A stretch of DNA of 64,000 nucleotides from Limimonas halophila (lineage in GTDB: Bacteria > Pseudomonadota > Alphaproteobacteria > Kiloniellales > Rhodovibrionaceae), in the NCBI RefSeq assembly GCF_900100655.1, contig NZ_FNCE01000005.1, forward strand, positions 62,001 through 126,000. Direction: 5' to 3'. Shown piece by piece: positions 1-64,000 of this stretch (position 1 is the stretch's first letter; every line of letters starts with the position of its first letter). The notes beneath the pieces were generated by a model. It was given only the letters and a program-made list of their open reading frames with translations. It ran no database searches and had not been told where the DNA came from. A program made the translations under genes and the position numbers.

Positions 1-2
1 AC

Positions 3-818
3 TTTACCCACGTCACGCTGGCCTCGCTGAAGCAGTTGAAGGAAGACCCGCCGGCGAACACGACGATCGAGGAAAACCCGTCCCTGTATTACGTGTACCT
101 GGGAATGAACCAGGAGCACCCGAAGTTGCAGGACATCAACGTCCGGCGGGCCGTGCAGTGGGCGATCAACGTGCCGGAGGTCCTGAACGCCGCGTACTTC
201 GGTCAGGCCGAGGTCGCCACCGGCTTCGTCGCCCCCGGTCTGACCGGCCACCGCGACGCGGCGCTGATCCCGCCGGAAGGCGATCCCGACAAGGCGCGCG
301 AATACCTGAAGAAGGCCGGCGCCGAGGGGATCACGCTGCAGATCGACGCGCTCAATCAGACGAAGTTCAAGACGATGGCGGAGGTCATCCACGCCCAGCT
401 CGCCCGCGTCGGCATCAACCTGGAGATCGATGTCCAGGACGCCGGGTCGTTCTGGACCATCGGCATGGAGAGCGAGGGCGATCGCTGGAAGAAGATGCAA
501 CTGATCCTGCAGCGCTTCTCCATGGTCCCGGACCCCTATTACGCCACGACCTTCTTCACCTGCGAGCAGGTCGGCAAATGGAATTGGGAGCGGTTCTGCA
601 ACAAGCGCTTCGATGAGCTGAACGCGAAGGCCGTGACCGTCCAGGACCCCGAGGAGCGGGCCAAGATGTACCACGAGATGCAGGACCTGCTGGAGAAGTC
701 GGGCTGTTACCGCTTCCTGACCCACGAGGGCTCGCCGGCGATGTATCGCACGACGGTGACGGACCCCGCGACGCGCCCCGACGGGCGACCGCTCTACCGG
801 GACTTCAAGCCGGTCTGA
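3..818 (+). CDS. ABC transporter substrate-binding protein, family 5 (3' part)
   Basis: C-terminal part of a periplasmic solute-binding protein of the dipeptide/oligopeptide/nickel type (SBP_bac_5). The reading frame is open to the window edge, so the N-terminus and signal peptide lie upstream. Visible family features are the segment 'INVRRAVQWAINVPEVLNA', a typical 'D..VRRA...AID' helix, the later 'HAQLARVGINLEID' repeat of the lobe, and a C-terminal tail with paired Cys in the 'FFTCEQ...RFCN' region. It would deliver peptides or similar ligands to a cognate permease, which is probably upstream because nothing downstream on this strand belongs to it. The substrate cannot be told. The gene converges on glcF with about 20 bp between stops. 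Confidence 0.88.
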   Translation, partial: FTHVTLASLKQLKEDPPANTTIEENPSLYYVYLGMNQEHPKLQDINVRRAVQWAINVPEVLNAAYFGQAEVATGFVAPGLTGHRDAALIPPEGDPDKAREYLKKAGAEGITLQIDALNQTKFKTMAEVIHAQLARVGINLEIDVQDAGSFWTIGMESEGDRWKKMQLILQRFSMVPDPYYATTFFTCEQVGKWNWERFCNKRFDELNAKAVTVQDPEERAKMYHEMQDLLEKSGCYRFLTHEGSPAMYRTTVTDPATRPDGRPLYRDFKPV

Positions 819-837
819 CGACCGGCGGCCCCCCGGG

Positions 838-2130
838 TTATTCAGCCGCCGCCACGCGCGGCGGCTTCGGGCCGCCCGTCGCCCAGTCCAGCAGCTCGAC
901 GGTGTGGACGATGGGCGCGTCCAGGGCCGGGTCCAGGTGCGTCTGGCAGCCGACGTTGCCGGTGGCGACCACGTCCGGGGTGGTGCGGGTGATGTTGCCC
1001 GCCTTGCGGTCGCGAAGCTGGTTCGCCAGTTCCGGCTGGAGCAGCGAGTAGGTCCCGGCCGAGCCGCAGCACAGGTGGCCTTCCGGTACGTCCGTCACGG
1101 TATAGCCGGCAGCGCGCAGCAACTGCTTGGGCGTGCGCGTGATTCCCTGGCCGTGCTGGAGCGAGCAGGCGGCGTGGTAGGCCACGCGCAGCCCCGGCGC
1201 GGTGTCCACCTGAAGGTCCAGCTCCGCCAGCACTTCCGTGACGTCGCGGGCGAGGGCGCTGACGCGCTCGGCCCGGTGCTTCCAGGCCTCGTCGTGGCGG
1301 AAGAGGTAGCCGTAGTCCTTGATCGTCGGCCCGCAGCCGGAGGTGTTGGACACGACGGCGTCCAGCCCCTCGCCGTCCAATTCGCGCTCCCAGGCCGCGA
1401 TCGTGCGCCGCGCGTGGCCCTTCGCCGCCTCGTCGCGGCCCAGGTGCTGGACGATGGCGCCGCAGCACCCAGCGTCCTTCGGCACCACCACCTCGACGCC
1501 GTGGCGCGTCAGCAGGCGGATCGTCGCCGCGTGGATGTCGGGGGAGACGACCGGTTGCGCGCACCCGCTCAGCAGCGCCACGCGCATGCGCCGCTCGCCC
1601 TCGGCCGGGTAGACGCCCGGCCGCTCGGCCCACGACGGCGCGGGCAAGCTGGCGGGCGCGGTTGCGGCCAGGTTGCGCAGCCGCCCCGGCAGCCAGCGCG
1701 CCACCGGCCGCGCCGCCTGGGCCCCCAGCAGCGCCGCGCGGAAGCGCCGGCGGTAGGGGATCAGCTCTTCCAGCAGGCGGCGCAGCAGGCGGTCGGGCAG
1801 GGGGCGCGTGTAGGTCCGCTCGATGTGGTGGCGGCCGTGTTCCAGCAGGTGGGCGTAGTTCACCGTCGCCGGGCAGGTCGTCATGCAGGACATACAGGTG
1901 AGGCAGCGGTCCAGGTGGAGCACCGTCCTGTCGTCCGGGGTGCCGCCGTCCTCCAGCATGTTCTTGATCAGGTAGATGCGCCCGCGCGGGCTGTCGTTTT
2001 CGTCGCCCAGCAGCACGTAGGTCGGGCAGGTGGCCGTGCAGAAGCCGCAGTGCGTGCAGCTCCGCAGGATGTCGTTGGCCTCGTTCGTGTCGGGATCGGC
2101 GAGCTGGGCGATGGAGAACTGCGTCTGCAT
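838..2130 (-). CDS. glcF: Glycolate oxidase iron-sulfur subunit GlcF
   Basis: 430-residue iron-sulfur subunit of glycolate oxidase (glycolate to glyoxylate, electrons to quinone). Two ferredoxin-type clusters are visible: Cys25-28-31-35 followed by Pro, and Cys76-79-82-86 followed by Pro. The C-terminal half carries two CCG domains ('DAGCCGA' and 'HLCCGSAGT'). The ATG at 2130 is 2 bp downstream of the glcE stop, so glcD-glcE-glcF form one tightly spaced operon read on the minus strand. Length and domain order match the family. A much longer frame running through glcE and glcD in this phase is only a GC-rich shadow. A homologous lactate-type complex is the main alternative, but the three-gene order favours glycolate. 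Confidence 0.94.
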   Translation of the reverse strand: MQTQFSIAQLADPDTNEANDILRSCTHCGFCTATCPTYVLLGDENDSPRGRIYLIKNMLEDGGTPDDRTVLHLDRCLTCMSCMTTCPATVNYAHLLEHGRHHIERTYTRPLPDRLLRRLLEELIPYRRRFRAALLGAQAARPVARWLPGRLRNLAATAPASLPAPSWAERPGVYPAEGERRMRVALLSGCAQPVVSPDIHAATIRLLTRHGVEVVVPKDAGCCGAIVQHLGRDEAAKGHARRTIAAWERELDGEGLDAVVSNTSGCGPTIKDYGYLFRHDEAWKHRAERVSALARDVTEVLAELDLQVDTAPGLRVAYHAACSLQHGQGITRTPKQLLRAAGYTVTDVPEGHLCCGSAGTYSLLQPELANQLRDRKAGNITRTTPDVVATGNVGCQTHLDPALDAPIVHTVELLDWATGGPKPPRVAAAE

Positions 2131-2132
2131 CG

Positions 2133-3401
2133 TCAGCCGGCCCCGTCCATGCGGCCCGGATTGAGGATGCCGGCGGGGTCGAAGGCGGCCTTCACCTTGC
2201 GCGTCAGCGCCGCCAGCCCCGCGTCCTGCGGCTGGAAGACCTGGGCCCGGCGGCGCGCCGCCTCGCCGGCGGCGATCAGCGTGGCGTGGCCGCTCGTGCC
2301 GGCCAGTGCCGCGCGGACCTCGCGGTGGCGCGCGTCCTCGCCTTCGGGCAGGTCCAGCCAGATGCGCCCGCCGCCCTGGTCCAGGTACCAGCGCGCGTTC
2401 GCATCCAGCTCGCAGAGCTTCGCCGCCACGCGCGCGCCCTCGCTGGGCGGCACCGCCAGCCGCCACACGGCACGGCACTCGCCGCCCAGCAGCGGCGCGA
2501 CGTCGCGCACGGCGTGCCACAGCGGGCGGCTCGGTCCGTCTTCGAGGATCTCGGCCTTGGCGTAGTCGCCGACCACGTGGCGCGCCAGCTTTTCCGCCCG
2601 GTGGACGGCGGACTTGGGGGCTCCCTCCACACGCAGGAGCGTCAGGCTGGTGTCCGTTTCCGGCAGGTGCCGGTCGCTCGCCCGCTTCGCCGCCGCGTGC
2701 GGGATGTGCGCCGCGCCCGAGACGGCGTAGGCGGATTGCAGCCCGGCCGTCAGCGCCGCCACGCCCGTTTCCGCGTTCAGCCCGCGCAGCAGGATCGTGC
2801 GCGTCGCCTCCGCCGCCGGGAGCACCTTGAGCGTCACCTGCGTCATCGCGGCGAGCGTGCCGAAGCTGCCGCACATCAGCTTGGGCAGGTCGTAGCCCGT
2901 GACGTTCTTCACCACGCGGCTGCCGGCGCGGATGCGCTCGCCCGTGCCGGTGACGAGGTGCGCGCCCAGCAGGTGATCGCGCGCGCTGCCCGCCGCCACG
3001 CGCCGCGGCCCCGCCAGCCCGCACGCCAGCGCGCCGCCGATCGTCCCGGCATCCGGGCCGTGGCCGAGCAGCGGGCCGAGGTCGGGCGGCTCGAAGGCGA
3101 GTTCCTGGCCCTTGTCCGCCAGCGCCGCCGCGATCTCGGGCATGGGCGTCGCCGCGCCCGCCGCGAGCACGAGTTCCTCCGGCTCGTAGAGGTCGATGCC
3201 GGTGAAGGCGGACAGCTCGACCGGCTGCGCGGGCGGCAGCGGCTTGCCCAGCGCCTGCTTCGTGCCCGCGCCCACCAGCGCCAGCGGCCGTTCGCCGCCG
3301 TGCGCGTCCGCCACCAGCGCGGCCAGCTCGTCCGCATCCGCCGGGCGGGCGGCGCGGGCGTGGATCGTTTCGGGCGCGGAATCGCCGTCGCTCACGCTCA
3401 C
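2133..3401 (-). CDS. glcE: Glycolate oxidase FAD-binding subunit GlcE
   Basis: 422-residue subunit with an FAD_binding_4 fold. The region around residues 110-150 holds the 'GPDAGTIGGALACGLAGPRR' flavin-contact motif, and 'VVKNVTGYDLPKLMCGSFG' is a strong GlcE signature. It works with GlcD and GlcF in membrane-associated oxidation of glycolate. The start is a GTG at 3401, three bases after the glcD stop; no better-placed ATG is present. The C-terminus 'DPAGILNPGRM' matches the FAD-oxidase family ending. Translational coupling with both neighbours is likely from the spacing. Confidence 0.93.
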   Translation of the reverse strand: MSVSDGDSAPETIHARAARPADADELAALVADAHGGERPLALVGAGTKQALGKPLPPAQPVELSAFTGIDLYEPEELVLAAGAATPMPEIAAALADKGQELAFEPPDLGPLLGHGPDAGTIGGALACGLAGPRRVAAGSARDHLLGAHLVTGTGERIRAGSRVVKNVTGYDLPKLMCGSFGTLAAMTQVTLKVLPAAEATRTILLRGLNAETGVAALTAGLQSAYAVSGAAHIPHAAAKRASDRHLPETDTSLTLLRVEGAPKSAVHRAEKLARHVVGDYAKAEILEDGPSRPLWHAVRDVAPLLGGECRAVWRLAVPPSEGARVAAKLCELDANARWYLDQGGGRIWLDLPEGEDARHREVRAALAGTSGHATLIAAGEAARRRAQVFQPQDAGLAALTRKVKAAFDPAGILNPGRMDGAG

Positions 3402-3404
3402 CCC

Positions 3405-4895
3405 TCAGAACCGCGGCAGGTCGGGGAAGGGCATCTGCCCGTGGTGGATGTGCATGCGCCCCAGCTCGGCGCAGCGGTGGAGGGTCGGGAACATCTTGCC
3501 CGGGTTGAGCAGCCCCTGGTCGTCGAAGGCGCACTTGATGCGGTTCTGGAGCTTCAGCTCGGTGTCGTTGAACATCGTGCCCATCAGGTCGCGCTTTTCC
3601 ACGCCCACGCCGTGCTCGCCCGTGAGCACGCCGCCCGCCTCGACGCAGGCGCGCAGGATGTCGGCGCCGAAGTCCTCCGCGCGGTGCAGCTGGTCGGGAT
3701 CGTTGGCGTCGTACATGATCAGCGGGTGCAGGTTGCCGTCGCCGGCGTGGAAGACGTTGGCGACCCCGAGCCCGTAGTGCTCGCTCAGCTCGCGGATGCG
3801 GGTGAGCACGGAGGCCATGCGGTGGCGCGGGATGGTGCCGTCCATGACGTAGTAGTCGGGCGTGATGCGGCCCACGGCCGGGAAGGCCGCCTTGCGCCCG
3901 GCCCAGAAGCGCGCGCGCTCGTCGTCGTCGTGGCTGACGCGCTCGTAGGTGGCGCCGTTGTTTTCCGCCAGGTGCGAGACGCGGGACAGCAGCTCCTCCA
4001 CCTCGGCCTCTGGGCCGTCCAGCTCCACGATGAGCAGAGCTTCGCTGTCGGTCGGGTAGCCGGCCTGGACGAAGTCCTCGGCCACGCGGATGGCGGGGCC
4101 GTCCATCATCTCCGCGCCCGCGGGCACGATGCCGTTGGCCAGGATGTCGGCCACGGTGTCGCCCGCCTGCTCGGCGGAGGGGAAGCCCAGCAGCACGGCG
4201 CGCGCGCTTTCCGGCGCGGGCAGGATGCGCACCGTGACCTCGGTGACGACGCCCAAGAGCCCCTCGGAGCCGACCATGAGGCCGAGCAGGTCGTAGCCCT
4301 CGGGCTCGCCGTGCTTGCCGCCCAGGCGCAGAACCGTGCCGTCGATGAGCACCATCTCCACGCCCAGCACGTTGTTGGTGGTCAGCCCGTACTTCAGGCA
4401 GTGCACCCCGCCCGCGTTCTCGGCGACGTTGCCGCCGATGGAGCAGGCGATCTGGCTGGACGGATCGGGGGCGTAATAAAAGCCCTCGTGCTCGACGGCC
4501 TGCGTGACGGCCAGGTTGGTCACGCCGGGCTGGGCGACCACGCAGCGGTTGTCGAAATCGATGTCCAGGATCTGCTTGAACTTGCCCAGCCCCAGCAGCA
4601 CGCCGTCTTCCAGCGGCAGCGCCCCGCCCGAGAGCGAGGTGCCGGAGCCGCGCGGCACCACGCGGATGCCGTGCTGGTGGCAGTACGCCAGCACGCGGCT
4701 GACCTGCGCGGTCGTTTCCGGCAGCACCACCACGAGCGGCGCCTGGCGGTAGGCCGTGAGGCCGTCGGCCTCGTAGGCGCGGCGCTCCTGCGCGCTGGAA
4801 ATGACGCAGTGATCGGGGATCAGGTCCGTGAGATCGCGCGCGATGGCGTCGGCGCGGTTCAGCACGTCCTGATTCGGGGCCGGCATCTCGACCAT
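3405..4895 (-). CDS. glcD: Glycolate oxidase catalytic subunit GlcD
   Basis: 496-residue FAD-linked oxidase with FAD_binding_4 in the N-terminal half ('VVPRGSGTSLSGGALP', 'SIGGNVAENAGGVHCLKYG') and an FAD-oxidase C domain with 'HAGDGNLHP' and 'GVLTGEHGVGVEKR', the classic GlcD/D-lactate dehydrogenase signatures. It oxidises glycolate to glyoxylate, which could feed the malyl-CoA lyase encoded near 34.6-35.6 kb. First gene of glcDEF. ATG at 4895 is used here; a second ATG three codons in is possible. A short inverted repeat about 135 bp upstream may be the operator. Confidence 0.94.
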   Translation of the reverse strand: MVEMPAPNQDVLNRADAIARDLTDLIPDHCVISSAQERRAYEADGLTAYRQAPLVVVLPETTAQVSRVLAYCHQHGIRVVPRGSGTSLSGGALPLEDGVLLGLGKFKQILDIDFDNRCVVAQPGVTNLAVTQAVEHEGFYYAPDPSSQIACSIGGNVAENAGGVHCLKYGLTTNNVLGVEMVLIDGTVLRLGGKHGEPEGYDLLGLMVGSEGLLGVVTEVTVRILPAPESARAVLLGFPSAEQAGDTVADILANGIVPAGAEMMDGPAIRVAEDFVQAGYPTDSEALLIVELDGPEAEVEELLSRVSHLAENNGATYERVSHDDDERARFWAGRKAAFPAVGRITPDYYVMDGTIPRHRMASVLTRIRELSEHYGLGVANVFHAGDGNLHPLIMYDANDPDQLHRAEDFGADILRACVEAGGVLTGEHGVGVEKRDLMGTMFNDTELKLQNRIKCAFDDQGLLNPGKMFPTLHRCAELGRMHIHHGQMPFPDLPRF

Positions 4896-5028
4896 GGCAG
4901 CCTCCCGGCCGGGCGCGTGATGCAGCCCGGTGTATTCGGGGAAGCGTGCCCCCGGCGCGGAGACCGGTCAAGTTCCGCTTGCGAAGACCTCAGCAAGCAG
5001 CGCCTGCACGCGACAGCGTGCGCGACAG

Positions 5029-5047
5029 TGGTTTTAAACAAAAACCA
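5029..5047. promoter_or_regulatory. Inverted repeat upstream of glcDEF, possible operator
   Basis: Arms TGGTTTT (5029-5035) and AAAACCA (5041-5047) are exact reverse complements around a 5-bp spacer, in an AT-rich patch of otherwise GC-rich DNA between rpmJ and glcD. The geometry fits a dimeric repressor or activator site for glcDEF. Regulator unknown; no regulator gene lies next to the operon in this window. Confidence 0.35.
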
Positions 5048-5132
5048 TTCGTTTAGCGGGGCTTTGCCTGCGCGCGACTTGGCGCGACCGGAATCGGAGA
5101 GCGGTTCGTCGGGCGATGCGGGCACACGAAAA

Positions 5133-5164
5133 CGGGGAGCCGGGCTGATTCACCCGGCTCCCCG
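5133..5164 (-). terminator. Rho-independent terminator downstream of rpmJ
   Basis: A perfect 12-bp stem (5133-5144 against 5153-5164) with an 8-base loop. On the minus strand it is followed by a T run (AAAA at 5129-5132 on the plus strand), as expected for termination of the rpmJ transcript about 75 bp past its stop. TTTT also follows on the plus side, so it could work in both directions. The rest of the 4896-5237 gap holds only this terminator and the glc upstream region. Confidence 0.85.
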
Positions 5165-5237
5165 GTTTTCTTTCCGGCGTGCCGCCGCATAAAGCCCCGC
5201 GCCCGGCCGGGCGCGGCCCCGTTTCAACGTGCCGGGC

Positions 5238-5363
5238 TTAGCCCTGGCGCGCCTTGAACTTGGGGTTCTGCTTGTTGATGACGTAGATGCGGCCGCGGCG
5301 CTTGACGAGGCGGCAATTCTTGTCGCGCTTCTTCAGGCTGCGCAGCGAGTTGGCAGTGCGCAT
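5238..5363 (-). CDS. rpmJ: 50S ribosomal protein L36
   Basis: 41-residue bL36 of the longer alphaproteobacterial form without the zinc-ribbon Cys set: '[19 protein letters not shown]' leads into '[20 protein letters not shown]', a near-textbook match to this class. It is a small, very basic component of the large ribosomal subunit. The ATG at 5363 is chosen because the conserved domain starts there; an in-frame extension upstream to 5462 has no family similarity. It is a single-gene unit with its own strong terminator. In other alphaproteobacteria rpmJ also lies outside the main ribosomal operons. Confidence 0.95.
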
Positions 5364-5510
5364 CGCTCTCGGCCTCACGATCCGGTTGGGTGTTGCGGGA
5401 CGACCGGGGCATCCCCCGGGTGCTGAGGCGCGGAAGCTAGGCATCCGGGCCGGCCGCGTCAAGATAGAGCGCCCGCGTCAAGGCGCGCCGGGCCGCCGCT
5501 TCGGCCGGAC

Positions 5511-6479
5511 CTACCAGTCGGCCAGCATCCTGTTCTCGTCCTTCTTGAGCGCGTGGAAGCGATAGACCCGCAACTCGCCCTGCTGCAAGGCTTGCAGGCG
5601 GCGCGTCCACAACTCCGCTTCCTCCAGCACCAGCTCGCCCAATTCGCGGATGCGCCCCGAATCCCGGGCGCTCTGCATGTAGGCGGCCCAGGCGTGCTGG
5701 ATGGTCGCCGCGACCTGATTCGTGACGTCCTCGGTGATGGGAATCTTCAGCTTGCGGTCCTTCAGCGCGTCCTTGTAGTCGTCCACGCTGTAGAGCGTCA
5801 CCGGCGTGCGCTCGCGCTGGCGCCAGGCGTCGATCAGCGCCGACTCCTGCACCGTGCTGTCCTGCACGACGTAGTCGGTGAACAGCAGCTGCCCGCCGGG
5901 CTTGAGCGCTTCCTCCAGGCGGTCCAGCAGCGTGAGCTTGTCGCCCACGCGGAAGAAGGCTTCCTTGGCGAAGATGCGGTCGTAGCCGCGCGCCTTGAGG
6001 TCCGGGTCGTCCAGCGACTCGTGGTGAACCGGGGCTTTGCGCGTCAGTCCGGCGCGCTCGGACAGGGTGTGCGCCACTTCGGCGAGCTGGGGATCGGGCT
6101 CGATCCCCGTCATCCAGCAGTCGTAGGCGCGGCAGATGGCGCGCGTGCCCCCGCCCAGGCCGCAGCCGGCGTCGAGCACGCTCATCGAGGAATCCAGCCC
6201 CATCGGCGCGCACAGCCCGACGATGTGATCGCGGTCCCCCGGCCGGTCGAGGCCGCGGCCCCACAGTTCCTGAACGAACGAGATGCGCGCGTCGTCCCAG
6301 GGCACCTTGGCTTCCGGCGCGCGCACCTCGTGGCCGGTTTTCGCGGGTTTGCGCTTGCGCGGGGCCGGCAGGTAGACGTCGTAGCCCTCCCACCACGCCT
6401 TCAAGCGCGCCGACAGCGGAATGCGGCCGCTGGCGACGTCCTCGCGCTTGAGGCGGATGGAGGTCTTGGCGGCAGCCAT
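5511..6479 (-). CDS. SAM-dependent class I methyltransferase
   Basis: 322-residue methyltransferase. Motif I 'VLDAGCGLGGGTRAIC' lies near residues 105-120, followed by 'GIEPDPQLAEVA' (acidic ribose-binding position) and 'ALKPGGQLLFTDYV' (motif III). The N-terminal 'SARLKAWWEGYDVYLP' and the overall layout resemble small-molecule or lipid methyltransferases such as phosphoethanolamine/sarcosine N-methyltransferases, but substrate residues cannot be assigned. The ATG at 6479 removes an unlikely 11-residue extension. It is flanked by rpmJ and cox11 but not coupled to either. A TTAA-N7-TTAA box about 60 bp upstream suggests CtrA (cell-cycle) control. Confidence 0.85.
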   Translation of the reverse strand: MAAAKTSIRLKREDVASGRIPLSARLKAWWEGYDVYLPAPRKRKPAKTGHEVRAPEAKVPWDDARISFVQELWGRGLDRPGDRDHIVGLCAPMGLDSSMSVLDAGCGLGGGTRAICRAYDCWMTGIEPDPQLAEVAHTLSERAGLTRKAPVHHESLDDPDLKARGYDRIFAKEAFFRVGDKLTLLDRLEEALKPGGQLLFTDYVVQDSTVQESALIDAWRQRERTPVTLYSVDDYKDALKDRKLKIPITEDVTNQVAATIQHAWAAYMQSARDSGRIRELGELVLEEAELWTRRLQALQQGELRVYRFHALKKDENRMLADW

Positions 6480-6537
6480 GGAACCACCCGTGGGCACACA
6501 ATCACACCACACGGTTGCAAGGCTGCTGCCATCGCCC

Positions 6538-6552
6538 TTAAGAAATTGTTAA
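6538..6552 (-). promoter_or_regulatory. CtrA-type box TTAA-N7-TTAA
   Basis: The exact pattern TTAA (6538-6541), seven bases, TTAA (6549-6552) lies about 60 bp upstream of the methyltransferase start on the minus strand. This is the full consensus for the alphaproteobacterial response regulator CtrA. TTAA is rare in this GC-rich window, which makes chance less likely. Binding is inferred, not shown. Confidence 0.5.
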
Positions 6553-6576
6553 CGTCGATCAAGTGCAGCGGCGCGC

Positions 6577-7203
6577 TCAACCGCGCGAGTCCCCATCCGG
6601 CTGGCCGCCGTTTTCCGGCTGACGGCTCGTCTGCGGCGTGTCCAGGCGGTCCAGATCCTTCGCGCCCTCGGGGTTCGCGGAGTGGAAGAAGGTGTAGGAC
6701 AGCGTCAGCTGGCGCACGTCGTCGGTCGTGGAGTCCTTCAGCATCTGCGGCGAGACGAAGAACTGCACCGGCATGCGCACGTGCTGGCCGGGCTTCAGGC
6801 GCTCCTCGGTGAAGCAGAAGCACTCGATCTTGGAGATGTACTCCCCGACTTTCAGCGGGGTGACGTTGTAGGCCGCGTGGGAGACGATGGCCTCGTTCGA
6901 GGTGTTCTCGGCTTCGAAGAAGACGGTGTTGCGCTCGCCCACCTGCACGGTGACGGTCTTGGGCGGCGTCACGGTCCACGGCAGGTCGTCGGCCACCTGG
7001 GTGGAAAAGCGCACGCGCACCTTTTGGTCGACCACCTGCGTCTGCGTGCCGGCGTCCGCGCGCTGGGTGGTGCCGCCGATCCCGGTGACGCGGCAGAACA
7101 TGTCGTAAAGCGGCGCCGCATAGTAGACGAGCGTGCCCATGCCCGCCAGGACGACCATGATCGGCAGAAGCGTGCGCCAGTGCCGCGGAACCAGCCGTCG
7201 CAT
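6577..7203 (-). CDS. ctaG: Cytochrome c oxidase assembly protein CtaG/Cox11
   Basis: 208-residue inner-membrane copper chaperone that supplies Cu(B) to cytochrome c oxidase subunit I. One N-terminal membrane segment (about residues 11-30, 'LLPIMVVLAGMGTLVYYAAP') is followed by 'LYDMFCRVTGIGGTTQ', the conserved Cox11 neck with Cys37. The periplasmic beta domain carries the copper motif 'KIECFCFTEE' with Cys128 and Cys130. ATG 7203 is chosen because the membrane helix begins there; a 51-residue upstream extension lacks similarity. No other cox genes are adjacent, so the gene is detached from its usual operon here. Confidence 0.93.
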   Translation of the reverse strand: MRRLVPRHWRTLLPIMVVLAGMGTLVYYAAPLYDMFCRVTGIGGTTQRADAGTQTQVVDQKVRVRFSTQVADDLPWTVTPPKTVTVQVGERNTVFFEAENTSNEAIVSHAAYNVTPLKVGEYISKIECFCFTEERLKPGQHVRMPVQFFVSPQMLKDSTTDDVRQLTLSYTFFHSANPEGAKDLDRLDTPQTSRQPENGGQPDGDSRG

Positions 7204-7497
7204 GCGTGCTCTCCTCAGCGAGCGATCTACCCTTGCGTCACGTCTATGGGACAGCGGGCGCGAGGGAGCAAGCGGGGTGCGGCGAATTGCCCCCTTCGAC
7301 AGCTGGCGGCAGCCCGCCCCGAGCCGATATATGGAACGCGGATGTCCGCGCACCACCCCGATCGGCTAACCGGGGGGTCGCGGAAGCGTGACCCCGGTGG
7401 GCATTGCTGCGCGTGATGTGCGGCCGCGGTTCCGGTACACTCGCATTAACAGTTGAAGGCTGTCCGACCGACGACAGCCGTGAAGGGGAATACCGCG

Positions 7498-7719
7498 ATG
7501 GCAGCAAGCCAACGACCCGCCGATCCCGGGCGACCGTGCTCGGCCCTCGCCGTCCTCGCCCCGGACGTGCAGGCGATCGTTCAGGCCGAGTGCCCGCGCT
7601 GCAAGGGTATCGGGCCGGACTGCATCGCCGAGCGGCTTTGGGAATTGGCCGCCGCGGATTGCGTGCCGCCGCGCTCGACCACGCTCCAGCGCCTGCGCCG
7701 GCCCGAGGACGATACGTAA
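7498..7719 (+). CDS. Small hypothetical protein with CPxC motif
   Basis: 73-residue protein starting at an ATG with a good Shine-Dalgarno (GAAGGGG) upstream. No family recognised. The centre reads 'VQAECPRCKGIGPDC', so three Cys in a CxxC-x5-C spacing that could bind zinc or form a disulfide. Signal peptide and membrane segment are absent. It stands alone between ctaG (divergent) and the symporter (convergent). The preceding 294 bp (7204-7497) shows no other gene. Coding status rests on the ribosome binding site and composition only. Confidence 0.5.
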   Translation: MAASQRPADPGRPCSALAVLAPDVQAIVQAECPRCKGIGPDCIAERLWELAAADCVPPRSTTLQRLRRPEDDT

Positions 7720-7786
7720 CAATCACGGCAAGCGCCGAGGCCCGGGTGCCATCGGCGCGATAGCCCACTCCCCCGTACGCTTCCGT

Positions 7787-9178
7787 TTACGCTCGCCGCG
7801 CCCGCGGCCCGGCCAACCCGGCGGCGAAGGCGCCGAAGCCGATCGCCAGCACGGCCACGCAGATCACCAGCAGCTGGCTGTACTTGTGCTCCAGGCCGGT
7901 CGCCGGGGCCATGACGGCGAGGTGCCCGGCCGTCTCCAGGAAGTAGAGCACCGCGCCCGTCAGCGCGGCGGCGAAGGCGGTGAAGTAGCTCCAGCGCGGC
8001 GCCGTCAGCCCGCCCCACAGCGTCAGCACGATCACCGGCGCCAGGAACATCGAGGCGGTGCCGCTCACGGCCACGGCGGAGAAGAGGTCGTCGCTGCCGG
8101 CGAACAGCAGCAGCAGGCCGCCCGCCATGAAGCCGGCCATGAACAACCGGCCGCTCTGCAGCTTGGGCGGGGCCAGGCCCATGTCCACGACCGTCAGCTT
8201 GGCCGCGCTGGACAGCGTGGAGTCCAGCGTCGACACGGCGGAGATCACCAGCGCCAGGTTGAACAGCAGCAGCGTCGAGGGCGCGAGCTGGCGGGCCAGG
8301 GTGTCCATCATGGCCTCGCCTTCCATGCTCACCAGCCCGGCGTTCACGCCGATCAGCCCGAAGGCCAGGATCGTCAGCGTGCCCAGCCAGGCGGCGTGGA
8401 GGAAGCTGCGCCGCGTGGTGCGCCGGTCGGCCAGGAAGCCGCGGTCCATCATCACGGGGTCGTGCATGGGATAGCTCCACACCTGGAGCCCCGCGACCGC
8501 CAGCAGCACCCAGCCCGGCCCGGCGTCGGCGCTGCCCGTGGTGGCGAGCATGCCCGTCAGATCCAGCTCGCCCGCGAAGCCGAGCTGCATCAGCAGCGCG
8601 CCCAGCACGCCGATCAGCAGCACCATTTGCAGCACGTCGGTGCGCAGCGAGGCGCGCAGCCCGCCGAGCATGGAATACACCAGCGTCAGCACCGCGATGG
8701 CGCCGATGGCGAGGTTGTATTCCAGCGTTCCCGCCTGCCCGAAGATGATGCCGACGACGAGGAGGTTGGCGAAGACCTCGCTGAGCAGGCGCACGGCGAT
8801 GAGGACGTTGTAGCAGCCAGTGCCGAGCCGGCCGTAGCGCGCGCTGAGGAAGCCCTGCACGCTGCTGTGGCCGTGGCGGAAGCGCAGGGAGTGGATGATC
8901 GCGCCGCCGGTGAGGAAGGAGAGGTAGTAGCCGGCGTAGGCCAGCGTGCCCGGCAGGCCGAAGTAGAAGCCCAGGATGGCCGCGTTCATCAGCGAACGCG
9001 CGAACACCCAGGTGGTGACCTGGGAGAGCACCAGCGTGACCACGCCGGGCGCGACGCCGTCGGGCGCGGTGCCCTTGAAGAAGCCGTCGGCGTAGCGCAC
9101 GCGCGGCGAGACGAAGAAGCTGGCCAGGATGATGGCGCCCACCGCGGCCGGCAGCGCCCAGGTCATCAGCATCTCCAT
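7787..9178 (-). CDS. Sodium:solute symporter family transporter
   Basis: 463-residue polytopic membrane protein of the SSS (SLC5-like) type. Numerous hydrophobic helices run through the length, with the family-like segments 'YADGFFKGT' near the start, 'YLSFLTGGAIIHSLRFRHG', 'FLSARYG' and 'YSMLGGLRASLRTDVLQM', the last being the region after TM6-7 that is well conserved in symporters. 'SAVSTLDSTLSSAAKL' corresponds to the TM8 sodium-site region. Start at ATG 9178 with an excellent GAGGAGGAG Shine-Dalgarno. It is the 3'-most gene of a minus-strand run behind the radical SAM and phosphoesterase genes, about 48 bp apart, so co-transcription is possible. Substrate unknown. Confidence 0.82.
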   Translation of the reverse strand: MEMLMTWALPAAVGAIILASFFVSPRVRYADGFFKGTAPDGVAPGVVTLVLSQVTTWVFARSLMNAAILGFYFGLPGTLAYAGYYLSFLTGGAIIHSLRFRHGHSSVQGFLSARYGRLGTGCYNVLIAVRLLSEVFANLLVVGIIFGQAGTLEYNLAIGAIAVLTLVYSMLGGLRASLRTDVLQMVLLIGVLGALLMQLGFAGELDLTGMLATTGSADAGPGWVLLAVAGLQVWSYPMHDPVMMDRGFLADRRTTRRSFLHAAWLGTLTILAFGLIGVNAGLVSMEGEAMMDTLARQLAPSTLLLFNLALVISAVSTLDSTLSSAAKLTVVDMGLAPPKLQSGRLFMAGFMAGGLLLLFAGSDDLFSAVAVSGTASMFLAPVIVLTLWGGLTAPRWSYFTAFAAALTGAVLYFLETAGHLAVMAPATGLEHKYSQLLVICVAVLAIGFGAFAAGLAGPRARRA

Positions 9179-9225
9179 CCCGTCTCCTCCTCCTCGTTCG
9201 TGCTGGGGATCGTTCCGGCTCGGGG

Positions 9226-10107
9226 CTACCGCGCCGCCGCGGCGATTGGCGCCCACCGCAGCGTCCGCGTGGCCGGCAGCGCCACCCCCGCCTGTGCCCG
9301 CTCGGCGGCGGGCAGCACGTCCTCGCTCGGCCAGCGGCCGGTTTCCAGTGCGCTTGCGTAGGCCTCGGGCAAGCGTTCGGCGCGCATGCGCGCCGCCGCG
9401 CCCGCGTGGTCGTAGCTGAGCGCGTGTAGCTCGACGCGTACGCCGTCGCCATCGGGGATCAGCAGCGCGGACCAGCCACGCGGCGTGCCATCGTTGGCCG
9501 GCATCCCCACCGAGCCCGCGTTGACCCAGAGGCCGTCGCCGAGGTCGTGCACGAAGGGGATGCCGGCGTGGCCGGCGACGATCGCGTCGACGCCAAGGGC
9601 ACGCAGGGCGGCGTGCTTCTCGGCCGCGTCGGTCGAGGCGAACACCCAGCCGTTGATCTGCGCCGGCGAGCCGTGGACGGCGGCGACGCGAACGCGCCCG
9701 ACCCGGAAGCGCAGCACGCGGGGCAGATCGCGCATCCAGGCGCGGGCATCGTCGGTGAGGTGGCGGTTCGCGTGGGCGTACCACGCCCCGCTCAGCGCGT
9801 CGCAGGCGCTGCCGGCGGCGAAGTTGCAGCCGCAGTCGTCGGCGCGCTCGCCCAGCGATTCCTCGCAGTTGCCCATCACGGTGTGCACGCCCGCCTCGCG
9901 GATGGCGTCCACGGTTGCCTGCGGGTCGGCGCAGTAGGCGACCACGTCGCCCGTGCAGACCGTGCGCTCGGGCGGGATCCCGTGCTGCTCGGCGGCGGCG
10001 AGGGCCGCGCGCGTGGCTTCCAGGTTGCTGACGGGACCGCCGAACACGAAGACGGCCCCGTCGCGGGGGCCGAGATCGCGGTCCGGTTCCAGCGTCGCGC
10101 CCGTCAT
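9226..10107 (-). CDS. Metallophosphoesterase-fold protein lacking canonical metal ligands
   Basis: 293-residue protein that aligns with YfcE/MJ0936-type phosphoesterases ('CTGDVVAYCADP', 'MGNCEESL', 'AVHGSP', 'VNAGSVGMP'). However, the first DxH motif reads 'FGGPVSNLEA', so the metal-binding Asp and His become Gly24 and Val26. The GNH(D/E) motif is Gly-Asn-Cys81 and the final GHxH is Gly-His-Ala-Gly. Cysteines cluster at 51, 59, 81 and in 'DDCGCNF'. I recall this variant with a radical SAM partner in other alphaproteobacteria, so it is probably a conserved family rather than decay. It is 21 bp downstream of the radical SAM gene. Activity and ligand are unknown. Confidence 0.8.
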   Translation of the reverse strand: MTGATLEPDRDLGPRDGAVFVFGGPVSNLEATRAALAAAEQHGIPPERTVCTGDVVAYCADPQATVDAIREAGVHTVMGNCEESLGERADDCGCNFAAGSACDALSGAWYAHANRHLTDDARAWMRDLPRVLRFRVGRVRVAAVHGSPAQINGWVFASTDAAEKHAALRALGVDAIVAGHAGIPFVHDLGDGLWVNAGSVGMPANDGTPRGWSALLIPDGDGVRVELHALSYDHAGAAARMRAERLPEAYASALETGRWPSEDVLPAAERAQAGVALPATRTLRWAPIAAAAR

Positions 10108-10128
10108 GTCAGCTCAACGATCCCCCTT

Positions 10129-11070
10129 CTAGGAGCACGATCCGCCGCCGAGGACGCAGAACTTGGCGCAGTTGATGTGGTTCAGCTTGACCGGCTTCAT
10201 GGACTCGCGAAGCGTCTCGCCGAATTCGAACTCGCGGTCGTAGGGGATCAGGGTGCACGCCACGACCCCGGGACGGTCCCAACCCTTGCGCTTCACCACC
10301 ATGCGCGAGCTGGCGCACATGATGCTGGACGGGTCGATGCCCAGCTTGCCCCAGCACGCGGTCGTGATTTCCGGCACGTGGGCGTTGGGGTCCATCTCCG
10401 GGAAGAGCAGCAGCTCCTCGGGGTCGTGCGCGTCCACCGGCACGCCGAGCTTGCCGAACAGGCGCGCGTAGCCCTCGCGCAGGCCGCATTCGTCCTCGCC
10501 CCAGCGCGTGCGCCCGGCGATGTCCAGCTGAAAGCCGTTGTCGGCCAGCCACTTCAGGCCGTCCACCATCTTGGCCCAGGTGTTGTGGCCGCGCTCTTCC
10601 TCGTGCAGGTCGCGCGAGTAGTGGTCCACGGACACGCGGATCACGAGCTGGTCGCCGTAGGTCTCGTTCAGGCGCTTGAGCGCCTCGCCCTGCTTCATCA
10701 TGGGCCGCATGGCGTTGGTGAGCACCAGCGCGCGGTAGCCGCGGCGCAGGGTGTCCTCCAGGATCGCCGTCATCTGCGGGTTCATGAAGGGCTCGCCGCC
10801 CGTGAAGCCGACCTCGCGGCCGGTGCCCAGCTCGTCCAGCTCGTCCAGGTAGCGCGCGACCTCCTGCAGCGAGATGTAGACCAGCGCGTCGTTCTTCGGG
10901 CTCGACTCGATGTAGCAGTTGGTGCAGGCGAGATTGCAGAGCGTGCCGGTGTTGATCCACAGCGTGCGCATCGCCTGAAAATCGACCTGCGCACGGCGCT
11001 CACCGTCCGCCGTGAATTCGGGGTCCTCGAACTTGGCCGGCGCGCGGGACTTGGTCTGGGCAACGCTCAC
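10129..11070 (-). CDS. Radical SAM protein with C-terminal Cys-rich tail
   Basis: 313-residue radical SAM enzyme. The cluster motif is 'TLCNLACTNCYIESSPKN' (CxxxCxxC with the usual aromatic before the last position changed to Asn) and is followed by 'GFTGGEPFMNP', the SAM-binding GGE motif. The C-terminus 'INCAKFCVLGGGSCS' and a mid-protein 'ACWGK...IMCASSR' suggest extra cluster ligands of the SPASM/twitch or ArsS-like kind. The start is a GTG at 11070 with a GGGGAG ribosome binding site; the in-frame extension upstream has none. The next gene is a degenerate phosphoesterase, implying a joint, unassigned modification or biosynthetic step. Confidence 0.88.
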   Translation of the reverse strand: MSVAQTKSRAPAKFEDPEFTADGERRAQVDFQAMRTLWINTGTLCNLACTNCYIESSPKNDALVYISLQEVARYLDELDELGTGREVGFTGGEPFMNPQMTAILEDTLRRGYRALVLTNAMRPMMKQGEALKRLNETYGDQLVIRVSVDHYSRDLHEEERGHNTWAKMVDGLKWLADNGFQLDIAGRTRWGEDECGLREGYARLFGKLGVPVDAHDPEELLLFPEMDPNAHVPEITTACWGKLGIDPSSIMCASSRMVVKRKGWDRPGVVACTLIPYDREFEFGETLRESMKPVKLNHINCAKFCVLGGGSCS

Positions 11071-11193
11071 AGCGTCTCCCCTCTGTTTGCTCGCACTCAA
11101 AAAATGCTCAACCGATATGCATGACGCCGCGAGCCCCGCCAAGGGGCCACGGCGCCGCAAGCGCTCAAAACCGTGTGAAAAGCCGCGGGCGCC

Positions 11194-11562
11194 TTAACCA
11201 CGCGGCGTGATCATCGGGCCCAGGTCCGTGCCCGCGAAGATGTGCAGGTGGAAGTGCGGCACCTCTTGGTGCGCGTCCTTCCCGGCGTTGGCCAGGATGC
11301 GGTAGCCGTTGTCGGCCACGCCCAACTCACGCGCCACCTTGCCGACCGTGCGGAAGAAGGCCGTGATTTCTTCCTCGGGTGCTTCGTTGAAGAAGTCGTC
11401 CGAGTTCACGTAGCGGCCCTTGGGAATCACCAGCACGTGGGTCGGGGTCTGCGGATTCACGTCGTAGAACGCCAGGGTGTGGTCGTCCTCGTGAACCTTG
11501 TTGCACGGAATCTCGCCGCGAATGATCTTGGCGAAGATGTTGGTGTCGTCGTACTGCGCCAT
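11194..11562 (-). CDS. HIT family nucleotide hydrolase (HinT-like)
   Basis: 122-residue histidine-triad protein with catalytic 'QEVPHFHLHIFAG' (HxHxHxx) near the C-terminus, and 'NIFAKIIRGEIPCNKVHEDD', the HinT N-terminal signature. It probably hydrolyses nucleoside phosphoramidates or acyl-AMP. The ATG at 11562 has a GGAGG six bases upstream and is preferred to an upstream ATG that adds six residues. It closes the his operon, 30 bp behind hisE, a location common in alphaproteobacteria. Confidence 0.92.
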   Translation of the reverse strand: MAQYDDTNIFAKIIRGEIPCNKVHEDDHTLAFYDVNPQTPTHVLVIPKGRYVNSDDFFNEAPEEEITAFFRTVGKVARELGVADNGYRILANAGKDAHQEVPHFHLHIFAGTDLGPMITPRG

Positions 11563-11592
11563 CGCTGCCTCCAAGCCCACTGTCCGATCCGC

Positions 11593-11973
11593 TCAAGCCT
11601 GCTTGTCGCGCGCCTTCTTCTCCGCGATGCCGGAGGTGCCCAGGCGCTTTTCCAGCGCGTGCCAGACGGTATCAGGCGCCAGCCCGTGGGCCGACCACAG
11701 CACCAGCATGTGGTAGAGCACGTCGGCGCTCTCCTCGGCCAGGCGCGCGCGGTCGCCCTTGGTGCCCTCGATCACGGCCTCCACGGCCTCTTCGCCCAGC
11801 TTCTTGCTGATCTTCTCGGGGCCCTGGCTGAACAGCTTGGCGGTGTAGGAGCTGGCCGGATCGCCGCCGTGGCGGCTGGCGATCACGGCCGCCAGGCGGT
11901 CCAGCACGTGGCCCTCCGTCGCGGCGCGCTGCGGGGTGTCGGCGGACTCGGAGCTGTCGTCGTGCGCTGTCAT
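11593..11973 (-). CDS. hisE: Phosphoribosyl-ATP diphosphatase HisE
   Basis: 126-residue MazG-like pyrophosphohydrolase of histidine biosynthesis (PR-ATP to PR-AMP). Signature 'YTAKLFSQGPEKISKKLGEE' is followed by 'EAVIEGTKGD' and 'EESADVLYHMLVL', the EExxE/ExxD magnesium motifs. The N-terminal 20 residues are a weakly conserved extension. It starts six bases after the hisF stop, within the minus-strand his operon. HisI, the partner cyclohydrolase, is not in the window. Confidence 0.94.
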   Translation of the reverse strand: MTAHDDSSESADTPQRAATEGHVLDRLAAVIASRHGGDPASSYTAKLFSQGPEKISKKLGEEAVEAVIEGTKGDRARLAEESADVLYHMLVLWSAHGLAPDTVWHALEKRLGTSGIAEKKARDKQA

Positions 11974-11978
11974 GGTGC

Positions 11979-12767
11979 TCAACCGTCGTTGGCCGTCGCG
12001 GGGCGGGCGGGCACGCCGGCGTCCCGCAGGTATTGTTTCGCTTCCGCAATGGAATGCTGGCCGAAGTGGAAGATGGACGCGGCCAGCACGGCGCTGGCGT
12101 GGCCGTCGCGGATGCCCTCGGCCAGGTGCTCCAGGTTCCCCACGCCGCCCGAGGCGATCACGGGGATGCTCACCGCGTCCGCGATGGCGCGGGTGAGCGG
12201 GATGTCGTAGCCTTCGCGCGTGCCGTCGCGGTCCATCGAGGTCAGCAGGATCTCGCCCGCGCCCAGCTCCGCCATCTTGCGCGCCCAGGCGACGGCGTCG
12301 AGGCCCGTGGCGTGGCGCCCGCCGTGGGTGAAGATCTCGAAGCCGCTGGGCAGACCGGGCGTCTCGCTCGCCTTGGCGTCGATGGCGACGACGATGCACT
12401 GGCTGCCGACCTTTTCCGCCGCCTCGCGCACGAAGTCGGGGTTCTTCACGGCCGCGGTGTTGATCGACACCTTGTCCGCCCCGGCCAGCAGCAGCTGGCG
12501 GATGTCGTCCAGCGTGCGCACGCCGCCGCCCACGGTGACCGGCATGAAACAGGCCTCGGCGGTGCGGCGCACGGCGTCCAGCAGGATGTTGCGGTCCTCG
12601 TGGCTGGCCGTGATGTCGAGGAAGCACAGCTCGTCCGCCCCGGCGGCGTCGTAGACCTCCGCCTGGGTCACGGGATTGCCGGCGTCGCGCAGCCCCTCGA
12701 AGTTGACACCCTTCACGACGCGGCCGTCCTTCACGTCCAGGCAGGGGATGATGCGGGCCTTCAGCAT
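11979..12767 (-). CDS. hisF: Imidazole glycerol phosphate synthase subunit HisF
   Basis: 262-residue TIM-barrel cyclase that uses ammonia from HisH to form IGP and AICAR from PRFAR. Clear signatures are '[20 protein letters not shown]' with catalytic Asp11, 'CFLDITAS', '[13 protein letters not shown]', '[10 protein letters not shown]' with catalytic Asp at about 130, and 'VIASGGVGN'. Length is slightly over the usual 250-258 because of a C-terminal tail. It starts 17 bp after hisA and overlaps no neighbour. Confidence 0.96.
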
Positions 12768-12783
12768 GCCTGCGCGTCCTCCC

Positions 12784-13518
12784 TCACGCCGTTTCGCCGG
12801 CCAGCAGGGCGAGCGCCTCGCGGGGTTCGATGCGGCCGTCGTAGAGCGCGCGGCCGACGATGACGCCCTCGATGCCCGCGTCTTCCACGGCGCGCAGGCG
12901 GCGCAGGTCGTCCAGCCCCGCCACACCGCCGGAGGCGATGACCGGGGTGTCGATGGCGCGCGCCAACTCGGCCGTGGCCGCCACGTTGACGCCCGTGAGC
13001 GCGCCGTCGCGGCCGACGTCGGTGTGGACGATGGCCGTCACGCCCGCCCGCTCGAAGCGCCGCGCCAGGTCCTGGGTCGTCAGCGTGCTAACCTCGGCCC
13101 AGCCTTCGGTGGCGACATAGCCGTCGCGCGCGTCAATGCCGACGACGATGCGGCCGGGATGTTCGCGGCACGCGGCGTACACCAGCTCGGGGTCCTTGAC
13201 GGCGGCGGTGCCAAGGATCACGCGCTCGACGCCGGCGTCGAGCCAGCGCCCGATCGTGGCGTGGTCGCGGATGCCGCCGCCCAGCTGCACGGGCAGGCGC
13301 ACCTCCTCGACGATGCGCTGCACGGCCTCGGCGTTGGCGGGATGCCCGGCGAAGGCGCCGTCCAGGTCGACGACGTGCAGCCATTCGAAGCCGGCGTCCT
13401 GAAAGGCGCGGGCCTGGGCCACGGGGTCGTCGTTGTAGACCGTGGCCGCGGCCATGTCGCCGCGCAGCAGGCGCACCGCGCGCCCGCCCTTCAGGTCGAT
13501 GGCGGGATAGAGGATCAT
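12784..13518 (-). CDS. hisA: Phosphoribosylformimino-AICAR isomerase HisA
   Basis: 244-residue (beta/alpha)8 barrel that isomerises ProFAR to PRFAR. Visible: '[20 protein letters not shown]' with catalytic Asp8, '[11 protein letters not shown]', 'VQLGGGIRD', '[11 protein letters not shown]' with the second catalytic Asp, and '[15 protein letters not shown]'. ATG 13518 overlaps the stop of the upstream GNAT gene by four bases (ATGA-type junction), pointing to translational coupling. Confidence 0.96.
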
Positions 13519-14069
13519 GCGGGCTCCGCAGCGAGATACTTGTAGTAGTAGTAGCCCCTGGCCCATTCGCCGTCCACCAGGGCGTAGCAGGGGTTCGTGC
13601 CCCAGTGGACGAAGCCCAGGTGGTGGTAGATCTGGATGGCGCGGCGCTGGCTTTCGCGCACATCCAGGTTCAGCACCTTGAGCCCGTGGGACAGCGCCAG
13701 CTCCTCGATGGACTCCACCAGCCGGCGCGCCAGGCCGTGCCCGCGCGCCCACGGCGCCATGAAGAAGGTGGACAGCGTGCCCACGTAGGCCTGCGCCTCG
13801 TTGTTGCGGGGCGCGCGGAGAAGTTGCGCTGAGCCAGCGATCACGCCGTCCACGCGCGCCACCAGCAGGTCGCGCTCGGGCACCAGCAGCACGCCCTTCC
13901 AGTAGGTCTCCATGACGTGGCGCTCCGGCGGCTGCAGCCAGCCGAAGCCGCCGCCGTCGCGGATCGCCGCCTCGGCGGCGTCGCACAGGTCATGCAGGTC
14001 GGCGCCTTCCAGCTCGGTGATGCGCTCGATCTCGGTCGCCGTGAGGTTGGTCGTGTGTTCCACGGTCAT
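13515..14069 (-). CDS. GNAT family N-acetyltransferase embedded in his operon
   Basis: 184-residue GNAT-fold protein between hisH and hisA. Acetyl-CoA site features are '[19 protein letters not shown]' (R/Q-x-x-G-x-G/A) and the following helix '[20 protein letters not shown]', with '[14 protein letters not shown]' near the C-terminus typical of GNATs. Substrate unknown; there is no histidine-pathway step that needs it, so it may protect or modify something else or be a passenger. The stop overlaps hisA by four bases and the start is 4 bp after hisH, so it is fully embedded. Confidence 0.85.
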
Positions 14070-14073
14070 CGGG

Positions 14074-14721
14074 TCAGGGCGTCCAGGTCAGGAAGTTGCG
14101 CAGCAGCGTCAGGCCGGTGGCCTGGCTCTTCTCGGGGTGGAACTGCGTGCCCACGGCGTTGGCGCGGCCGATCGCGGCCACCACCGGCCCGCCGTAGTCC
14201 GTCGTCGCCAGGACGCTCGCCGGATCCTCGGCGCGGAAGGCGTAGCTGTGCACGAAGTAGGCGTGCGCGTCCCCCGAGATGCCCGCGAACACGGGATGTT
14301 CCGTGGCAAGCACGGTCAGCTCGTTCCAGCCCATGTGCGGAACCTTGAGGTGGGGATCGTCGGGGCTGAGCGCCACCACCTCCCCGGCGATCCAGTTCAG
14401 CCCCGGGCAGACCTCGTACTCGCGGCCGCGCGTGGCCATGAGCTGCATGCCCACGCAGATGCCCAAGAACGGCCGCCCGCGCTGCCACACCGTCTCGTTG
14501 AGCGCGTCCACCACGCCGTCCAGGGCGGTCAAGCCGCGCCAGCAGTCGGCGAACGCGCCCACGCCCGGCAGCACCACGCGGTCGGCGGCGGCGACGGCCT
14601 CGGCGTCGCTGACCACGCGCACGCGGGCGTTGGCGCCGGCCGTGGCGGCGGCGCGTTCCAGGGCCTTGTGGACGGAGCGCAGGTTGCCCGCGCCGTAATC
14701 GATGACGACGACGTCTTCCAT
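14074..14721 (-). CDS. hisH: Imidazole glycerol phosphate synthase glutaminase subunit HisH
   Basis: 215-residue class I glutamine amidotransferase partner of HisF. Catalytic Cys89 lies in '[15 protein letters not shown]', and the His-Glu pair is in '[10 protein letters not shown]' near the C-terminus. The N-terminal '[20 protein letters not shown]' is the standard HisH opening, and 'AYFVHSYAF' is the usual Y-V-H-S-Y motif. It lies between hisB (80 bp upstream) and the GNAT gene. Confidence 0.95.
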
Positions 14722-14801
14722 GGTTCGGGCGCCTCCCGGCGTCGACCCGCCGAGCGGATCGTACGCGAAACCGGTTTACGGGTTGATTAAGGCGGGGCCC
14801 G

Positions 14802-15389
14802 TTACAGGGCGCCCTTGGTGGAGGGCACGGCTCCCCCGCCGCGCGGGTCCTCGGCCACGGCCGCGCGCAGCGCCCGCGCCACCCCCTTGAAGCAGGTCTC
14901 GCAGACGTGGTGGTCGTTCTCGCCGTGCAGCTTGACGACGTGCAGCGTCGCGCCCGCGTGCGCGGTGAAGGCGCGGAAGAACTCGGCCACCAGCTCGGTC
15001 GGCAGCGCGCCCAGGCTTTCGCGCGCGAAGGGCACCTTCCACACCAGGAAGGCGCGGTTGGAGAGGTCCACGGCCACCTGCGTCAGCGCCTCGTCCATGG
15101 GCAGCAGCGCGTCGCCGTAGCGCTGGATGCCCGCGCGGTCGCCCAGGGCCTCGGCCATCGCCTGACCCAGCGCAATGCCGCAGTCCTCGACGGTGTGGTG
15201 GGCGTCCACGTCCAGGTCGCCGCGCGCGGTGAGCGTGATGTCGATCAGCGCGTGCCGGCCCAGCTGCTCCAGCATGTGGTCGAAGAAGCCGATGCCGGTG
15301 CCGATCTCGCACGCGCCCGTGCCGTCCAGGTCGACGCGGGCGGTGATCTCGGTTTCCTTGGTCGAGCGCGCGACCTCGCCACGGCGCAT
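14802..15389 (-). CDS. hisB: Imidazoleglycerol-phosphate dehydratase HisB
   Basis: 195-residue monofunctional IGPD. The manganese-binding His clusters are obvious: '[16 protein letters not shown]', '[16 protein letters not shown]', '[17 protein letters not shown]'. It converts IGP to imidazole acetol phosphate. ATG 15389 ('[15 protein letters not shown]') is the natural family start. First gene of the minus-strand his run; the 165-bp gap to the divergent protease gene should hold both promoters. Confidence 0.95.
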
Positions 15390-15554
15390 GGCGCTTTGCT
15401 CCAGCTTGGCGATGGGGCTGCAGGGGTTTCGGGATCGACGCTCTTGTAGCAGCCACGCCGCGCCCGGACCAGAGCGGGCACGCACGCCGCTTATCCCACG
15501 GACGGGCGACACCACACGATTGCATGCGCGTGGCGAGCCTCTACGCTTCGCCGC

Positions 15555-16880
15555 ATGCGTGTGCCGCTGCCCCTTCGCGCCCTGCCGCTGCTGGTTGCCG
15601 CGTGTGTCGTCCTGAGTGCGTGCGCGCCGGTGGGCGGCCGCGATGTGCCGGACCCACCGGCCGCGCCCGAGCTGTCGGCCGCCACCGCGCCCGTGGAATA
15701 CGCCGGCAGCCGCGTCGACATCCGCCCCGGCACGCGGGTGGGCGACTACCGCTACGCGATGCTGTCCTGCTACCCCTTCGATTCGCACGTCGTCTGGGGT
15801 CGCTCGCCCCTGCGCGACGCCCCGGAAAGCTGGGGCGAGCGCGTGCGCGAGGTCTTGCACGAGGCCGGGGTGACGCTCACCCGCGATCCCGACGCCCTCT
15901 TCCGCACGGAGAAACGCAACGCCCGCTACCTGCTGGGCGCCCGCGTCACCGGCATCGAGATGACGGTCTGCGACGGCATCGACTGGTTCAGCGGCGACGC
16001 CACGGGCCGCCAGCGCGGGCGCGCCGAGATCACGGTCGATTGGCGGGTTTATTCCGTGCTGAAGGAGCGCACCGTCTTTTCCCGCACGGTCGAGGCCGAG
16101 GCGAAGCTCGCCGACGCCGCCCGCAACGGCGAGGTGCTGCTGCTGGACCGCGCCATGGCGAACGCCGCGCGGACGCTGCTCGGGACCGACGGGGTCCGCA
16201 AGCTCCTGACCGCGCCGGACGACGCGAGCGGCGGTGAGCCGCGGCGCGCGAAGCTGGAGGTGGCCTCGCCGCCGCTCTACACCGAGCCGCTCCGGGGCAA
16301 GGCGGACCGCGTGCGCCACGCCGTCGTCACCGTGGGCGCGGACGGCCACGGCAGCGGCGTCTTCGTTACCCCCGCGCTGATCCTGACCAACCAGCACGTC
16401 GTGGGCGCGAACGACCGCATGCCCGTCACGCTCACCGACGGGCGGCGCGTCATGGCGCGCGTGCTGCGCCGGGACCGGCGGCGCGACGTGGCCGTGCTGC
16501 ACGTCGAACCCGACGGCCACACCCCCGTGCCCATCCGCGCCGACTCGCCCCGGATCGCCGACACCGTCTACGCCGTGGGCACGCCGCTGGACGAAGACCT
16601 GGCCGCCACGGTCACGCGCGGCACCGTCAGCGCCTTCCGCGAAAGCGAGCGCGGCCTGCGCCTGATCCAGGCCGACGCCGACATCCAGGGCGGCAACAGC
16701 GGCGGGCCGCTGCTCGACGCTCGGGGCAACGTCGTCGGGCTGGCGGTGTCGGGCGTGCAGGCGGGCGGCGATCCCACGTCCATCGGCGTCAACTTCTTCA
16801 TCCCCATCGCCGCCGCGCTGGACCACCTGGACCTCGCGCTGCGCCGCGATGCCGACGCCCCGCGCGCCGGGGTGCGTTGA
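15555..16880 (+). CDS. Lipoprotein with C-terminal trypsin-like serine protease domain
   Basis: 441-residue exported protein. The signal sequence ends in lipobox 'VLSAC' at about residue 23. Residues 50-220 form an unrecognised domain with a 'MLSCYPFDS' motif. From about residue 250 it is a DegP/trypsin-type protease: '[10 protein letters not shown]' (His), 'RRDVAVLHV' (Asp) and '[12 protein letters not shown]' (Ser with oxyanion Gly). No PDZ domain follows. This suggests an envelope protease in the periplasm, with the N-terminal part for substrate or localisation. Its stop lies about 8 bp before the hslV ATG, so it is likely co-transcribed with hslVU, an uncommon grouping of periplasmic and cytosolic proteolysis. 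Confidence 0.88.
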
Positions 16881-16888
16881 AACGCGCG

Positions 16889-17500
16889 ATGCGCGCCGCC
16901 ATCTTCCGGGCGCACCCCACCCACGGCCACACGGAGCGCGACGTGGATTCCGGTTCCACCGACTGGCACGGCACCACCATCCTCTCGGTGCGCAAGGGCG
17001 ACCGCGTCGTCGTTGCGGGCGACGGGCAGGTCACGCTCGGCAACACCGTGATGAAGAGCAACGCGCGCAAGGTGCGCCCGCTGGGCAACAAGGGCGAGGT
17101 CATCGCCGGCTTCGCCGGCGCCACGGCGGACGCCTTCACGCTGTTCGAGCGCCTGGAGGGCAAGCTGGAACAGCACCCCGGCCAGCTCATGCGCGCCTGC
17201 GTCGAGCTGGCGAAGGACTGGCGCACCGACCGCTACCTGCGCCGGCTGGAGGCCATGATGGCGGTGGCCGACGCGCGCACCTCGCTCGTCCTCTCCGGCA
17301 ACGGCGACGTGCTGGAGCCCCAGGACGGGCTGATCGGCATCGGCTCCGGCGGGCCCTACGCCCACGCGGCCGCGCGCGCCCTGCTCGACGTCGAGGGGAT
17401 GGACGCCGAAACCATCGCCACGCGCGCCATGCACATCGCCGGCTCGGTGTGCATCTACACCAACCAGGAAATCACGCTCGAGCGTCTCGATGTCCGCTGA
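16889..17500 (+). CDS. hslV: ATP-dependent protease peptidase subunit HslV
   Basis: 203-residue N-terminal-nucleophile peptidase that forms the ClpQ core of HslUV. The mature enzyme should begin at the Thr of '[19 protein letters not shown]', after a propeptide of about 29 residues; this long propeptide is normal in alphaproteobacteria. '[15 protein letters not shown]' is the other strong family signature. ATG 16889 is used; an in-frame TTG at 16877 overlapping the protease stop is an alternative. The 3' end overlaps hslU by 11 bp. Confidence 0.95.
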
Positions 17501-18827
17501 AATCGCCCAGGACCACGGCCGCGCGCCCTTCTCCCCGCGCGAGATCGTCTCCGAGCTGGACCGCTACATCGTCGGCCAGAACGAGGCCAAGCGCGCCGTC
17601 GCCATCGCGCTGCGCAACCGCTGGCGCCGCCAGCAGCTCCCCGAGGAGCTGCGCGACGAGGTGCAGCCCAAGAACATCCTGATGATCGGCCCCACCGGCG
17701 TGGGCAAGACCGAGATCGCGCGCCGGCTCGCCAAGCTGGCCGAGGCGCCCTTCCTCAAGGTCGAGGCGACCAAGTTCACCGAGGTCGGCTACGTCGGCCG
17801 CGACGTGGAGCAGATCGTCCGCGACCTGGTCGAGATCGCGATCAACATGACGCGCGAGCGCCTGCGCAAAGAAGTCCAGGCCCACGCCGAGCTGAACGCC
17901 GAGGAACGCCTGCTGGACGCCCTCGTCGGTCAGAGTGCCGGTGGCGACACGCGCCAGAAGTTCCGCGGCATGCTGCGCAAGGGCGAGCTGGACGACCGCG
18001 AGGTCGAGGTCGACATCAGCGACAGCGGCGGCGGCCAGATGCCCATGTTCGACATGCCCGGCGGTGGCGGACAGATGGGCGCCATCAACCTCAACGACCT
18101 GATGAAGCAGATGACCGGCGGGCGCTCGCGCTCGCGCAAGCTGCGGGTCGCCGAGGCGCGCGACAAGCTGATCGAGGAGGAGGCCGACAACCTGCTCGAC
18201 CAGGAAACCCTGACGAACCAGGCCATCCGCCAGGTGGAAGACCACGGCATCGTCTTCCTCGACGAGATCGACAAGATCACCGCCGGCAACGCGCGCACCA
18301 GCGGCGACGTCTCGCGCGAGGGCGTGCAGCGCGACCTCCTGCCCATGATCGAGGGCACGCAGGTCTCCACCAAGCACGGCACGGTCAAGACGGACCACAT
18401 CCTCTTCATCGCCTCGGGCGCGTTCCACGACAACAAACCCGCCGACATGCTGCCGGAACTCCAGGGCCGTCTGCCCATCCGCGTGGAGCTGGACGCGCTC
18501 TCCCGCGACGACTTCAAGCGGATCCTGGAAGAGCCCGAGAACAGCCTGATCCGCCAGTACAAGGCGCTGATCGGCACCGAAGAGGTCACGCTGGACTTCA
18601 CGCCCGACGCCATCGACGCGCTCGCCGACCTCGCCGCCGAGATCAACGGCAGCGTCGAAAACATCGGCGCCCGGCGCCTGCACACCGTCATGGAGCGGCT
18701 GCTGGACGAGGTCTCCTACACCGCCGCCGACCGTGCCGGCGAAACCGTCCGCATCGACGCCGACTACGTCCACAATCAGGTCGCCGACCTGGCGCGCGAT
18801 ACGGACCTCTCCCGCTTCATCCTCTAA
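17490..18827 (+). CDS. hslU: ATP-dependent protease ATPase subunit HslU
   Basis: 445-residue AAA+ unfoldase that feeds HslV. N-terminal '[32 protein letters not shown]' carries the initial HslU box. Walker A is '[15 protein letters not shown]', Walker B '[12 protein letters not shown]', and '[14 protein letters not shown]' is the pore loop. The C-terminal 'DTDLSRFIL' ends in the hydrophobic tail that docks into HslV. Immediately after the TAA comes the first hairpin of a repeat element (see 18828). Confidence 0.97.
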
Positions 18828-18961
18828 CCAAAGATGATCTTTGGAAACATCAGTCACTCGACACCGGCGTCGCGCGGCAAACGTACAGGTCCCTCACGAC
18901 CAAAGATGATCTTTGGACCAAGAATGATTCTTGGAACCATCTGTCAGTCGACACCGGTGTC
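18828..18961. repeat. Hairpin-core repeat element, copy A (two units, 3' of hslU)
   Basis: Starts one base after the hslU stop. Hairpin CCAAAGATGATCTTTGG (18828-18844), core GTCACTCGACACCGGCGTC (18853-18871), linker GGTCCCTCACGAC (18888-18900), the same hairpin again (18900-18916), a variant hairpin (18918-18934) with compensatory changes, then a second core (18943-18961). A linker-like remnant recurs at 19049-19067. Stems differ in sequence but keep pairing, which indicates selection on structure. Related copies follow malyl-CoA lyase, recX and sdhB. The rest of the 18828-19134 gap holds no gene that I can support. Confidence 0.85.
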
Positions 18962-19000
18962 CGACCGCGATGAACGGGCTTCTCAAGGCCCTCGTAGGGC

Positions 19001-19152
19001 GGCTTAGCCGCGTCAGCGGCAAGCCGCCATGGGACCAGCGTGGTGGGCGAATGGGTCATTCACGACCGAGCGCAGTGTCGCCGGAAAATCCGTGGGACTC
19101 CTAGGTCGGCTTGGCCGAAGGCGCGCCTGCGGCGTCAGCGGCAGGCCGCCAT
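19001..19152. repeat. Short duplicated segment at the glycosyltransferase 3' end
   Basis: The string GCGTCAGCGGCAAGCCGCCAT near 19010-19030 recurs with one change at 19132-19152. The right copy encodes the last residues of the glycosyltransferase ('MAACR' plus stop); the left copy is an orphan 120 bp further on. It looks like a small local duplication of the gene end, partly palindromic (GGCGGCTT...AAGCCGCC). Confidence 0.5.
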
Positions 19153-20349
19153 ACCGGCTAAAACCTGATCGGCCACCACGTCGGCGTAGGCCTCGGCCGC
19201 GCGGGTGATGGTGTGCTGGGCCGCGTGGGTGCGCAGGCGCTCGGGGTCGGGCGGGGCGTCCAGCGTGGCGGTGATGGCCTCGGCCAGCGTGGCCGGATCG
19301 CGGACAGGAACCAGGCGCCCGAACGCCCCGTCGGCCAGCACCTCGCGCGGGCCACTGGGGCAGTCGGTGCTCACCACCGGGCAGCCGCACGCCAGCGCCT
19401 CCAGCACGACGCTCGGCATGCCCTCCGACACCGACGACAGCACGAACACGCGCGCCCGCGCCATCGCCGCGTAGGGGTTGTCGGTGAAGGCGCCCAGGGC
19501 CACGCGCTCGGCGACCCCCAGCTCCGCCGCCAGGGCCGCCAGCCGCCGGCGTTCCGGCCCGTCGCGGCCCAGGATCAGCAGGCGCGCGTCCCGCGTTGCC
19601 GCCACGCGCGCGAAGGCGCGCAGCAGCGTCGCCTGATCCTTCTTCGCCACATAGCGCGCCACGTTCAGGATCACCGGCGGGCCGCCGTCGCTGAGCCAGG
19701 GCTGCTCGGGCCGCGCACAGCTCCAGCGCGGCACCCGGCCGTCGTACCCTGTGAGCACGGTGTGCACGCGCTCGCCCGTCACCCCCGGCAGGCGCGCGGT
19801 GTTGTCCGCGACGCCCCGTGACACCGCGACGATCGCGTCCGCCTCACGGTACAGCCGCCGCACGAGGCGGTCGCGCGGGCGGGCGCGCACACCGCCGCAA
19901 TCCGGGTCGCCGGGGATGGCGACGACATTGCTCTGGCGCAGGACGATCCGCGTGGCGACGCCCGCCAGCCGCCGCGCCAGCAGCGCCGTCACGTTGGGCG
20001 GGATGGAACCGGCCAGCAGCACCGCCGGCCGCTCGCGGCGCAGATAGCGCACCAGCGCCGCCAGCGAGAGGTAGACGCCCATCTTCCCCAACTGCCGCGG
20101 CGGCAGCCAGCGCTCCCACACGCGGCTGATGTCGACCGCCCGCGCTTCCGCCGGCAAGCGCGCCGCCAGCCAGGCCGGCGGATCGTGGACGAGCACGTCG
20201 ACGGCGTAGCCGCGCGCCACCAGCCGGTCCACGACGGCCAGCAGCAAGCGCCCCTTGGCGAGGCGCAAGCCCACACCGTTGATCAGCACCGCGACGCGGA
20301 TGGCCGGCCGATCCGCGTCCGTTTCCGCCCGGCGCCGCCGGTCCGACAC
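19135..20349 (-). CDS. Glycosyltransferase family 4 (GT-B) protein
   Basis: 404-residue GT-B glycosyltransferase. The C-terminal nucleotide-sugar domain has 'VILNVARYVAKKDQATLLRAF' (G1 motif), 'LLILGRDGPERRRL' and the E-x7-E pair 'SEGMPSVVLEALACGCPVV'. The N-terminal domain begins 'IRVAVLINGVGLRLAKGR', a glycine-rich acceptor-side loop. It probably transfers a sugar to a cell-surface polysaccharide or lipid carrier; donor and acceptor unknown. The start is GTG 20349 with a GGAGG ribosome binding site. No other polysaccharide genes are adjacent, so it is solitary. Its last codons lie in a duplicated segment next to the repeat element. Confidence 0.87.
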   Translation of the reverse strand: MSDRRRRAETDADRPAIRVAVLINGVGLRLAKGRLLLAVVDRLVARGYAVDVLVHDPPAWLAARLPAEARAVDISRVWERWLPPRQLGKMGVYLSLAALVRYLRRERPAVLLAGSIPPNVTALLARRLAGVATRIVLRQSNVVAIPGDPDCGGVRARPRDRLVRRLYREADAIVAVSRGVADNTARLPGVTGERVHTVLTGYDGRVPRWSCARPEQPWLSDGGPPVILNVARYVAKKDQATLLRAFARVAATRDARLLILGRDGPERRRLAALAAELGVAERVALGAFTDNPYAAMARARVFVLSSVSEGMPSVVLEALACGCPVVSTDCPSGPREVLADGAFGRLVPVRDPATLAEAITATLDAPPDPERLRTHAAQHTITRAAEAYADVVADQVLAGMAACR

Positions 20350-20562
20350 GGGGCCTCCTCGCGCTGGTCACGCCAAGAGTTTGCCCGCGAAGGCCGGACC
20401 CGGCAGCCGTCCGGACGGGGAGGAGTGTCGGCGCCCGAGACCATCGTGCGTGAAATCGTGTTCGCCGATAGAGCCAGAAACCTCACGCCAGGTTCCTGTT
20501 TTCCCGTGCGAGCAGTTTCAGCGCCTTCGGCGTGGTAGCCGTGTGGCTGTCCACGCACGAGC

Positions 20563-20623
20563 AAGCAGAATCACCCCGGGACGGCCACGGCGCCGTGAGC
20601 ATACGGAAAAGGTGATTCTGCTT
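20563..20623. repeat. 13-bp perfect inverted repeat downstream of TadE-like gene
   Basis: AAGCAGAATCACC (20563-20575) and GGTGATTCTGCTT (20611-20623) are exact inverted copies around a 35-bp spacer that itself contains the palindrome CACGGCGCCGTG (20586-20597). It sits just past the 3' end of the TadE-like gene. It may act as a structured transcript end or operator; no T run follows on either strand. Otherwise the 20350-20637 gap shows no gene. Confidence 0.5.
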
Positions 20624-20637
20624 TCCGGCGATCCGCC

Positions 20638-21102
20638 CTAGCTTCCGCCCCCGGCGCCCGGCAGGCGGCGCATGACGACGCGGGTGCTGAGCTGGGCGTC
20701 GTCCGGGATGAGACCGACCGGATTGATCAGCGCTGCTTCGCTGAGCCCCGTGCTGATGCGGACGGTGACACGCCCGTCGGGGGCCACCTCGGTGTCCACG
20801 CTGAACTGCGTGTGGCCCCAGCTTTGCAGGCTGTTTTGGGCGATGGTGCCGGCGTTCCCCGGCGCCTCGCCCTGGACCGCCACGGCGCGGGCGGCTCGAC
20901 GCGCGGCGTCCGTCATGGTGTTGTAGACGGAAAAGGCGAGGCCGAACTGCACGATGCCGAACATGATCACCATCAGCGGCGTGATCAGCAAGGCGAACTC
21001 AGCCGCCGCCGTGCCGCGCTCCTCGCGCCCCAGGCCGCGTAGCACGCGGCCGGGGCGGACGGCCCGCCGGAACCAGCTGGTATGGCGATCCTGCCAGCGC
21101 AT
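20638..21102 (-). CDS. TadE/TadG-family pilus assembly protein
   Basis: 154-residue single-pass pseudopilin-like protein. After a basic N-terminus comes 'EERGTAAAEFALLITPLMVIMFGIVQFGLAF', the TadE processing site with Glu at position +5 of a long hydrophobic helix. The C-terminal domain (about 80 residues) is periplasmic and has no known motif. In tight-adherence systems TadE-type minor pilins join the Flp machinery, but no tad ATPase or secretin is nearby, so this is an orphan. A CtrA-type box lies about 50 bp upstream, fitting the known CtrA control of Flp/Tad pili in this class. Confidence 0.85.
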   Translation of the reverse strand: MRWQDRHTSWFRRAVRPGRVLRGLGREERGTAAAEFALLITPLMVIMFGIVQFGLAFSVYNTMTDAARRAARAVAVQGEAPGNAGTIAQNSLQSWGHTQFSVDTEVAPDGRVTVRISTGLSEAALINPVGLIPDDAQLSTRVVMRRLPGAGGGS

Positions 21103-21151
21103 GTGCGCACACGGCCTCCTGCTCAGTGGGCACAGCCTGGCACGGCAAAAG

Positions 21152-21166
21152 TTAACAGCGCGTTAA
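21152..21166 (-). promoter_or_regulatory. CtrA-type box TTAA-N7-TTAA upstream of TadE-like gene
   Basis: TTAA at 21152-21155 and TTAA at 21163-21166 separated by exactly seven bases, each inside a GTTAAC half-site. It lies 50 bp upstream of the TadE-like start, a plausible promoter position. Pilus genes are established CtrA targets in Caulobacter, which supports the reading. Binding is inferred. Confidence 0.55.
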
Positions 21167-21353
21167 CCTTTTCATCCGGATCAAGTCGAATTGCGGTCGT
21201 TTGTGGCACGCGCATGACATTCGCGTGCGCTCGGCGGCAGATACGTCCGTATCCACGGGGGTCGCGCGCGATGTTGCAAGAAAAGGATTCAAATCGCGCA
21301 AGCTATTCCGCCAAATTCGATGCGACTCAACGCGGTTTTCGCTGCGTGCGGCT

Positions 21354-22151
21354 TCACTCCGCGTCGGGTGTTGCCACTTGTTGCGGCGCGTCCGCCTCTG
21401 TAAGCCCGTGCTTCTCCTTGATCTCCACGTAGGTCCCCTCTTTCCGCATCGCGGCCAGCGCCTCGTTGAACGCCGTGACGATCGCCTGCGTGCCCGCCAC
21501 GGCGCGGCTGACACCCACGTGCAGCGGGCGTTCGCTGAGCGCGCGCTCGCTCAGGGCGAAGTCCATGCCCTCGAAGCGCTTGGCGCTCTCGCCGATCAGG
21601 TAGCGCGCGGTCAGCTCGTCACCCACGGCCAGATCCGCCTCGCCGTTGGCCACTTGGAACAGCCCGGCGACCAGATTGGGGTTCTCCAGGCGCGTGAAGG
21701 CGTCGGATTCCAGGAACGCTTCGGCGTAGTGGTATTCCTCCGCCACGGCGACCGTCTTGCCTTTCAGGCTGTCGAGGCCGGTGTAGGTGAAGGGCGACTC
21801 CGCCGGCGCGATGAAGACGATGCGGTTCTCGGCGACGGGGTCGGTGAAGGCGAGCTTCTCCGCGCGGGCTTCGGTGTGCCAGACCGAGGAGAGCACGTCG
21901 TGTTCCCCGGCCATGACGCTGGCCTTGGCTTCCGGCCACGGCATCATCTCCACCCGGGCGTCGTAGCCGGCGCGCTTGAGCGCGACCGTGATGACCTCGT
22001 TGGCGAAGCCGTTCGCCGGCAGGCCCTCGTCGGAGAAGGGCGGCCAGCCCGTCAGCGCCGCCACGGTCAGCTCCCGCTGGGCGTGCGCGGCGCCCGGGAC
22101 CAGCAGCAGGGCAGCGAGCGCCCAGATCGCGATGCGTTTGAAGCCGATCAC
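21354..22151 (-). CDS. Periplasmic solute-binding protein, family 3
   Basis: 265-residue exported protein. The signal peptide 'MIGFKRIAIWALAALLLVPGAAHAQ' is cleaved after about residue 24. The mature part begins 'LTVAALTGWPPFSDEG' and has 'ANGFANEVITVALKRAGYD' and 'DVLSSVWHTEARAEKLAFTDP', the amino-acid-type SBP_bac_3 pattern. The start is GTG 22151 with GGAGGA eight bases upstream. No permease or ATPase is adjacent; it may be an orphan receptor or work with a transporter elsewhere. Ligand unknown. Confidence 0.88.
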   Translation of the reverse strand: MIGFKRIAIWALAALLLVPGAAHAQRELTVAALTGWPPFSDEGLPANGFANEVITVALKRAGYDARVEMMPWPEAKASVMAGEHDVLSSVWHTEARAEKLAFTDPVAENRIVFIAPAESPFTYTGLDSLKGKTVAVAEEYHYAEAFLESDAFTRLENPNLVAGLFQVANGEADLAVGDELTARYLIGESAKRFEGMDFALSERALSERPLHVGVSRAVAGTQAIVTAFNEALAAMRKEGTYVEIKEKHGLTEADAPQQVATPDAE

Positions 22152-22273
22152 GGTTGCGTCCTCCGATCCGGCGCCGGTCCCGAGGCGGGACCGCGCAACG
22201 GACCGGCAGGATCGCACGCGCGCCGGAGCGCGTCCGCTGTCCGAACGGGCGAAGGCGGTGGGGGAAACGCAGG

Positions 22274-24196
22274 TCAGCGCCGCCAAACGGACGAGCCGCT
22301 TCGGGCGGTCCGGTCCCGTTGCTGGCCGCCGCGCGCGCTGGTGCTGACGGGCTGCTCGTCGAAGAGGTCGGCGAGGCTGTCCATCATCGTGCCGCCGAGC
22401 TGTTCGGCGTCGTGGATCGTCACCGCGCGCCGGTAGTAGCGCGTGACGTCGTGGCCGATGCCGATGGCCGTCAGCTCCACGGGCGAGCGCCGCTCGATCC
22501 AGTCGATGACCTGGCGCAGGTGACGCTCCAGATAGGTGCCGGGGTTCACCGAGAGCGTGGAGTCGTCCACCGGCGCGCCGTCGGAGATGACCATGAGGAT
22601 GCGGCGCTGCTCGGGCCGCGCGATCAGGCGCTGGTGGGCCCACATCAGCGCTTCGCCGTCGATGTTCTCCTTGAGCACGCCCTCGCGCAGCATCAGGCCC
22701 AGCTTGCGCCGGGCGCGGCGCCAGGGGGTCTCGGCGCTCTTGTAGACGATGTGGCGCAGGTCGTTCAGGCGGCCGGGATGCGCCGGCTTGCCGTTCGCGA
22801 TCCAGCGCTCGCGCGACTGACCGCCCTTCCACATGCGCGTGGTGAAGCCCAGCACCTCCACCTTCACGCCGCAGCGCTCCAGCGTGCGCGCCAGGATGTC
22901 GGCGCTCATCGCCGCCACGGTGATGGGCCGCCCGCGCATCGAGCCGGAGTTGTCCAGCAGCAGCGTGACCACGGTGTCGCGGAATTCGCTCTCCGTCTCC
23001 TGCTTGTAGGAAAGCGGCTGGTCCGGGTTGGCGATCACGCGGGCCAGGCGCGCGGTGTCCAGATAGCCCTCTTCCAGGTTGAACTGCCACGCGCGCGTCT
23101 GCCGCGCCATCAGGCGGCGCTGCAGGCGGTTGGCGAGGCGCGAGACGACCGCCTGGAGGTGGGTGAGCTGCTGGTCCAGCACGCGGCGCAGGCGCGTCAA
23201 CTCGTCCGGGTCGCACAGATCGGCGGCGTCCACGGTCTCGTCGAACGCCGTGGTGTAGGCCTGATAGGGCGGCTGTTCCGCCTGATTGTGGTCGCGGTCG
23301 GGGCGCGGCTCCGTGCCGGGGCGGCCGGGCTGCTCCGAGCTCGCGCCGGCGACCGTCTGGCTCTGGGACTCCGTCTGCGACTCCTCGGCGGCGGCGCTGG
23401 CGTGCTGCTGCTCGCCCGACTCGCTTTCCTCGCCGCCGTGGTCCTGGCCGTGCTGCTGCCCGGCGGAGCCCGTGGTGTCCTCGTTCTCGTCGTCCTGGCC
23501 GCCCTCTTCGGCTTCGGCCTCTTCCTGCTGCTCCTCCTCGGGGGTCTCCTCCTCGGGCGCTTCCAGGTCCAGGTGGCGCAGCAGGCGGTGGGCGGTGTGG
23601 GCGTAGCCGGCCTGATCCTCGCGCTGGCCGGCCATCTCCTCCAGGTCGCGCAGCACGTCGGCGTCCAGCGTGGGGCGCCAGGCGTCCAGCATGGCCTTGG
23701 CGGCCGGCGGCGGCGTCTGGCCGGTCATGCGCTCGCGCGCCAGCACGCGCAGCACTTCGGAAAGCGGCACATCCTCGCGGTGCTGGATGTGCGTGTAGCC
23801 GCGCGCCCGGTAGCGTTCGTCCAGCGCGGCGTCGAGGTTGGCGGACACCCCGGCGAAGGTGCTGCCCAGCGACTCGCAGCGCGCCTGCTCCACGGCGTCG
23901 AAGACCTCGCGCGCCGCCTGGGTCGTGGGGCGGTTGGCGCTGTGGACCCGTTGGTCGTGGTAGCGCATGCGCACGGCACAGGCGTCGGCCTCGCCGCGCA
24001 GTCGGGCGGCTTCCTCGCTGGACATCTCGCGGCCCGGCTCGGGCAGCTGGACGTCCGTGCCCGCCTGCGAGCCGGTCTGATGGTTGGTGTGGAAGCTCGC
24101 GGTCACGTCCGACCGCCGCGCCAGCGCGCGCAGCGTGGCGCCGGTCGCCTGCTTGAAGCGCTCGCTGCTGCTTTCGCCGCCGGTGTTCCGGCTCAT
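22274..24196 (-). CDS. cobT: Aerobic cobaltochelatase subunit CobT
   Basis: 640-residue subunit of the ATP-dependent CobNST cobalt chelatase of aerobic cobalamin synthesis. The N-terminal half is all-helical ('[21 protein letters not shown]'), the middle (about 215-300) is a highly acidic, low-complexity linker rich in Glu, Gln and Ser, and the C-terminus is a VWA domain with MIDAS '[16 protein letters not shown]' and '[18 protein letters not shown]'. Layout and length are standard for CobT. It starts 10 bp after cobS; the large CobN subunit is not in the window. Confidence 0.95.
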
Positions 24197-24205
24197 GCGC
24201 CCTGC

Positions 24206-25201
24206 CTAAACGATCGTCGCGTTCACGCCCGTCTCCGGCAGCTCGGTGCCGAAGCAGCGCTGGTAGTACTCGGCCACGATGGGCCGCTCCAGCTCGTCGC
24301 ACTTGTTGAGGAAGCTGACGCGGAAGGCGAAGCCGGGGTCGTTGAAGATCGCCGCGTTCTCCGCCCAGGTCATAACCGTGCGCGGGCTCATCACGGTGGA
24401 GATGTCGCCGTTCATGAAGCCGGCGCGCGTCAGGTCGGCGCAGTTCACCATGGCCTGGATGGTGTTGCGGCCCTGCTCGCTGTCGTACTGCGGCAGCTTT
24501 TGCAGCAGGATCGCCTTCTCCTCCTCGCTGGGGAGGTAGTTGAGCGTGGCCACGATGTTCCAGCGGTCCATCTGGCCCTGGTTGATCTGCTGCGTGCCGT
24601 GGTAGAGGCCCGTCGTGTCGCCCAGGCCCACGGTGTTCGCCGTGGCGAAGAGGCGGAAGGCCGGGTGGGGGTGGATCACCCGGTTCTGGTCCAAGAGCGT
24701 CAGCTTGCCCTCGACCTCCAGCACGCGCTGGATGACGAACATCACGTCCGGGCGGCCGGCGTCGTACTCGTCGAACACCAGCGCCGTGGGGTTTTGCAGC
24801 GCCCACGGCAGCAGGCCCTCGCGGAACTCCGTCACCTGCTTGCCGTCGCGCAGGACGATGGCGTCCTTGCCCACCAAGTCGATGCGCGAGATGTGGCTGT
24901 CCAGGTTGATGCGGATGCACGGCCAGTTCAGCCGCGCCGCCACCTGCTCGATGTGGGTGGACTTGCCGGTGCCGTGGTAGCCCTGGATCAGGACGCGGCG
25001 GTTGTAGGCATAGCCCGCCAGGATCGCCAGCGTGGTGTCGTGGTCGAAGCGGTAGGTCTCGTCCAGCTCGGGAACGTGCTCGTCGCCCTGGCTGAACGCG
25101 GGAACCTCCATGTCGCTGTCGATGCCGAAGGTCTGGCGCACCGACACCTTGATGTCGGGCTGCTGGCTGACACCCGGCGCCGTTGCCGTCTCTGCTGCCA
25201 T
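24206..25201 (-). CDS. cobS: Aerobic cobaltochelatase subunit CobS
   Basis: 331-residue AAA+ ATPase of the cobaltochelatase. Walker A '[19 protein letters not shown]', Walker B '[17 protein letters not shown]', sensor-like '[14 protein letters not shown]'. The N-terminal '[21 protein letters not shown]' is diagnostic for CobS. ATG 25201 follows a GGAAAGGA ribosome binding site; an ATG seven codons earlier is possible. Order J-domain gene, cobS, cobT is conserved in alphaproteobacteria. Confidence 0.96.
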
Positions 25202-25318
25202 CGTCGTCCTTTCCGTTGCCATCCCGCGCACCGCGGGCGGGCGCGCTCGCTCTCCGATGTAGGTGGCCGACCGGCGTTTGCGTACCCCCGAGAGCCGGCA
25301 ACGAGATCCGCGGACGGG

Positions 25319-25945
25319 TCACCGCCCCCAGGCGGTGCGCAGCGTGGCGTAGGCCTGGTTCACGGCCTTCAGCTTGTCCTGCTGCGCCTCGTCGCGGTTG
25401 CCCGTGGCGTCGGGGTGCAAGCGCTTCACCAGCGCCTTGTAGCGCGCCTTGATGTCGGCGAAGGTCACGGGGCGCTGCAGGTCCAGCTCCGCCAGCGCCT
25501 CGTCCTCGGGCGTGCGGGCGCGCCGCTTCGAGCCGGTGCCGCTACCGCGCTCTTCCTGCCAGTGGGCGCGCGCGCCGTCCTCGTCCCCGCGTTCCTCGTG
25601 GAAGAAGCCGAAGTCGTCGCGGAAGCCGCGTGTGCCGTAGCGGGGACCGCCGCGGCCCAGGCTGGCGAAGGGCCAGGTGGGGCGGCTGCCCGTGCAGTCG
25701 CGCTCGCGTTCGCGCTCGATCTCCTCTTCGCTCATGCCGGCGAAGTAGTTCCACGAGCGGTTGTAGGCGCGCACGTGGTCCAGGCAGAACCAGTAGTACT
25801 CGTTCAGCCGCTCGCGCGAGCGCGGGGCGCGGTATTCGCCCACGCCCTCGCAGCCCGGCTGGTCGCACGCACGCGGCTCGCTCCGGGCGTAGGCCCGGCT
25901 GTCGCGGAACGGGCGGGAAAGGGCTTCGGCGGCGGCTTTCTTCAT
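25319..25945 (-). CDS. J-domain (DnaJ-like) protein
   Basis: 208-residue protein with a C-terminal J domain: 'DLQRPVTFADIKARYKALVKRLHPDATGN' contains the HPD tripeptide needed to stimulate Hsp70. The N-terminal 100 residues have a conserved 'CDQPGCEGVGEYRAPRSR' and 'YYWFCLDHVRAYNRSWNYF' with paired Cys and a His, possibly zinc binding, as in the short DnaJ-like proteins found beside cobS. Probably a DnaK co-chaperone with a specific client; whether it serves the cobaltochelatase is unknown. It starts 59 bp from the EamA gene stop. Confidence 0.9.
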   Translation of the reverse strand: MKKAAAEALSRPFRDSRAYARSEPRACDQPGCEGVGEYRAPRSRERLNEYYWFCLDHVRAYNRSWNYFAGMSEEEIERERERDCTGSRPTWPFASLGRGGPRYGTRGFRDDFGFFHEERGDEDGARAHWQEERGSGTGSKRRARTPEDEALAELDLQRPVTFADIKARYKALVKRLHPDATGNRDEAQQDKLKAVNQAYATLRTAWGR

Positions 25946-26004
25946 GGTGCCGAAAGTATGGGTGGCGCCGCGCGGTGAGACAAGGAAGCGCGGCCCGCCG
26001 GCGG

Positions 26005-26922
26005 TCAGTCGCTGCGCAGGTCCGCCAGGTTGACCAGCGCCATTCCGGCGACGATGAGCACCAGCCCGCTCACGCGCGTCAGCGTCAGCGTCTCGCCCAG
26101 TGTCACCGCTGCCAGCAGCATCCCCAGCACCGGTACCCCCAGGAAGCCCAGCGAGGTGGAGATCGCGGGCAGGGCGCGCGTCACCGTCACCGCCCCCCAG
26201 AAGCAGAAGGCCGTGGCCAGCGGGGCGTTGTAGGCGATCACGGCCAGGAACTCGGGCGCCCAGGTGATGCTCCCGGTGCCCTCGAAGGTGAGCGCCAGCG
26301 CGGTCAGGATCGGCGCGGCCACGCACATCTGCCAGGGCGCCAGCTGGAGCGGCGAGGAATCCCAGCTGTGCGCGCGCACGTGCAGGATCGCCACCGCCCA
26401 GCAGAACGCGGCCAGCATCAGCAGGCCGTTGCCGCGCACCACCGCCGGGTCGTCCCAGGCGAAGCCCAGCGGGTTGAACATCGCCGCCACCCCGGCGAGG
26501 CCGAGCCCCAGCCCGATCCCTTTCCAGGCGCCGATGCGCTCGCCCAGCACGGCGACGGCCACGGGCGTCACCCACAGCGGGGTGGTGTAGGCCAGGATGG
26601 CCGAGCGCCCCGCATCCACGGTCTGCAGGCCGAACATGACGCAGGCCAGGAAGCCCGCCATCTGGAACAGCCCGACCGACAGCAGCACCGGCAGGTCGCG
26701 GCGCGTCGGCACCGCCAGCCGCCCCGTCGCCGCCAGCACGCCGAACAGCGCCGCCGCGCCCAGCAGCATGCGCAGCGCCGTGAAGGTGAAGGGCTCCACA
26801 TAGGCCAGGCCGACCTTCATGACAGGCCAGTTCGCGCCCCAGATCAGCACGACGGCGGCGAGCAACAGGTAGGCGGCTCGGCGCGAGAATGCGCCCGTGG
26901 CGGTGGCGGTTTGGGTGCTCAT
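26005..26922 (-). CDS. EamA/DMT family transporter
   Basis: 305-residue inner-membrane protein with about ten hydrophobic helices in two homologous EamA halves ('LLLAAVVLIWGANWPVMKVGL' at the start; 'YNAPLATAFCFWGAVTVTRALPAI' and 'GFLGVPVLGMLLAAVTLGETL' in the second half). Likely a metabolite exporter; substrate not deducible. ATG 26922 is chosen since the preceding 21 residues are Arg/Thr-rich without similarity. Divergent from bolA across about 140 bp. Confidence 0.9.
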   Translation of the reverse strand: MSTQTATATGAFSRRAAYLLLAAVVLIWGANWPVMKVGLAYVEPFTFTALRMLLGAAALFGVLAATGRLAVPTRRDLPVLLSVGLFQMAGFLACVMFGLQTVDAGRSAILAYTTPLWVTPVAVAVLGERIGAWKGIGLGLGLAGVAAMFNPLGFAWDDPAVVRGNGLLMLAAFCWAVAILHVRAHSWDSSPLQLAPWQMCVAAPILTALALTFEGTGSITWAPEFLAVIAYNAPLATAFCFWGAVTVTRALPAISTSLGFLGVPVLGMLLAAVTLGETLTLTRVSGLVLIVAGMALVNLADLRSD

Positions 26923-27060
26923 GCGGCGGGTCGCGTGGGTTCTGCGCGGTTGGGTCCGGGGCCTGCGGGTCGGCCGCGCTTGCATGCGGCGGCGCGGGAA
27001 GGCTATCAGCGGCGTTCAGGGCCACAACCCTGCCGGCTATCGGAATTCCGCGAGGCAGCC

Positions 27061-27348
27061 ATGACCATGGCCGAGCGCATCGAGGCCAAGCTCCGCGACG
27101 CCTTCACGCCCGAGCGCCTGGAGATCGCGGACGACTCCCACAAGCACCGCGGCCACAGCGGCTGGCTGCCCGGCGGCGAGACGCACTTCCGCGTTACCGT
27201 CGTCAGCCCCGTGTTCGAGGGCGTCAGCCGCGTGCAGCGCCAGCGCATGATCCACGACGCGCTCAGCGCCGAACTGGCCGAGCGCGTGCACGCCCTCCAG
27301 CTCACGGCCCGCACCCCGGCCGAGGACGCGCGCATCGCCGGGGCGTGA
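27061..27348 (+). CDS. BolA family protein
   Basis: 95-residue BolA-like protein. Signature: 'RIEAKLRDAFTPERLEIADDSHKHRGHSG' with the His residues that can coordinate [2Fe-2S] together with a monothiol glutaredoxin, then 'THFRVTVVSPVFEGVSRVQRQRMIHDAL'. Typically acts in iron-sulfur or redox regulation, or as a morphogene. ATG 27061 is used; an ATG two codons later is possible. The position near cobST and the J-domain gene is common in this class. Confidence 0.94.
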   Translation: MTMAERIEAKLRDAFTPERLEIADDSHKHRGHSGWLPGGETHFRVTVVSPVFEGVSRVQRQRMIHDALSAELAERVHALQLTARTPAEDARIAGA

Positions 27349-27490
27349 CACGCCGGCGGTCGCGCGCTCGGATAACGGGTATAACTCCTCGGATACGTCA
27401 TTTCTGGTTGCAAACGCGTGCAGCGTGTCTATCCTTCGCCGCACGGCCTAGCCGGATAGGTTGTGAAAGCGAGGGGGCACGTCGAACCCG

Positions 27491-27802
27491 ATGGCGGATG
27501 GTCGGGATGCCTTGTCGAGCGCGCTCGTGAGCCGGAACGTCACCGTGAACGGCCGGCGGACGAGTCTGCGGCTCGAACCCGAACTGTGGGAAAGCCTGGA
27601 GGAGATCGCCCGGCGCGAGGGCGTGACGGTCAGCGACATCGTCGCCGGGGTGGATGCCCAGCGCGCCGTGGGCGGGCTGACCTCGGCGGTGCGGACCTTC
27701 GTGCTGGGCTACTTCCGCAGCGCGGCCACGGAACGCGGCCACGCCAACGCGGGCCACGGGCTGCTGTTCCGCCTGGGCATGCCGCCGCGCGCCCCGGCGT
27801 GA
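27491..27802 (+). CDS. Ribbon-helix-helix domain protein
   Basis: 103-residue protein with an RHH fold: a beta strand 'SRNVTVNGRRTSLRLEPELWESLEEIA' followed by 'REGVTVSDIVAGVDA', matching the RHH_4-type single-domain proteins common in Rhodospirillales. Likely a small DNA-binding regulator acting as a dimer. The C-terminal part 'TSAVRTFVLGYFRSAATE' is the usual helical continuation. It converges on DUF2889 with 7 bp between stops. Confidence 0.85.
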   Translation: MADGRDALSSALVSRNVTVNGRRTSLRLEPELWESLEEIARREGVTVSDIVAGVDAQRAVGGLTSAVRTFVLGYFRSAATERGHANAGHGLLFRLGMPPRAPA

Positions 27803-27809
27803 GAGGCGG

Positions 27810-28373
27810 TCACGTCTCTTCGCCGTCCGGCGGGGTGGCGTGCTCCGGCCACTGCCGGCGCACCACGGGGCCGTCGCGGCGGAAGGCGTGGCAGGTGCCG
27901 ATGAGGCCGCGCTCGCCGTCGCCGCCGCTGTCGCCCGCACGCTTGGCGCGGGCGGGGCCGATGGTCTGGAAGGCGACCGTGCCCATCGCACCCAGCAGCT
28001 CGGTGATGTGCGTGCACCCGTCCCAGCCGCCGGCCACCTTGCGCAGCGTGCGCCGCCAGCCCGCGCCCACGCTGTGCCCGATGAGCGCGCGGTAGGTCGC
28101 GGTCGCGCCGGGGCAGACGGTGAAGGGGCCGTGGTCCGTCGCGGCCTCGATGTCGCGGATCGTGAAATCGTCGTCCAGTGTCAGCCGCACCGCCATTTCG
28201 TGCAGCGGCTCGCCCGCCGGGATCGTGCCGCGGTCGGTGTTGGCGAAGGTGTAGGCCTTGGTGTCCACGATCCGGCCCTCGATGTCCCACAGGCCGTCCG
28301 CGCGCCGGTAGCCGTCGAAGACGTAGCGGCGGCGGTGCAGCGGCTCGCGCTCGGTGGGGTCGGACAGCGGCAT
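27810..28373 (-). CDS. DUF2889 family protein
   Basis: 187-residue cytosolic protein of DUF2889. Recognisable core: 'HRRRYVFDGYRRADGLWDIEGRIVDTK', 'GEPLHEMAVRLTLDDDFTIRD', and 'GCTHITELLGAMGTVAFQT'. Function unknown; the family often co-occurs with metabolism of organic acids or with transporters. Cys in 'FTVCPGA' and 'GCTHITEL' are conserved-looking. Last gene of the minus-strand run behind the CorC-like gene. Confidence 0.82.
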   Translation of the reverse strand: MPLSDPTEREPLHRRRYVFDGYRRADGLWDIEGRIVDTKAYTFANTDRGTIPAGEPLHEMAVRLTLDDDFTIRDIEAATDHGPFTVCPGATATYRALIGHSVGAGWRRTLRKVAGGWDGCTHITELLGAMGTVAFQTIGPARAKRAGDSGGDGERGLIGTCHAFRRDGPVVRRQWPEHATPPDGEET

Positions 28374-28405
28374 GGCGGTGCCCTTTCGGCGGTGGCCTAA
28401 CGATC

Positions 28406-29695
28406 CTACCCGGTTTCCTCGGCGTTTTCGTCCTCCACCGGCGTGATCTTGATGGAGGTCACCTGGTTGCGCTGGCGGCCCAGGATCTCGAAGCGGAAAC
28501 CGTGGAAGACGTAGGTCTGGCCCACTTCGGGAATCCGGCGGGCCTCGTGCAGCACCAGCCCGGCGATCGTGGAGGCTTCCTCGTCCGGCAGGGTCCACTC
28601 GAACTGACGGTTGAGGTCGCGGATCGTGACCGTGCCCTCGACCAGGATGGCGCCGTCCTTGAGCGTGGTCACGCCGGCGATCTCGACGTCGTGCTCGTCG
28701 GCGATGTCGCCGACGATCTCCTCCAGAATGTCCTCCAGCGTGACGATGCCGAGCATCTCGCCGTACTCGTCCACGACGATGGCGAAGTGCTCCTGCCGCC
28801 GCCGGAAGGACTGAAGCTGGCGCAGCAGGTCCGTGGAATCGGGGATGAACCAGGGCGCGTGCATGATCTCGCCGACGTGCAGCGCGCTCGTGTCGCCGCC
28901 GGCTTCCTTGAAGGCGCGGAACAGCTCCTTGGCGTGCAGCACGCCCACGATGTTGTCGGTCGTCTCGCGCCAGACGGGGATGCGGGTGAAGGGCGAATCC
29001 AGCACCTGCTCGATCAGGGTGTCCACGTCCTCGTCCGCGTTGAGGGCGATGATGTTCTTGCGGTGGGTCATGATCTCGCCCACCTCGACGTCGCCCAGAT
29101 CCAGGATGGAGCGCAGCATCTGGCGTTCCTGGCGCACCTCCTCGGTGCCGCCGGCGTGCAGGTCGATGGCGCCGCGCAGCTCCTCCTCGGTCTGGCTGGA
29201 GCCCAGCGGCGCCCCGATGTCGACGCCGAAGGGCCGCAGCACCCCGCGCGCCAGGAAGTTGATGGCGTGCGTGGCCGGGCCGAAGACCGCCATCACCACG
29301 CGCATCACCGGCGCCACCGCCAGCGAGACCTTTTCGGCGTTGTGGATGGCGTAGGTCTTGGGCAGCACCTCCGCGAACACCAGCACCAGGAGCGTCATCA
29401 GCACGGTGGCGTAGATCGTGCCGGCGTCCCCCACCAGCTTGATGAACACGGCCGTGGCGATCGCGGAGGCGGCGATGTTCACCAGATTGTTGCCCAGCAG
29501 GATGCCGCCAATCAGCAGCTCCTTGCGCTCCCACAGGGCATACACGATTTGCGCGGCGCGGCTGCCCTGCTGGGCGGCGGCGTGGATGCGTGGGCGCGAG
29601 GCCCCGGTCAACGCCGTTTCGGAGCCGGAAAAGAACCCCGACGCCATCAGCAGCGCGACGATGACGAGGACGGAGATCGCGATCTCACTTCCCAT
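28406..29695 (-). CDS. CorC/HlyC family (CNNM-type) membrane protein
   Basis: 429-residue protein: a DUF21 membrane domain (residues 1-180, 'SGFFSGSETALTGASRPRIH' is the diagnostic motif), a CBS pair (about 200-330, 'ADEHDVEIAG' follows) and a C-terminal CorC_HlyC domain (about 345-425). Members affect magnesium/cobalt efflux or are mis-labelled hemolysins; a CNNM-like magnesium exporter role is most likely. ATG 29695 is used; a TTG one codon upstream is possible. It is downstream of aroB on the same strand (33 bp), a conserved neighbourhood in Rhodospirillales. Confidence 0.9.
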   Translation of the reverse strand: MGSEIAISVLVIVALLMASGFFSGSETALTGASRPRIHAAAQQGSRAAQIVYALWERKELLIGGILLGNNLVNIAASAIATAVFIKLVGDAGTIYATVLMTLLVLVFAEVLPKTYAIHNAEKVSLAVAPVMRVVMAVFGPATHAINFLARGVLRPFGVDIGAPLGSSQTEEELRGAIDLHAGGTEEVRQERQMLRSILDLGDVEVGEIMTHRKNIIALNADEDVDTLIEQVLDSPFTRIPVWRETTDNIVGVLHAKELFRAFKEAGGDTSALHVGEIMHAPWFIPDSTDLLRQLQSFRRRQEHFAIVVDEYGEMLGIVTLEDILEEIVGDIADEHDVEIAGVTTLKDGAILVEGTVTIRDLNRQFEWTLPDEEASTIAGLVLHEARRIPEVGQTYVFHGFRFEILGRQRNQVTSIKITPVEDENAEETG

Positions 29696-29728
29696 CAAGC
29701 ATGAACCCGGTGGTGAAGGGGAAAGGGC

Positions 29729-30865
29729 TCAGGCGGCCATGAGGGCGTTCCCGAGCACGGCCGCGACGGCCTCGCGCGGCACCTCGCGGCTCAGGTAGGC
29801 CGCGCCGATGCCCCGCATGAGCACGAAGGTCACGCGCCCGTCGCGGACCTTCTTGTCGTGGGCCATGTGGTCCAGCAGGCGCGCCACGGACCAGGCGACG
29901 GCCGGGCGGTCCAGGGGGCTCGTGGGCAGGCCCGCCGCCGCGAGGTGGGCGCGCACGCGCGCCGCGTCGGCGCCGGGGCAGACGCCCAGCTCGGCGGAAA
30001 GCTCCGCCGCCAGCACCAGCCCGATCGCCACGGCCTCGCCGTGCAGCAGCGTCCCGTCGTAGCCGCACTCGGCCTCCAGCGCATGGGCGAAGGTGTGGCC
30101 CAGGTTGAGCAGCGCCCGCGCGCCGGTGGATTCCGTTTCGTCCTCGGCGACGATTCCGGCCTTGCGCCGGCACGAACGCACGATGGCCTCGCGCCGGGGG
30201 GCGGTCCGGCCCTCCAGCACGTCGAGGCCGTTGGTTTCCAGCCAGGCGAAGAAGGGCGCGTCGTTGATGCAGCCGTACTTCACGACCTCGGCGTAGCCCG
30301 CGCGCAGCTCGCGCGCCGGCAGGGTGTCCAGCACGTCGGTGTCGGCGAGCACCAGCGAGGGCTGGTGGAAGGCGCCGACGAGGTTCTTGCCGTGGCGGGT
30401 GTTGATGCCCGTCTTGCCGCCGACGGAGCTGTCCACCTGCGCCAGCAGCGTCGTCGGCACCTGCACGTAGGCCAGCCCGCGCAGCGTCACCGCCGCGGCG
30501 AAGCCCGCCAGATCGCCCACGACACCGCCGCCCAGCGCGGCCACGACGTCGCGGCGCTCGGCCCCGGCGTCCAGCAGCCGGTCGACCAGCCGCTCCAGGT
30601 GGGAAAAATCCTTGGTGTGCTCGCCCGCCGGGACGACGAAGGCCTCGTGCCGCAGCCCCGCCTGTTCCAGGCCGCGCTGGAAGGCGGGCAGGTGCAGTCC
30701 GGCCACGGTCTCGTCGGCGACGACGAACACCCGCCGCGCGTCCAGGACCTCGCGGATGTGCTCGCCCCCGGTGGCGAGCAGCTCCGGCCCGACGAGGATG
30801 GGGTAGGACCGGCTGCCGAGGTCCACCTCGACGCGCTCGACGGCTTCGGGGCTGTGGGTGGTCAC
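29729..30865 (-). CDS. aroB: 3-dehydroquinate synthase AroB
   Basis: 378-residue NAD- and metal-dependent cyclase, the second step of the shikimate pathway. 'ALGGGVVGDLAGFAAAVTLRG', 'VPTTLLAQVDSSVGGKTGIN' and 'LNLGHTFAHALEAECGYDGTLLHGEAVAIG' (metal His residues) are clear. The start is GTG 30865, which overlaps the aroK stop by four bases (GTGA), so the two are coupled. Confidence 0.96.
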   Translation of the reverse strand: MTTHSPEAVERVEVDLGSRSYPILVGPELLATGGEHIREVLDARRVFVVADETVAGLHLPAFQRGLEQAGLRHEAFVVPAGEHTKDFSHLERLVDRLLDAGAERRDVVAALGGGVVGDLAGFAAAVTLRGLAYVQVPTTLLAQVDSSVGGKTGINTRHGKNLVGAFHQPSLVLADTDVLDTLPARELRAGYAEVVKYGCINDAPFFAWLETNGLDVLEGRTAPRREAIVRSCRRKAGIVAEDETESTGARALLNLGHTFAHALEAECGYDGTLLHGEAVAIGLVLAAELSAELGVCPGADAARVRAHLAAAGLPTSPLDRPAVAWSVARLLDHMAHDKKVRDGRVTFVLMRGIGAAYLSREVPREAVAAVLGNALMAA

Positions 30866-31449
30866 GACTCGGTCGCTCCGGTCCGGGGGGTCGGCGGCGT
30901 GCCGCGCGCGGCGAAGTGGGCTTCCACGGCCTGGGCGACGGCCGCGACCGTGGCGTCGAGCGGGCGGTCGTCCGTGGGCACGGTCAGGTCCGCCTGCGCG
31001 TAGAGCGGGTCGCGCTCGGCGGCCAGGCGCTCCAGCTTGGCGCGCGGGTCCTCGGTCTGGAGCAGCGGCCGGTGCCCGCGCTTGTGCGTGCGGCGGTACA
31101 GGGTGTCGAGGTCGGCCTTGAGCCATACCGACACCGCCCGCTCCCGGATGAGCGCGCGCGTGGCGTCCTGCACGAAGGCGCCGCCGCCGGTGGCCAGGAC
31201 CTGCGGCGGGCCGTCCAGCAGGCGCGCGATGACGCGGCGCTCGCAGTCGCGGAACGCGGGTTCGCCGTGCAGTTCGAAGATGTCCGCGATCGACATCCCG
31301 GCGGCGCGCTCGACCTCGGTGTCGGTGTCGGTGAAGGCCACGCCCCAGTGGTGAGCCAGGCGGGTGCCGATCGCGCTCTTGCCCGCGCCCATCAACCCCA
31401 CGAGGGCAACGGAACACGGAAGAGCGTCAGCGGTCGACGGGTTGGTCAT
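30862..31449 (-). CDS. aroK: Shikimate kinase AroK
   Basis: 195-residue P-loop kinase that phosphorylates shikimate. Walker A 'VALVGLMGAGKSAIGTRLAH', shikimate-binding 'FTDTDTEVERAAGMSIADIF', 'VLATGGGAFV' and lid Arg residues in 'RRTHKRGHRPLL'. ATG 31449 is the family start; the 33-residue upstream extension is not conserved. It is divergent from the small membrane ORF at 31616, with a 166-bp shared promoter region. Confidence 0.96.
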   Translation of the reverse strand: MTNPSTADALPCSVALVGLMGAGKSAIGTRLAHHWGVAFTDTDTEVERAAGMSIADIFELHGEPAFRDCERRVIARLLDGPPQVLATGGGAFVQDATRALIRERAVSVWLKADLDTLYRRTHKRGHRPLLQTEDPRAKLERLAAERDPLYAQADLTVPTDDRPLDATVAAVAQAVEAHFAARGTPPTPRTGATES

Positions 31450-31615
31450 TGCGCTCTGCGGATGGTGCGCGCAGCGTGGGACGGGGCGCTCCGGTGGTCG
31501 CCGGGCGCAGGTTTTGCGCCGCGCACCAGGATGCCCCAAAGTCGTCATACTCGGAACCTAGCACGATAGCGACGGCGCGACGCAAGGTCGTGCCGCCTTT
31601 TCGGCAGTGGAGCCC

Positions 31616-31759
31616 ATGAAGCACGTCAGCCTTGCTCTTCTTGTTGTCATCCTGCTCGCCGTCGTCGGCGGCGGGATTTTCGTCACGCTGTGGGATTTCC
31701 CCGTGCCGCGCCAGCAGGTGGAGATCACGATTCCCGATGCGCGCTTTTTCGACAGCTAA
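31616..31759 (+). CDS. Small single-pass membrane protein
   Basis: 47-residue ORF: Lys-His, then a hydrophobic segment 'LALLVVILLAVVGGGIFVTLW', then 'DFPVPRQQVEITIPDARFFDS'. An N-terminal anchor with a short periplasmic tail rich in Pro and acidic residues fits a pattern I recall for tiny proteins upstream of xerD in Rhodospirillales. Its stop overlaps the start of the next gene (31737) by 23 bp in another frame, which argues for coupling and for being real. It is too short for most gene callers. Confidence 0.7.
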   Translation: MKHVSLALLVVILLAVVGGGIFVTLWDFPVPRQQVEITIPDARFFDS

Positions 31760-33632
31760 CGCGGGCGAGTCGGCCGGTGTGTCCCGGTGCCGCGCCGGGG
31801 TGGCGGTCCTGGCCCTGGCGCTGGCCGCGGGGCTGACGGCGGCAGCCGCGCGGGCGCAGGACGGCGATGCCGGCGAGCCGCTGAGCCTGGAGCCGGCCGA
31901 CACCGGCTCGGCCGACACGGAACCGGCCGCGGATTCCGCGCAGCCGGACGGCGACACGCCGGCCGACGGGTCCGCGCCCGACACCGGGGGCGACACGGCT
32001 GCCGGCGAAGAGGACAAGGGCGCCGGCGAGGGCATCGACGTCGCGCCGCTGGGCGATTTGGACCCGGCCACGATCGGCGTGCTCGACCCCGGCGGCCAGG
32101 GCCTGGGCGCCGCCATCTGGGACGGCACGCCGCGCCATGTGGTCGCGCGGCTGCTTCCCCGCATCCCGGCCGAGTTGCACGCCCCCGCGCTTCGCAAGCT
32201 GGCGCGGCGGCTGCTGCTGTCGAGCACGGCGCCCCCCGAGCGCACGCGCGCCGGGGACACGGACGGCCCCGACCTCCTGCACGCGCGCCTGCGCCGGCTG
32301 TGGGCGATGGGCGACACCGAGGGGCTGCTGCGCCTGCTGAGCGTGGTCCCGCGCGAGCACCGCACGGCCGAGCTGGCCCGCCTGCGCGTGCAGGCGCTCT
32401 TCCTGCGCCGGGACGTCGAAGGCGCTTGCCAGCGCGTGCGCGACGGCCTCGGCCAATACGATCACAGCTTCTGGCAGCGGGCGCTGGCGGTCTGCCAGCA
32501 CCACACTGGCAAGCCGCAGCAGGCCGCGCTCACCGTGCGCCTCCTGCGCGAGAAGGCCGGCGGGCAGGCCTCGCCCTTCCTGGCGCTCTACGACGCGGTG
32601 GACGGCGGCGCCGATTCTCTGCCGCTGCCCGAGCGGCCGGGCGCGCTGACGCTGGCGCTGCTGGCCGCCACGGACACGCCCGTGCCCGACGCCATGCTGG
32701 ACGGGGCCGGCCCGGGCGTGCTCGCGGCCATCGCGGAGTCGCCGAAGACGCCGCTGTCGCGCCGCGCCCGCGCCGCCGAGCGCGCCGCCGCCATGGGGGC
32801 GCTGCCGGCCGAGCGCCTGGGCGCGCTCTACGACCGCTTCAGCTTCGAGTCGGCCCGCCTGAAGAACGCCGCCAGCCTGACCGAGGAGGACGCGGTCCAG
32901 GCCATGACCCCGACCCGGCGGCGCGCCCTGTACCACCAGGCCGCGCGCGACGAGAGCGAGGACGCGGTCAGGGCGGAGCTGATCCGGCAGGTGATGCAGA
33001 CCGCCGAGCCGTCGCTGTATCCGGCCCTGGCGCGGCTGTTCGCGCCCGTCGCGGCCGAGATGACGCCGCGCGCCGAGCTGGCGTGGTTTACCGGCCCCGG
33101 CGGGCGGTTGCTCTACGTGGCCGGGCGCGGCGAGGCCGCGGGCAAGTGGCTGCAGATGGCCCAGGGCGAGGCCATCGTGGACCCGGCGGCCAAGGCCGCG
33201 GTGACGGCCCTGGTGCCCTACGCGCGGCTGGCCGGGGCGGCGCACGTGCCCGCCAACGGCAGCCTCGCGGCGTGGCGTTCCGCCACCGAGGCCGAGGGCA
33301 CCACGCTGGCGTTCCGCGAAAGCGTGGTGCGCGCGGGCTTCCAGGCGTTGGAGGTGAATGACGCGCGCCCCTGGATCGAGATCGCTGGCGCCGCCGGGGA
33401 CGGTGCCCGCCCGGCGCCCCCGGCCGCGCTGCTCTACGCCCTGCGCGAGGCTGGCCGCGCCGGCCGCACGGGCGAGACGGTGCTGCTCTCTCTCGTCGTC
33501 CTCGGCGAGAGCGGCCTGGAACGCATCCACCCCATGGTGCTGGGGACCGCGCTGACGGCCCTGCGCCGCGTGGAGCTCACCGGGGTCGCGCGCCGCATCG
33601 CCATCGAGGCCGCCGCCGCCAACGGGATCTGA
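31737..33632 (+). CDS. Large secreted alanine-rich protein of unknown function
   Basis: 631-residue exported protein. The N-terminal signal 'AGVAVLALALAAGLTAAAARAQ' is cleaved near residue 40. Residues 45-110 are a low-complexity Asp/Gly/Pro/Ala region. From about 130 on, the protein is helical with TPR-like arrangement ('LWAMGDTEGLLRLLSVVPREHRTAELARLRVQALFLRRD'), although no exact repeat is certain. ATG 31737 overlaps the small upstream ORF; a GTG 14 codons later would also give a signal peptide. It ends 9 bp before xerD. I recall similar proteins upstream of xerD in relatives, so co-function with envelope biology is possible but unproven. Confidence 0.8.
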   Translation: MRAFSTANAGESAGVSRCRAGVAVLALALAAGLTAAAARAQDGDAGEPLSLEPADTGSADTEPAADSAQPDGDTPADGSAPDTGGDTAAGEEDKGAGEGIDVAPLGDLDPATIGVLDPGGQGLGAAIWDGTPRHVVARLLPRIPAELHAPALRKLARRLLLSSTAPPERTRAGDTDGPDLLHARLRRLWAMGDTEGLLRLLSVVPREHRTAELARLRVQALFLRRDVEGACQRVRDGLGQYDHSFWQRALAVCQHHTGKPQQAALTVRLLREKAGGQASPFLALYDAVDGGADSLPLPERPGALTLALLAATDTPVPDAMLDGAGPGVLAAIAESPKTPLSRRARAAERAAAMGALPAERLGALYDRFSFESARLKNAASLTEEDAVQAMTPTRRRALYHQAARDESEDAVRAELIRQVMQTAEPSLYPALARLFAPVAAEMTPRAELAWFTGPGGRLLYVAGRGEAAGKWLQMAQGEAIVDPAAKAAVTALVPYARLAGAAHVPANGSLAAWRSATEAEGTTLAFRESVVRAGFQALEVNDARPWIEIAGAAGDGARPAPPAALLYALREAGRAGRTGETVLLSLVVLGESGLERIHPMVLGTALTALRRVELTGVARRIAIEAAAANGI

Positions 33633-33641
33633 GGCCGGGCC

Positions 33642-34580
33642 ATGACCGCCAGCCAGGACGCCCTGATCGAGCGCTTCCTGGAGATGATGGCGGGTGAGCG
33701 TGCGGCGGCCGACAACACCCTCGCCGCCTACGGCCGCGACCTGCGCGACCTTGCCGGGTTCCTGGCCGCGCGCGGCGAGTCGCTAGCGGGGGCGGACGCG
33801 GGCGCGATCCGCGCCTACCTCGCCGACCTGCACGCGCAGGGGCTGGCGGAGCGCACGGCCGCCCGGCGCATCGCCACGCTGCGGCAGTTCTACGGCTTCC
33901 TCTACGCCGAGGGCTGGCGCGCCGACGACCCCGCCCAGGCGCTGGACAGCCCCACGCCCAAGCGCCCGCTGCCGAAGGTGCTGGGCGAGGACGAGGTCGA
34001 CCGCCTGCTCGCCGAGGCGCGCGCGCTGGAGGGGCCGCGCGGCCTGCGCCTCGCCGCGCTGGTGGAATTGCTCTACGCCACCGGCCTGCGCGTCAGCGAA
34101 CTGGTCACGCTGCCGGTGCGCGCGGCCCGGCGCCGCTCGGACACCCTCGTGATCGAGGGCAAGGGCGGCAACGAGCGCATGGTCCCCATCAACCAGCCGG
34201 CGCGCGACGCCCTCGCCGCCTACCTGCCGCTGCGGCCCAGCTTCCTGCCGCCCGGCGCGGACGCGGGCTGGCTGTTCCCCTCGCGGACGTCGCGCTCGGG
34301 CCACCTGACGCGCGACCGCGTGGCGCAGCTGCTCAAGGACCTGGCGGTGCGCGCCGGCATCCACCCCGACCGCGTCTCCCCGCACGTCGTCCGCCACGCC
34401 TTCGCCACGCACCTGCTCGCCAACGGCGCCGACCTGCGCTCGCTGCAGCAGATGCTGGGCCACGCCGACATCTCCACGACGCAGATCTACACCCACGTCC
34501 TCGACGCGCGCCTGAAGGAGCTCGTGACCGAACGCCATCCCCTTGCGCGGGGGCTGACGAATCTGACCCGAGGCGGCTAA
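33642..34580 (+). CDS. xerD: Site-specific tyrosine recombinase XerD
   Basis: 312-residue phage-integrase-type recombinase that resolves chromosome dimers at dif with XerC. N-terminal SAM-like core-binding domain ('NTLAAYGRDLRDLAGFLAARG'), then the catalytic domain with Arg ('LYATGLRVSEL'), Lys ('GKGGNERMVPI'), 'HVVRHAFATHLLANGADLRS' (HxxR) and Tyr in 'TQIYTHV'. 'SPHVVRH' replaces the usual 'SPHVLRH', a conservative change. No integrated element is adjacent, so this is the housekeeping enzyme. Confidence 0.93.
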   Translation: MTASQDALIERFLEMMAGERAAADNTLAAYGRDLRDLAGFLAARGESLAGADAGAIRAYLADLHAQGLAERTAARRIATLRQFYGFLYAEGWRADDPAQALDSPTPKRPLPKVLGEDEVDRLLAEARALEGPRGLRLAALVELLYATGLRVSELVTLPVRAARRRSDTLVIEGKGGNERMVPINQPARDALAAYLPLRPSFLPPGADAGWLFPSRTSRSGHLTRDRVAQLLKDLAVRAGIHPDRVSPHVVRHAFATHLLANGADLRSLQQMLGHADISTTQIYTHVLDARLKELVTERHPLARGLTNLTRGG

Positions 34581-34612
34581 AACGCGGCGGCCCGCCACGA
34601 GAGGTCTTCAAA

Positions 34613-35599
34613 ATGAGCCACACGCCCGTCCAGCCCGCGCCCGCGCGCCTCAACCGCAGCGAACTCGCCGTTCCCGGCAGCAACGCCAAGATGCTGGAAA
34701 AGGCGGCCAGCAGCGCCGCCGACGTCCTCTTCCTCGACCTGGAGGACGCCGTCGCGCCGGACGACAAGCTCCAGGCGCGCAAAAACATCATCGAGGCGCT
34801 GAACACCGTCGACTACGGCGAGAAGACGGTGTCCATCCGCATCAACGGCCTCGACACCCACTACATGTACCGGGATCTCGTCGACATCCTGGAGCAGACG
34901 GGCGAGCGCCTGGACCTCGTGATGATCCCCAAGGCGGGCACGGCCGCCGACGTCTACGCCGTGGACATGCTGGTCAGCCAGCTGGAAGCCGCCACCGGCC
35001 GGCAGAAGCGCCTGGGCTTCGAGCTGCTGATCGAAACCGCGCTGGGCATGCAGAACGTCGAGGCCATCGCCGCCGCCTCGTCGCGCAACGAAAGCCTGCA
35101 CTTCGGCGTGGCCGACTACGCCGCCTCCACCGGCATGCGCGTGACCACGATCGGCGGCCCCAACCCCGCCTACAGCGTGCTCACCGACACCCTGGCCGAC
35201 GGCTCGCGCCAGACCCACTGGGCTGACATGTGGCACTACGCCATCGCGCGCATGGTCGTCGCCGCGCGCGCCAACGGCCTGCGCCCCATCGACGGCCCCT
35301 TCGGCGACGTGCAAGACAGTGACGGCTTCCGCGCCCAAGCCCACCGCGCCAGCGTGCTCGGCTGCGAGGGCAAGTGGGCCATCCATCCCGCCCAGATCGA
35401 GCTGGCGAACGAGGTCAACACGCCCGACGACACCGCCGTCCAGCACGCCCGCCGCATCCTCGACGCCATGGCCGAAGCCCAGCGCGACGGCCGCGGCGCC
35501 GTCACCCTCGACGGCCGCATGATCGACGCCGCCTCCGTCCGCCAGGCCCGGCAACTCGTGGAGAAGGCGGATCGCATCAACAAACAGGAGGCTGTTTGA
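34613..35599 (+). CDS. mcl: L-malyl-CoA/beta-methylmalyl-CoA lyase
   Basis: 328-residue HpcH/HpaI-family CoA ester lyase. 'RSELAVPGSNAKMLEKAASS', 'DVLFLDLEDAVAPDDK' (catalytic Glu/Asp), 'ELLIETALGMQNVE' (metal Glu) and 'GKWAIHPAQIELANEV' match the Mcl group that cleaves malyl-CoA to glyoxylate and acetyl-CoA or makes methylmalyl-CoA in the ethylmalonyl-CoA pathway. Its product glyoxylate links to glcDEF. Distinct from citrate lyase beta by length and motifs, but the exact subclass is a call by similarity. Its stop codon lies between the arms of two repeat hairpins. Confidence 0.88.
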   Translation: MSHTPVQPAPARLNRSELAVPGSNAKMLEKAASSAADVLFLDLEDAVAPDDKLQARKNIIEALNTVDYGEKTVSIRINGLDTHYMYRDLVDILEQTGERLDLVMIPKAGTAADVYAVDMLVSQLEAATGRQKRLGFELLIETALGMQNVEAIAAASSRNESLHFGVADYAASTGMRVTTIGGPNPAYSVLTDTLADGSRQTHWADMWHYAIARMVVAARANGLRPIDGPFGDVQDSDGFRAQAHRASVLGCEGKWAIHPAQIELANEVNTPDDTAVQHARRILDAMAEAQRDGRGAVTLDGRMIDAASVRQARQLVEKADRINKQEAV

Positions 35600-35675
35600 C
35601 AAACTGACAGGCAGTTTGACCCCATCTGTCACTCGACACCGGCGTCTCGCGGCACTGAATGGGTCCCTCACGACC
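35582..35675. repeat. Hairpin-core repeat element, copy B (3' of malyl-CoA lyase)
   Basis: Two hairpins in tandem: AAACAG-GAGG-CTGTTT (35582-35597), ending just before the last stop base, and CAAACTG-N5-CAGTTTG (35600-35618), then the core GTCACTCGACACCGGCGTC (35628-35646) and the linker GAATGGGTCCCTCACGACC (35657-35675). Same architecture as copies A, C and D although the stem sequences differ. DNA turns AT-rich about 170 bp downstream. Confidence 0.85.
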
Positions 35676-35844
35676 GGCTGTACGTTCCGGCAGACCACGA
35701 AAAATGGTACAGATCGGATGCAAACCGAGAATCACGGCGCGGATAGCCGCAACGGTGTTCGACCGTTACGGCGTAGGAAAGTCGGCCCCAAACCCTCATG
35801 GCCGTGCTTGTCACGGCCATCCACACCTGTTCCCGAAAAGACGT

Positions 35845-37050
35845 GAGATGCTGTAATCTTACATGGTCTTCCATATGTCATATACTCAACACTAGGTTTC
35901 GTTTAGTTTGGGGCTCATCAATTAATAACGTCGATCCTGCATGGAATCATGGTGGAAAAATGCCCTACTGTATATACAGCAAAAACAGGATCTACAACGA
36001 TTCTCACGACAGTACATACAAAGCCTCAAAAGAACATATTATACCCAGATCTATTGGGGGAAGCAATAAATTTGTAACATTCGATGTAAGCGCAAAGTGT
36101 AATAACGATTTAGGCTCTAGCATAGATGCATCTTACTTAAAAGATCCAATTGTAAGTATGGCAGCAAATCAAATTGGACTGAGTGATCTTGATCTGTCTG
36201 TCTTTTCAACCGGGAGCGGGAAAAATGCTAAATTCAAGGTAGACAAAAGCGGTCAGGTCCATACTGAGTTTAAGCTGGATGTTAACACTGAATATCGCGA
36301 AAGATATAATATTGAAGAAATATCGGGACCGAGAGATGAAGTAGAAAAAGTTATTTTGGGAAAAATAAATAAAAGTGGTAAAAAAATGTTTGATGGGGAC
36401 GGGAATCCGATAGAGAATCTCGAACAAGCACGTCTATCGTGCAAAATTCAACAAGAAAGTCATTTTCAAGGATCTATTTCCGTAGATTTTATATCACATA
36501 TTCAAATGATGTCCAAAATATTGTTGGGCTCAGGACATTTATTATTTGAAAAAGAATGGACGTTTAGCAACAACGGTGATTTTTTACGCAATATTTTGAA
36601 CGACCGTGGGGCAGCTTTAACATTTTGGCAACAACAAAAAGGTATAAAAGATGGCCTAAAAATGGCGAACACCGTATTAGATCAAAAGGAAAAAGAGCAG
36701 AAATGTCATCTTATTATATTTTTGCCATCTCATGGAAATTTGTACGCATGCGCGGGCCTTTTTGGAGGGTTTGTCCCATCATTTGTTTTTAATCTTGGTA
36801 AATTTAAAGAAAGTTTCCTCGAAGGCTGCCAAGCTCATTGTAATTCGAGCGCCGAATCGACAACCGATCCCACGCCAAAAGTAGGGTACAAAATTTTTCC
36901 TCTTGATGGAAGCGTTGAGTCAATAACATTACTAAAATTATATGACGCAATGAATAAAGTGTAATATAGTAAAGTTAATATAAATAATTAAGTAAAAGTA
37001 GTTTGATCGATACAAACGTTGCTTTGTTCTTTCAGGCTTTTGTATTTACT
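35845..37050. mobile_element. AT-rich island of foreign-looking DNA
   Basis: Base composition changes abruptly near 35845 from strongly GC-rich to strongly AT-rich and back near 37050. Inside is one gene (HNH-like, 35960-36964) with codon use (many AAA, AAT, ATT, TTT) unlike any neighbour. The left edge follows repeat copy B; the right edge cuts into the 3' end of a regulator gene (37046). No integrase, terminal inverted repeats or target duplication were found by eye. The 35676-35959 stretch before the gene holds no supportable ORF. Confidence 0.7.
35960..36964 (+). CDS. HNH endonuclease-like protein on AT-rich island
   Basis: 334-residue protein. The N-terminal 60 residues resemble HNH_5-type nucleases: 'YCIYSKNRIYND', 'KEHIIPRSIGGSNKF' and 'AKCNNDLGSSIDASYL'. 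The first zinc pair is CxxS instead of CxxC, so metal binding may differ or be lost. The remaining 270 residues match nothing I recognise. ATG 35960 has GGTGG five bases upstream and is preferred to the long in-frame extension from 35798. It could be a stand-alone defence nuclease or a selfish gene; no methylase or partner accompanies it. Codon use marks recent acquisition. Confidence 0.75.
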   Translation: MPYCIYSKNRIYNDSHDSTYKASKEHIIPRSIGGSNKFVTFDVSAKCNNDLGSSIDASYLKDPIVSMAANQIGLSDLDLSVFSTGSGKNAKFKVDKSGQVHTEFKLDVNTEYRERYNIEEISGPRDEVEKVILGKINKSGKKMFDGDGNPIENLEQARLSCKIQQESHFQGSISVDFISHIQMMSKILLGSGHLLFEKEWTFSNNGDFLRNILNDRGAALTFWQQQKGIKDGLKMANTVLDQKEKEQKCHLIIFLPSHGNLYACAGLFGGFVPSFVFNLGKFKESFLEGCQAHCNSSAESTTDPTPKVGYKIFPLDGSVESITLLKLYDAMNKV

Positions 37051-37501
37051 TTGGAACCCCACCCAACGTCGCCTCGACGAGCCGCCGCAGGGAGGCGTTC
37101 GCGCCGGTAGGTTCGGTGCGCCAGAGGCGGAGCAGGGATTCGAGGGCGCGGGCGTCGGCGGGCAGGGGTGTGAACATCGCCGGGTCGCGCGGCCAGTCCG
37201 TGGGGCCGAAAAGCACGTCGATGAAGGCGTCGGGTTCCACATCGCACGCGCGCAGCAGCCGCCCGGCGTAGCGGGTCGGCACGCCGTCGCAGGCGGTTTC
37301 GAACGCCGCCACGCGCGCCAGGGAAAAGCCGGTCCGCCGCGCCGCCGCACGCCGCGACAGCCCGGCCACGTCCGCCCGCATCCAGCGCACGCACCACGCC
37401 ACCCGCTCGCGTTCGGCCGGGACCGGTGCGCTTGCGCCCGCGCGCGGCACCAGCCCGCCAAGCCGCACCGGCCACCCGCGCTGATCCAGTGTGTCACCCA
37501 T
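37046..37501 (-). CDS. HTH (XRE-like) regulator, 3' end in AT-rich DNA
   Basis: 151-residue GC-rich gene. Residues 50-95 form a Cro/CI-like HTH ('RRAAARRTGFSLARVAAFETACDGVPTRYAGRLLRACDVEPD'). The protein ends 'LGGVPK' at a TAA located just inside the AT-rich island boundary, so the original C-terminus may have been replaced by the insertion. Divergent from a second XRE gene at 37641 across about 140 bp. Target unknown. Confidence 0.65.
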   Translation of the reverse strand: MGDTLDQRGWPVRLGGLVPRAGASAPVPAERERVAWCVRWMRADVAGLSRRAAARRTGFSLARVAAFETACDGVPTRYAGRLLRACDVEPDAFIDVLFGPTDWPRDPAMFTPLPADARALESLLRLWRTEPTGANASLRRLVEATLGGVPK

Positions 37502-37640
37502 ATCAAAACTGCTCTGGTTTCTGAATCGGTGTACGAGCGAACCGTACTATGACTCACACACCAACTAAAAGAGGGTTGAGCGCCGAATACGATTTTGCAT
37601 ATGTGTCGGCTTCATCGCCGCGTCGGCACGCTCCGCCGCG

Positions 37641-38024
37641 ATGGCGAAGCGGCGCAACACCAAGACGCAGCGCGTGTACGACGTTCAGCGCATGCTGGGC
37701 GTGCGCATCCAGGAACTGCGCAAGGTCGGCGGCTACGGTCAGGAAAAGCTCGCTGAAGCCGCGGGCGTCGAGTCCCAGACTCTCTCGCAGTACGAAACGG
37801 GCAAGACCGCGCCCAGCCTCACCACGCTGGTGCACCTGGCGGACGCGTTGGGGCAGCCGCTGGAGGAGTTCTTCCGCTTCGACGAGCTGCCCCGCCACGA
37901 CACCGAACACCGCCGCGCCCAGCGCAAGCTCGTCCAGACCGTCCACGACCTCGACGCCGACACCGTCAAGCTGCTCACCAAGTTCGCCCGGTTGATGGGC
38001 CGGCAGCGCGCGCGACGAGAGTAA
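37641..38024 (+). CDS. XRE family transcriptional regulator
   Basis: 127-residue DNA-binding protein with an HTH at about residues 20-75: 'IQELRKVGGYGQEKLAEAAGVESQTLSQYETGKTAPSLTTLVHLADALG' is a typical HTH_3. The C-terminal 45 residues are helical ('VQTVHDLDADTVKLLTKFARLMG'), probably for dimerisation. Probably controls itself and/or its divergent neighbour. The genes next to the AT-rich island may be part of its regulatory circuit, but this is speculation. Confidence 0.88.
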   Translation: MAKRRNTKTQRVYDVQRMLGVRIQELRKVGGYGQEKLAEAAGVESQTLSQYETGKTAPSLTTLVHLADALGQPLEEFFRFDELPRHDTEHRRAQRKLVQTVHDLDADTVKLLTKFARLMGRQRARRE

Positions 38025-38291
38025 CCCTCTCGCGGCGCCTGCCGAGCGAACCCGCCGCTTTTGTCGGCATCACCCCGCATTGGTGCTTGACCTTCCAGCA
38101 AGCGGAAGGCCGACCGTGGCGCATGAAGGTGCATCCGGATGCGTCCGGGCAGCGTGCCGCCCGGCCGGTCCGGTGCATCCGGGGTAGCGCCGCACCCGCC
38201 GGTTTGCTCGCGGGGGCGCAGGGCTTTCACGCTGTTTCGGCGCGCAGCCGGAGGCATGGCCTCGGTTCAGATTATCGAAAGGAGAACGGCG

Positions 38292-39032
38292 ATGACGTTT
38301 GCAACACGCACCCTGCGCGCCGCGCTGGCCGCCACGGTGATGGCCGGCGGACTGGCCCTGTCCCCGCTCGCCCAGGCCGACGACGACCGCCACGGCCAAG
38401 GCATGATGCAGGGGAAGATGGACCGCGACGAGATGCGCGAGATGATGCGGAACATGGACCCCGACCAGCGGCGTCAGATGATGCGGTCCATGCGCGGCCA
38501 GCGCTCGGGCATGATGGGGCAGCAGGGCGGCCCCGGCATGATGATGAGTGGCTCCGGCATGATGCGCGGGCAGATGATGGGCCCAGGTATGATGGGCGGC
38601 ATGGGTATGATGGGCCAATCCGGCATGATGGGCCCGGGCATGATGGGTCAGTCCGGGATGATGGGCCCCGGTATGATGGGCGGCTCGGGTATGATGGGGC
38701 CCGGCATGATGAGCGGCATGGGCATGATGGGGCCTATGATGGGCGGCGGCATGATGGGTCCCGGCATGATGCAGGGGCTCAGCGACGAGAAGCAGGCCGA
38801 GCTGACCGAAATGCGCCAGGACATGCGGCGCCAGCACATGGAAGCCATGCTCGACATGATGGCCATCCGCGACGAGATGCAGCAGGCCATGGTGGCGGAC
38901 CGCCCCGATCCCGCCCGCATCCGCGAGCTTCACGACCGCATGGCCGAGCGCCACGGCAAGGCGCTGGAAGCCCGCATCGAAATGCACAACCAGATGCGGG
39001 ACTTCATGGACACGCTTCAGGACGAGCAATGA
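38292..39032 (+). CDS. Met-rich periplasmic protein with Spy/CpxP-like C-terminus
   Basis: 246-residue exported protein. The signal peptide (1-30, '...ALSPLAQA') precedes a region of about 125 residues made of GMMG/SGMMGPGMMG-type repeats with dozens of Met, and a C-terminal helical domain ('KQAELTEMRQDMRRQHMEAMLDMMAIRDEMQQAM') resembling the LTXXQ chaperone family. Met clusters bind Cu(I) in known periplasmic copper proteins, so copper buffering is plausible, as is a stress chaperone role. Start at ATG 38292 with AGGAG seven bases upstream. It stands alone; 38025-38291 upstream has no gene. Confidence 0.85.
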   Translation: MTFATRTLRAALAATVMAGGLALSPLAQADDDRHGQGMMQGKMDRDEMREMMRNMDPDQRRQMMRSMRGQRSGMMGQQGGPGMMMSGSGMMRGQMMGPGMMGGMGMMGQSGMMGPGMMGQSGMMGPGMMGGSGMMGPGMMSGMGMMGPMMGGGMMGPGMMQGLSDEKQAELTEMRQDMRRQHMEAMLDMMAIRDEMQQAMVADRPDPARIRELHDRMAERHGKALEARIEMHNQMRDFMDTLQDEQ

Positions 39033-39159
39033 TCCCCGCCTGACCCGGCCCCGCCGGCGCGCCCCCGCTCACGGACGGGAAGGATGTGCCTCGGCGGCGG
39101 TGTTCCTGCTACGCTGGCGCGCGAACTTCACCCGGAAACCGGCGGACAGGGCAGTCACG

Positions 39160-39366
39160 ATGAACGAAGAAACCTTCAACATGGCCACGCGGAAGTTCCT
39201 CAAGAAGGTCGGCGTCACCAGCCAGCGCGAGATCGAGAAGGCCGTGAACAAGGCCATCTCCGAGGGCAAGCTCTCCGGCAACGAAACGGTGAAGGCCAAG
39301 GTGACGCTGGAATTGCCGGAGCTGAACGAAACCGTCGAGATCGACGGCGCCATCGAGCTGGAGTGA
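39160..39366 (+). CDS. DUF6494-type small protein
   Basis: 68-residue protein 'MNEETFNMATRKFLKKVGVT' continuing 'SQREIEKAVNKAISEGKL' and 'ETVKAKVTLELPELNETVEI'. I recognise this as the conserved small family now called DUF6494, widespread in proteobacteria. Soluble, likely a compact alpha/beta protein. Function unknown. ATG 39160 is used; an in-frame upstream extension has no similarity. Confidence 0.82.
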   Translation: MNEETFNMATRKFLKKVGVTSQREIEKAVNKAISEGKLSGNETVKAKVTLELPELNETVEIDGAIELE

Positions 39367-39468
39367 GCGCGCGCCGGCCTTGCCAAGAAACGGATGCAAA
39401 ATAACCTAGGTTGATTCACGCTGGGCGGTCATGGTGTAGTTCGGACTCGCTATCAGGAGGGCTGCACC

Positions 39469-39681
39469 ATGGCCGACCCCGATCCGAACTGCGTCAGCCC
39501 CTATCTGCGCCGGCGCCTGCGTTCCCTGGAGGAGGCACGGCGCGAACGCGAAGCCCCTGATGCCCCGGCCGATCCCGTCGACCCCGGCGGCCGCGCCGAT
39601 CGTCAGCGCTGCGCCCGGCCCGATGGCGGCGAGTCCAAGGGGCGCTCGCGCGGCGAGCGCTGCGACGACCGGGGTGTTTGA
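39469..39681 (+). CDS. Small hypothetical protein
   Basis: 70-residue ORF with an AGGAGG ribosome binding site about 10 bases upstream. N-terminus 'MADPDPNCVSPYLRRRLRSLEEA' resembles a short motif I have seen in similar tiny Rhodospirillales proteins; the rest is Arg/Asp/Gly-rich and probably disordered. Function unknown. A minus-strand ORF in the same place is a shadow. Confidence 0.55.
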   Translation: MADPDPNCVSPYLRRRLRSLEEARREREAPDAPADPVDPGGRADRQRCARPDGGESKGRSRGERCDDRGV

Positions 39682-39850
39682 TCCAAGCACGGGCCCGAAA
39701 AATTGAATACACCGAAAATTTTTATTGATTTTCGCAGATCAATTGTCTTCACACCGTTGCGATCTGGCTTTGACCGCCATCAAAGCAATATGAAAATCTC
39801 AGATTAAGAACACGTCTGAGGTACATGGCGGTCGAAGAGGTCGCGCGCCG

Positions 39851-40591
39851 ATGCGGAGATGGGTGGTTCCGGTCACGACCGGTGTCCTCCTGGCGGCAAC
39901 CGGGGCCGCGGCCGATCCGATCCGGCTGGTCACGGGAACCTGGGCGCCCTTCACGGGCCGCGAGCAGCCCGGCGGCGGGCCGGTCACGCGCCTGGTGCGC
40001 ACGGCCTACGAACGGGCGGGGCACGAGGTAAAGGTCGTCTACCGCCCGTGGAAGCGCGCCGAGCAGGCTGTCCGGCGCGGCACGACCGAGGCGGCGTTTC
40101 CCTACACGCGCAACGGCGCCCGCCAGGAGCGGTACGTCTACTCCGATCCCATCTTCACGCTGCCCATCGTGCCCATGACGCGGGCCGGCGACGCCGGCCG
40201 CATCACCAGCCTTGCGGACATGCGGGGCCTGCACACCTGCGCGCCGCAGGGGTGGTCGCTGGGCATCGCGAAGCTGGACCGCATGGCGGCCGACGGCACG
40301 ATCCACGTCCAGCGCACACGCGCCTACGCCCAGTGCCTGAAACTCCTCGACCGCGGGCGGATCGATTTCCTGGTGGGCGAGCCGCCGCGGCTGCGCGACC
40401 AGGTCAAACGGGTCCTCGGGGACATGGCGCCGGTGCACCTGGGCGACGTCGTGCTCAGCCGCAGCAGCTTCCACCTGATTTTCGACAAGACCGATCCCAA
40501 CGTCACCGAAGCCGTGGCGCGCGCCAACGCGGCGATCGCCACGCTGGACGGGTCGACCGAGTACCGGTCCCGCGTCGAGGAAAAACCGTAG
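39851..40591 (+). CDS. Periplasmic solute-binding protein, family 3
   Basis: 246-residue exported protein with a signal sequence (1-21, 'TTGVLLAATGAAAD') and an SBP_bac_3 mature domain: 'IRLVTGTWAPFTGREQPGGGPVTRLVRTAYERAG', 'AFPYTRNGARQERYVYSDPIF', 'CLKLLDRGRIDFLVGE'. No transporter adjacent. It is preceded by an AT-rich promoter-like region (39690-39850) and followed 178 bp later by a GGDEF protein; such proteins sometimes act as ligand sensors feeding c-di-GMP enzymes, but no direct link is visible. Confidence 0.85.
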   Translation: MRRWVVPVTTGVLLAATGAAADPIRLVTGTWAPFTGREQPGGGPVTRLVRTAYERAGHEVKVVYRPWKRAEQAVRRGTTEAAFPYTRNGARQERYVYSDPIFTLPIVPMTRAGDAGRITSLADMRGLHTCAPQGWSLGIAKLDRMAADGTIHVQRTRAYAQCLKLLDRGRIDFLVGEPPRLRDQVKRVLGDMAPVHLGDVVLSRSSFHLIFDKTDPNVTEAVARANAAIATLDGSTEYRSRVEEKP

Positions 40592-40769
40592 CCGCGCCCG
40601 GCCGGCCCCGGACACGCGAACGGGCCGGTCGGCGGCGATGGCCGAGTTCGGGGCCTGCGGCGCCGGACACGGGCATCTCGACAGCACAGCCGGCGGATTG
40701 TCGGTGTGGTTGCCTATCAACCAAATTTTAAATAAAAGGAACGTGTTTCGGCTTGGGTTGAGCGATGCG

Positions 40770-42509
40770 ATGGCAAATGCCCTGTCCCCGGACGTTATGG
40801 CGTCGGCCCTGCACGCGTTGTCCGACGGTGTGCTGATCGCCGACGCCAAGCTGGACCGGCCCGGCCCCCGCATCCTTTACGTGAATCCGGCCTGGGAACG
40901 CATGACCGGCTATTCGGCGGACGAGGTCGTCGGCCGGTCGCCGCGCATCCTGCAGGGCCCGGCCACCTCGCCGCAGGTGCTCAAGCGCATGCGCGCGGCG
41001 CTGGAAAGCGACGGCGAAGCCACCTTCGAGCTGGTCAACTACCGGCGCGACGGCTCGCCCTTCTACATGGCGGCGGATGTCTCGCCGCTCCGCGACGACG
41101 GCGGGGCGATCACGCATTTCGTCGCCCTCCAGCGCGACGTGTCCGAGGACCGCAAGGCCGCCGCGCGGCTCCACCAACTGGAAGCCCTGACGCGGCTTCA
41201 GCGCGAGGTCGCCACGGCCGGCCTGAACCTCGACGAACGGCGCCGGCGCGTGGCCGAGGTGGCGCTCGCGGTGACCGGGGGCGACGGCGCGGCGGTCGAG
41301 GAGGCCGAGGGCGGTGAGATGGTCTACCGCGCCACGGCCGGCAGCGCGCGCGGCCTGGAGGGGACGCGCCTGCCCATGTCGGGCTCCACCTCGGGGCTCG
41401 CGTTTCACAGCCGCACGCCGCGCCTGGTTACGGACGTCGCCACCGATCCCGCCGTCCAGCTTAAGGACAAGGCGCGCGAGCTGGGCTTCGTCTCGGGCAT
41501 CGTGGCGCCGCTCATTCACGAGAACCGCACCTACGGCGTGCTCAAGGTGATGGCCGGTGAGCCGGACCGCTTCGGCGAGGAGGAACGTCACCTGCTGGAG
41601 TTGGCGTCGGGTGTGCTGGCGGCGAGCCTGTACAACGCCGCCGCCTACCACGCGGAACGGGAGCGGCGCGCGCTGTTGGTCGACGCGGTGCCCGTCCTGA
41701 TCTCCTACCTCGACACGGACCTGCGCTATCGCGAGGTCAATGCGGCCTACGAGGAGCGCTTCGGGCTCAGCGCCGACACCATCCGCGGCATGCACGTCAG
41801 CGAGCTGCTGGGTGAGGCGACCTACGAGCGCATCCGCCCCAATCTGGAGGCCGCGCTGGCCGGGCGGCGCGTCAGCTACGAGCACAGCCTGCCGGACGCC
41901 GACGGCGGCACGCGCCAGCACCGCGTGGAGATGATCCCGCATCGCGGGGTCCACGGTGAGGTTCACGGCCTCTACGCGATCGTTCGCGACATCACCGACC
42001 AGCGCAACGCGCAGCTGGACTTCCTCACCGGGCTGGCGAACCGCGGCGCGTTCGAGCGTCAGGCCGACCACCTCATCTCCGTGGCGGCGCGCTATGGCCA
42101 GCGGCTCAGCCTGGTGATGCTGGACCTGGACCACTTCAAGCGCGTCAACGACAGCCTGGGACACCTCGCCGGGGACGAGATCCTCAAGCACCTCGCCGGC
42201 ATCCTGGGCGAGGTGACGCGCAGTGCCGACCTCGTGGGCCGCTGGGGCGGCGAGGAGTTCGCCATCGTCCTCCCGCAAACGGATCAGGCGCAGGCGGAAA
42301 CCCTCGCCGAGCGCGTGCGCGCGGCCGTCGAGGCGCACGCCTTCCCGCGCGGGCAAGCCATCACGGTCAGCGTGGGCGTCGCGCAGATGCAGGAGGGCGA
42401 CGATCTCACCAGTCTAACGGACCGCGCCGACACCGCGCTCTACCGGGCCAAGCACGCGGGCCGCGACTGTGTGGTGAGCCTGGCCCCCACCACCGCGCCG
42501 CCGGGCTAA
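40770..42509 (+). CDS. PAS-GAF-PAS-GGDEF diguanylate cyclase
   Basis: 579-residue cytosolic protein: PAS 1 (about 10-130, 'VNPAWERMTGYSADEVVGRSPRILQG', a LOV-like FMN-type opening but without the LOV Cys), GAF (150-300), PAS 2 (305-420) and GGDEF (425-570). The active site is 'VGRWGGEEFAIVL', and 'RSAD' five residues before it is an inhibitory RxxD I-site, so product-inhibited c-di-GMP synthesis is expected. ATG 40770 is used; a GTG at 40743 is possible. No EAL domain. Its stop overlaps the mgtE stop. Confidence 0.92.
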   Translation: MANALSPDVMASALHALSDGVLIADAKLDRPGPRILYVNPAWERMTGYSADEVVGRSPRILQGPATSPQVLKRMRAALESDGEATFELVNYRRDGSPFYMAADVSPLRDDGGAITHFVALQRDVSEDRKAAARLHQLEALTRLQREVATAGLNLDERRRRVAEVALAVTGGDGAAVEEAEGGEMVYRATAGSARGLEGTRLPMSGSTSGLAFHSRTPRLVTDVATDPAVQLKDKARELGFVSGIVAPLIHENRTYGVLKVMAGEPDRFGEEERHLLELASGVLAASLYNAAAYHAERERRALLVDAVPVLISYLDTDLRYREVNAAYEERFGLSADTIRGMHVSELLGEATYERIRPNLEAALAGRRVSYEHSLPDADGGTRQHRVEMIPHRGVHGEVHGLYAIVRDITDQRNAQLDFLTGLANRGAFERQADHLISVAARYGQRLSLVMLDLDHFKRVNDSLGHLAGDEILKHLAGILGEVTRSADLVGRWGGEEFAIVLPQTDQAQAETLAERVRAAVEAHAFPRGQAITVSVGVAQMQEGDDLTSLTDRADTALYRAKHAGRDCVVSLAPTTAPPG

Positions 42510-43873
42510 GCGACCAGGCCCGCCAGCACCAGGCTCGCCAGGCCCAGGTAGATGCTGACGCCGGTGATGTCGGTCACGGTGGTCAGGATGGGGCCGGTCA
42601 GCATCGCCGGGTCCAGGCCGATGCGCCGGATAAAGAAGGGAATCGTTCCGCCCACCACCCCGGCGACCAGCACGTTCACCGCCAGCGCCGCGCCCGCGAT
42701 GCCGCCCAGCAGCGCGTTGGCCTCCATGGCGTACGCGATAACCCCGAACAGCGCGCCCAGGGCGAGGCCGTTGACCACGCCGATGGCGAGTTCCTTGCGC
42801 ACGGCCTGCCAGTAGTCGCGCAGGCGCACCTCGCCCAGCGCGATCGAGCGGATCGACACCGACAGCGCCTGGATGCCCACGTTGCCGCCCATGTCGGTGA
42901 TCATGGGCAGGAAGGCGGCCAGGATCGCGACCTGGGCGAGCGTCGCCTCGAACGCCGAGATGATGCTCACCGCCGCCAGGTTGAGGAAGACGTTGGCCGC
43001 CATCCACGGCAGGCGGAGCTGGATGGCGCGCCACGGCGGCGTGAAGAAGCTCTCCTCGCGGGAGGTGGCGCCGATGCCCGACAGCTCGTCGGCCAGCTGC
43101 TCGGACAGCAGCTCCAGCGCGTCCTCCATCGTCAGCACGCCCACGAGCGCGTCCGCCTCGGTGACGACCGGCAGCATCTTCAGGCCGCGCGTGTAGGTGC
43201 GGTCGGCGGCCTCGGCGGCGTTGTCGCCGGTGCGCGCCACGAGGATGTCGCGCTTCATCAGGCGGCGCACGGGCAGTGTCGCGGGGCTGAGCATCAGCTC
43301 GCGCAGCGACACCACGCCGACGAGGCGTTGCTGCTCGTCGACGACGTAGACGTAGGCCGTGTTGGCGTGGCGGTGCGGGGCGGCGCGCAGGGCCTCGATG
43401 ACCTCGCCGACGGACTTGTCCAGCGGCACGGCGACGAAGTAGGGGCTCATCCAGGCGCCCGCGCTGTCTTCCTCGTAGCGCGACAGGCGCTGGACGGAGG
43501 CGCGGGAGGCGGCGGGCAGGTCCGCCAGCAGGGGTTCGGCCGTGTCGCCGTCCAGCTCGGCGACGATGTCGGCGGCGACGTCGGTGGGCATGCCCGCCAG
43601 CCAGTCGGTCGCGCGCTCGCGGTCGGCTTCCGCCACCAGCTCGGCGGCGAATTCGTCGGGCAGCTCGGCCAGCGTAAGGGCGGCGCGGTCGCGGCCCCAG
43701 CGTTCCAGGAAGGGCACGACGGCCCGGCGCGGCGCGTCCTCCATCAGGATCTCGGCGACACGGGCGTGGGAGAGGTTCGTTGCCTCGCGCGCGGCCTCGG
43801 CGTAGCGTTCCTCGCCGATGAGATCCGCGACCCGCTCGGCGTAGGCGCGCATGCGTTCGGGCTGGAGGAGCAT
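42506..43873 (-). CDS. mgtE: Magnesium transporter MgtE
   Basis: 455-residue Mg2+ channel: N-terminal MgtE_N helical domain (about 20-135), CBS pair (140-265, 'AYVYVVDEQQRLVGVVSLRELML' and 'MLPVVTEADALVGVLTMEDALELL'), plug helix, and five membrane helices (285-455) with 'AAFLPMITDMGGNVGIQALSVS' lining the pore. Gated by cytosolic Mg2+ through the CBS domains. The ATG at 43873 is preceded by a weak purine-rich stretch. Its stop shares two bases with the stop of the converging GGDEF gene. Confidence 0.95.
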   Translation of the reverse strand: MLLQPERMRAYAERVADLIGEERYAEAAREATNLSHARVAEILMEDAPRRAVVPFLERWGRDRAALTLAELPDEFAAELVAEADRERATDWLAGMPTDVAADIVAELDGDTAEPLLADLPAASRASVQRLSRYEEDSAGAWMSPYFVAVPLDKSVGEVIEALRAAPHRHANTAYVYVVDEQQRLVGVVSLRELMLSPATLPVRRLMKRDILVARTGDNAAEAADRTYTRGLKMLPVVTEADALVGVLTMEDALELLSEQLADELSGIGATSREESFFTPPWRAIQLRLPWMAANVFLNLAAVSIISAFEATLAQVAILAAFLPMITDMGGNVGIQALSVSIRSIALGEVRLRDYWQAVRKELAIGVVNGLALGALFGVIAYAMEANALLGGIAGAALAVNVLVAGVVGGTIPFFIRRIGLDPAMLTGPILTTVTDITGVSIYLGLASLVLAGLVA

Positions 43874-44009
43874 GGCCGGTCCGTCCCCTGCGGTGCGCGT
43901 GGAGCCTAGGGAGGTTCCCGGTTGTTCCGCAAATGACGGTTTATCTGGGCGCTTCGTCAGCGGAACCCACGGCGAGCCGAGGATTCAGCAGCGGAATCTC
44001 GCCAGGGTT

Positions 44010-44030
44010 CTTTCTCCTTATAGGAGAAAG
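44010..44030 (+). promoter_or_regulatory. Hairpin that hides the ribosome binding site of the GIY-YIG gene
   Basis: CTTTCTCCT (44010-44018), TAT, AGGAGAAAG (44022-44030): a perfect 9-bp inverted repeat. Its right arm contains the Shine-Dalgarno AGGAG of the next gene, whose ATG is at 44036. Folding of the mRNA would block initiation; alternatively the repeat is an operator. The cue is unknown. Confidence 0.5.
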
Positions 44031-44035
44031 ACAGA

Positions 44036-44485
44036 ATGAGGCCATGCGTTCCACTCTGTGAGCGTACGTATCAGCCGGGCCCGGACGCCAGGGCGCTGCC
44101 GGCCGAGGCGGGCGCGTACGCCCTGGTGCTGACGATTGCCGAGTCCGTACAGCTGCCCGTGCCGCGCCCGAACGGGTGTACGCTGTCGCCGGGCCTGTAC
44201 GTGTATCTCGGCAACGCGCGCGGGCCCGGCGGAATCGCCGCGCGCGTACGCCGTCACCTGCGGCCCGACAAACGCCCGCGCTGGCACGTCGACCACGTGC
44301 TTGCGCGGGCCGAGGTGCGCTGCGTCCTGGGCTGGCCGGGCGGCGAAGAGTGCGCGTGGCAGCGCTGGCTCAGCGAACGGGGTGCGAGCGCGCCCGTGAA
44401 GGGCCTTGGCAGTTCCGACTGCCGGCGCTGCCCGGCGCACCTGCTGGCCGTGCCCGATGTGGCCACCGTCACGGGGGGTCGCTGA
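44036..44485 (+). CDS. GIY-YIG nuclease family protein (DUF123 type)
   Basis: 149-residue protein with a DUF123/GIY-YIG-like core: 'AGAYALVLTIAESVQL', 'SPGLYVYLGNARGPGGIAARVRRHLRP' (the Y-V-Y-L-G segment corresponds to the second half of the GIY-YIG motif) and 'RWHVDHVLARAEV'. C-terminal Cys pair 'SSDCRRCPAHLL' is typical of this branch. Probable nucleic-acid cleavage or repair role. Its start is preceded by a hairpin that contains the ribosome binding site. Confidence 0.82.
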   Translation: MRPCVPLCERTYQPGPDARALPAEAGAYALVLTIAESVQLPVPRPNGCTLSPGLYVYLGNARGPGGIAARVRRHLRPDKRPRWHVDHVLARAEVRCVLGWPGGEECAWQRWLSERGASAPVKGLGSSDCRRCPAHLLAVPDVATVTGGR

Positions 44486-44489
44486 CGGC

Positions 44490-45593
44490 TCACGCGTGCT
44501 TTTCCAGCACGACGATGGCGGGGAAGGTGCTGCCGGTCCGCAGCACGCGTTGGTGCGGGATGCCGAAGCCGCCGATGCGGTGAACCGCGCGGCGGAACGG
44601 CCCGCGCCGGTCGGTGAGCACCGCCGCCCGCCCGCCGGGCCGCAGGACGCGCCGGAGCTGGGCGAGGATGTCGCCGTAGAAGGGCTCGAAGACGATGCCG
44701 CGGCCGATGCGCCGGCCGTAGGGCGGGTTGGTCAGGACGAGGTCCAGGCTGTCCGGCGCCCAGTGGTCCGCCAGCTCGCGCGCGTCGAGCTGCTTGATCG
44801 CCGCCCGCTCGCCCAGGCCCATCGCGGCCAGGTTCCGGCGCGCCCCGGCCGCTGCGCGCCGGGCGTGATCGCCGCCGAGCAGGGCGGCCTCGGGAAACAC
44901 CGCCCCCGCCTCGATCAGCAGCGTGCCCGTGCCGCAGAAGGGGTCGCCGATGCGCAGCGGCGGACGATCGAGTCCCAGCCCGGCCAGGCGCGCGGTGGCG
45001 TGGGCCACGGTCGCGCGCAGCGCCACGCGCTGGCGGTAGCGCATGGGATGACGCATCGACAGCGGCTGGCGCGTGTGCTGCACGGAGATGCGCGCGTCGC
45101 GGTCCACGATATCGACGCGGATCTCGACGGCGAACGCGTCCAGGGACACGGGCGCTCCGGTGGCGGCTTGAAGCGCCGCGCCCACCGCTTGGTTGACCGC
45201 GACGGAGGTGAAGGGGTGCTCGCCGCTGCGCTCGGTGGTCACGCGGAAGGGCGTGTCCGGCGTCAACTCCGGCATCGCAACGTGCCGCGCGGTTTCGGCG
45301 ACCGCTGCCGGCGCGCCGTCGTCCGGCAGGCGCAGGGACGCCAGCGGCCGCAGCACGTGGTGCGCCGAGCGCAGCGCCATGGCCGCCGCCAGCGCCGTGT
45401 CCGCGGGCGCGGCGACGTCCACGCGCACGCGCCCCCGCACGCGTTCGGGCAGGTGGGTCACCGCCTCACGGGGCCCGCCGTGCTCGGCGACGCGCTCGCT
45501 CAACTCGGCGGCGACGATGTCCTCCAACCCCGCGTTGGTGGTGAGCACCAGCGGGACGGGCTGGGGAACGTGGGCCGTGGAGGGCAGGCTCAT
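44490..45593 (-). CDS. THUMP-domain RNA (guanine-N2) methyltransferase
   Basis: 367-residue enzyme: an N-terminal THUMP-like RNA-binding region (about 60-170, 'DAFAVEIRVDIVDRDARISVQ') and a class I methyltransferase domain with 'IGDPFCGTGTLLIEAG' and the N6/N2-type 'LVLTNPPYGRRIG' motif. The layout resembles Trm14/RlmL-N, giving m2G in tRNA or rRNA; the exact target is undecided. ATG 45593 overlaps the stop of the upstream betaine-type binding protein by four bases. Confidence 0.88.
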   Translation of the reverse strand: MSLPSTAHVPQPVPLVLTTNAGLEDIVAAELSERVAEHGGPREAVTHLPERVRGRVRVDVAAPADTALAAAMALRSAHHVLRPLASLRLPDDGAPAAVAETARHVAMPELTPDTPFRVTTERSGEHPFTSVAVNQAVGAALQAATGAPVSLDAFAVEIRVDIVDRDARISVQHTRQPLSMRHPMRYRQRVALRATVAHATARLAGLGLDRPPLRIGDPFCGTGTLLIEAGAVFPEAALLGGDHARRAAAGARRNLAAMGLGERAAIKQLDARELADHWAPDSLDLVLTNPPYGRRIGRGIVFEPFYGDILAQLRRVLRPGGRAAVLTDRRGPFRRAVHRIGGFGIPHQRVLRTGSTFPAIVVLEKHA

Positions 45594-46504
45594 GGCTCCT
45601 CGCGCGCGGTCATGCGGCCGGTCACCCAGTAGCGCATCCGGGCCGGGTTGCGACGGATGTAGGTGTCGACCGCCCGAGGGTAGGTCCGCGCCCGGCCCTC
45701 GGCCATGATGCGCCGCACGGCCGCGCGCGGCAGGTGCATGCGCATGAGCACCCGGCTGGCCCAGGGGTGGTCCGTCATGAAGCCCGTGCGCACCAGCTTG
45801 TGGACGCGCTGCGGTCCGCCGAGCGCGTCCTTCGGGTCGGCCAGGAAGCGCAGCGCGTACGCCTCGAACATCCAGTGCGGGCGGCGCGCCGTCACCACCG
45901 CGGGTTCGCCGTTGTCGAGCGCGCGGCGCACGGCCAGGGCTGCGCCCGCATCGCTGGACGGGGCGAGGCTGTAGCCGTCCAGGCCGTACGCCTGCAGCGC
46001 GTCCCGGGAGAGCTGCATGACGCCCGTGCCCGCGTCCACGCCCCGGATCGTGCCGTTCAGGCGCGCACGCACGTCCGTATCCTTGAGGTCGGGGATGGCG
46101 CCGATCACTGCCGGGGTCGTGCGCTCGGGCACGATCCAGCCCAGGCGCGCGCCGCCGTAGAGGATGCCGTAATCGACCACCTCACGCCCAACGGCGTCGA
46201 GGAAGCTGCGGTGGCCGTCCGGTTGCCAGGAGTCCAGGAAGACGTCGACCTCCCCCTCGGCGAGCGCGCGGTAGAGGAAGGGCGCGCCCGCCTGCACCAG
46301 CTCCACGCTGTAGCCCAGGCGTTCGCGCAGCACCGTGGCGGCCAGGCGCGCCGTCGCCTCGCTGGAGGCCCAGGGTGTCCAGCCGATGCGCAGCCGGTTG
46401 CTGGCCGCCTGATCGGGCGCGGCCGGCGCGGCGCCCGGTCCCGCCAGGACCAGCAGCCCCGCCAGTGCGGCCGTGCGGAGGCCGCGCGCCCCGATCCCCG
46501 CCAT
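45590..46504 (-). CDS. Glycine betaine/choline-type ABC solute-binding protein
   Basis: 304-residue exported protein of the OpuAC family. Signal peptide 1-28 ('LAGLLVLAGPGAAPA'). The mature part has 'LRIGWTPWASSEATARLAATVLRERLGYSVELVQ', 'EGEVDVFLDSWQPDGHRSF' and 'VTARRPHWMFEAYALRFL' with Trp/His residues typical of the quaternary-ammonium cage. Cognate permease and ATPase are missing here. Odd partner: it overlaps a THUMP RNA methyltransferase downstream. Confidence 0.88.
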   Translation of the reverse strand: MAGIGARGLRTAALAGLLVLAGPGAAPAAPDQAASNRLRIGWTPWASSEATARLAATVLRERLGYSVELVQAGAPFLYRALAEGEVDVFLDSWQPDGHRSFLDAVGREVVDYGILYGGARLGWIVPERTTPAVIGAIPDLKDTDVRARLNGTIRGVDAGTGVMQLSRDALQAYGLDGYSLAPSSDAGAALAVRRALDNGEPAVVTARRPHWMFEAYALRFLADPKDALGGPQRVHKLVRTGFMTDHPWASRVLMRMHLPRAAVRRIMAEGRARTYPRAVDTYIRRNPARMRYWVTGRMTAREEP

Positions 46505-46580
46505 TCGCGTCAATGTGTGACCCTGGTGCAACACTCGCGGACATGCTAGCGTGAAACTCCGCAATGCAAAGGTCTTCGCG

Positions 46581-47630
46581 ATGGGGCCGCAGCGTTTTCG
46601 GCGATTCATCCGGGTCATCACCCTTCTCGTCACCGCGGCCCTGACGAGTGTGCCCGCCGCCCGCGCTGCCGAAAGCAACATGCAGTTCTTCCAGATCGGC
46701 ACGGGCGCCTCCAGCGGCACCTACTTTCCCATCGGCGGCATGCTGGCCAAGGCGATCAGCCACCCGCACGGCAGCCGCGCCTGCGAGGCCGGCGGCAGCT
46801 GCGGCGTTCCCAACCTGATCGGCGTCGTCCAGTCCACCGAAGGGTCGGTCGACAACATCCGCCGCATGGCCAGCGGGCAGCTGCCCTCCGCGCTCGTCCA
46901 GGGGGATGTGGCGTACTGGGCGCACACGGGAACCTGGCTGTTCGAGGACAGCCCACCCGTCCCCGGCCTGCGCGCCATCGCCAATCTGTTTCCCGAGGCC
47001 ATCCACATCGTGGTGCGCGCCACCTCCGACATCCGCACGGTGGAGGACCTCAAGGGCCGCAAAGTGGCCGTCGGCGCGCCGGGGTCGGGCACGCGCGTGG
47101 ACGCGCAGTTCATCCTGGAAGCCTATGGCGTGGGCTTCGACGGCGTCGAGAAGGTGCAGCTCAACGCGGGCCGTGCCGCGGACCGCCTGCGCGACGGCGA
47201 GCTGGATGCCGTCTTCTTCGTCGGCGGCACGCCCGCCAGCGCCATCACCAGCCTGGCCGAAACCACGGCGATCCGGCTGATCCCCGTTGACGGCGCGCAG
47301 GCCGTGCGCCTCGCCCACCGCTATCCCTACCTGGCGCGCCACACCATCCCGGCCGAAGCCTACCCGGGGGTGGACACCACGCAGACGCTGGCCGTGGGCG
47401 CGCAGTGGATCGTGCGCGCGGACCTGAACGACGAGACCGTCTACGCGCTGACGAAGGCGCTGTGGCATCCGTCCAACCGCTCGCTGCTCGACACCGGGCA
47501 CCCCAAGGGGCGGCTGATCCGGAAACAAACGGCGCTGGACCGGCTGGGCGTTCCCTTGCATCCGGGGGCGCGGCGGTATTACGCGGACCAGGGTCTGCTG
47601 ACGGACGACGGCGCCAAGGCGTCGAACTGA
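46581..47630 (+). CDS. TAXI-family TRAP transporter solute-binding subunit
   Basis: 349-residue periplasmic protein. The signal sequence 'FIRVITLLVTAALTSVPAARAA' precedes 'FFQIGTGASSGTYFPIGGMLAKAI', the TAXI opening motif; 'LVQGDVAYWAHTG' and 'KVAVGAPGSGTRVDA' are also diagnostic. Binds small carboxylates or glutamate/glutamine in known members. The DctQM membrane partners are not nearby. ATG 46581 has an AAAGG upstream; a GTG at 46551 is an alternative. Divergent from the betaine-type gene across about 75 bp. Confidence 0.88.
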   Translation: MGPQRFRRFIRVITLLVTAALTSVPAARAAESNMQFFQIGTGASSGTYFPIGGMLAKAISHPHGSRACEAGGSCGVPNLIGVVQSTEGSVDNIRRMASGQLPSALVQGDVAYWAHTGTWLFEDSPPVPGLRAIANLFPEAIHIVVRATSDIRTVEDLKGRKVAVGAPGSGTRVDAQFILEAYGVGFDGVEKVQLNAGRAADRLRDGELDAVFFVGGTPASAITSLAETTAIRLIPVDGAQAVRLAHRYPYLARHTIPAEAYPGVDTTQTLAVGAQWIVRADLNDETVYALTKALWHPSNRSLLDTGHPKGRLIRKQTALDRLGVPLHPGARRYYADQGLLTDDGAKASN

Positions 47631-47666
47631 CGGTTTCCGATCCCGATCATGCAAGAGGAGGCGGGC

Positions 47667-47936
47667 GTGAACGCCACGGTCACGCTCATGGACGACGCCG
47701 GATGGAACGAGGAACGCGGCTGCGTCGAGCTCACCGCGATGGTGCGCGACGATAGGGGTAGCCGGCAGCTTCCCGTGGCCGTCAGCGCCGAGGCCCTGGA
47801 GCGCAAGGTGCGCACGCCCAGCCGCCCCGATCCGCTGCGCCTGGTGCGGGATTTCGACCGCGAGATCGCGCAGGCCGTGGAGCGCCGCCTCGCCGGCAAC
47901 CCGCCGGAAGTCGTGCTGACCGCCCGCGATCTGTGA
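47667..47936 (+). CDS. DUF1488-like small protein
   Basis: 89-residue protein from GTG 47667, which follows an AGGAGG box; the ATG at 47649 has no ribosome binding site. Pattern 'RQLPVAVSAEALE' then 'VRDFDREIAQAVERRL' then 'VVLTARDL' matches DUF1488 (strand, helix, long helix, final strand). Function unknown. Its stop overlaps the GTG start of the next gene by four bases. Confidence 0.65.
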   Translation: MNATVTLMDDAGWNEERGCVELTAMVRDDRGSRQLPVAVSAEALERKVRTPSRPDPLRLVRDFDREIAQAVERRLAGNPPEVVLTARDL

Positions 47937-48631
47937 GCGCGCCGCCCGACCCCCGCGACACGGCCGAGATCGTCCGCGACGCGCTGCCCGCGACGGCCGG
48001 GCCGGTCGCCGACATCGGCTGCGGGCGCGGCGCGCTGGCGCGCTCGCTGGCGGGAACGGGCCGGTGCGTGCTGGCGCTCGATCCGCAGGCGGCGGCGTTG
48101 GCGCACGTGCGGACCGGCGATGGCGATGGCCCGGTCCAGCCGCTGGCGGCGGGCGGCGAGGCGCTGCCGCTGGCGGATCGCTGTCTCGCGGCGGCGGTCT
48201 ACGCCAACGCGCTGCACCACGTGCCCCTCGCCAAGCAGAACCGCGCGGTGGCCGAGGCCGCGCGCGTGCTCGCGCCGGGCGGGCGGCTGATCGCGATCGA
48301 GCCGTTGCCCGAAGGCCCGCTGTTCGCGGTGGTGCGGCTGGTGGAAGACGAAACCGCCGTGCGCCGCGCCGCCAACGCGGTGCTCGACGCGGCCGTGCAC
48401 GGCGCACCCTGGCGCTGCATCTCGGACACCACCGTCACCCGGCCCGTGCACCAGGCTTCCTTCGCCGCGTTCCGCGAGCACATCCTGGCGGTTGATCCCG
48501 CGCGGGCCGAGCGCCTTGCCGCCGTCGAGGACGCGCTGCGCGCCACCTTCGATCGCCTGGCCCGGCCCGCCGCCGAGGGCGTGTGGCTCGACCAGCCCAC
48601 CCGCGTCGCGGTGCTGGAGCGGGTGGTTTAA
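47933..48631 (+). CDS. SAM-dependent methyltransferase (type 11-like)
   Basis: 232-residue class I methyltransferase. Motif I 'PVADIGCGRGALARSLAGTG', then 'VLALDPQAAALAHV', 'DRCLAAAVYANALHHVP' and 'VLAPGGRLIAIEPLPEGPLF' match small-molecule methyltransferases. Substrate unknown. The start is GTG 47933, overlapping the DUF1488-like stop. It converges on the curli accessory gene with a 5-bp gap. Confidence 0.82.
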   Translation: MSAPPDPRDTAEIVRDALPATAGPVADIGCGRGALARSLAGTGRCVLALDPQAAALAHVRTGDGDGPVQPLAAGGEALPLADRCLAAAVYANALHHVPLAKQNRAVAEAARVLAPGGRLIAIEPLPEGPLFAVVRLVEDETAVRRAANAVLDAAVHGAPWRCISDTTVTRPVHQASFAAFREHILAVDPARAERLAAVEDALRATFDRLARPAAEGVWLDQPTRVAVLERVV

Positions 48632-48636
48632 CCCCG

Positions 48637-49242
48637 CTACCGGAAGGGCACCGGCACCGACCCCTTGGGGGCGAGAGTGCGGCGGCGCCGTTCGGCTTCG
48701 GCGGCCACGGCCCGGGCGTAGTCTTCCAGGATCGAGCGGTCGAAGAGGCTGGCGACGGCCGCTTCGCCGTCGGTGCAGTCGGCGTCCAGGATCTGGTGGT
48801 GGCGGACCGTGGTGCGCTCCCACCGCCGGTAGCCGGGCTGGCGCACCCCCGGCGTCCCGTTGGCCGCCGTCAGGCGCTCGAACAGCGCGGCGCAGGCGAC
48901 GGCGGGGCCGTAGCGTTCCTCGGTGACGCGGTAGAGCCGCCGGTCGTCGGTGAAGGTGAGCGTCACCTCCCGCGTCAGCTCGGGATCGATGGTCTGGCGC
49001 TGGCCGCGCAGGATGGGCACGGGCGGGGTCACCGCCTCGCTCACGCCGGGCTGAACCACCAATTCCGGGAAGCGGTCGCGCAGCGCCGTCAGGGACTCCC
49101 CGACCTGTGCGCCCGCCAGGCGAAGGGGGTCGGTGACGGTGCCGGGCGGGGGCGGCAGCTCGCCGGTCCCGGCGGCGAGGAAGGACGGCGCCGCCAGGAT
49201 CAGCGCCGCCGCCACGCGCGGGGCGAGGCTAGTCGCGAGCAT
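48637..49242 (-). CDS. Secreted protein of unknown function, last gene of curli locus
   Basis: 201-residue exported protein (signal about 1-24, 'AAALILAAPSFLAAG'). No CsgE-type motif is present. Notable are a 'VPILRGQRQTIDPELTREVTLTFTDDRRLYRV' region and two Cys (about 116 and 154) that could pair after export. It overlaps csgG by 14 bp on the same strand, so it is almost certainly translated with the curli export pore. A secretion adaptor or an assembly inhibitor are candidate roles, both unproven. Confidence 0.75.
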   Translation of the reverse strand: MLATSLAPRVAAALILAAPSFLAAGTGELPPPPGTVTDPLRLAGAQVGESLTALRDRFPELVVQPGVSEAVTPPVPILRGQRQTIDPELTREVTLTFTDDRRLYRVTEERYGPAVACAALFERLTAANGTPGVRQPGYRRWERTTVRHHQILDADCTDGEAAVASLFDRSILEDYARAVAAEAERRRRTLAPKGSVPVPFR

Positions 49243-50143
49243 CCGCGGCCTTCTTCATGGCGAGCAGGTTGTTGAGATTGCCCGCCTTGGCGCGGCGGTA
49301 GGTGTCCAGCAGGGGCTCGGCGGCGGCCTTGTCCTTGAAGTGCCAGACGCTGCGCGTGGCGCCTTCCATGATCAGCGCGTAGACCGCCAGCTCGATGGCC
49401 TGGCGCACCGCCAGGGCCGGGCGCTCGTTGCGCGAGGCCCCGGCTTCCAGCTCCAGGATCTCGTCCACGCCGACGAAGGTGAAGACGCTGGCGTCCAGCA
49501 GCACGGAGTAGACCGTCTTGGTGGTGCTGACCGAGGCGATGACCTCGCCGGACCGGACGCTGACCGCGCGCATCGCGACCGAGACCACGTCCCGGCGGTA
49601 CTGCGTCGAGGCGCCCACCCCCAGGAAGCGCGCGCCGGCGCCGCCCGTCACGACATCGGAGTCGTAGCCGACCACGCCGCCTTCGATGATGATGCCGGCG
49701 AACTTCAGCGGGTTGAGCGGCTGCGCCCGGGTGCCCTGGTACTCCTCGCGCGTGCCGCGGATGACCTGGCGCTCGCGCAGCAGGTTCTGCAGCCCGCGCC
49801 GCTCGGCGACGTGGAACCACTGGCCCCCGCCTGCGCGGTAGAGCGCGTCCACCACCATCTCGGCGCCGCCCTGGGTGACGGCGCGGGAATATTCCGCGAA
49901 GTTCTGGTTGGGCTTGTGCTGGCCGGTGCGGTCGGCGAACTCGTAGACGGCGGCAAAGACCTTGCTGGACGGCGCGGGAAGCTGCTCCAGCGACTGCCCG
50001 GCCGGGGTCATGTTCTCCAGGCGCGAGGCCTTGGCGAAGGGGTCGGTCATGGGGGTGGCGGCGCAGGCGCCGAGCGTTAGCGCGAGAACGAGCGCGGCCG
50101 GACGCACGGCGCGGCGGAGCGCGCGCGGGAAAGCGGAGGTCAT
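49229..50143 (-). CDS. csgG: Curli secretion channel lipoprotein CsgG
   Basis: 304-residue outer-membrane pore subunit. Lipobox 'LTLGAC' with Cys27, then 'LPAPSSKVFAAVYEFADRTGQHKPNQNFAEYSRAVTQGG', 'WFHVAERRGLQNLLRERQ' and 'AGIIIEGGVVGYDSDVVTGGAGARFLG', which are hallmark CsgG stretches. Oligomerises to a nonamer that exports CsgA/B. Downstream in the operon of csgF and the curlins. It overlaps an unknown secreted gene at its 3' end. Confidence 0.96.
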   Translation of the reverse strand: MTSAFPRALRRAVRPAALVLALTLGACAATPMTDPFAKASRLENMTPAGQSLEQLPAPSSKVFAAVYEFADRTGQHKPNQNFAEYSRAVTQGGAEMVVDALYRAGGGQWFHVAERRGLQNLLRERQVIRGTREEYQGTRAQPLNPLKFAGIIIEGGVVGYDSDVVTGGAGARFLGVGASTQYRRDVVSVAMRAVSVRSGEVIASVSTTKTVYSVLLDASVFTFVGVDEILELEAGASRNERPALAVRQAIELAVYALIMEGATRSVWHFKDKAAAEPLLDTYRRAKAGNLNNLLAMKKAADARD

Positions 50144-50199
50144 GGCTGTGCCCCTTCGTGGCTTGGTGTTGCGACCCGCAGCGGCGCCGGGCCGCGCGG

Positions 50200-50607
50200 T
50201 CAGAACTGCGGGGCCGGCAGCGTGATCGAGGTCTCGCTGGCGCCGTCGGTCAGGTTGATGAGCACCTCGTCGCCGATGCGCTCAAAGTTGATCGTGGTGC
50301 CCCCAACCTCGAACTGGCCGCTGTCCTGCGGGTTCTCGCCGAAGATCGCCCCGGTGATGTCGCGCGCGACCTCGGACAGCAGGCGGCGCTCCAGGTCGGC
50401 GGTGAAGTCGGCGATGGGATCGCGCTGGAAGCTGCGGCGGGATTCCTCGAACTGCTTTTGCTGCTGCGCCGTGGCGAGCAGGTGGTCGCTGTTGAAGGGG
50501 TTGCCCCCGAACGAGGGGTTGATGGGCCGGTAGGTGAGCGGGCTGGCGCCCGCGCTGCCGGCGATCAGCAGTGCGGCCAGGGCGGCGGCGAAGGCGGTGC
50601 GGGTCAT
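50200..50607 (-). CDS. csgF: Curli assembly factor CsgF
   Basis: 135-residue exported protein: signal 1-21, then 'SPLTYRPINPSFGGNPFNSDHLLATAQQQKQF', the CsgG-binding N-terminus of CsgF with its 'NPSFGG' motif. The C-terminal domain 'NPQDSGQFEVGGTTINFERI' is short and beta-rich as in the family. It surface-tethers the nucleator curlin to the pore. Confidence 0.94.
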   Translation of the reverse strand: MTRTAFAAALAALLIAGSAGASPLTYRPINPSFGGNPFNSDHLLATAQQQKQFEESRRSFQRDPIADFTADLERRLLSEVARDITGAIFGENPQDSGQFEVGGTTINFERIGDEVLINLTDGASETSITLPAPQF

Positions 50608-50634
50608 GGGTCGTCTCCCGTTCGGGGGTGGTCG

Positions 50635-51183
50635 TCAGTTCTGCCGGACCACGAGACCCGCGGGCTGCGGGCCGGTGTGGTCGATTTCGATGCGCTTGCC
50701 GGCGCCGCGCTGGATCGTCGCAATGGCGGAGCCGTCGCCCGCGATCGTGAGGATCGCCTCGTGGTCGCGGCCCGCCTGGTCGGTCAGGGCGCGGTTGGCG
50801 TTGCCTTCGATGGTGACTTCGGAAACGTGGCCGCTGCCGCGCTGAAGCTGCGCGGTCCGGTTGCCGCGTCCGGCGGCCACCAGCACGGAGGCGTTGGTGC
50901 TGCCGTCCTGCACCACGAAGGCGGCGTTGCCGGGCGCGGCCGGCGGCAGCTGGGTGAAGACCGCCGGCAACGGGCCGCTCGGGTCGAAGGCTTCGCCCAG
51001 TTCCGGCGAGAACGGCTGGCCCTGCTGCGGGATGGTCACGCCGCTGGGCAGCTCGATCTGCTCGATCCCGGCCTGGCCGGGGGGCTGCCCGCTGTTGCCG
51101 GGTTGGGCCTGGGCGCCCGGCGCCAGCGCCAGAGCGAGCGCCGCCGCGGGGATCAGGGCCAGGGTGCGAATGCGTGCGGTCAT
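50635..51183 (-). CDS. csgB: Curlin-repeat protein, CsgB-like minor subunit
   Basis: 182-residue exported protein. Signal 1-26, then a Pro/Gln-rich linker (27-80) and about four weak curlin repeats ('QDGSTNASVLVAAGRGNRTAQLQRGSG', 'GNANRALTDQAGRDHEA'). The divergent repeats, basic residues and lower Asn/Gln content suggest the nucleator (CsgB) rather than the major fibre. The placement between csgA and csgF supports this. The symbol is assigned by context. Confidence 0.75.
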   Translation of the reverse strand: MTARIRTLALIPAAALALALAPGAQAQPGNSGQPPGQAGIEQIELPSGVTIPQQGQPFSPELGEAFDPSGPLPAVFTQLPPAAPGNAAFVVQDGSTNASVLVAAGRGNRTAQLQRGSGHVSEVTIEGNANRALTDQAGRDHEAILTIAGDGSAIATIQRGAGKRIEIDHTGPQPAGLVVRQN

Positions 51184-51291
51184 GGGGGTGTCCTCGAAGG
51201 GCGCCCGCCTGGAAGAAGGCGGGCGCCGGGGATCGCGGCACGTCGGGGAAGCTGCCGGCCCGCGGCGGCTGCCGCGGGCCGGCCGCCACGA

Positions 51292-52098
51292 TCAGTTGCC
51301 CTGCGGGACGGTCACACCCTGGATGTTGGTGTGGGTGTTGCCGCTTCCGGTCTGGGTCACGACGGCCGTGTCGCCGCCGCTCTGGTAGGAGGCCAGGATG
51401 TTGTCGTTGCCGCGCTGGAAGCCGTCGAGCATGTTGCCGCCGTTGAGCTGCACCGAGGCGAAGGTGTTGCGGTTGCCGACCTGGTCGCCTTTCAGGGTGT
51501 TGCCGCTGCCGGTCTGCTTCGCCAGCAGGGCGTTGTAGACGCCGGACTGCGAGAAGGCGTTGACGATGCTCTCGCCGCCGCCGGTGCCCTCGACCCGGTT
51601 GTTGTTGCCGTCCTGAAGCACGTTGGCGAAGTTCCCGCCGCTGCGGCTGTCGCGCTCGTTGCCGGAGTTCACCGAAGCGTAGTTGTTATCGCCGAGCTGG
51701 CGCACGCGGGTGTTGGCTTCGGCCACGTCGTTGAAGGCGCCGCCCAGGCCGGGGAAGCTGCTGGTCGTGCTCGCGCCGTTGCCGTTCAGGGTGTCGGTCG
51801 TGCCGTCGACGATGGCCTGGTTCAGGTTGCCGACGTTGGCGCCGGCGTTGTTGCCGGAGGTGACGGACCACTTGCCGTTGTCGTCGCCGACCTGATCGAT
51901 GGCGAAGGTGTTGGTGTTGCCGTCCTGGATGTTCGGCGCGCTCGCCGTGCCGGCAACATTGCCCGCCCCGGCCTGAATGACGGTAGAGTTGTTGGTGTTG
52001 CCGTTCTGGTCGGTGTTCTGCTCGTTCGACGCATGGGAAGCGGAGCCGAAAGCGAAGATCGCCGCGACACTCACAGCGGTAAGGAGAGTCTTCTTCAT
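51292..52098 (-). CDS. csgA: Major curlin subunit CsgA
   Basis: 268-residue exported amyloid subunit. Signal 1-23 ('SVAAIFAFGSASHAS'), then irregular curlin repeats of the form N-x-V-x-Q-x-G-x-x-N: 'QNGNTNNSTVIQAGAGN', 'QDGNTNTFAIDQVGDDN', 'QDGNNNRVEGTG', 'QTGSGNTLKGDQVGNRNTF', 'QRGNDNILASYQSGG'. Rich in Asn, Gly, Gln, Thr; poor in aromatics. Repeats are less regular than in Escherichia, with insertions of 10-20 residues. First gene of the curli operon; a long upstream region (52099-52377) includes an AT-rich patch near 52205-52235 that may hold the promoter. Confidence 0.9.
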   Translation of the reverse strand: MKKTLLTAVSVAAIFAFGSASHASNEQNTDQNGNTNNSTVIQAGAGNVAGTASAPNIQDGNTNTFAIDQVGDDNGKWSVTSGNNAGANVGNLNQAIVDGTTDTLNGNGASTTSSFPGLGGAFNDVAEANTRVRQLGDNNYASVNSGNERDSRSGGNFANVLQDGNNNRVEGTGGGESIVNAFSQSGVYNALLAKQTGSGNTLKGDQVGNRNTFASVQLNGGNMLDGFQRGNDNILASYQSGGDTAVVTQTGSGNTHTNIQGVTVPQGN

Positions 52099-52300
52099 CG
52101 TTGGCATCCTTACTTTGGCGGCGCGCCGGTTGCTGGGATCGGATTGGTGCGCGCCTCGTGAACGCATATTTGGCGATTGCGCCCGCCGCCGCGCCTCCAA
52201 AATTGGGGGGATTTTCGAAAAAATTTATATTCCGTTACCGGACGCGGGCCCAAGCCCCGGCCGTTCACGCTGAACGGGTGTCCCGGGGGGCGTAAGAAAA

Positions 52301-52325
52301 GCCCGCTCCGGCGGGCGGAGCGGGC
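52301..52325 (-). terminator. Terminator downstream of the LuxR-type gene
   Basis: 9-bp stem GCCCGCTCC (52301-52309) and GGAGCGGGC (52317-52325), followed on the minus strand by TTTTCTT (52294-52300). It lies about 50 bp past the LuxR gene stop and separates that gene from csgA. A second hairpin CCGTTCA-CGC-TGAACGG at 52261-52277 follows. Confidence 0.8.
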
Positions 52326-52377
52326 GGTGGCGGCCTTCGCTTGGTAACAGCGTGGGGTTCTGGTCGCGGTCGGCCGC

Positions 52378-52656
52378 TCAGCGCGCCTCGGCGTGCATGA
52401 TCAGCCGCACGAGCTCGACCTGGCGGTGGATGTCCAGCTTGGAAAACACGTTTTTCAAGTGCCAGCGGGCGGTGCTTTCTTGGATGCCCAGGTCGCGCGC
52501 CGCATCGCGGATGACGTGACCCTCGCCGACGAGGGTGCCGATTCGCGCCTCTTGCCGCGTCAGCCCATAGGTTTCGCGCAGCTGCGCAATGGCCCGCTCG
52601 CGGCTCTGCTCAATGTCTGCGTTGGTCGGCTGGTGCTGATAGCTGATCCCGTCCAC
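52378..52656 (-). CDS. Solo LuxR-type HTH regulator, candidate curli activator
   Basis: 92-residue protein that is nearly all HTH: 'LTRQEARIGTLVGEGHVIRDAARDLGIQESTARWHLKNVFSKLDIHRQVELVRLI' (residues 32-87) fits LuxR/GerE. No receiver or autoinducer domain is present, so the N-terminal 30 residues are the only extra part. GTG 52656 with a GGGGGA box. The position just upstream of the curli operon, same strand, suggests a CsgD-like role, by context only. Confidence 0.85.
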   Translation of the reverse strand: MDGISYQHQPTNADIEQSRERAIAQLRETYGLTRQEARIGTLVGEGHVIRDAARDLGIQESTARWHLKNVFSKLDIHRQVELVRLIMHAEAR

Positions 52657-52871
52657 GACGGTCCCCCTTCCACCCCGCGCGGGCCAAGCGCGGATGGTGT
52701 CCCGGCAGTGCCGTGACGCGCACCCGCCGGCCCGCTTCCGTACGTCCCTCGGCGCCGCGGCGTGGGGACGTACCGTGACAAACTCGGATCGAAAGTATGC
52801 CAGATTTTAGATACGAAAAGTACCTCGTCCGGACCACCCTGCGCGTCCAGGGTGCAGGGAGGGCGGACGCG

Positions 52872-53687
52872 TCAGGCCTTCAGCTTGTAGCCCGTGACCA
52901 TCATCCGGTGCGCGACCAGCAAAAGCGCGGCGTCCACGACCAGCACCATCACCGCGCCGACAAGCGGGTCGCCGTCGGCATGGCCGATGAAGCCGTAGCG
53001 CATCCCGTCGATCATGTAGAAGAACGGGTCCAGATACGCCGCGATGTGCCACGACTCGGGCAGGCGGTCGATCGTGTAGAAGGTACCCGACAGGAAGCTC
53101 AATGGGGTGATGACGAAGTTCTGCACCGCCGCCACGTGGTCGAACTTGTCCGCCCAGATGCCCCCGATCAGCCCCACCAGCGACAGCATCAGCGCCGCCA
53201 TGACGGCGAAATAGACGATCGCCGCCAGGTTGTGCACGGGAATGTCGACAAAGGGCAGCAGCGCCACCCACACGGCCGCCGCCACGATCACGCCACGCGT
53301 CACGCCCCCCAGCGCGTAGCCCAGCGTCAGTTCCGCCGGCGACAACGGCGGCATCAGCACGTCGACGATGTTGCCCTGCACCTTCGAGATCAGCAGCGAC
53401 GACGAGGTGTTGGCGAAGGCGTTCTGCACCAGGGTCATCATCATCAGCCCCGGCGCCAGGAACACCTCGTAGGGCACGCCGCCCGCCGTCTCCATCGCCC
53501 GGCCGAGGGCCAGGTTGAAGATGGCGAAAAAGATCAGCGCCGTGATCATCGGCGCCAGGACGGTCTGCATCCCCACGTTGAGGAAGCGCAGCACTTCCTT
53601 GCGGTACAGCGTCCAGAAGCCGCGCCAGTTGACGCGGCCCATCGTGCGCGGGCGCGGACAGGTGGTGCCGGCGGTGTTGAGGGTCAT
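52872..53687 (-). CDS. ABC-2 type transporter permease
   Basis: 271-residue polytopic membrane protein. 'GFWTLYRKEVLRFLNVGMQTVLAPMITALIFFAIFNL' is the ABC-2 permease opening, 'FVITPLSFLSGTFYTIDRLPESWHIAAYLDPFFYMIDGMRYGF' its diagnostic loop. About six membrane helices. ATG 53687 is used; ATG 53639 would also keep all helices. Probably exports a polysaccharide, lipid or drug. No ATPase gene is adjacent, so the partner must be elsewhere. Confidence 0.88.
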   Translation of the reverse strand: MTLNTAGTTCPRPRTMGRVNWRGFWTLYRKEVLRFLNVGMQTVLAPMITALIFFAIFNLALGRAMETAGGVPYEVFLAPGLMMMTLVQNAFANTSSSLLISKVQGNIVDVLMPPLSPAELTLGYALGGVTRGVIVAAAVWVALLPFVDIPVHNLAAIVYFAVMAALMLSLVGLIGGIWADKFDHVAAVQNFVITPLSFLSGTFYTIDRLPESWHIAAYLDPFFYMIDGMRYGFIGHADGDPLVGAVMVLVVDAALLLVAHRMMVTGYKLKA

Positions 53688-53770
53688 GGGGTGCCACCTA
53701 GCGGCTGTGCAGCCGCGAAACAAGGCAGGCTGGCTGCGCTGCACGCATGCGTGTCATGTTCGCGCCCGTC

Positions 53771-54376
53771 ATGACCGACGATTCCGCCCCACCGACCCAG
53801 CGCAAACAACGCGGCGGCCCGCGCAAGGCCACGCCCGAGCGCCTGGAAAAGGCCGCGTGGCACTATCTGGAGCGCTACGCCACCTCCGCCGCCAACCTGC
53901 GCCGCGTCCTCCTGCGCCGCGTGCAGCGCTCCGCGCAGTGGCACGGCACCGATCCCGACGAGGGCGCCGAGGCCGTGAACGCGATCGTTGCGAAGCTGCA
54001 ACGGTTGGGTCTGCTGGACGACGCCGCCTACGCCGAGGGGCGCGCGGTTACGCTCCACCGCGCCGGTCACGGGGCGCAGGCCATCCGCGCCCGCCTGTGG
54101 CAGAAGGGCGTGGACGCCGACACCATCGAGCACGCCCTGGAGCGCCTGCGCGAGGAGGCCGCCGACCCCGAACTCGGCGCCGCGCTGCGCTACGCCCGCA
54201 AGCGCAAGCTCGGCCCCTACCGCGCCACCGGCCGCGACGCCAACCGCGAGCGCGACCTCGCCGCCCTCTGCCGCAAGGGCTTCGGCCCCGAAATCGCCCG
54301 CACCATCGTCGACACCGACGACCGCGCCGCCCTGGAAGCCGAAGCCGACATCCAACCGGGACCCCTAGAAAACTGA
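53771..54376 (+). CDS. recX: RecX family regulatory protein
   Basis: 201-residue RecA modulator. Three helical repeats typical of RecX: 'AAWHYLERYATSAANLRRVLLRRVQR', 'LQRLGLLDDAAYAEGRAVTLHRAGHGAQAIRARLWQKGV', 'LAALCRKGFGPEIARTIVD'. Its N-terminus is basic. It is not next to recA here. ATG 53771 is preferred over an upstream ATG at 53747. Its stop is inside a hairpin of repeat copy C. Confidence 0.88.
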   Translation: MTDDSAPPTQRKQRGGPRKATPERLEKAAWHYLERYATSAANLRRVLLRRVQRSAQWHGTDPDEGAEAVNAIVAKLQRLGLLDDAAYAEGRAVTLHRAGHGAQAIRARLWQKGVDADTIEHALERLREEAADPELGAALRYARKRKLGPYRATGRDANRERDLAALCRKGFGPEIARTIVDTDDRAALEAEADIQPGPLEN

Positions 54377-54503
54377 AGCCAGTTTTATCGCTTTTGTCAC
54401 TCGACACCGGCGTTGCGTCGAGATGGACGGGTCTCTCACGACCAAGGATGATCCTTGGACCAAGACTGAGTCTTGGAACCATCTGTCACGCGACACCTGT
54501 GTC
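54369..54503. repeat. Hairpin-core repeat element, copy C (two units, 3' of recX)
   Basis: AAAACTG (54369-54375) pairs with CAGTTTT (54380-54386) and spans the recX stop. The core GTCACTCGACACCGGCG is at 54396-54412, and the linker GGTCTCTCACGACC ends at 54443. Two further hairpins, CCAAGGATGATCCTTGG (54442-54458) and CCAAGACTGAGTCTTGG (54460-54476), precede a second, mutated core (54485-54503). The stems have compensatory changes relative to copy A. Confidence 0.85.
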
Positions 54504-54633
54504 GATCCGCGAGGGAATGGGGCGTTTCCGAGCGGTTGGGGAAGGGAAGCGCTGGATTGCACGATCGGGGGCTTGCACCGACGCTGGCGGGGCGAGCGCC
54601 ACCAAGTCCCTCACGGAACCGCACGAGCCGAGC

Positions 54634-55131
54634 ATGCGCAACCCCATCATCCGGCCGGCCGAGGCCGCCGACGCCGACGCCATCTGGGCCATCATCGACC
54701 CCGTCGTCCGCGCCGGGGACACCTACGCGCTGGCGCCCGACATCGCGCGCGAGGACGCGCTCGCCTACTGGCACGCGCCGGGCAACCGGGTGTTCTTGGC
54801 CGAGATCGGGGGCGAGGTGCTCGGCACCTACGTCCTGCGCGCCAACGCGCGCGGCCACGGCGACCACGTCGCCAACTGCGCCTACATGACGGCCCGCGCG
54901 GCCCAGGGGCGGGGCATCGCCAGCGCCATGTGCCGGGATTCCCTCGACCGCGCCCGCGCCCACGGCTTCCGCGCCATGCAGTTCAACTTCGTCGTCGCCA
55001 CCAACACCCGCGCCATCGCGCTGTGGCAGCATTTCGGCTTCGAGATCGTGGGCACGCTCCCCGGCGCCTTCCGCCACCCCGAGCACGGCTTCGTCGACGC
55101 CCACGTCATGTACCGCTGGCTGGACGGTTAA
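54634..55131 (+). CDS. GNAT family N-acetyltransferase
   Basis: 165-residue GNAT protein. 'IIRPAEAADADAIWAIIDPV' is the standard N-terminal strand and helix, 'YMTARAAQGRGIASAMC' the acetyl-CoA pyrophosphate loop (Q/R-x-x-G-x-G/A) and 'ALWQHFGFEIVGTLPGAF' the C-terminal motif. The closest match by eye is to the phosphinothricin/L-amino-acid acetyltransferase-like group; substrate unknown. The 54504-54633 gap shows no gene. It converges on pdxY with 6 bp between stops. Confidence 0.88.
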   Translation: MRNPIIRPAEAADADAIWAIIDPVVRAGDTYALAPDIAREDALAYWHAPGNRVFLAEIGGEVLGTYVLRANARGHGDHVANCAYMTARAAQGRGIASAMCRDSLDRARAHGFRAMQFNFVVATNTRAIALWQHFGFEIVGTLPGAFRHPEHGFVDAHVMYRWLDG

Positions 55132-55137
55132 TCGGGG

Positions 55138-55992
55138 TCAGCCCTTGTCCAAAACGATGCGCTCGGCGTTCCGGCGCGGGGCGGCCAGCGCGTCCTGCGC
55201 CTGCACCAGCGTGAGTTCCCGGCGGCCCGCGTCCCGCGTCGCCAGCAGCACCTCATGCACCGCATCCGCCGCGGCGAGCAGTGCATCGGCGAGCGCCGCC
55301 CCGCGCACCAGCCAGCCCGTGACCAGCCCCGCCAGCAGGTCGCCCGCCCCGTTCGGCGCCACGGCAAAACGCAGGTGGGGCACGCGCACGGCCCAGGCCG
55401 CGTCCGCCGTGGCCGCCAGCATCTCCACGCTGTCGCCGTCGGTGGGCAGCGAGGTCGCGAGCACCATGCGCGGCCCGCACGCCAGCAGGGCGCGGGCGGC
55501 CGTCAGTGCCTCGGCGCGGCTCCCCACCGGCAGGCCCGTCAGCTCGCCCAGTTCGAAGCCGTTGGGCGTGACCAGATCGGCCCGCGGCACCAGCCGCTCG
55601 GCCACGGCGTCGGCGACGGTGTCGGCCACGTAGCGGCCCGGCCCGGGGTCGCCCATGATGGGGTCCACCACCGCCAGCGCGCCGGGGCGCGCCGCCCGCA
55701 CCCGTTGGACGGCGGCCGCGATGGGTTCGGCCTGCGCCGCGGTCCCGAGATAGCCCGCGAGCACGGCGTCGCAGCCGTCGAGCACGCCCAGGTCCGCCAG
55801 GCCGTCGGTCAGCGCCGCGATCTCGCCGGCCTCGGTGGCGCCGCCGGTGCAGGCGCCGTGGCCGGGGTGGTTGGACAGGCGCACGGTATCGATCTGCCAG
55901 GCTTCCACGCCCAGCCGCCGCAGCCCGAAGGCGGCGGCGTCGTTGCCGACGTGGCCGTAGACGACGTGCGAATGGATCGACAGCACGGGCAT
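55138..55992 (-). CDS. pdxY: Pyridoxal kinase PdxY
   Basis: 284-residue ribokinase-fold enzyme that phosphorylates pyridoxal in the B6 salvage pathway. 'VLSIHSHVVYGHVGNDAAAFGLRRLG' (substrate loop), 'GALAVVDPIMGDPG', 'LVTPNGFELGELTG' and 'VAPNGAGDLLAGLVTGWL' (catalytic Asp, anion hole) are clear. The usual GTGD is here NGAGD. ATG 55992 is the family start. Divergent from the lipoprotein gene at 56141. Confidence 0.92.
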   Translation of the reverse strand: MPVLSIHSHVVYGHVGNDAAAFGLRRLGVEAWQIDTVRLSNHPGHGACTGGATEAGEIAALTDGLADLGVLDGCDAVLAGYLGTAAQAEPIAAAVQRVRAARPGALAVVDPIMGDPGPGRYVADTVADAVAERLVPRADLVTPNGFELGELTGLPVGSRAEALTAARALLACGPRMVLATSLPTDGDSVEMLAATADAAWAVRVPHLRFAVAPNGAGDLLAGLVTGWLVRGAALADALLAAADAVHEVLLATRDAGRRELTLVQAQDALAAPRRNAERIVLDKG

Positions 55993-56140
55993 GGCGCGGC
56001 GGTCCGTGATGATGCGGGAACGCGTGCGGCGGGCGGGCACGCGGGATGACACGGTGTCAAAACCCCGTGAGGCCCAGTTTACACGCGCACGGATATTGTC
56101 TCACCTCAACCGTGGAAACCAACCGATAGGGAGGCGGACG

Positions 56141-57112
56141 ATGACGTTCGACACCACGCGCCGGATCGCCGGCGCCGCGGTCGCGGCCGCGGGTGTGCTC
56201 GCGCTTGCGGCGTGCAGCAGCACCCAGGCCGGCAACAGCGACGGCAACGCGAAGCAGCCGGACATCACCGTCAAGCAGGACAGCGGCAAGGTCACCTACT
56301 GGGTGATGCCGGGGCCGCGCAAGCTCGGCGAGGAGGTCTTCGGCACGCCCGAGAACCCGAAGATGACCCTGGCTCCGAAGCTGAAGAAGGCCAAGGAGAC
56401 CAAGGGCCCGCCGAGCGTGCCGCAGCTCCTCAAGGATCTGCCGACGCTGGTGGGCGTGCCCGAGAAGGCGCGTTCCAAGGGGCCTGACGGCGGCCAGATC
56501 CTGAAGGCGCCCACACCCTTCTCCGACGACGGCCGCATCATCCAGGGCAGCTTCAAGAGCAAGCTCTACGACAACATCAACGAGGACCCGCCGGGCCCGC
56601 CGGGCAAGACGCCGGACACGGCCACGATGGAGGCGGAGTTCACCGACCCGCAGGGCAACGAGTACCGCGTGGTGCTCGACCACGTCGTCAAGCCGCCTTT
56701 CCCGGGCTACGAGACCGACGGCGGCGTGTTCCTGGACGGCTACCTGCACGGGACCACCGGCATCGGCTCGCCGCTCATGCCCCAGGTGTGGACGATCGCC
56801 GCCTGGTGGGGCGTGGGTGAACTCTACGTCAACGGCGAGCTGGTCAACGACCACCGCGTGATGCACCTGATGACCACCGAGGTCGTGCGCGACAACAACT
56901 ACAAGCTCGCGCAGCAGGCGGATCTGCCGCTGGCCCCGGAGAACTGGCTGGTGAAGGGGCAGCCGCACCACACCCACCTGATCCTGCCGCCGATCCAGGG
57001 CACCAAGAAGGGCCCGGTGTTCGATCCGGTTGAGAGCGCGTTCGAGCTGCCGAACGGCAAGAACCAGCCGTTCATCCACGTGATGTTCGAGCAGGACACG
57101 ATCGTCCGCTAA
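56141..57112 (+). CDS. Lipoprotein of unknown function, paralog of the 57662 protein
   Basis: 323-residue lipoprotein: signal ending 'LALAACSS' with lipobox Cys25, a Lys-rich linker (about 80-115), and a C-terminal half homologous to the gene at 57662. Shared stretches include 'GSPLMPQVWTIAAWWGVGELYVN' (GTPLMPTQFAHLAFWGMGEVRYN in the other), 'HTHLILPP' (HFHLMVPP) and 'FIHVMFEQ' (FWHVMFEQ). Conserved His in a repeated H-x-H-x-x-x-P-P pattern look like metal or haem ligands. No family known to me. AGGGAGG ribosome binding site. It leads a five-gene run with a cupredoxin and two AhpD-like proteins. Confidence 0.85.
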   Translation: MTFDTTRRIAGAAVAAAGVLALAACSSTQAGNSDGNAKQPDITVKQDSGKVTYWVMPGPRKLGEEVFGTPENPKMTLAPKLKKAKETKGPPSVPQLLKDLPTLVGVPEKARSKGPDGGQILKAPTPFSDDGRIIQGSFKSKLYDNINEDPPGPPGKTPDTATMEAEFTDPQGNEYRVVLDHVVKPPFPGYETDGGVFLDGYLHGTTGIGSPLMPQVWTIAAWWGVGELYVNGELVNDHRVMHLMTTEVVRDNNYKLAQQADLPLAPENWLVKGQPHHTHLILPPIQGTKKGPVFDPVESAFELPNGKNQPFIHVMFEQDTIVR

Positions 57113-57201
57113 CAGCGTGATCGCCGGGCGCGTCCGCTTCGGCCGGCGCGCCCGGCCCCCCGCTTTCCCGCACATGCCGAGTTGTTTGACGGAGGATCGC
57201 C

Positions 57202-57555
57202 ATGAATCGCACGATCCGCACGGGCCTGCGCGTCCTGGCCGGCGCCGGTGTGGCCGCCGCGCTCGCCACCCCCGCGGCCGCGCAGAAGACGGTCACGGTG
57301 GTGGGCAAGGAGTTCAAGTTCGAGCCCAGCACGGTCGAGCTGGAGGCCGGCGAGACGCTGGTCATCAAATTCAAGAACCAGGGCGCCCTGAGCCACAACC
57401 TGACCTTCAAGAAGCTCGACGCCGACACCGGCACGATCCAGACGGACGGCACCGAAACCATCCGCGTGCAGCCGGAGCCCGGCACCTACACCTTCGTCTG
57501 CACCGTGCCGGGCCACGAAGCCGCCGGCATGACGGGCACCCTGAAGGTGCAATAG
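57202..57555 (+). CDS. Plastocyanin-like cupredoxin
   Basis: 117-residue exported copper protein: signal 1-28, then a cupredoxin fold with ligands His65 ('LSHNLTF'), Cys100, His105 and Met110 ('CTVPGHEAAGM'). This is the full type 1 copper set. Likely a small electron carrier between a donor and one of the flanking exported proteins. It lies 89 bp after the lipoprotein gene and 106 bp before its paralog. Confidence 0.92.
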   Translation: MNRTIRTGLRVLAGAGVAAALATPAAAQKTVTVVGKEFKFEPSTVELEAGETLVIKFKNQGALSHNLTFKKLDADTGTIQTDGTETIRVQPEPGTYTFVCTVPGHEAAGMTGTLKVQ

Positions 57556-57661
57556 CCGCAATCGTGCCATCGCCATCGTGGACCGCGCCCCGTCGTGGTA
57601 TCCCGAACGGTGCCGCGGGGGTGTGCCCCGCGGCGACCGTGGACGGGAAGGGAGGTTCACG

Positions 57662-58618
57662 ATGGGCCGTTTCACCCGCGCCATCCGCGCCGCCGCGCTG
57701 TTTGGCGTTGCCCTGGCGGTGGGCCCGGCGCTGGCGGCCGAGGGAGACGAGCGCGGCACGCCGCGGCAGCCCCCGGCCCCGCAGCAGGGGTACCTGGACG
57801 CGCACAGCGATCTGCAGGAGCCCAAGACCCTGCTCGGCGGCGCGCTGAACGTCCGCATCGAACAGGACGGCGGCGTCGTCTTCGTCCAGCTGCCGGACGA
57901 GCGCGAGCTGGACACGCACGTCTTCGGCGTGCCGGGCGCGCCGCGCGCGCACGGCGGGACCCCCGTCATCAACGGCCTGCCGCCGCGTCTGCGCGAGGAG
58001 GCGGACGGCGACTACACCGTCACCACCGAGAAGACGCCCTACGGCGACAAGCACACCACGATGCTCGGGGATTCGCTCACCCTCCGGGCGCACGACGAAA
58101 CCGCCACCGACGCGGCCGTCACGCGGGACAGCGTGGAGATGACGGCGTCCTGGCGCGATCAGGACGGCAACACCTACACCGTCACCTGCTGCGAGCGCAT
58201 GGCCGCGCACGGGCTTGAGTTCCCGACCTTCGGCGGCGTCGTCACCAACCACCTGCTGCACGGCTTCACGCGCCTGGGCACGCCGCTGATGCCCACGCAG
58301 TTCGCGCATCTGGCGTTCTGGGGCATGGGCGAGGTGCGCTACAACGACCAGCCGGTGGCGAAGCCGCACTTGGTCCACGGCATGCTCACGGAGTACGTGC
58401 GCCAGCAGGGCTACAAGCTCGCCCAGGACCATCAGGTGCGCCCGGCGCAGGACCTGCACTTCCACCTGATGGTGCCGCCCATGAAGGCGCTGCCGGAGAA
58501 GGGCGTCTACGAGCACGAACCCGTGCCCACCGGCTTCCGCATGCCGGACGGCAAGATGCTGCCCTTCTGGCACGTCATGTTCGAGCAACTCAAGTACACC
58601 GCGGAGCGGGGCGGCTGA
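57662..58618 (+). CDS. Exported protein of unknown function, paralog of the 56141 lipoprotein
   Basis: 318-residue periplasmic protein (signal 1-25, 'FGVALAVGPALA'). C-terminal two-thirds homologous to the lipoprotein at 56141, with 'HLLHGFTRLGTPLMPTQ', 'HFHLMVPP' and 'FWHVMFEQ' conserved, and a vicinal Cys pair 'TVTCCERM' absent from the paralog. Unlike its paralog it has no lipobox, so one copy is anchored and one soluble. GGGAGG ribosome binding site. Function unknown. Confidence 0.85.
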   Translation: MGRFTRAIRAAALFGVALAVGPALAAEGDERGTPRQPPAPQQGYLDAHSDLQEPKTLLGGALNVRIEQDGGVVFVQLPDERELDTHVFGVPGAPRAHGGTPVINGLPPRLREEADGDYTVTTEKTPYGDKHTTMLGDSLTLRAHDETATDAAVTRDSVEMTASWRDQDGNTYTVTCCERMAAHGLEFPTFGGVVTNHLLHGFTRLGTPLMPTQFAHLAFWGMGEVRYNDQPVAKPHLVHGMLTEYVRQQGYKLAQDHQVRPAQDLHFHLMVPPMKALPEKGVYEHEPVPTGFRMPDGKMLPFWHVMFEQLKYTAERGG

Positions 58619-58781
58619 CGCCCGCCGCGCTGCCGAGCCCTGGGCCGCTCACGCATTTTTGAGGGCCGCCACGGTGCACGCGCCGGGACCGGCGTCCCAC
58701 ATGCCGGCGTGAGCCAAACGGCGCGCGACGATGCGTGCCGAAATCTGGACCGATCAGTTCAAAACCCGATGGGAGGGAGCC

Positions 58782-59351
58782 ATGAGCGCCCCGAAGAACG
58801 GCTTTCAGCTGCACACCAAGGACACCGCGCCCGCCGACTCCAAGCCGCTGATGGAGAAGGTGGAGCAGGGCTACGGCTTCGTGCCCAACTTCTTCGGCGT
58901 CATCTCGGAGTCCCCCGCCGCGGCGGAGGCCTACATGACGCTGAACCAGATCTTCACCGGCAAGTCCTCGCTCTCGGCGGCGGACGTGCAGGTGGTGCTG
59001 CTGACCATCAGCCAGCACAACAAGTGCAACTACTGCGTCGCCGCGCACACCGCCTCGGCCGAGCGCACCGGCCTGGACGCGGGCACCATCCAGGCGCTGC
59101 GCGAGGGCCGCAACCTGCCGGACGCCAAGCAGGACGCGCTCGCCACCTTCACCCGCAAGCTGATCGACAAGAACGGCTGGGTCAGCGAGGACGACGTCCA
59201 GACCTTCCTCGACGCGGGCTACACGCGCCAGAACCTGCTGGACGTGATCCTCGGGCTGTCGATGAAGACGCTGTCCAACTACGTGAACCACATCGCCGAG
59301 ACGCCCGTGGACGGGCCGCTGGCCGACAAGGCGCTCGACAAGGCCAGCTGA
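58782..59351 (+). CDS. AhpD-like carboxymuconolactone decarboxylase family protein (1)
   Basis: 189-residue protein with an AhpD/CMD core: Cys82-x-x-Cys85 and His89 in 'SQHNKCNYCVAAHTASAERTG', the peroxidase-type redox triad, and 'YGFVPNFFGVISESPAAAEAYM' upstream as in peroxidase-related enzymes. Cytoplasmic, no signal. Probably a peroxide- or thiol-handling enzyme linked to the exported copper module. Excellent GGGAGGGAG ribosome binding site. A terminator follows 17 bp after its stop. Confidence 0.9.
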   Translation: MSAPKNGFQLHTKDTAPADSKPLMEKVEQGYGFVPNFFGVISESPAAAEAYMTLNQIFTGKSSLSAADVQVVLLTISQHNKCNYCVAAHTASAERTGLDAGTIQALREGRNLPDAKQDALATFTRKLIDKNGWVSEDDVQTFLDAGYTRQNLLDVILGLSMKTLSNYVNHIAETPVDGPLADKALDKAS

Positions 59352-59368
59352 ATTCGGGACCCTCATAC

Positions 59369-59395
59369 CCCCGCCGCGCGAGACGCGCGGCGGGG
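59369..59395 (+). terminator. Rho-independent terminator after AhpD-like gene 1
   Basis: 12-bp perfect GC stem (59369-59380 and 59384-59395) with a 3-base loop, followed by six T residues (59396-59401). A strong intrinsic terminator that separates the two AhpD-like genes into different transcripts or attenuates read-through. Confidence 0.93.
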
Positions 59396-59436
59396 TTTTT
59401 TCTGCCCGCCGAACACACGGTTGTATGGAGGACCGG

Positions 59437-59982
59437 ATGAGCTATCTGCGCTCGAACCCCAGCGCGACCCTCATCGACGCCATGGGCATGGTGCCGGATG
59501 TCGCCGCGCCGCTGCACGAGTTCGCCGAGGCCGCGATGCGCGGCGACGCGCCGCTGTCGGCGATCGACCGCGAGCTGATCGCCGCCCGCGTCTCCCACGC
59601 CAACGGCTGCGAATTCTGCCGCGATTCCCACGGCGCCGCGGTACACGAGCTGGGCGGCGACCCGCAGACCGTGCAGGACGTCATCCACGCCGGAACGCCG
59701 CAGAGCCGCCCCGATCTGGCGCCGCTGCTCGCCTACATCGACAAGCTCAACGCCGCCCCGAGTTCCATCACCCAGGCCGATGTCGACGCCGTGCTCGACG
59801 CGGGCTGGTCGGAACAGGCACTGACCTACGCCATCCTGTCCTGCGGCTACTTCAACCTGATGAACCGCTGGGTCGAGGGCCTGGGCATCCCCAGCGACGA
59901 CGCCACGGTGCGCATGGCCGGGCGCATGCTCGCCGAGCAGGGCTACCAGGGCATCGCGTCGATGCTGAAGTCCGCAGCGTGA
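59437..59982 (+). CDS. AhpD-like carboxymuconolactone decarboxylase family protein (2)
   Basis: 181-residue second AhpD-like protein with Cys58-x-x-Cys61 and His65 in 'SHANGCEFCRDSHGAAV'. Moderate similarity to its neighbour in the active-site region only. ATG 59437 has GGAGG at the right distance; an ATG four codons earlier lacks one. Followed by its own hairpin terminator (59991-60013). Probably regulated with the copper module but transcriptionally separable. Confidence 0.9.
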   Translation: MSYLRSNPSATLIDAMGMVPDVAAPLHEFAEAAMRGDAPLSAIDRELIAARVSHANGCEFCRDSHGAAVHELGGDPQTVQDVIHAGTPQSRPDLAPLLAYIDKLNAAPSSITQADVDAVLDAGWSEQALTYAILSCGYFNLMNRWVEGLGIPSDDATVRMAGRMLAEQGYQGIASMLKSAA

Positions 59983-59990
59983 GGCCTTTT

Positions 59991-60013
59991 GCGGCGGCCG
60001 GCACGGCCGCCGC
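59991..60013 (+). terminator. Probable terminator after AhpD-like gene 2
   Basis: 10-bp GC stem (59991-60000 and 60004-60013) with a 3-base loop, followed by GGCCTTTTCC. The T run is short, so strength is uncertain. It separates this unit from sdhCDAB. Confidence 0.7.
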
Positions 60014-60232
60014 GGCCTTTTCCGGTTCGATAGCGGCACGCAACTTGCTGCCCTCGTGAAGCTTTTGCAAAACAACGTGTGCCATCCCCCTCGAAGTTCG
60101 GCGGCTGGCGCGTTACGCTGCGGTGCAAACGACAACCGGCGGGCGGGTGACGCCCGTCGGGGCCCGGCGCCCGAGCGCGGGCGACCACACCGGTCGAACA
60201 CGGGGCCGGCCGAACACAGGGAGAGACGGATC

Positions 60233-60622
60233 GTGACCACGCGCAGCGAGCGTCCGCTTTCACCGCATCTGCAGGTCTACCGGCCGCAGCTCACCTCGGC
60301 GCTGTCCATCTTCCACCGCATCACCGGCGTGTTCCTGGCGCTGGGCACGCTGCTGCTGACGGCGTGGCTGGTCGCGGCTGCCTCGGGACCGCACGCCTTC
60401 GCCGCCGTGCAGGGCTTCATCGGCTCCATCCTGGGCTACCTGCTGCTGCTCGGCTGGTCGGCGGCGCTGTTCTACCACTTGGCCAACGGCATCCGGCACC
60501 TCTTCTGGGACGCCGGCTACGGCTTCGAGTTGGTGAACGCCTACCGCAGCGGCTACGCGGTGCTGGCCGCGACGGCCGTGCTCACGCTCGCCGCCTGGGT
60601 GGCCGGGCTCATTCTTCAATGA
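60233..60622 (+). CDS. sdhC: Succinate dehydrogenase cytochrome b556 subunit SdhC
   Basis: 129-residue membrane anchor with three helices. 'SPHLQVYRPQLTSALSIFHRITGVFLALG' carries the quinone/haem Ser and His; 'LFYHLANGIRHLFWDAG' has the haem His. It binds haem b and ubiquinone with SdhD. GTG start with an AGGGAGA ribosome binding site. First gene of sdhCDAB (complex II). Confidence 0.94.
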   Translation: MTTRSERPLSPHLQVYRPQLTSALSIFHRITGVFLALGTLLLTAWLVAAASGPHAFAAVQGFIGSILGYLLLLGWSAALFYHLANGIRHLFWDAGYGFELVNAYRSGYAVLAATAVLTLAAWVAGLILQ

Positions 60623-60650
60623 CGGGGACGTCCGCAAGGGAGACGGGGCG

Positions 60651-61034
60651 ATGAAGGCGATGCGCACGCCGGCCGCGCGCGTTCGCGGCCTGGGCTCGGC
60701 GAAGACGGGCACGCAGCACTGGTGGGCGCAGCGGCTGAGCGCGCTGGCGCTGATCCCGCTGGTGCTGTGGTTCGTCGCCTCGGTGGTGACGATGGCGGGC
60801 GCGGACTACACGGTGTTCCGCGCCTGGGCGGGCTCGCCCGTGGTCGCCGGGCTGCTGCTGCTGCTCATCGTTGCGACCTTCTATCACGGCTATCTGGGTT
60901 TGCAGGTGGTGGTCGAGGACTATGTCCACCATGAGGCCTGGAAACTGGGCACCCTGCTGTTCCTGAAAGCAGCGAGCATCGTGCTCGCGCTGACCGGGGT
61001 GCTGGCCGTGTTGAGCATCTTGTTCGGCGGGTAA
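60651..61034 (+). CDS. sdhD: Succinate dehydrogenase membrane anchor SdhD
   Basis: 127-residue hydrophobic anchor with three helices, 'WWAQRLSALALIPLVLWFVASVV' first. 'FYHGYLGLQVVVEDYVHHE' contains the haem-region His and the Asp-Tyr pair of the quinone site. Partner of SdhC. 28 bp after sdhC and 9 bp before sdhA. Confidence 0.92.
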   Translation: MKAMRTPAARVRGLGSAKTGTQHWWAQRLSALALIPLVLWFVASVVTMAGADYTVFRAWAGSPVVAGLLLLLIVATFYHGYLGLQVVVEDYVHHEAWKLGTLLFLKAASIVLALTGVLAVLSILFGG

Positions 61035-61043
61035 GGAATCGCG

Positions 61044-62906
61044 ATGGCCAAGCGGCACACAGACGGCAACGGCGCGAACGGCGGCGGGGCGAACGGCAAC
61101 GGCGCGCCGGGCGCGCTCGGGCAGGCCTATCCCATCGTCGACCACGAATACGACGTGGTCGTGGTTGGCGCCGGCGGCTCGGGCCTGCGGGCGACGCTGG
61201 GGCTGGCGGAATCGGGCCTGCGCACGGCCTGCATCTCCAAGGTCTTCCCCACGCGCAGCCACACCGTCGCGGCGCAGGGCGGCATCTCGGCCGCGCTCGG
61301 CAACATGGGCGAGGATGACTGGCGCTGGCACATGTACGACACCGTGAAGGGGTCGGACTGGCTGGGCGACCAGGACGCCATCGAGCACATGACCAAGGAG
61401 GCCATCCCGGCCATCATCGAGCTCGAGCACTACGGCGTCCCCTTCTCGCGCACCGAAAGCGGGCACATCTACCAGCGCCCCTTCGGCGGCATGACGACGC
61501 ACTACGGCAAGGGCACGGCCCAGCGCACCTGCGCCGCCGCCGACCGAACCGGCCACGCCATGCTACACACGCTCTACCAGCAGGCGCTGCGCCAGCACGC
61601 CGAGTTCTTCATCGAGTACTTCGCCCTCGACCTCATCATGGACGAGGGTGAGTGCCGCGGCGTCATCGCCTGGAACCTGGACGACGGCACGATCCACCGC
61701 TTCCGCGCGCATCAGGTCATCCTGGCGACGGGCGGCTATGGGCGCGCCTTCTTCTCCTGCACCAGCGCCCACACCTGCACGGGTGACGGCAACGGCATGG
61801 TGCTGCGCGCCGGCCTGCCGTTGCAGGACATGGAGTTCGTGCAGTTCCACCCGACCGGGGTGTTCGGCGCCGGCTGCCTCATCACCGAGGGCGTGCGCGG
61901 CGAGGGCGGCTACCTCACCAACGCCGAGGGCGAGCGCTTCATGGAGCGCTACGCGCCCTCAACGCTCGACCTCGCCAGCCGCGACGTCGTCTCGCGCGCG
62001 ATGACGGTGGAGATCAACGAGGGCCGCGGCTGCGGGCCGCAGAAGGACCACATCCACCTCAACCTTATGCACCTCGACCCCGAGGTCATCGATCAGCGCC
62101 TGCCCGGCATCGCGGAAACGGCGAAGATCTTCGCCGGCGTGGACGTGAAGCAGGAGCCCATCCCGGTGCTGCCGACGTGCCACTACAACATGGGCGGCAT
62201 CCCCACGAACTATCAGGGCGAGGTGCTGACCAAGCTGAACGGCAACCCGGACAGCGTGGTCCCCGGCCTCATGGCCGTGGGCGAGGCGGCGTGCGTCTCC
62301 GTCCACGGCGCCAACCGGCTGGGCTCCAACTCCCTGCTGGACCTCGTGGTGTTCGGGCGCTCGGCGGCTCAGCGCGCGGCGGAGAAGACCGCGCGCGGCG
62401 AGGCGCACAAGCCGCTGCCCTCGGATCAGGCCGAGCCGACGCTGTCGCGCCTGGACGGCTTCCGCAACGCCCAGGGCGGCACGCCCACAGCCGAGCTGCG
62501 CCTGGAGATGCAGAAGACGATGCAGAGCAACTGCGCCGTCTTTCGCACCGGCGACATCCTGGCCGAGGGCAAGACCAAGCTGGGCCAGTGCTGGAACAAG
62601 CGCGGCGACATCTCGGTCACCGACCGCTCGATGATCTGGAACTCGGACCTCGTGGAGACGCTGGAGCTGGACAACCTGCTCTCGCAGGCGATGGTGACCG
62701 TGGCCTCCGCGGAAGCGCGCACCGAAAGCCGCGGCGCCCACGCGCGCGAGGACTATCCCGAGCGCGACGACGACAATTGGATGAAGCACACGATCGGCTG
62801 GCTGGATCAGGAGAAGGGCACGGTCACGCTCGACGAGCGGCCTGTCCACATGCAGCCGCTGAGCAACCAGGTGCAGCACATCCCGCCCAAGGCGCGCGTC
62901 TACTAA
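61044..62906 (+). CDS. sdhA: Succinate dehydrogenase flavoprotein subunit SdhA
   Basis: 620-residue FAD subunit of complex II. '[21 protein letters not shown]' (dinucleotide fold), '[20 protein letters not shown]' with the covalent-FAD His, '[17 protein letters not shown]' and '[16 protein letters not shown]' are family marks. The N-terminal 30 residues contain an unusual Gly/Asn-rich run (GNGANGGGANGNG) before the flavin fold, absent from most homologs. Confidence 0.97.
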
Positions 62907-62953
62907 GACGCCGCCGAGGGGCGCACGGAAGAACAGGAACGGGCGAGGCGAGC

Positions 62954-63730
62954 ATGGTCGAATTCGCGCTGCCGCGGAACTCGAAGGTCAAGGAAGGCAA
63001 GACCTGGCCGGCGCCGGCGAACGCCACGCGCCCCAAGACGTTCCGCATCTACCGCTGGGACCCGGATTCCGGCGACAACCCGCGCGTCGACAAATACACC
63101 ATCGACCTGGATGACTGCCGGCCGATGGTTCTCGACGCCGTCATCAAGATCAAGAACGAGATCGACCCCACGCTCACCTTCCGCCGCTCCTGCCGCGAGG
63201 GCGTGTGCGGCTCCTGCGCCTTCAACATCAACGGGCGCAACACCCTGGCCTGCATCACGCCGATCGAGGAAACCGACCGCGACGTGAAGATCTACCCGCT
63301 GCCGCACATGCCGGTGATCAAGGATCTCGTCCCGGACCTCACGGACGCCTACGCGCAGTACGCCGCGATCGAGCCGTGGCTGAAAACCGACACCCCCGCG
63401 CCCCAGCGCGAGCGCCTGCAATCGCCCGAGGACCGCGCCAAGCTCGACGGCCTGTGGGAGTGCATCCTGTGCTTCTGCTGCACCACCTCCTGCCCGAGCT
63501 ACTGGTGGAACGGCGACAAATACCTCGGCCCCGCCGTGCTGCTCCAGGCCTACCGCTGGATCGCCGACAGCCGCGACGAATACACCGGCGAGCGCCTGGA
63601 CGAACTGGAAGACCCCTTCCGCCTCTACCGCTGCCACACCATCATGAACTGCACCCGCACCTGCCCCAAACACCTGAACCCCGCCAAGGCCATCTCGAAC
63701 ATCAAGCAATTGATGGTCGAGAGAACCTGA
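62954..63730 (+). CDS. sdhB: Succinate dehydrogenase iron-sulfur subunit SdhB
   Basis: 258-residue electron-transfer subunit. [2Fe-2S] 'CREGVCGSC', [4Fe-4S] '[16 protein letters not shown]' and [3Fe-4S] '[17 protein letters not shown]'. Passes electrons from SdhA FAD to ubiquinone. The stop is followed by short hairpins and the fourth copy of the hairpin-core repeat. Confidence 0.97.
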
Positions 63731-63787
63731 GGGCAGGCTGAAACATGAGGATGTTTCATCCCGTCAGTCAGTCGACACCGGCGTCTG
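63726..63787. repeat. Hairpin-core repeat element, copy D (3' of sdhB)
   Basis: CCTG-AGGG-CAGG (63726-63737, over the stop) and GAAACAT-GAGG-ATGTTTC (63740-63757), then the core GTCAGTCGACACCGGCGTC (63768-63786). The linker is only partly kept (GAGATGAAGG). Downstream the sequence turns AT-rich to the window end; 63800-64000 shows no ORF I would support. Confidence 0.8.
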
Positions 63788-64000
63788 GCTGAGATGAAGG
63801 TGCCTATCTTGGGAAAGGTATCGATAATGTGCATTGTGAAATGCGCGACTTTGCGCCGATCATAGATACTTAATTGGGTTAAAAGTTTTTCTGTGTTGGG
63901 TTTTCGGCATGATGTCCTCTGCTGATTCTTTCCATCGTTGGACTCCACGGCTCGAACAGTCACGTGCACGCATTCGGTTCGAGCAATATCATAATGAGTT

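Follow-up and report, generated by a model that had tools for sequence, protein, structure and literature searches.

HNH_5 nucleases and the island gene of Limimonas halophila

A passage of PMC7370490 lists HNH_5 (PF14279) among the abundant functions of integron cassettes, and HNH genes in defence islands are the subject of a passage in PMC10799925. In the literature searched we found no functional study under the name HNH_5 or PF14279. The motif CxxC...[DE]H...CxxCN was present in all 30 best-scoring HNH_5 matches of the class (matches were found in 212 of 289 genomes), a sample that is biased towards canonical members because it was taken by score. The same motif occurred in two further HNH_5 proteins of similar length to the one described here, L012 and the HNH endonuclease of Acidiphilium multivorum plasmid pACMV5 (L032:3380-4384). 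On pACMV5, a small mobilizable plasmid, the HNH_5 gene lies near a multiubiquitin/E2/ThiF cluster, an ImmA/IrrE protease and a recombinase. PDC-S73, a single-gene defence candidate of PADLOC, is of another type, with an Mrr-type nuclease and an nSTAND3 ATPase and not HNH.

The gene described here lies in a 64,000-nucleotide stretch of L. halophila contig NZ_FNCE01000005.1 (positions 62,001 to 126,000), referred to below as the window. It occupies positions 35960..36964 on the plus strand, as determined from its open reading frame and the Pfam match, and encodes 334 aa from an ATG at 35960, a start that agrees with the alignment to the Bradyrhizobium protein introduced below. Residues 20-60 (36017..36139, plus strand) matched HNH_5 with an E-value of 2.7e-8 and 34.1 bits, above the Pfam cut-off of 27.5, and the [DE]H and CN/NN motifs stand in the same order as in the family. 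The catalytic core [DE]H...N is present as EHIIP and NN. In contrast to the CxxC...CxxCN of the family, the protein reads CxxS...SxxC, and it carries a long C-terminal domain outside Pfam. A preliminary description of this DNA, made from the letters alone, had recognised an HNH-type N-terminus with CxxS in place of the first CxxC, and the Pfam match and the sequence CIYS bear this out; the second pair, SAKC, is altered too, so that the usual four zinc cysteines, a set that the Pfam score does not require, are incomplete. The pACMV5 protein resembles the window protein in its HNH_5 N-terminus and its length of 334 aa; it differs in its full set of zinc cysteines, and only its residues 2-71 align. 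In profile comparisons both L012 and L032 aligned with the window protein through the N-terminus only.

Relatives that extend beyond the N-terminus were found in Bradyrhizobium. In a plasmid search the N-terminus matched two plasmids of Bradyrhizobium (49% identity over 53 residues), of which one is mobilizable and the other conjugative. In both, the relative is split into two frames by a frameshift (L010:4956-6049 and L011:2956-4049) with identical accessions, WP_208089749.1 and WP_208089750.1, and the downstream frame aligned with the C-terminus of the window protein in a single comparison (29% over 152 positions, E 6e-11). In the GTDB contigs the full-length window protein matched nothing, and the HNH block used as query matched one intact homologue, a 360-aa protein of Bradyrhizobium diversitatis (L020:7971-9053), which showed 26% identity over 296 aligned positions covering window residues 2-280. 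About 1 kb upstream of it lies a gene that we take to be an IS110-type transposase. The Bradyrhizobium genes share the two-part architecture of the window gene and have likewise lost zinc cysteines, their pairs reading CIYT/SLKA and CIYT/SLVA (CxxT...SxxA); all three distinct proteins, that of the window and the two from Bradyrhizobium, retain EH and NN. They differ from it in 9 extra N-terminal residues (L020) and in the split frames of the plasmid copies. The L020 protein scored below the HNH_5 cut-off (20.9 against 27.5) and matched no PADLOC model. The HNH_5 sub-family of the window protein is rare, little studied, zinc-poor and unusual, and the event that brought the gene here is ordinary in kind.

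The C-terminal part had been described as 270 residues without recognisable homology. This holds for Pfam, which assigns no family; since the Bradyrhizobium proteins align with this region, however, it is a conserved domain and no orphan. The conserved part comprises about 110 residues (approximately aa 170-283; 36467..36808, plus strand), with the motifs KI.LG.GH...EWT...G..LR and LFGG. It is absent from Pfam, NCBIfam and PADLOC, and in PHROGs has one weak match (E 0.16). For the protein as a whole, PADLOC-DB 2.0.0 models gave no family at E-values up to 10, NCBIfam gave only a sub-threshold Cas9d match (14.1 bits against 375), and phrog_35254 (function unknown) matched via the N-terminus (E 4.9e-5), with two further weak PHROGs matches (E 0.06 and 0.16). 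A PDB sequence search returned only peptide deformylases (E 0.086-0.093), which we took as chance, and AlphaFold2 run on two sequences gave a mean pLDDT of 29.7, too low for a usable model.

The AT-rich island, its flanks and its absence from relatives

The gene lies in an AT-rich island (35859..37051) delimited by composition and by the end of an HTH gene, with approximately 36% GC in a window of approximately 70% GC. In a scan of 500-bp bins, GC was 0.362 in 36001-36500 and 0.352 in 36501-37000; of the remaining bins only two did not exceed 0.6, one spanning the left edge (0.538) and the final one of the window (0.544). In 50-bp steps it fell from 0.58 to 0.36 at about 35850 and rose from 0.34 to 0.68 at about 37050. 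GC3 was 0.32 in the HNH gene, compared to 0.94, 0.87 and 0.91 in the three neighbours measured, and the codons ATA, TTA and AAT, present in the HNH gene, had a frequency of 0.000 in the neighbouring citE. The sharp switch at both edges and the single-gene content claimed in the preliminary description were thus confirmed, the latter by the open reading frame list, as were the adjoining repeat, of which the left edge has two (rep1 and rep2), and the coincidence of the right edge with the 3' end of the HTH gene.

The 160-bp stretches taken at the two edges had no word of 8 or more bases in common, direct or inverted, and two common 7-mers were seen where 1.6 were expected. An insertion sequence or transposon with a target-site duplication or terminal inverted repeats was rejected because of the missing edge words and of the lack of a second gene. 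A weak promoter-like site (9/12) lies at the left edge (35858..35886, plus strand), one of 6 in the region, where shuffled sequence gave 3.4 on average (sd 2.1), and the HNH gene may be transcribed from it, within the island.

The HTH gene at the right edge (37046..37501, minus strand, 151 aa) appears intact except for its last codon and stop, and the edge was set at this AAG TAA end. Together with four paralogues in the genome (L023-L026) it makes up a family of 5. The paralogues showed 64, 55, 43 and 36% identity, in alignments reaching residues 145-150 of 151. The window protein ends in ATLGGVPK, the closest paralogue in STLDNAPA and the second in AMLDRVSA, these two stopping one and two residues past the last aligned residue, while the other two run 11 and 25 residues longer. 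Since its two closest paralogues stop at almost the same point, the regulator was most probably not truncated by the island, contrary to what had been proposed; judged from these alignments, it is most probably intact, and only AAG TAA looks island-derived. There is a slight chance that a tail of 11-25 residues, as in the two more distant paralogues, was lost. Among 57 other relatives, the HTH family gave one weak match only, with internal stop codons.

On the left, the island is flanked by the two repeats and then by an HpcH/HpaI (CitE-like) lyase gene (34613..35599, plus strand), which is syntenic in all five relatives examined. It is preceded by a tyrosine recombinase gene (33642..34580, plus strand), presumably XerC/D-like, which lies outside the island and is a conserved citE neighbour in relatives. 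Further left come what we take to be a shikimate kinase/dehydroquinate synthase pair and a large hypothetical gene, in the same order in relatives. The recombinase, citE and at least one further gene on the left were kept in 5/5 relatives, and the HNH gene was absent from every one of these. None of the right-hand open reading frames of the window matched beside citE in the stretches fetched from the five. Two contigs (G001 and G004) end 0.3 and 1 kb past citE, G011 and G004 have in common a gene after citE that is presumably substrate-binding-protein-like, G011 and G008 have another gene in common, and G002 has other genes. Since no single arrangement after citE is conserved, the exact empty site cannot be read off. 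The empty-site comparison proposed earlier therefore succeeded for the left flank, which is syntenic without the gene, and failed to find the site itself; the 58 relatives include no second genome of the genus.

We searched for the protein in 58 relatives and 385 genomes of the class, two overlapping sets. At an E-value of 0.001 each set gave a match in one genome only, L. halophila itself, leaving 57/57 other relatives and 384/384 other class genomes without a match. Vertical inheritance of the same region in relatives, named at the outset as the observation that would speak against an insertion, was thus not seen. A scan of the phylum at E 0.1 gave matches in 6 of 398 genomes. Apart from L. 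halophila, these were two matches to the HNH domain (G560 and G617) and three that were weak and short (G469, G210 and G562, in frames of 58, 112 and 178 aa). When the class was searched with the C-terminal frame from Bradyrhizobium, 3 of 385 genomes matched at E 0.01, one of them L. halophila. Two were rejected, since one falls on a presumably S5-like ribosomal gene (G212) and the other contains a stop codon and overlaps other genes (G220). Neither the window protein nor its Bradyrhizobium relatives matched any of 50,697 phage records, and scans of viral contigs gave no relative of the HNH protein. Taken from sequence comparison, the view that a foreign single-gene island was gained horizontally, between a rep2 copy and the 3' end of the HTH gene, is well supported. 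It rests on the composition, the absence of the gene in the relatives searched, the syntenic left flank without it, and relatives associated with plasmids and a transposase.

Proposed function and the other AT-rich islands

We infer nuclease activity, metal binding, a target, a defence role and a mode of insertion for this gene, the nuclease step from the HNH core. The protein would be a stand-alone HNH endonuclease, in which the HNH_5 fold keeps its Glu-His and Asn-Asn core and half of the zinc cysteines have been lost, and its C-terminal domain may be the part that senses the target or binds DNA. It would most likely cut invading DNA, acting as a one-protein barrier. That the gene is a horizontally acquired stand-alone HNH nuclease, probably directed against foreign DNA, is a joint reading to which we give an even chance of being right.

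The defence function is plausible on circumstantial grounds, since five more AT-rich islands were examined in the genome and PDC-S73 is encoded in one of them, a HEPN gene in another. The islands on contig 1 were seen in a search for runs of 15 A/T, which gave 103 forward matches; places were listed in contig 1 (C1) only, and the stretches around them were inspected. The gene at C1:466805-469099 (L110:6806-9100) encodes Mrr_cat and nSTAND3 domains and matched PDC-S73 with an E-value of 1.6e-164; like the HNH gene, it stands alone as an AT-rich gene on a chromosome rich in GC. The island at the right end of the window (63753-64000 and L122:750-3012) lies just after a rep1 copy (63753-63789) and encodes a 298-aa RiboL-PSP-HEPN protein (E 9.7e-13), whose best PADLOC E-value of 0.031 is not convincing; it also carries a second gene of mixed composition. 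Two other islands, C1:230656-231468 and C1:245737-246651, hold genes that look membrane-like by eye and have no Pfam match above the cut-off, and the gene at C1:463378-463797 encodes 140 aa outside any Pfam family, beside a rep2 copy (C1:463190-463373). Thus, three of the six islands examined, that of the window included, carry nuclease-type genes, and three have no defence signature in Pfam or PADLOC. Two further loci from the A/T search (L107 and L111) contained no comparable island, or small AT-rich patches only.

The same islands bear on the rival account that stands up best, in which the gene is cargo without a defence role, taken up at random, inactive or serving another function in DNA metabolism, and tolerated in an intergenic gap beside a repeat. 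Half of the islands hold membrane-like or small proteins without a Pfam (above cut-off) or PADLOC match, relatives of the HNH gene are rare, and the plasmid copies are frameshifted. The window protein has lost zinc cysteines, and from its sequence this could mean that it is inactive; other HNH enzymes work without zinc. Against this account, the 334-codon frame is intact despite its foreign composition, and at only 26% identity the homologues still share the EH...NN core and residues of the C-terminal part, which indicates selection in the family. We regard the cargo account as unlikely, and prefer an acquired nuclease acting on foreign DNA, although the lack of a PADLOC match for the gene or its Bradyrhizobium homologue and the lack of a relative among the 50,697 phage records count against that preference.

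Repeats at the left edge and the mode of insertion

Two repeats lie between citE and the island. The first, rep1 (approximately 35614..35676, plus strand), is short and dispersed; the genome has at least 51 more matches to it, a count obtained from 56 matches by leaving out the window and four rep2 places, with 40 of 54 candidates scored. The second, rep2 (35705..35858, plus strand), is a structured palindrome of 154 nt that abuts the island. Six aligned copies, 154-210 nt in length, have an outer stem that covaries and an inner hairpin that varies. In the outer stem 96.6% of cells are paired over the six copies and 6/10 pairs are changed on both sides, values drawn from few, related sequences with the stem chosen on the same alignment. 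For the 15-pair structure, 0/500 shuffles reached the observed paired percentage or covariation score, and slid controls were 30-46% paired.

A covariance model built from the six copies found 10 places in the L. halophila genome (G000), three of them only 92-135 nt long: the window copy and C6:563-720, C7:117619-117811, C4:68446-68604, C1:472987-473195, C1:463190-463373, C22:2824-2982, C11:24902-25036, C3:108097-108188 and C3:77448-77545. A weak DNA match at C7:13376 falls outside this set, the filters being strict. Of the 57 other relatives, the model matched a single one, and there only in part. Rfam had no match at E 1 in window positions 34500-38500, and at E 5 over four loci with rep2 copies it gave five matches, none of which overlaps rep2. 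A HEARO/OMEGA (IscB-IsrB) system, which we take to be defined by a HEARO RNA match together with a RuvC-HNH protein, was considered because rep2 is a structured element upstream of an HNH gene, and was rejected: rep2 has no Rfam match, Pfam shows HNH_5 only, and the Cas9d score is far below threshold.

The position of rep2 raises the question of whether the island moved as a cassette, of integron type or recognised through a hairpin, for which rep2 served as recombination site. The island starts where rep2 ends, the outer stem covaries, and an AT-rich island with a single gene likewise adjoins a second copy, C1:463190-463373, which has sub-family letters in common with the window copy (by eye). 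That second case was found by following rep2 and amounts to one success in nine further places, so it is only suggestive; 8/10 rep2 places have no adjoining AT-rich island, and the two islands do not lie on the same side of rep2 or in the same orientation to it. Nor does the right edge of the window island have a rep2. A simple R-box scan of 35550-37250 found no attC-like pair at the edges and, within the gene, a single pair whose cores do not match, and an integron gene cassette was rejected on this result. A cassette of either type is a distinctly unlikely explanation.

A wider version, which we regard as a long shot, has hairpin elements (rep2, perhaps rep1) serving in this lineage as docking or recombination sites that capture single foreign AT-rich defence-type genes one by one, a scattered chromosomal counterpart of an integron that would do without attC and have the HNH protein as one cargo. 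Of the six islands, three adjoin rep1 or rep2 directly or with only a few bases between, and the other three are not so placed.

A selfish, free-standing homing endonuclease that spreads by cutting empty sites would also account for a solitary nuclease gene with sharp edges and a sporadic distribution. Set against this, the gene lies between genes and not within a conserved one, its relatives occur in unrelated contexts, and the 160-bp edges have no word of at least 8 bases in common; we consider homing improbable. From the initial suggestion of a solitary defence or selfish nuclease captured at a repeat, horizontal capture beside a repeat stands, the selfish role gained no support, and PADLOC offered no defence assignment. 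A native, vertically inherited gene of unusual composition is hardly credible, since its chromosomal location is all that was found in its favour and against it stand a GC3 of 0.32 and its absence, at E 0.001, from all 57 other relatives and 384 other class genomes.

Under the preferred reading of a horizontally acquired nuclease, the gene, if active, would represent an HNH_5 nuclease with an incomplete zinc knuckle and a C-terminal domain outside the family libraries searched, and a candidate for a one-gene barrier to foreign DNA. Repeat-linked capture is a hint worth a genome-wide test. Since one- or two-gene AT-rich islands stand out in it, the L. halophila genome is a useful place to study the capture of single genes.
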